Origin: Minisyncoccota bacterium
GTDB taxonomy: Bacteria; Patescibacteriota; Microgenomatia; UBA1400; PJMF01
Direction: 5' to 3'
NCBI GenBank assembly: GCA_014728425.1
Contig: WJLO01000112.1
Coordinates: 1-10,482, forward strand
Length of the DNA stretch: 10,482 nucleotides
Part shown: positions 1 to 10,482 of the stretch, piece after piece
How the letters are laid out: each line of letters begins with the position of its first letter
Numbering within the stretch: the stretch's first letter is position 1
The notes under the pieces: model-generated
What the model saw: only the letters and a program-made list of their open reading frames with translations
The model's database searches: none
What the model was told of the DNA's origin: nothing
Position numbers and translations under genes: made by a program

Positions 1-16
1 CTTTTAAGCAACCACT

Positions 17-85
17 CAAGTACTGGCGCAAAGCATGCAATTTTCTCGAGCTGGCGAGAACAAAATTAGCATCTTGAAGCCAAAA
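17..85 (+). repeat. Diverged 69-bp repeat, copy 1 (coding-like remnant)
   Basis: This segment aligns without gaps to 162-230, with about two thirds of bases identical and most differences being transitions. Read on the plus strand from 17 it gives QVLAQSMQFSRAGENKISIL, which matches the second copy residue by residue (LAQ..Q.S....KI..L). The conserved spacing loosely resembles the first helices of an XRE/Cro helix-turn-helix, but with about three extra residues. An in-frame stop lies at 5-7 and no start codon precedes it, so it is not an intact gene as it stands. The two copies are 145 bp apart and in different frames. It may be a degenerate duplicated gene fragment, or a structured DNA/RNA element, since each copy holds a short stem (TTCTCG/CGAGAA here). 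Confidence 0.5.
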
Positions 86-137
86 CTAGTTTGCTTTTTA
101 AGCATTAAAAAGTCTAATTCACTAACCCACCAACTCC

Positions 138-260
138 ATGAGGTTGTTGATAGACAACCAGCAAGCATTGGCGCAAGGAGCACAACTTTCTCAAACCAGT
201 GAGAGCAAAATTAATGTGCTGGAGTCAAATAAAAAAAGGCCAGCTCTTGCTGACCCTTAA
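138..260 (+). pseudogene. 40-residue ORF remnant carrying repeat copy 2 (XRE HTH-like)
   Basis: From ATG 138 the frame encodes 40 residues and ends at TAA 258-260. The central part, QALAQGAQLSQTSESKINVL, followed by ESNKKRPALADP, resembles the helix-turn-helix core and the following GKR.PSL-type turn of XRE regulators, but it has about three extra residues between the helices and ends far too early for a fold. There is no ribosome-binding site, and the last codons overlap the minus-strand terminator at 231-256. I read it as the decayed end of a regulator gene, sharing ancestry with copy 1 at 17-85. Expression as a real 40-residue protein is less likely. The family assignment is tentative. Confidence 0.35.
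231..256 (-). terminator. Intrinsic terminator of the small secreted protein gene
   Basis: On the minus strand a 7-bp stem GGTCAGC/GCTGGCC (one G-T pair) with an AAGA loop is followed directly by seven T residues. It begins 25 bases after the stop codon of the 281-631 gene. Confidence 0.85.
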
Positions 261-280
261 TTAAAAAACTTTTTAAATCT

Positions 281-631
281 TTATTGAATTTTGCGTTTAA
301 CTAAAGTAGCTGCTCCACCAGTTACTACACTCACCATAGCCACTGCCATGCCAGCAGTATCTAAAGCTGTATCAACTGGCTTATGATAAACCTCAGTAGG
401 TTTGCCTTCTACATAAACCACTTCAATTTCCTCTGGCTGTTGCTCTACTGTCATCTCTTGATCGATGCTTTGCTCTACTCGACATTCCACCTGACCATAA
501 GCACCAGAATTAGAACAATGAACATCAGCTTCGTTAGTGGCGTGTTGTTCTTGAGCAGCCAGCTTAGCACTGGCCGCAGAAAACATAACTGCAGCTAATA
601 TTAAAGCTAAAGTGACTTTTAAAATTTTCAT
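281..631 (-). CDS. Small secreted protein with C-terminal membrane anchor, likely sortase substrate
   Basis: This encodes a 116-residue exported protein. Residues 1-22 are a typical signal peptide: positive start (MKILK), a hydrophobic core and an AXA-type cleavage site at ASA. The middle is acidic and Gln/Glu-rich, with two cysteines (39 and 50) around a GAYGQ segment that could form a disulfide. The C-terminus has a hydrophobic stretch (about 95-111) followed by VKRKIQ, the layout of a cell-wall sorting signal. Just before it sits LDTAG (90-94), which may be a degenerate LPxTG-like motif. The gene lies directly downstream of a sortase on the same strand, which supports a substrate role. Its own consensus promoter (685-713), an AAGG ribosome-binding site seven bases before ATG, and a terminator at 231-256 suggest strong independent expression. 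I recognise no named family; the molecular role is unknown. Confidence 0.8.
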   Translation of the reverse strand: MKILKVTLALILAAVMFSAASAKLAAQEQHATNEADVHCSNSGAYGQVECRVEQSIDQEMTVEQQPEEIEVVYVEGKPTEVYHKPVDTALDTAGMAVAMVSVVTGGAATLVKRKIQ

Positions 632-684
632 ATCAACCTTGTGTTGTTTTAATAACTTTTGATATCTTTATTAAGTAAAAATAA

Positions 685-713
685 ATAATACTATAAGATA
701 GCTATTCTGTCAA
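685..713 (-). promoter_or_regulatory. Consensus sigma-70-type promoter for the small secreted protein
   Basis: Read on the minus strand: TTGACA (708-713), a 17-bp spacer and TATTAT (685-690). Transcription would start near 678, leaving a leader of roughly 45 bases before the ATG at 631. The -35 box is perfect and the -10 box has one mismatch. Confidence 0.8.
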
Positions 714-730
714 TAATTAAAATTACCAGG

Positions 731-1531
731 CTATTTTTGACTATCTTGAGTTGGATCAATTAACCGAGCATAACGAAAATGCCGGACTGGTGAGTTTAAA
801 AACTTGCAAGTATACATAATTAAATCAGCTCGATAATCAGTAATCTCTTCGCCTTCTTCACCAGCATAAACTTCATAAACCCACTTACGCTGATCAGAGA
901 TAACCTCAACTATGTCACCTGGCTCTAACTCTGGCAATTTATTAAATGAATGATATTTCCAATAATCATCTCGGTACCACCAATCCCACCCATAGCGATG
1001 GCCAGCAACAATCATTGGCATATCTTGGCTGCCTGGACGACCAAAATCTGGCACCAGCCATAAACCCTTGTCTAAAGCCTCCTTATAATCAGCAGTTGCC
1101 TGCAACTGGGTTCTTACCCCAATTTTAGGAATAATCAACCAATCACCTTGAGGTAAGTTTTCATTTTTAGGCGGCAAGTAAGGATCTTTAGAAACGTGAT
1201 CTGCAACAAAATCTCCACCAAGCACGCTGCCTGCTTCTTGAGCCTTAACCGGCACTACCTGAGGTGGAAAAACTTGATAATACAAATCTGGCGCAAACAC
1301 ACTAACAGCAATAACAACAGCTATTAATGACACTAAGCTTAAAAACACATTTAGAAAAAGTTTAGAGACTTTTTTAACTGAAGTTTCTCCTGGGGCTATT
1401 GGTAATGAACGAGTAGCTGTTTTAACTCTAGTTCTAACAGACTGATAAACACCAGGCTGACCTAGTAATACAGCCCTTACTTTAGGAAACTGTAATTGCC
1501 AATAATTTGCCGGTGTTGGCGTTTGTTTCAT
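731..1531 (-). CDS. Membrane-anchored sortase
   Basis: A 266-residue cysteine transpeptidase, expected to cleave a sorting motif in exported proteins and attach them at the cell surface. A basic cytoplasmic N-terminal tail of about 55 residues precedes one transmembrane helix (about 57-80), so the catalytic domain (about 125-260) faces outside. The catalytic triad is visible: His178 in VAGHRYG, Cys242 in MYTCKF and an arginine in VRHFRYAR (probably Arg250). The domain has an unusual tryptophan/tyrosine-rich stretch after the histidine (WDWWYRDDYWKY). The class is uncertain; it does not look like a classical class A or B enzyme. Its stop is 100 bp upstream of the small anchored protein gene, its most likely substrate, with no terminator between. 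The start is ATG 1531: no Shine-Dalgarno is present, but a promoter lies 10 bases upstream. Confidence 0.92.
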   Translation of the reverse strand: MKQTPTPANYWQLQFPKVRAVLLGQPGVYQSVRTRVKTATRSLPIAPGETSVKKVSKLFLNVFLSLVSLIAVVIAVSVFAPDLYYQVFPPQVVPVKAQEAGSVLGGDFVADHVSKDPYLPPKNENLPQGDWLIIPKIGVRTQLQATADYKEALDKGLWLVPDFGRPGSQDMPMIVAGHRYGWDWWYRDDYWKYHSFNKLPELEPGDIVEVISDQRKWVYEVYAGEEGEEITDYRADLIMYTCKFLNSPVRHFRYARLIDPTQDSQK

Positions 1532-1541
1532 AATATATCAA

Positions 1542-1569
1542 ATTATAGCAAAATATCAGGGAAAATCAA
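1542..1569 (-). promoter_or_regulatory. Sortase promoter, near-leaderless
   Basis: On the minus strand TTGATT (1564-1569), a 16-bp spacer and a perfect TATAAT (1542-1547). The -10 box ends 10 bases before the sortase ATG, so the transcript would carry only about three leader bases and cannot hold a ribosome-binding site. Confidence 0.7.
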
Positions 1570-1590
1570 TAATTATAGGATAAAAAATAT

Positions 1591-1656
1591 AGAAAAGTAT
1601 TTTATGGAAGCTCGGTAGCCTGCCCAACAAACCGAACTTCCATAAAGTACTTTTCT
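1591..1656. repeat. Near-perfect 26-bp inverted repeat, possible leftward terminator
   Basis: Arms 1591-1616 and 1631-1656 are complementary at 24 of 26 positions, around a 14-base loop. On the minus strand the hairpin is followed after three bases by a T-rich stretch (TTTTTT at 1582-1587), so it could terminate leftward transcription just before the sortase promoter. On the plus strand no T-run follows. The stem is longer and more AT-rich than a usual terminator, so a role as a protein-binding site or double-stranded RNA element is possible. Confidence 0.75.
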
Positions 1657-1696
1657 ACTGATTCATTAAGAGCAAAAAAGATCCATTAAGATAGAA

Positions 1697-1725
1697 TTTA
1701 CAAAAGATTCTGGCAGTGATAGAGT
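1697..1725 (+). promoter_or_regulatory. Promoter of the putative small RNA
   Basis: TTTACA (1697-1702; five of six to consensus), a 17-bp spacer and TAGAGT (1720-1725), with an extended -10 TG at 1717-1718. No ORF follows, but a structured region with T-run hairpins does. Confidence 0.55.
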
Positions 1726-1800
1726 TGTATCTAATCTAAGTGAACACAGTTTATTGTGTTTACGCAAGGCATTATTATTTGTGTTTTGCCTCGGCGGAAC

Positions 1801-1820
1801 AGCGGTAATACTGCTTTTTT
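1801..1820 (+). terminator. First of three tandem T-run hairpins
   Basis: The stem AGCGGT/ACTGCT (one G-T pair) with an AAT loop runs directly into six T residues at 1815-1820. It fits the 3' end of a roughly 90-nt small RNA. Confidence 0.65.
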
Positions 1821-1884
1821 CCACCTAAGTGTGCGGTTTATATCTGCCCAAGATTCTTCTCCGCAAATTTAGGTGGATTTTTTT
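1821..1884 (+). terminator. Large hairpin with seven-T tail
   Basis: The outer stem CCACCTAA/TTAGGTGG (1821-1828 with 1869-1876), an inner stem TGCGG/CCGCA (1832-1836 with 1861-1865) and a small apical ATCT/AGAT stem are followed by a run of seven T (1878-1884). It starts at the base after the previous T-run. The complex interior is unusual for a plain terminator, so it may be a regulatory or ligand-binding element. Confidence 0.55.
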
Positions 1885-1900
1885 GTTTTCATACCTTTAC

Positions 1901-1923
1901 TGCACCCCCAAGGGTGCATTTTT
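1901..1923 (+). terminator. Third tandem terminator hairpin
   Basis: A GC-rich 7-bp stem TGCACCC/GGGTGCA with a CCAA loop is followed by five T residues. No gene ends here on the plus strand, so it would act on the upstream RNA transcript and insulate the genes to the right. Confidence 0.7.
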
Positions 1924-1956
1924 GCTTTTAAAGATCTATTAAACACTGATAACCAG

Positions 1957-1985
1957 AGTATAACTCCAAAACATCAGTTCGTCAA
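1957..1985 (-). promoter_or_regulatory. Possible leftward promoter antisense to the small RNA
   Basis: On the minus strand TTGACG (1980-1985), a 17-bp spacer and TATACT (1957-1962), each one mismatch from consensus. A transcript from about 1950 would run antisense through the small-RNA region toward the inverted repeat at 1591-1656. No good protein frame follows it. Confidence 0.45.
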
Positions 1986-1987
1986 CC

Positions 1988-1993
1988 TATAAT
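1988..1993 (+). promoter_or_regulatory. Rightward TATAAT box upstream of the RHH gene
   Basis: A perfect plus-strand TATAAT lies next to the leftward promoter, but no -35 box is recognisable at 16-18 bp. It could drive the 2159 gene through a leader of about 160 bases. The rest of 1994-2158 shows no other structure I can support. Confidence 0.25.
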
Positions 1994-2158
1994 TTTAATT
2001 AAGGCTATTTTTAAAATATCCTATATTTTTATATTTAAACACTTTATTGAGACAAATTAACAACTTTTCCACATGCTTATTATTGTTCTACATCATTGTG
2101 AAAAAATAAACTGTAAAATACCCAAAAACACAGACTTGCTCACTCCAAAACTACTACT

Positions 2159-2308
2159 ATGCTAGTAAAATCAAAACCTCAGCTTTGTAGCACCATTGAT
2201 GCTAAGCTCATAAGTTATCTTACAGCCCAACAGCTTGGTTTTTCCAAAACAAAACTGCTTTCTGCAGCATTTAAAACAAGGTTTTATTACGCTATACTAA
2301 TATCATGA
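2159..2308 (+). CDS. Small ribbon-helix-helix-like protein overlapping the ATPase gene
   Basis: This ORF of 49 residues ends with TGA 2306-2308, overlapping the ATG at 2305 in the arrangement ATGA, typical of translational coupling. The sequence resembles a CopG/Arc-type ribbon-helix-helix domain: a short beta-like start (PQLCSTID), a helix (AKLISYLTAQQLG), the FSKTKLLS turn that corresponds to the usual xSRSELI element, and a second helix (AAFKTRF). Such proteins are DNA-binding dimers, often autoregulators or relaxosome accessory factors. No Shine-Dalgarno precedes the ATG, and the only upstream in-frame stop is TAA 2114-2116, so ATG 2159 is the sole ATG available. The C-terminal residues (YYAILIS) also encode the -10 box of the next gene, so part of the frame may be constrained by DNA function. 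The family call is tentative. Confidence 0.5.
   Translation: MLVKSKPQLCSTIDAKLISYLTAQQLGFSKTKLLSAAFKTRFYYAILIS
2270..2298 (+). promoter_or_regulatory. Putative leaderless promoter of the ATPase gene
   Basis: TATACT (2293-2298) lies six bases before the ATG at 2305, with a weak TTTAAA 17 bp further upstream (2270-2275). Transcription would start at or beside the A of the ATG. It lies inside the RHH-like ORF, so the ATPase may be made both from a coupled and a leaderless message. Confidence 0.45.
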
Positions 2309-4515
2309 CACCCCACACTGTGCTTGAGCTGCGTACCAGCCGCGATGCTAAACAAACCCCAGAAGCCATGGCTCAATTATTTGCCAGCCTGCCAGAGCTA
2401 CAAAACTCTTTACTAGACCGCCTGCTTAAACGCAGCGAGCACTTGAGTTTTGAAATCATTGTGCAAAATCAAACAGTCTTTTTTATGTGCTACTGCCCTA
2501 CCCGCTTGGTAGAATACTTGCATGGTGCTTTAACTGCTAGCTACCCTCAAGTCTTGATCACTCAATTAAATCACGATCCTTTGATAGAAATCCTTAAATC
2601 AGCTCAAGACCTTCACTTAGAAAATCCTTCAACAAGCGCTAGCTCTTTATCTGCTCCTGCCTTAAGCTTGGGCAAGCTGCAACTAGAACAAGCTCAATAT
2701 CTACCCTTAAAAACCTTTACTGACTTTCAAGACATTGATCCCTTGGCCACCCCTTTAACCACTCTGTCTAAAAGCCAACCACTTGATCAAATCGCTATTC
2801 AATTCGTTATTGCCGACCAAGGTCAAAACTGGAAAAACTATGCCCTAAAACAAATCAGTCCTAGCAATCACACTACTGAAGCTAGTCAGCCTCATCCGCA
2901 AAAAAACTTAATCGAACAAAAACTAGCAGAACCAGGAGTGCGCACTAGCATCAAACTAGCAGTACGAGCCAAAACTGCTCAACGCAGCCAATTGTTGCTA
3001 GAAAGCCTGGCAGCAGCTTTTAACTCAATCTCCAAAAGTAACAGCAACTCCTTGGTTTTGAAAAAAATTTCTTGGTTTAAAACCGATTTTATTAACCAAA
3101 TGCTTAGCCGCAGCTTCAAACGCAACCCCAGACAGCATCTTAGTATTAATGAGCTAGCCACCCTTTATCATCTACCAAACGAACAACTAGCAGTAATTCC
3201 CAACTTGGCTTGGGGTAAAAAACTCCTTGGCGAACCACCTGCCAACTTACCCATTGTTACTCAAGAAATGCCAGCTGACTACAAAGATGAAATCAATGTT
3301 TTTGCTGAAACAACTTTTAAAAACCAGCCAGTAAAATATGGTTTATGGCGCCAAGACCGGCGGCGACATGTTTATGTCATTGGTAAAACTGGCACTGGTA
3401 AATCAACTCTTTTAGCCAACATGGCCATCAATGATCTGAAAAAGGACGAGGGCTTGTGTGTGGTTGATCCCCATGGCGATCTAGCAGAAACCTTACTTGA
3501 CTATATTCCTTCTCATCGCATTAATGACGTGGTCTACTTCAACCCCGCTGATCAGCAACGCACTGTTCAGATCAACTTATTTGAAGGCAAGAACTTGGTT
3601 CACCGTGAATTAATTGCTTCTGGCATTGTTTCGATTTTTTACAAACTCTATGGCTATTCCTGGGGGCCAAGACTGGAATATATTCTCCGCAATGCTTTGC
3701 TCACTTTATTAAAACACCAAAGAGCCAAGCTTTCTGATGTGCTAAATTTATTGACCAATGCTAAATACCGCAGCAAAGTAATTGACAAGCTAGATGACCC
3801 AATCCTAAAAAGCTTTTGGGTGGATGAGTTTAACCAAATGAAAGACCGACAACGCATGGAGTCTATTGCTTCGATTCTCAACAAAGTTGGCCAATTTGTT
3901 TCTTCTCCCTTAGTAAGAAATGTGGTTAATGCTACCAGTAGTTCTTTTAGCATTGAAGACGTAATGAGTCAGGGTAAAATCTTAATTGCCAATCTATCTC
4001 AAGGACGCCTTGGCGAAGACAACGCAACCTTGCTAGGAGCAATGTTAATCACCAAAATTCAGCTGGCAGCCATGAGTAGAGTCAACATGCCAGAAGCAGA
4101 ACGGCGTGACTTTTATCTTTATGTAGATGAGTTTCAAAATTTTGCTACTCAATCTTTTAATACAATCCTTTCGGAAGCGCGAAAATATCGTCTGAACCTA
4201 ACTTTGGCTAACCAATATATTGCCCAAATTCCCGAAGAGGTGCAAAAAGCCATCTTTGGCAACTGCGGCAGTATCATTAGCTTTGTGATGGGAGCAGAAG
4301 ACTCTGCTGTATTTAATCGAGAATATGGGGACAAATACACTCAAGAAGATTTGGTCTCCTTAGGTCGTTATCAAATTATTAATAAACTAAGCATCAACAA
4401 CATTATCTCTGCTCCATTTCCAGCTCACACCTTGCCTTTGGCTAGTAGCGCCAATCAGAATCGCGAAAAAGTGATTCGAGTCAGTCGTGAACGTTATGCA
4501 CGGAAGAAAAAATAG
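2305..4515 (+). CDS. TraD/VirD4-type coupling ATPase (type IV secretion DNA-transfer family)
   Basis: This 736-residue P-loop ATPase belongs to the HerA/FtsK-like group that moves DNA or protein through a membrane channel. The N-terminal about 330 residues form an uncharacterised domain without transmembrane helices. The motor domain follows: Walker A GKTGTGKS (360-367); DPHGDLAETLLDYIP starting at Asp388, the signature of TraD/TraG-type proteins; Walker B YLYVDEFQNF with Asp608 and Glu609; and a sensor-like ANQYIAQIP (635-643). The C-terminus is basic (ERYARKKK). Unlike classical VirD4 it lacks an N-terminal membrane anchor, and no relaxase, VirB4 or pilus genes are adjacent, so the partner channel is unknown. 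Such solitary ATPases are frequent in CPR genomes (family knowledge). It overlaps the RHH-like gene by four bases. No Shine-Dalgarno is seen. Confidence 0.88.
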   Translation: MTPHTVLELRTSRDAKQTPEAMAQLFASLPELQNSLLDRLLKRSEHLSFEIIVQNQTVFFMCYCPTRLVEYLHGALTASYPQVLITQLNHDPLIEILKSAQDLHLENPSTSASSLSAPALSLGKLQLEQAQYLPLKTFTDFQDIDPLATPLTTLSKSQPLDQIAIQFVIADQGQNWKNYALKQISPSNHTTEASQPHPQKNLIEQKLAEPGVRTSIKLAVRAKTAQRSQLLLESLAAAFNSISKSNSNSLVLKKISWFKTDFINQMLSRSFKRNPRQHLSINELATLYHLPNEQLAVIPNLAWGKKLLGEPPANLPIVTQEMPADYKDEINVFAETTFKNQPVKYGLWRQDRRRHVYVIGKTGTGKSTLLANMAINDLKKDEGLCVVDPHGDLAETLLDYIPSHRINDVVYFNPADQQRTVQINLFEGKNLVHRELIASGIVSIFYKLYGYSWGPRLEYILRNALLTLLKHQRAKLSDVLNLLTNAKYRSKVIDKLDDPILKSFWVDEFNQMKDRQRMESIASILNKVGQFVSSPLVRNVVNATSSSFSIEDVMSQGKILIANLSQGRLGEDNATLLGAMLITKIQLAAMSRVNMPEAERRDFYLYVDEFQNFATQSFNTILSEARKYRLNLTLANQYIAQIPEEVQKAIFGNCGSIISFVMGAEDSAVFNREYGDKYTQEDLVSLGRYQIINKLSINNIISAPFPAHTLPLASSANQNREKVIRVSRERYARKKK

Positions 4516-4757
4516 TTTGCTAATTAAAAATTGTGGTGATCAGAATAAGCCTTTAATAACTCATCAGCGGTTTGGTGTTGAAGAGCATTTATGTTCCTCT
4601 CCAAAATCTAGTTCTCGATTCATCAATCACCTCAATCGTGCCTTTTTTGCTCATTTTTTAACAAACCAAATAGCTCCAGATTAATTTTTTATGATCTTTA
4701 TAGCTCTTGAGGTGTTAATTTTTTTTCATTTTTACTACTGGAATACTTTTTTTAGGC

Positions 4758-4785
4758 ATAATGTGTGCACAATAACGTACATTAT
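4758..4785. repeat. Inverted repeat downstream of radA
   Basis: ATAATGT (4758-4764) and ACATTAT (4779-4785) face each other around 14 bases that contain the palindrome GTGCAC. It lies a few bases after the radA stop, in the convergent spacer. No T-run follows on the radA strand (AAAAAAA does instead), so it is not a standard terminator; a protein-binding site or an mRNA 3'-end stabiliser are options. Confidence 0.45.
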
Positions 4786-4791
4786 TATCAA

Positions 4792-6201
4792 TTAACAACC
4801 TAACTCTTTTAAAACTTGCTTAATTGTTTTATGACTTTGACGCGAGATGATCTTTTTAAAGCCCAGGCGCTTGGCCTCTTTAATACGCTGCTTTAAAAAA
4901 CTCACAGTTCTTAACTCTCCTAAAAGACCGATTTCTCCAATAAAAACTGTGTTTTTGGGTAGTTTTTTATTTTTAAGTGAACTAGCTACAGCTACTGCGC
5001 AACCAAGATCAATAGCTGGTTCTTTAAGTTTAAAGCCGCCAGTAGCACTTAGAAAAACATCCTTGCTGCCCAAAGGCAACTTAGCATGTTTTTGTAATAC
5101 TGCTGCTAAAACTTGAATTCTTGATAATTCAATACCTCGACCCACTCTTCTGGGCATAGCTAAGTTAGAGTCCACTACCAAAGCCTGGATTTCTGCCAAT
5201 AACGGCCTGGTGCCCTCCATAGTGCAAACAGTAGCACTACCTGGCACTCCTTGCGTGACCTCATCTAAAAACAACTCACTTGGATTACTAACTTCTGTTA
5301 AGCCCAAATCTGTTAAACGAAATACCCCCACCTCATCAGTAGCTCCAAAACGATTCTTCACCGCTCGCAACAACCTTAATTGACCAGTGCGCTCCCCTTC
5401 CATCTCCAACACTGTATCTACCATATGTTCTAAAATTTTAGGCCCAGCAATACTGCCCTCTTTAGTAACATGACCAACTAAAAAAGTAGCTATGCCTCTA
5501 GGTTTAACTACTTCGATCAATCTTTGAGTACACTCGCGGATTTGACCAACACTACCACTGGCGCCAGTAAGATCGCTGGTGCTCAGGGTTTGAATACTGT
5601 CTACTACTAATAAGCTTGGCTGATGTTGCTTAATCAAAGCCAGTAACTGATCCACATCAGTAGTGGTAACTAACAAAAGTTTTTGTCCTATAACTTCTAA
5701 TAAATCCTGACCCGAAAATTGTTTTGTTTTCTTAGGTTTTTTGTGTTCATTTTTAGCAATTCGCTTGATTCTTAAACTAATCTGTTGAGGACTTTCCTCT
5801 CCACAAACATATAAAATTGGCTGTTTATTACTAACAAAGCGTTTTTTAGCTAAAGTTAACTTAAGCACTAATTGAGTTAATAAAGTTGATTTACCAATTC
5901 CTGGCTCTCCTCCAATCAAAGCCACTACTCCTGCCACCAAACCACCGCCCAAAACACGGTCTAACTCCCCAATTAAACTAGAAACCCGTTTTTTATCACT
6001 GCTAAAGACGTCTTCCTCTGGCAGACTGACTAAAAACTGCTCTAACTCCTTAGGCTTAAACCGAGTGGTCAAGTTTTTGTTGCTTTTACTAGACTGAGCA
6101 ACTTCTTCTACCAAACTATGCCATTGGCCACAATCATTACACTGACCTTGCCATTTAGGATGACTAGCTCCACACTTTTGACAAACAAACTTTGCTGACA
6201 T
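4792..6201 (-). CDS. radA: DNA repair and recombination ATPase RadA (Sms)
   Basis: RadA is a hexameric helicase-like RecA relative that drives branch migration during homologous recombination and repair. The 469 residues show the full family layout. An N-terminal zinc finger has CxxC pairs at Cys7/Cys10 and Cys21/Cys24. The RecA-like core has Walker A GEPGIGKS (98-105) and Walker B LLVVDS (Asp201), and the diagnostic KNRFG motif sits at 282-286. A Lon-protease-like C-terminal domain (about 300-469) lacks an obvious protease catalytic pair, as usual for RadA. Length matches the family. ATG 6201 is preceded by GGAG five bases upstream; this site lies at the end of the preceding gene, whose stop is two bases before the ATG, so translation is probably coupled. 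Downstream it converges with the coupling ATPase. Confidence 0.97.
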   Translation of the reverse strand: MSAKFVCQKCGASHPKWQGQCNDCGQWHSLVEEVAQSSKSNKNLTTRFKPKELEQFLVSLPEEDVFSSDKKRVSSLIGELDRVLGGGLVAGVVALIGGEPGIGKSTLLTQLVLKLTLAKKRFVSNKQPILYVCGEESPQQISLRIKRIAKNEHKKPKKTKQFSGQDLLEVIGQKLLLVTTTDVDQLLALIKQHQPSLLVVDSIQTLSTSDLTGASGSVGQIRECTQRLIEVVKPRGIATFLVGHVTKEGSIAGPKILEHMVDTVLEMEGERTGQLRLLRAVKNRFGATDEVGVFRLTDLGLTEVSNPSELFLDEVTQGVPGSATVCTMEGTRPLLAEIQALVVDSNLAMPRRVGRGIELSRIQVLAAVLQKHAKLPLGSKDVFLSATGGFKLKEPAIDLGCAVAVASSLKNKKLPKNTVFIGEIGLLGELRTVSFLKQRIKEAKRLGFKKIISRQSHKTIKQVLKELGC

Positions 6202-6203
6202 AA

Positions 6204-6521
6204 TTACTCCAATTGACTAACAAACAAGGTGTCGCCACTATATTGCCCAGTCACAGTAACTTGTTGGCCCACATAATGATCAAGCTCAAGATTATAACTT
6301 TTGATTTCTTCTGGAGAGCCTCCAGCCTCAGTAATAAAGTATTGGTTACCAGCAGCCGTAATCAAACCAGTTTTAACAGTATTGCCTTGTTTGTCTTCAA
6401 TATTGCGAGTTTTGCCTGTAGGTGAGATTGTGTCTACTCCTCTGCCAGCAGTCTTCTTAAGCCAAAAAACTCCACCGCCAACCAAGGCAAGTAAAATCAC
6501 CAAAATGATTAAATACTTCAT
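6204..6521 (-). CDS. Small membrane-anchored protein with OB-fold-like domain
   Basis: A 105-residue protein with an N-terminal transmembrane helix (about 3-20, ending WLKK), which is either a membrane anchor or an uncleaved signal. The remainder, about 45-105, alternates short beta-type segments: GLITAAGNQYFITEAGG, then SYNLELDHYVGQQVTVTG and DTLFVSQLE. This pattern resembles small OB-fold domains of the bacterial NirD/YgiW or DUF5666-like kind, but the assignment rests on pattern only. The domain would lie outside the membrane. A strong ribosome-binding site (6526-6532) sits four bases before ATG. The gene abuts radA with two intervening bases, so it is the first cistron of a radA operon; why a surface protein is paired with a repair ATPase is unclear. 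Confidence 0.75.
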   Translation of the reverse strand: MKYLIILVILLALVGGGVFWLKKTAGRGVDTISPTGKTRNIEDKQGNTVKTGLITAAGNQYFITEAGGSPEEIKSYNLELDHYVGQQVTVTGQYSGDTLFVSQLE

Positions 6522-6525
6522 AAAA

Positions 6526-6532
6526 CCTCCTT
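6526..6532 (-). promoter_or_regulatory. Strong Shine-Dalgarno site of the OB-fold gene
   Basis: AAGGAGG on the minus strand, four bases before the ATG at 6521. It stands out because most other genes in the window have no such site. Confidence 0.85.
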
Positions 6533-6560
6533 AAAAGTTATTGTTGTTTATTAGGTTTTG

Positions 6561-6590
6561 AACTCAGCTTTAACAGTTATTAGCTAAGTT
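6561..6590. repeat. Inverted repeat over the stop codon of the nucleotidyltransferase gene
   Basis: AACTCAGCT (6561-6569) and AGCTAAGTT (6582-6590) form a 9-bp stem with one wobble and a 12-base loop, including the TAG stop at 6584-6586. On the minus strand CAAAACC follows, not a T-run, so termination here would be inefficient and read-through into the radA operon is likely. Confidence 0.45.
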
Positions 6591-7057
6591 GCAGCTGAAT
6601 TAATTAACTTAGTTGTTGATATTTGTGGATTATGCTGATGCACTACTACTACTCTACCACCAAAACGCGCTAAAATCTGCCTCTTTTGAGCTAAGTTTGG
6701 TGTATGAGCAGATACTGCCAAAACTTGTGGTTTAAGTTGTTGGATTAATTGCTGATGCTGCTCAGCTTTGTTAAATGCTGCAGGTAAAACAAACACTGCG
6801 TCAGCAATTTCTAAGGCTGCTAAATTTTGTTGACGCACCTTAGCAGTATTAATAGGTCGACCAGGTCCTTTAAGTTGGCGCACGCGCTGATCACTTTCTA
6901 AGCCAACTATTAAAGCATCGCCAGCAGCTTTGGCTTTTTGCAAAAAATGCCGATGCTCCTGATGAAGCAAATCAAACACTCCTGTAACCAGCACTAAGGT
7001 TTGCTGCTGCTGATGAGTTTGGTTAACCAGCTTTTGCAATGATAAAGGCAACTTCAT
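6584..7057 (-). CDS. Nucleotidyltransferase of the RfaE2/TagD cytidylyltransferase-like family
   Basis: A single-domain enzyme of 157 residues that would join a nucleotide to a sugar phosphate or polyol phosphate; adenylyl or cytidylyl transfer cannot be told apart here. Family motifs are clear: TGVFDLLH (25-32), AKAAGDALIVGLESD (42-56), KGPGRPI (63-69), the conserved VRQQNLAALEIADAV stretch and the closing ISTTKLI (146-152). The active-site HxGH motif reads HQEH (32-35), with Glu replacing the usual glycine that packs against the nucleotide. The C-terminal part (AVSAHTPNLAQKRQIL, VVVHQHNP) is intact, so the change does not look like decay. No Shine-Dalgarno precedes ATG 7057, but a promoter lies seven bases upstream. 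Neighbours give no clear pathway, although surface polysaccharide synthesis would fit. Confidence 0.85.
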   Translation of the reverse strand: MKLPLSLQKLVNQTHQQQQTLVLVTGVFDLLHQEHRHFLQKAKAAGDALIVGLESDQRVRQLKGPGRPINTAKVRQQNLAALEIADAVFVLPAAFNKAEQHQQLIQQLKPQVLAVSAHTPNLAQKRQILARFGGRVVVVHQHNPQISTTKLINSAAT

Positions 7058-7064
7058 GAGGTTT

Positions 7065-7093
7065 ATTTTAATGCTTTTAAGTTAATTAGCCAA
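7065..7093 (-). promoter_or_regulatory. Putative leaderless promoter of the nucleotidyltransferase gene
   Basis: On the minus strand TTGGCT (7088-7093), a 17-bp spacer and TAAAAT (7065-7070), seven bases before the ATG at 7057. The message would begin at or next to the start codon. Confidence 0.5.
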
Positions 7094-7163
7094 ATTTTTA
7101 ACAAAACTAAGTACCAGTTTATTAAAAATTAATCATTAAAACACTTGAGCATTAATGCTGGCT

Positions 7164-8123
7164 CTATTTAGCCTTTTTGATTACAAAAAACAACTTACTA
7201 ACCGACTTCAGCCACCCTTGATAAACAAATCGAGCAGTATTGGCCTGATGTAAAAAGGCTTGACTAATAGTGAGGTGTTCGTGCTGATGGCCAAATCGCC
7301 AGCGGCGATAGCCGGCCTGCAAGCTATAAGCCAGATAATTAAACATCAATAAAACCGCAGTGGTTAACCAATTAAAACTAACAACTGAACTTGACTGCTC
7401 TTTAGGCCAATGCTCTGCTACTAAATACTGCTTAACCCAAGCATTAGCTTGAAAAAACCGTGCTTGAGTTTGAGCTGGATCATAAATCCACTGAGCCTGA
7501 ACAACCTCATAGGCCTCATACCAGCCCCGCCGATTTAAAGGTAAACTTAAATCTGCTACTGTAAGCCAAAGATTAAAACACCAAGCTTCTTGATGATCTT
7601 TTTGCCAAGGCCAATTTTTTTTACCTTGAAACAAAGCTCCCAATAACACCAACAAACGCACTAACCATAAACAATGATTTTGAGTTACTACTAAAAAATC
7701 TAAATCATCGTTAACGGTTTTTAAGTTTTCCATTGCTCCAGACCCAGTTAAAGCCACTGCTTTAACTCCTGGAATTTGACTAATCCAGGCTACAAACCGG
7801 CTAATCTCCAACTGTTTTTTTTTAAAAAACCTAGCTCGTTGCTGCCTTAACTGAAAGTTTTGTTCTTGTCCAGCCAAAGCATAGTGGGGTTTTTGCTGCG
7901 TGACTAAACCTAGCTTGACTAAGTTTTTTAAAACTTGACTGACCTGAGTTAAACTAACCGCTGTGACAACTTGAGCGGTAGATTTTTGTTGAGGTTGATT
8001 TTCTTGGTTTGACTCAAGCTTAACTAACTTCACCAGCCGATCTTTAACTTCCTCAGCCTTAAGAGGAAAACCAAACTGATCGCAGTAAGCCAAAGTTATT
8101 AAAACTTGTTCTAGTAGCTTCAT
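7164..8123 (-). CDS. Winged-helix plus nucleotidyltransferase-domain protein
   Basis: A protein of 319 residues from ATG 8123. The N-terminal part (about 1-85) looks like a winged helix: a LITLAYCDQFGFPLKAEEV helix pair, then a second unit ending LVKLGLV with a following beta turn (HYALAG). A Gln-rich linker interrupts it. The middle holds a DNA polymerase beta-type nucleotidyltransferase core, TGSGAMENLKTVNDDLDFLVV, with the GS pair at 127-128 and metal-binding Asp140 and Asp142, followed by a hydrophobic helix (CLWLVRLLVLLGALF). The C-terminal half contains a further hydrophobic stretch (about 256-275). The substrate is unknown. An in-frame ATG at 8207 would add a 28-residue hydrophobic leader (MLRHRIFLKIFLYFLLLLVF); I prefer 8123 because the AYxDxFxxPL segment begins related CPR proteins. 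A TATCAT box six bases upstream fits a leaderless start, with a poor -35. Confidence 0.8.
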   Translation of the reverse strand: MKLLEQVLITLAYCDQFGFPLKAEEVKDRLVKLVKLESNQENQPQQKSTAQVVTAVSLTQVSQVLKNLVKLGLVTQQKPHYALAGQEQNFQLRQQRARFFKKKQLEISRFVAWISQIPGVKAVALTGSGAMENLKTVNDDLDFLVVTQNHCLWLVRLLVLLGALFQGKKNWPWQKDHQEAWCFNLWLTVADLSLPLNRRGWYEAYEVVQAQWIYDPAQTQARFFQANAWVKQYLVAEHWPKEQSSSVVSFNWLTTAVLLMFNYLAYSLQAGYRRWRFGHQHEHLTISQAFLHQANTARFVYQGWLKSVSKLFFVIKKAK

Positions 8124-8129
8124 GCCTTT

Positions 8130-8135
8130 ATGATA
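8130..8135 (-). promoter_or_regulatory. -10-like box just before the preferred start of the winged-helix/nucleotidyltransferase gene
   Basis: TATCAT on the minus strand ends six bases before ATG 8123, the same geometry as other leaderless starts in this window. The -35 position (TTCTGG, 17 bp upstream) is weak. Confidence 0.3.
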
Positions 8136-8195
8136 CTCAACTTGACAAAAAACCAGAAGTAGGAGAAAATATAAAAAAATTTTAAGAAAGATCCT

Positions 8196-8369
8196 ATGAC
8201 GAAGCACATTTTTCTAAAAGAATTATTATTATATAATGGCTCTGATAAACCACCAATGACAGTAACAACTGGTCGCCCTCAAGGAAGAAGAGAGCCTGCA
8301 ATTATATCCAGCTCTGAACGACTAGCGCCTCAAAAAGCAGACACAAGTCATGAGAAAGAAACTGATTAA
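8196..8369 (+). CDS. Possible small hydrophilic protein, plus strand
   Basis: A 57-residue frame from ATG 8196 to TAA 8367-8369 in the spacer between two minus-strand genes. The first 20 residues (MTKHIFLKELLLYNG) lie over DNA that also contains a perfect plus-strand TATAAT (8232-8237). A transcript from that box would start near 8244 and favour the internal ATG at 8256, giving a 38-residue product (MTVTTGRPQGRREPAI and on). The sequence is charged, without membrane segments or known motifs. Neither start has a Shine-Dalgarno. It may be a genuine small gene or a chance frame. Confidence 0.3.
   Translation: MTKHIFLKELLLYNGSDKPPMTVTTGRPQGRREPAIISSSERLAPQKADTSHEKETD
8232..8237 (+). promoter_or_regulatory. 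Perfect TATAAT box in the 8124-8404 spacer
   Basis: The box points rightward into the possible small ORF, with ATG 8256 located 18 bases downstream. The -35 region (TTTTTC at 17 bp) is poor. Confidence 0.3.
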
Positions 8370-8404
8370 ACCCTCTCTTGCACAAGTTTTCTAATACTCA
8401 AAAC

Positions 8405-10369
8405 TTATTGATACTGTCGCGAAACCTGCCTAACACCTTGGTCTAGGGTTACTACTACATCACTGGCTCTTTTACCCTGAAGCATGGCATTAACAGCATC
8501 TTCATAATACTTAATAGTATTATCATTAATTCCCTTATCATGAGTGTAAGAACACATGTGCCAGCTTTGCGCCTGAGGTGCATCTGTTAAAAAAGCAGCC
8601 ACCAGTGCGTCATTCTGCAGCTCACTGGCTAAATCTTGTCGAGAATAAATCTCCCCAAATGACCGAACTTTCTTTTGATTTGAGTATAATTTTTGCATGG
8701 TCTCTTTACTGCTTAAAAACTGCAGCAAGCGCCAAGCCATAGCTTTATTTTCACTTTTATTACTCACTCCCTCTGCCCAATAACTAGCCCAAGCAACCTC
8801 ACTCCCACTTAACTTAGGAACTGGAGCAATGCCAAAATCTAAATCTGGATTCATGGCTTTGACCTCATGAGCTCGCCAAGAAGGAGCAAACATCATTGCC
8901 ACTTCTCCTCTGGCAAAAGCTACAGTAGAATTTGGCAAAGTTTCACTCCAAACTTGGTCAGTTAAAACAAAATTAACATAAAAGGTTAAGGCATCTTGGA
9001 CTTCTTTACTAGTAGGCTTAGCTGGATTACCGCCATTTTGCAAAATCAACAAGGCCAAAATGTCAGCAAAATGCTCTACATTACTAGCATTGCCAATAGC
9101 TAATCCAGCTCGTTGGATGTCATTAGTAGAGTTCCGCTTAGCTGGCACAGTTAAATCTGCAGCCAACTGTCGCAACTCTGTCCAAGTTTTAGGATATTGT
9201 TTGTTAGCGGTTTTTAAAATCTCTTTATTATAATAAAGAGCTAAACCATCATACATTAAAGGAATGCCCACTATCTGCCCACCTGCTTGAAGTTGCTCTG
9301 CAGCAACTGGATAAAAAATCTTTTTATAATCAGCTACTGTCATAACGCTTGTAGGCATAGGTTCTAGTTCATTAGTTAGCATTGGCACCCAGGTGGCATG
9401 GTAACGAAACAAATCTGGACCATTGCCAGAGGCAATAGCGGTTTGCAAACGTTCACGATAATCACGATGAGATTGTTTGCGATAATCTACCTTAACTCCA
9501 GGATTTTCTTGCTCAAATTCTTGAAAAACCTCAGCCAAAACTTCAGAAGGCTCCCATAATCCCCAATAGGTTAAAGTGATTTGCTTGCCAGTTTGTCCGC
9601 CGGCTGACTCAACGCCGGACTTACTTGATTTGCTAGAACCAACAGACTGAGTGTCCTTGTTGCCCAAAATTTTCCAGCCAGCAAACACCAACACCCCTAT
9701 TAACACTACTGCTCCTAAAACCAATGGTAAAAACCGCAATGGGGATTTTTTTACCTGAGCAAACTTAGCACTCATGCCACTTTTCTTAGGACTGGTAAGC
9801 TGAGGTGATTGAGGTGGTTGCCTGCCAGCAACTTGATTAGCTCTGCCGCCCGAGTTAGTTGGAGGAGCATTATTGCCGCCAGCACCACTAGCTTGAGCGC
9901 CAGTCTGACCTGCCGAGCGCATTGGCGGTTGGCTGGCCACCCCTCCTGACTGAGCTATTGGCACTTTTGGTTGTTGACCAGCTACTGACCCAGGTTGACC
10001 CGGAGATGCTCCTAAAGGCCTAGCTCCAGGAATGCTTGGCAAGGTGGTTTTACTAGGCGACTGCTGAGGAATAGGCGCAGTAATTCGGCCAGGGACTGCT
10101 CCCGGCTTAGGTAAGTTGCCAGATCCAGTTGGTGGAGTAAGGGGTCGAGCTGCTGGGCCTCCCCCAGTATTAGGAGCACTACCACCAGGGGCTTGTTGCG
10201 ACAAGCCTGCTGGCACTTTGGTTGATTGAGCTGAATTTGGTTGAGACTGAGCTTGCTGAACAGGTTGAGCTTTAACCTGCTGCCCCGGTTTTAAAGGCTG
10301 AGGCTTGCTGTTACTAGCCGATTGATTTTGCGCTGGTTTTTGTGGCTTAGGCAGTGAAGAGTTAGGCAT
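8405..10369 (-). CDS. Membrane-tethered family-1 solute-binding protein with Pro/Gln-rich cytoplasmic tail
   Basis: The 654 residues fall into three parts. Residues 1 to about 195 are low-complexity, rich in Pro, Gln, Ser, Gly and Ala, with scattered lysines and no acidic residues. Basic residues (KKSG, VKKSPLR) then precede one transmembrane helix (about 213-236), placing the tail in the cytoplasm by the positive-inside rule. After a Ser/Gly linker, residues about 263-654 form an extracellular MalE/UgpB-type binding domain: ITLTYWGLWEP, FEQENPGVKVDY, GNGPDLFRYHATW, GIPLMYDGLALYYNKEIL, the FARGEVAMMFAPSW stretch and the WASYWAEGVSNKS loop. There is no lipobox, so the helix replaces the usual lipid anchor. 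The ligand is probably a sugar or related solute. No permease or ATPase gene is in the window. Start ATG 10369 keeps the whole tail; no Shine-Dalgarno is seen. M199 is an alternative start that would remove the tail. Confidence 0.9.
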   Translation of the reverse strand: MPNSSLPKPQKPAQNQSASNSKPQPLKPGQQVKAQPVQQAQSQPNSAQSTKVPAGLSQQAPGGSAPNTGGGPAARPLTPPTGSGNLPKPGAVPGRITAPIPQQSPSKTTLPSIPGARPLGASPGQPGSVAGQQPKVPIAQSGGVASQPPMRSAGQTGAQASGAGGNNAPPTNSGGRANQVAGRQPPQSPQLTSPKKSGMSAKFAQVKKSPLRFLPLVLGAVVLIGVLVFAGWKILGNKDTQSVGSSKSSKSGVESAGGQTGKQITLTYWGLWEPSEVLAEVFQEFEQENPGVKVDYRKQSHRDYRERLQTAIASGNGPDLFRYHATWVPMLTNELEPMPTSVMTVADYKKIFYPVAAEQLQAGGQIVGIPLMYDGLALYYNKEILKTANKQYPKTWTELRQLAADLTVPAKRNSTNDIQRAGLAIGNASNVEHFADILALLILQNGGNPAKPTSKEVQDALTFYVNFVLTDQVWSETLPNSTVAFARGEVAMMFAPSWRAHEVKAMNPDLDFGIAPVPKLSGSEVAWASYWAEGVSNKSENKAMAWRLLQFLSSKETMQKLYSNQKKVRSFGEIYSRQDLASELQNDALVAAFLTDAPQAQSWHMCSYTHDKGINDNTIKYYEDAVNAMLQGKRASDVVVTLDQGVRQVSRQYQ

Positions 10370-10421
10370 GCTAAAATTACTAATGGCAACTACTAATCTG
10401 TCTGACAGCTTATAAACTTAA

Positions 10422-10449
10422 TTGCCAGATCAGCTAGTCTAAGTATTAT
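10422..10449 (+). promoter_or_regulatory. Possible rightward promoter at the window edge
   Basis: TTGCCA (10422-10427; one mismatch), a 16-bp spacer and TATTAT (10444-10449; one mismatch). An ATG at 10464 follows, opening a frame that runs off the window (MLINIK), too short to judge. Confidence 0.35.
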
Positions 10450-10450
10450 A
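10445..10450 (-). promoter_or_regulatory. Leftward TATAAT box for the solute-binding protein gene
   Basis: A perfect TATAAT on the minus strand about 75 bases before ATG 10369; the -35 region is weak. The leader would contain a short palindrome, CTGTCTGACAG (10398-10408), a candidate operator. The box overlaps the rightward -10 element, so the two divergent promoters would compete. Confidence 0.35.
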
Positions 10451-10482
10451 ATTTATAAATACTATGTTAATTAATATTAAAA

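What the first reader, a model, noticed from the sequence alone, without database searches (positions are those of the whole stretch)
1697..1923. Candidate new small RNA with extended -10 promoter and three tandem terminator-like hairpins
An intergenic plus-strand unit has a promoter (TTTACA, 17 bp, TG-n-TAGAGT), stable stems, and three successive hairpins each followed by five to seven T. No protein frame explains it and no standard RNA family was recognised. The middle hairpin (1821-1884) is elaborate and could be a sensing or processing element rather than a plain terminator.
Basis: partly seen in the sequence, partly recalled or inferred. Interest (0 to 1): 0.7.

Follow-up and report, generated by a model that had tools for sequence, protein, structure and literature searches.

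The report
Widespread small RNA with antisense partner
The stretch looks like the gene of a short regulatory-type RNA, unknown to the RNA database searched, that recurs as a single copy in many members of one large class of uncultured dwarf bacteria, usually beside an opposite-strand hairpin that it could pair with.

Summary
In detail: a plus-strand promoter (1697-1725) and hairpins H1 (1740-1763), H2 (1766-1817), H3 (1820-1877) and H4 (1901-1918), the last three followed by T runs. H1+H2 are the core of a conserved RNA absent from Rfam. Covariance models find H2 in 72 of 88 genomes of the window's order and 177 of 373 drawn from its class. In a phylum-wide draw of 379 there are 29 matches, 27 in the class and 2 outside, which I judge false. 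H2 covaries and reads as plus-strand RNA. H3 occurs in only some relatives. The locus is wider than reported: hairpin A (1590-1657) reads as minus-strand RNA with a GGGCAGG loop, and a conserved minus-strand promoter (1985-1957) points through the RNA towards A. The plus RNA carries the complement of A's loop in 89 of 106 loci (13 expected). It sits in exactly one hairpin in 84, and which hairpin depends on lineage. Best reading: an sRNA with an antisense/kissing partner RNA. A is missing in about a third of loci fetched through H2, and expression and targets are untested.

The parts
1590..1657 (-). Hairpin A (27-nt arms); minus-strand RNA loop GUUGGGCAGGC at 1628-1618; followed on the minus strand by a T-rich tail in this genome
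1697..1725 (+). Promoter of RNA B: -35 TTTACA, 17-bp spacer, extended -10 TG.TAGAGT; start inferred near 1732
1740..1763 (+). Hairpin H1 of RNA B; in many other lineages its loop carries CUGYYC, in the window's family (36 loci) it does not
1766..1820 (+). Hairpin H2 with T run 1815-1820: conserved, covarying core and intrinsic terminator of RNA B
1820..1884 (+). Hairpin H3 with T run 1878-1884; loop CTGCCCAA at 1844-1851 is the complement of UUGGGCAG in A's loop; kept only in some relatives
1901..1923 (+). H4, simple terminator hairpin with T run; conservation not seen (by eye only)
1957..1991 (-). Minus-strand promoter: box TATAGG (1991-1986), -35 TTGACG (1985-1980), 17 bp, -10 TATACT (1962-1957)
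1587..1951 (-). Inferred antisense RNA C from the minus promoter through B to A, about 365 nt; not shown to be transcribed
   Evidence: inference

Best explanation
The locus is a two-RNA unit of one class of Patescibacteria (Microgenomates by the record titles). RNA B (plus strand, about 90 nt to the H2 terminator, or about 150 nt to H3 in this genome) is a stable intergenic sRNA made from its own promoter. One of its hairpin loops usually presents a C-rich CCUGYCC-like seed. RNA C (minus strand) starts just downstream of B, runs antisense through the whole of B and ends in or passes through hairpin A, whose conserved loop GGGCAGG is complementary to B's seed. Shown by sequence comparison: B's promoter, structure, strand and conservation; A's structure, strand and loop; the minus promoter; the complementarity. 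Inferred: that both RNAs are made, that B and C meet by loop-loop (kissing) contact at A and at the antisense H1-H2 region, and that C thereby titrates or triggers decay of B (or B controls C), so that the level of free B is set by the balance of the two promoters. What free B regulates is unknown.
For: H2 in 72 of 88 order genomes and 177 of 373 class genomes. In one search each genome with a match has one place; second matches are the same place read on the other strand. Covariation on 47 chosen sequences: 97.1% of cells paired against 88.8% in shuffles, 11 of 18 pairs with two-sided changes against 4.9; further pair types 25 against 21.7, reached by 8 of 500 shuffles. Strand: H2 pairs 97.1% as plus against 87.2% as minus; A (29 family loci) pairs 94.5% as minus against 83.1% as plus. 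A lies upstream of 79 of 106 loci (shuffle control 12 of 5,300) and pairs better as minus RNA in 74, as plus in 2, tied in 3. Minus promoter within 320 nt after H2 (score at least 10) in 94% of f1, 68% of f2-f15 plus one Shapirobacteria locus, 63% of the Davies group and 67% of the Curtiss group, against 11-14% in shuffles; plus-strand control 37, 3, 7 and 11%. Complement of A's loop in B: 89 of 106, 13.0 expected from shuffles. The motif is in exactly one of H1/H2/H3 in 84 loci, in two in 2, in none by the test in 20.
Against: No expression data. 5 of the 42 family genomes, at 92-98% completeness, show no H2 (G011, G013, G014, G022, G032), by loss or by the strict filters. A is not general: 51 of 77 loci fetched through H2 have it by the test; not found in 9 of 9 Curtiss-group loci, 6 of 6 f12 loci and 3 of 5 f9 loci, although a CCTGCCC hairpin is visible by eye in f12 and f9. 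No match in G016 and G017. In G076 A lies 3.3 kb from B. The seed is missing in f11 (0 of 3), f12 (0 of 6) and f14 (0 of 1), although A is present in f11 (2 of 3) and f14 (1 of 1). A has a T-rich tail on the minus strand in 22 of 33 f1 loci but only 4 of 19 and 5 of 27 elsewhere, with 12, 2 and 4 on the plus strand. The Curtiss group shows a strong plus promoter by the score in only 11% of 9 loci. Loci are related by descent, so counts are not independent events. Shuffles keep base composition only. The seed pattern was defined after A's loop had been seen.
Confidence: 0.55

Rival explanations
1. B is a trans-acting sRNA for mRNAs elsewhere. Its C-rich loop pairs with purine-rich mRNA sites, and A is merely a similar target-like hairpin or a terminator; antisense RNA C is weak or incidental.
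For: B is kept in lineages where A was not found (Curtiss group, G016, G017) and the C-rich loop persists there. C-rich accessible loops are a usual sRNA seed (recalled).
Against: A's loop core is strongly conserved and A is next to B in 51 of 77 loci fetched through H2. Where the motif is present its variants keep Watson-Crick or G.U pairing with GGGCAGG (the search pattern itself favours such variants). No mRNA targets were sought.
Confidence: 0.22
2. The hairpins are only transcription punctuation: bidirectional terminators separating neighbouring operons.
For: H2 is T-tailed on the plus strand in most lineages and preceded by A runs that make it partly T-tailed on the minus strand; A is T-tailed in many f1 loci.
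Against: Terminators do not keep stem sequence, a bulged nucleotide, loop sequence and single copy across a class (general knowledge). B has its own conserved promoter. The neighbouring genes differ between families while the unit persists.
Confidence: 0.1
3. The minus strand is what matters: a long leader of the leftward gene (a Rho-like, sortase or surface-protein gene), with A as attenuator and B as its antisense regulator.
For: A leftward gene commonly starts just beyond A. A is terminator-like in many f1 loci. The minus promoter precedes A.
Against: The leftward gene is of many kinds, and the nearest one lies on the other strand in 4 of 5 f9 loci and in L294. Promoter-like sites also lie between A and the gene more often than in shuffles (36, 32 and 52% against 8-12%).
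Confidence: 0.08
4. B is a diverged housekeeping RNA (SRP or 6S RNA) that Rfam models miss in these genomes.
For: Rfam SRP models RF00169 and RF01854 and 6S model RF00013 find nothing in 13 of 13 genomes of the class. B is widespread and single-copy.
Against: B lacks the SRP domain IV loop motifs and the long rod with central bubble of 6S (motifs recalled). The models also fail on control genomes: RF00169 rings in 12 of 14, RF01854 in 9 of 14, RF00013 in 6 of 14; B. subtilis is missed by both SRP models. So absence is weak evidence.
Confidence: 0.04

Closest known systems
ColE1-type RNA I / RNA II antisense pair (recalled)
   Same: A short structured RNA with a terminator hairpin, fully antisense to a longer (here inferred) RNA; complementary loops could start pairing by kissing.
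   Different: Chromosomal, single copy, 26-36 kb from dnaA in three genomes and not at the GC-skew switch in the two sampled; no replication role indicated; the extra hairpin A outside the overlap repeats the target loop.
Base-pairing sRNAs with C-rich hairpin loops, and sponge RNAs that titrate them (recalled)
   Same: Own promoter, intrinsic terminator, C-rich accessible loop, complementary RNA in cis.
   Different: No Rfam relation; no known target; the seed lies in different hairpins in different lineages while the terminator hairpin stays conserved.
Diverged RNase P RNA of CPR bacteria (PMC8172020, passages seen)
   Same: A structural RNA of CPR bacteria that standard models can miss.
   Different: B is about 90-190 nt with two or three simple hairpins; no RNase P match in 1530-2304 even at E up to 10.

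Membership tests
Intergenic bacterial sRNA gene (kind) | Own promoter upstream of the structured unit | tested here: met
   Scores of at least 10 in 56% (f1), 71% (f2-f15 and one Shapirobacteria locus), 70% (Davies group) and 11% (Curtiss group) against 3-4% in shuffles; the Curtiss group is the weak one.
Intergenic bacterial sRNA gene (kind) | Conserved, covarying RNA structure on one strand | tested here: met
Intergenic bacterial sRNA gene (kind) | Intrinsic terminator | tested here: met
   H2 followed by a T run in most lineages; H3 in genera g4, g5, g13, g14, g18; read from the sequences
Intergenic bacterial sRNA gene (kind) | Discrete transcript detected | not testable with these tools
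   No RNA-seq available here
Any Rfam 15 family | Match at the gathering score | tested here: not met
   0 matches; permissive matches (best E 0.067 and 0.08) far below cut-off
ColE1 RNA I / RNA II type | Two overlapping opposite RNAs, each with a promoter | tested here: inconclusive
   Both promoters conserved by sequence; transcription not seen
ColE1 RNA I / RNA II type | Located at a replication origin | tested here: not met
   dnaA lies 26-36 kb away in G003, G021 and G039 (no DnaA match in G000); the skew switch, sampled over about half of G021 and a third of G039, lies near dnaA, not here
SRP RNA | Match to SRP models at this locus | tested here: not met
   No Rfam match at the locus; RF00169 and RF01854 0 of 13 genomes
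6S RNA | Match to the 6S model | tested here: not met
   RF00013 0 of 13 genomes; the model rings in only 6 of 14 control genomes, four of the misses being archaea

The most novel reading that the evidence does not exclude
This class of Patescibacteria carries its own widespread RNA switch (27 of at least 32 class genomes with the broad model): a single-copy sRNA whose C-rich seed moves between hairpins in evolution while staying complementary to the conserved loop of a convergently transcribed partner RNA. It would be a kissing sense-antisense pair working as a global regulator in genomes of about 1 Mb.
Probability: 0.3. Interest if true: 0.8.

Novelty: new variant of a known kind. Interest (0 to 1): 0.62.

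Why it matters
None of the papers listed in seven searches of an open-licence library is about a small RNA of Microgenomates or sRNA regulation in Patescibacteria. In some searches only the top 20 of 164, 15 of 324 and 10 of 2,478 were listed, and subscription papers are not held. A single-copy RNA kept widely across a class of reduced bacteria suggests a basic role, and it gives a marker and a ready covariance model for metatranscriptomes. The motif that lies in different hairpins in different lineages while its partner loop stays fixed is evolutionary evidence for a base-pairing function and can be tested in vitro without culturing the organisms.

Tried and rejected
Origin of replication: DnaA-box-like TTATCCACA sites near the minus promoter suggested oriC, but GC skew and the position of dnaA put the origin elsewhere. 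Protein coding on the minus strand: rejected because H2 varies in length by single bases between relatives. Mobile or phage element: no similar DNA in the phage and plasmid collections, 0 hits in viral contigs, one locus per genome. Match outside the class: the two phylum hits (G528 beside what looks like a tRNA gene, G704 in a stretch that looks coding) are simple stem matches without the internal motif; I read them as false. SRP core by a recalled pattern in parts of G021 and G039: no convincing candidate; the pattern was crude. A resemblance of H2's 3' side to the 16S rRNA 530 loop (recalled) was seen and not pursued. Trans-target prediction in mRNAs was not attempted.

Data sets. The 106-locus set is 29 family loci fetched through A (the window), 37 loci fetched through H2 and 40 of the 66 named loci. 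Three of the 40 loci (L232-L234) were dropped because no H2 match had been reported for those genomes; L091 (G015) was dropped because my A pattern did not match, although models R1 and R2 both find it. A2 has 28 of the 29 family loci (L077's contig ends inside the terminator); A3 has 47 of the 106, chosen for diversity. My H3 test missed H3 in L065-L067. The group labels Davies (30) and Curtiss (9) for records titled only 'bacterium', 'Microgenomates' or 'Patescibacteria' are mine, by sequence. The names Rho, RadA, Obg and LysM/M23 for neighbours are my reading of translations and BLAST clusters; only the window's own eight proteins were run against Pfam. The structure counted was drawn on one of the sequences, which favours it over the slid controls, and shuffling there does not remove relatedness.

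Full report
What was claimed and what is there. The window is contig 105 of an 846-kb draft genome. The finding lies in the gap 1532-2304 between a sortase-domain gene (731-1531, minus) and a TrwB/HerA-like ATPase gene (2305-4515, plus). A gene that I read as RadA-like (4792-6201, minus), a cytidylyltransferase-like gene, one without Pfam match and a solute-binding-protein gene follow. The folded unit is far more stable than shuffles (z -9.0 for 1732-1930; z -5.5 for 1732-1822). Rfam has nothing at its cut-offs; the best permissive matches are GcvB over 1696-1884 (19.1 bits, cut-off 42, E 0.08) and mir-337 over hairpin A (E 0.067), which I take as chance.

Conservation. A DNA search of the 42 genomes held for the same family, the window's own included, gave weak but consistent hits in 28, mostly in two places: a hairpin upstream of the finding (A, 1590-1657) and the first T-tailed hairpin (H2). 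A pattern for A's loop occurs exactly once in 28 of the 42 genomes and never in the reversed control. All 29 loci taken through A also have H2, 146-243 nt away (one of them, G028, has a one-base variant of the pattern). A covariance model of H2 (R2) matches 72 of 88 genomes of the order and 47 of 55 genera. Within the family it matches 37 of 42; the five misses are 92-98% complete. A model of A (R1) matches 50 of 88. R2 matches 177 of 373 genomes drawn from the class. A broader model (R3) matches 29 of 379 genomes drawn from the phylum: 27 are of the same class, where 5 further class members are listed without a match, and 2 are outside it (330 unmatched genomes are not listed). I inspected those two and read them as false. 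A pattern for H2 scanned over one genome for each of 84,980 species gave 66 stretches, titled as Davies-, Curtiss-, Collier-, Beckwith-, Chisholm-, Shapiro- or Pacebacteria, Microgenomates, Paceibacterota, Patescibacteria or plain 'bacterium'; viral contigs gave none.

Structure and strand. On 47 sequences from 17 groups, H2 forms 97.1% standard pairs (88.8% in shuffles). 11 of 18 pairs change on both sides (4.9 in shuffles), among them a U-A to A-U exchange (28 and 17 sequences, 1 G-C) beside a conserved bulged purine. Its G.U pairs favour the plus strand: 97.1% against 87.2% paired. A behaves the opposite way in the family alignment, 94.5% paired on the minus strand against 83.1% on the plus strand, and over the wider set it pairs better as minus RNA in 74 loci, as plus in 2, tied in 3. 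H1 is a variable hairpin. H3 is found by the test in 12 of the 36 loci from this family and by eye in three more (L065-L067).

Promoters on both strands. Upstream of H2 a plus promoter of the form TTKACA-17-TG.TANNNT is common at -66 to -92, but several genus g14 loci score best at -99 to -102 with another pair of boxes, a few loci score poorly, and two (L199, L204) have none by the scan. Scores of 10 or more occur in 56, 71, 70 and 11% of the four groups against 3-4% in shuffles. Downstream of H2 a minus promoter reaches 10 or more in 94, 68, 63 and 67% against 11-14% in shuffles; the plus-strand control is 37, 3, 7 and 11%. A TATAGG box before a TTGA-type -35 occurs in 23 of 36, 29 of 31, 5 of 30 and 0 of 9 loci. 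Between H2 and A no minus promoter reaches 10 in the three non-f1 groups (f1 14% against 5% in shuffles). So the simplest source of a minus RNA carrying A is the promoter beyond H2, which makes that RNA (C) antisense to all of B (inference).

Complementary loops. A's minus-strand loop is GUUGGGCAGGC in all 29 family loci, with the core GGGCAGG in other lineages. RNA B contains at least six bases complementary to that core (one wobble allowed) in 89 of 106 loci; shuffles predict 13.0. In families f2, f3, f4, f5, f6, f8, f9, f10, f13 and f15, in the Davies and Curtiss groups and in the Shapirobacteria locus the motif lies in H1 as CUGUCC, CUGCUC or CUGCCC. In the window's own family it lies either in H2 (18 loci) or in H3 (11 by the test, 3 more by eye), never in both. 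In the window it is CTGCCCAA at 1844-1851, an exact complement of UUGGGCAG in A. Over all loci 84 have it in one hairpin, 2 in two, 20 in none by the test. Lineages without it (f11 0 of 3, f12 0 of 6, f14 0 of 1) are exceptions that my reading must carry. Two of the most distant class loci, read by eye (L329, L332), also show CCUGCCU or CCUGUCC in the H1 position.

Limits of the partner idea. Of the 77 loci fetched through H2, 51 have A by the test. It was not found in the 9 Curtiss-group loci, nor in G016 and G017. In G076 it lies 3.3 kb away, beside a sortase-like gene. A is T-tailed on the minus strand in 22 of 33 family loci but in 4 of 19 and 5 of 27 elsewhere, so it is a terminator at most in part of the tree. 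B is therefore the constant part and A/C the frequent companion.

Mechanism. I take B to be a base-pairing sRNA, with C/A as its cis-encoded antagonist or target through loop-loop contact. Shown by sequence: gene anatomy, strand, conservation, complementarity. Inferred: transcription of both RNAs, contact, outcome. The main rival is a trans-acting sRNA for which A is incidental.

Novelty. It meets the sequence-level tests of an sRNA gene, matches no Rfam family at cut-off, and fails the origin test of a ColE1-like replicon. The literature listings showed no paper on a small RNA of this group. The library is open-licence only and three of the seven listings were cut. One listed paper on RNA-guided TIGR-Tas systems (PMC12045711, listing only) names CPR but concerns another kind of RNA; the candidate list of PMC8040213 (listing only) was not compared. 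PMC8172020 (passages) reports that CPR genomes hold RNase P RNAs that models miss, which makes an unnoticed RNA here plausible.

The wording on prevalence, on the phylum draw and on the literature was narrowed against the calls.

Noticed in passing
G000, G003, G021, G039, G045, G047, G049, G063, G094, G113, G128, G200, G217: No SRP RNA by RF00169 or RF01854 and no 6S RNA by RF00013 in any of 13 genomes of the class. The SRP searches also miss B. subtilis among the controls, so this is a lead on diverged or lost SRP RNA, not a finding.
   Followed up: partly
L196-L199, L212, L213, L219, downstream of H2: DnaA-box-like TTATCCACA (or TGTGGATAA) sites lie upstream of the conserved minus-strand promoter in several loci although oriC is elsewhere (by eye); possibly a DnaA-responsive promoter.
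   Followed up: no
Minus strand 1991-1986 and equivalents: A TATAGG box directly before the -35 of the minus promoter is common in the window's order. By the same pattern 17 boxes lie in about 774 kb of G021, and none there with a full promoter behind it (1 in 400 kb of G039).
   Followed up: partly
L253, L279, L282, L289, L291, L293 downstream of H2: In some Davies-group loci a further terminator-like hairpin downstream repeats the H2 loop sequence CCGTCTGC (by eye).
   Followed up: no
14-84 and 155-235: Two similar stretches (both with TGGCGCAA and GAGCAAAATTA-like words) lie about 140 bp apart at the left end of the window; possibly remnants of a duplicated gene. Seen by eye only.
   Followed up: no
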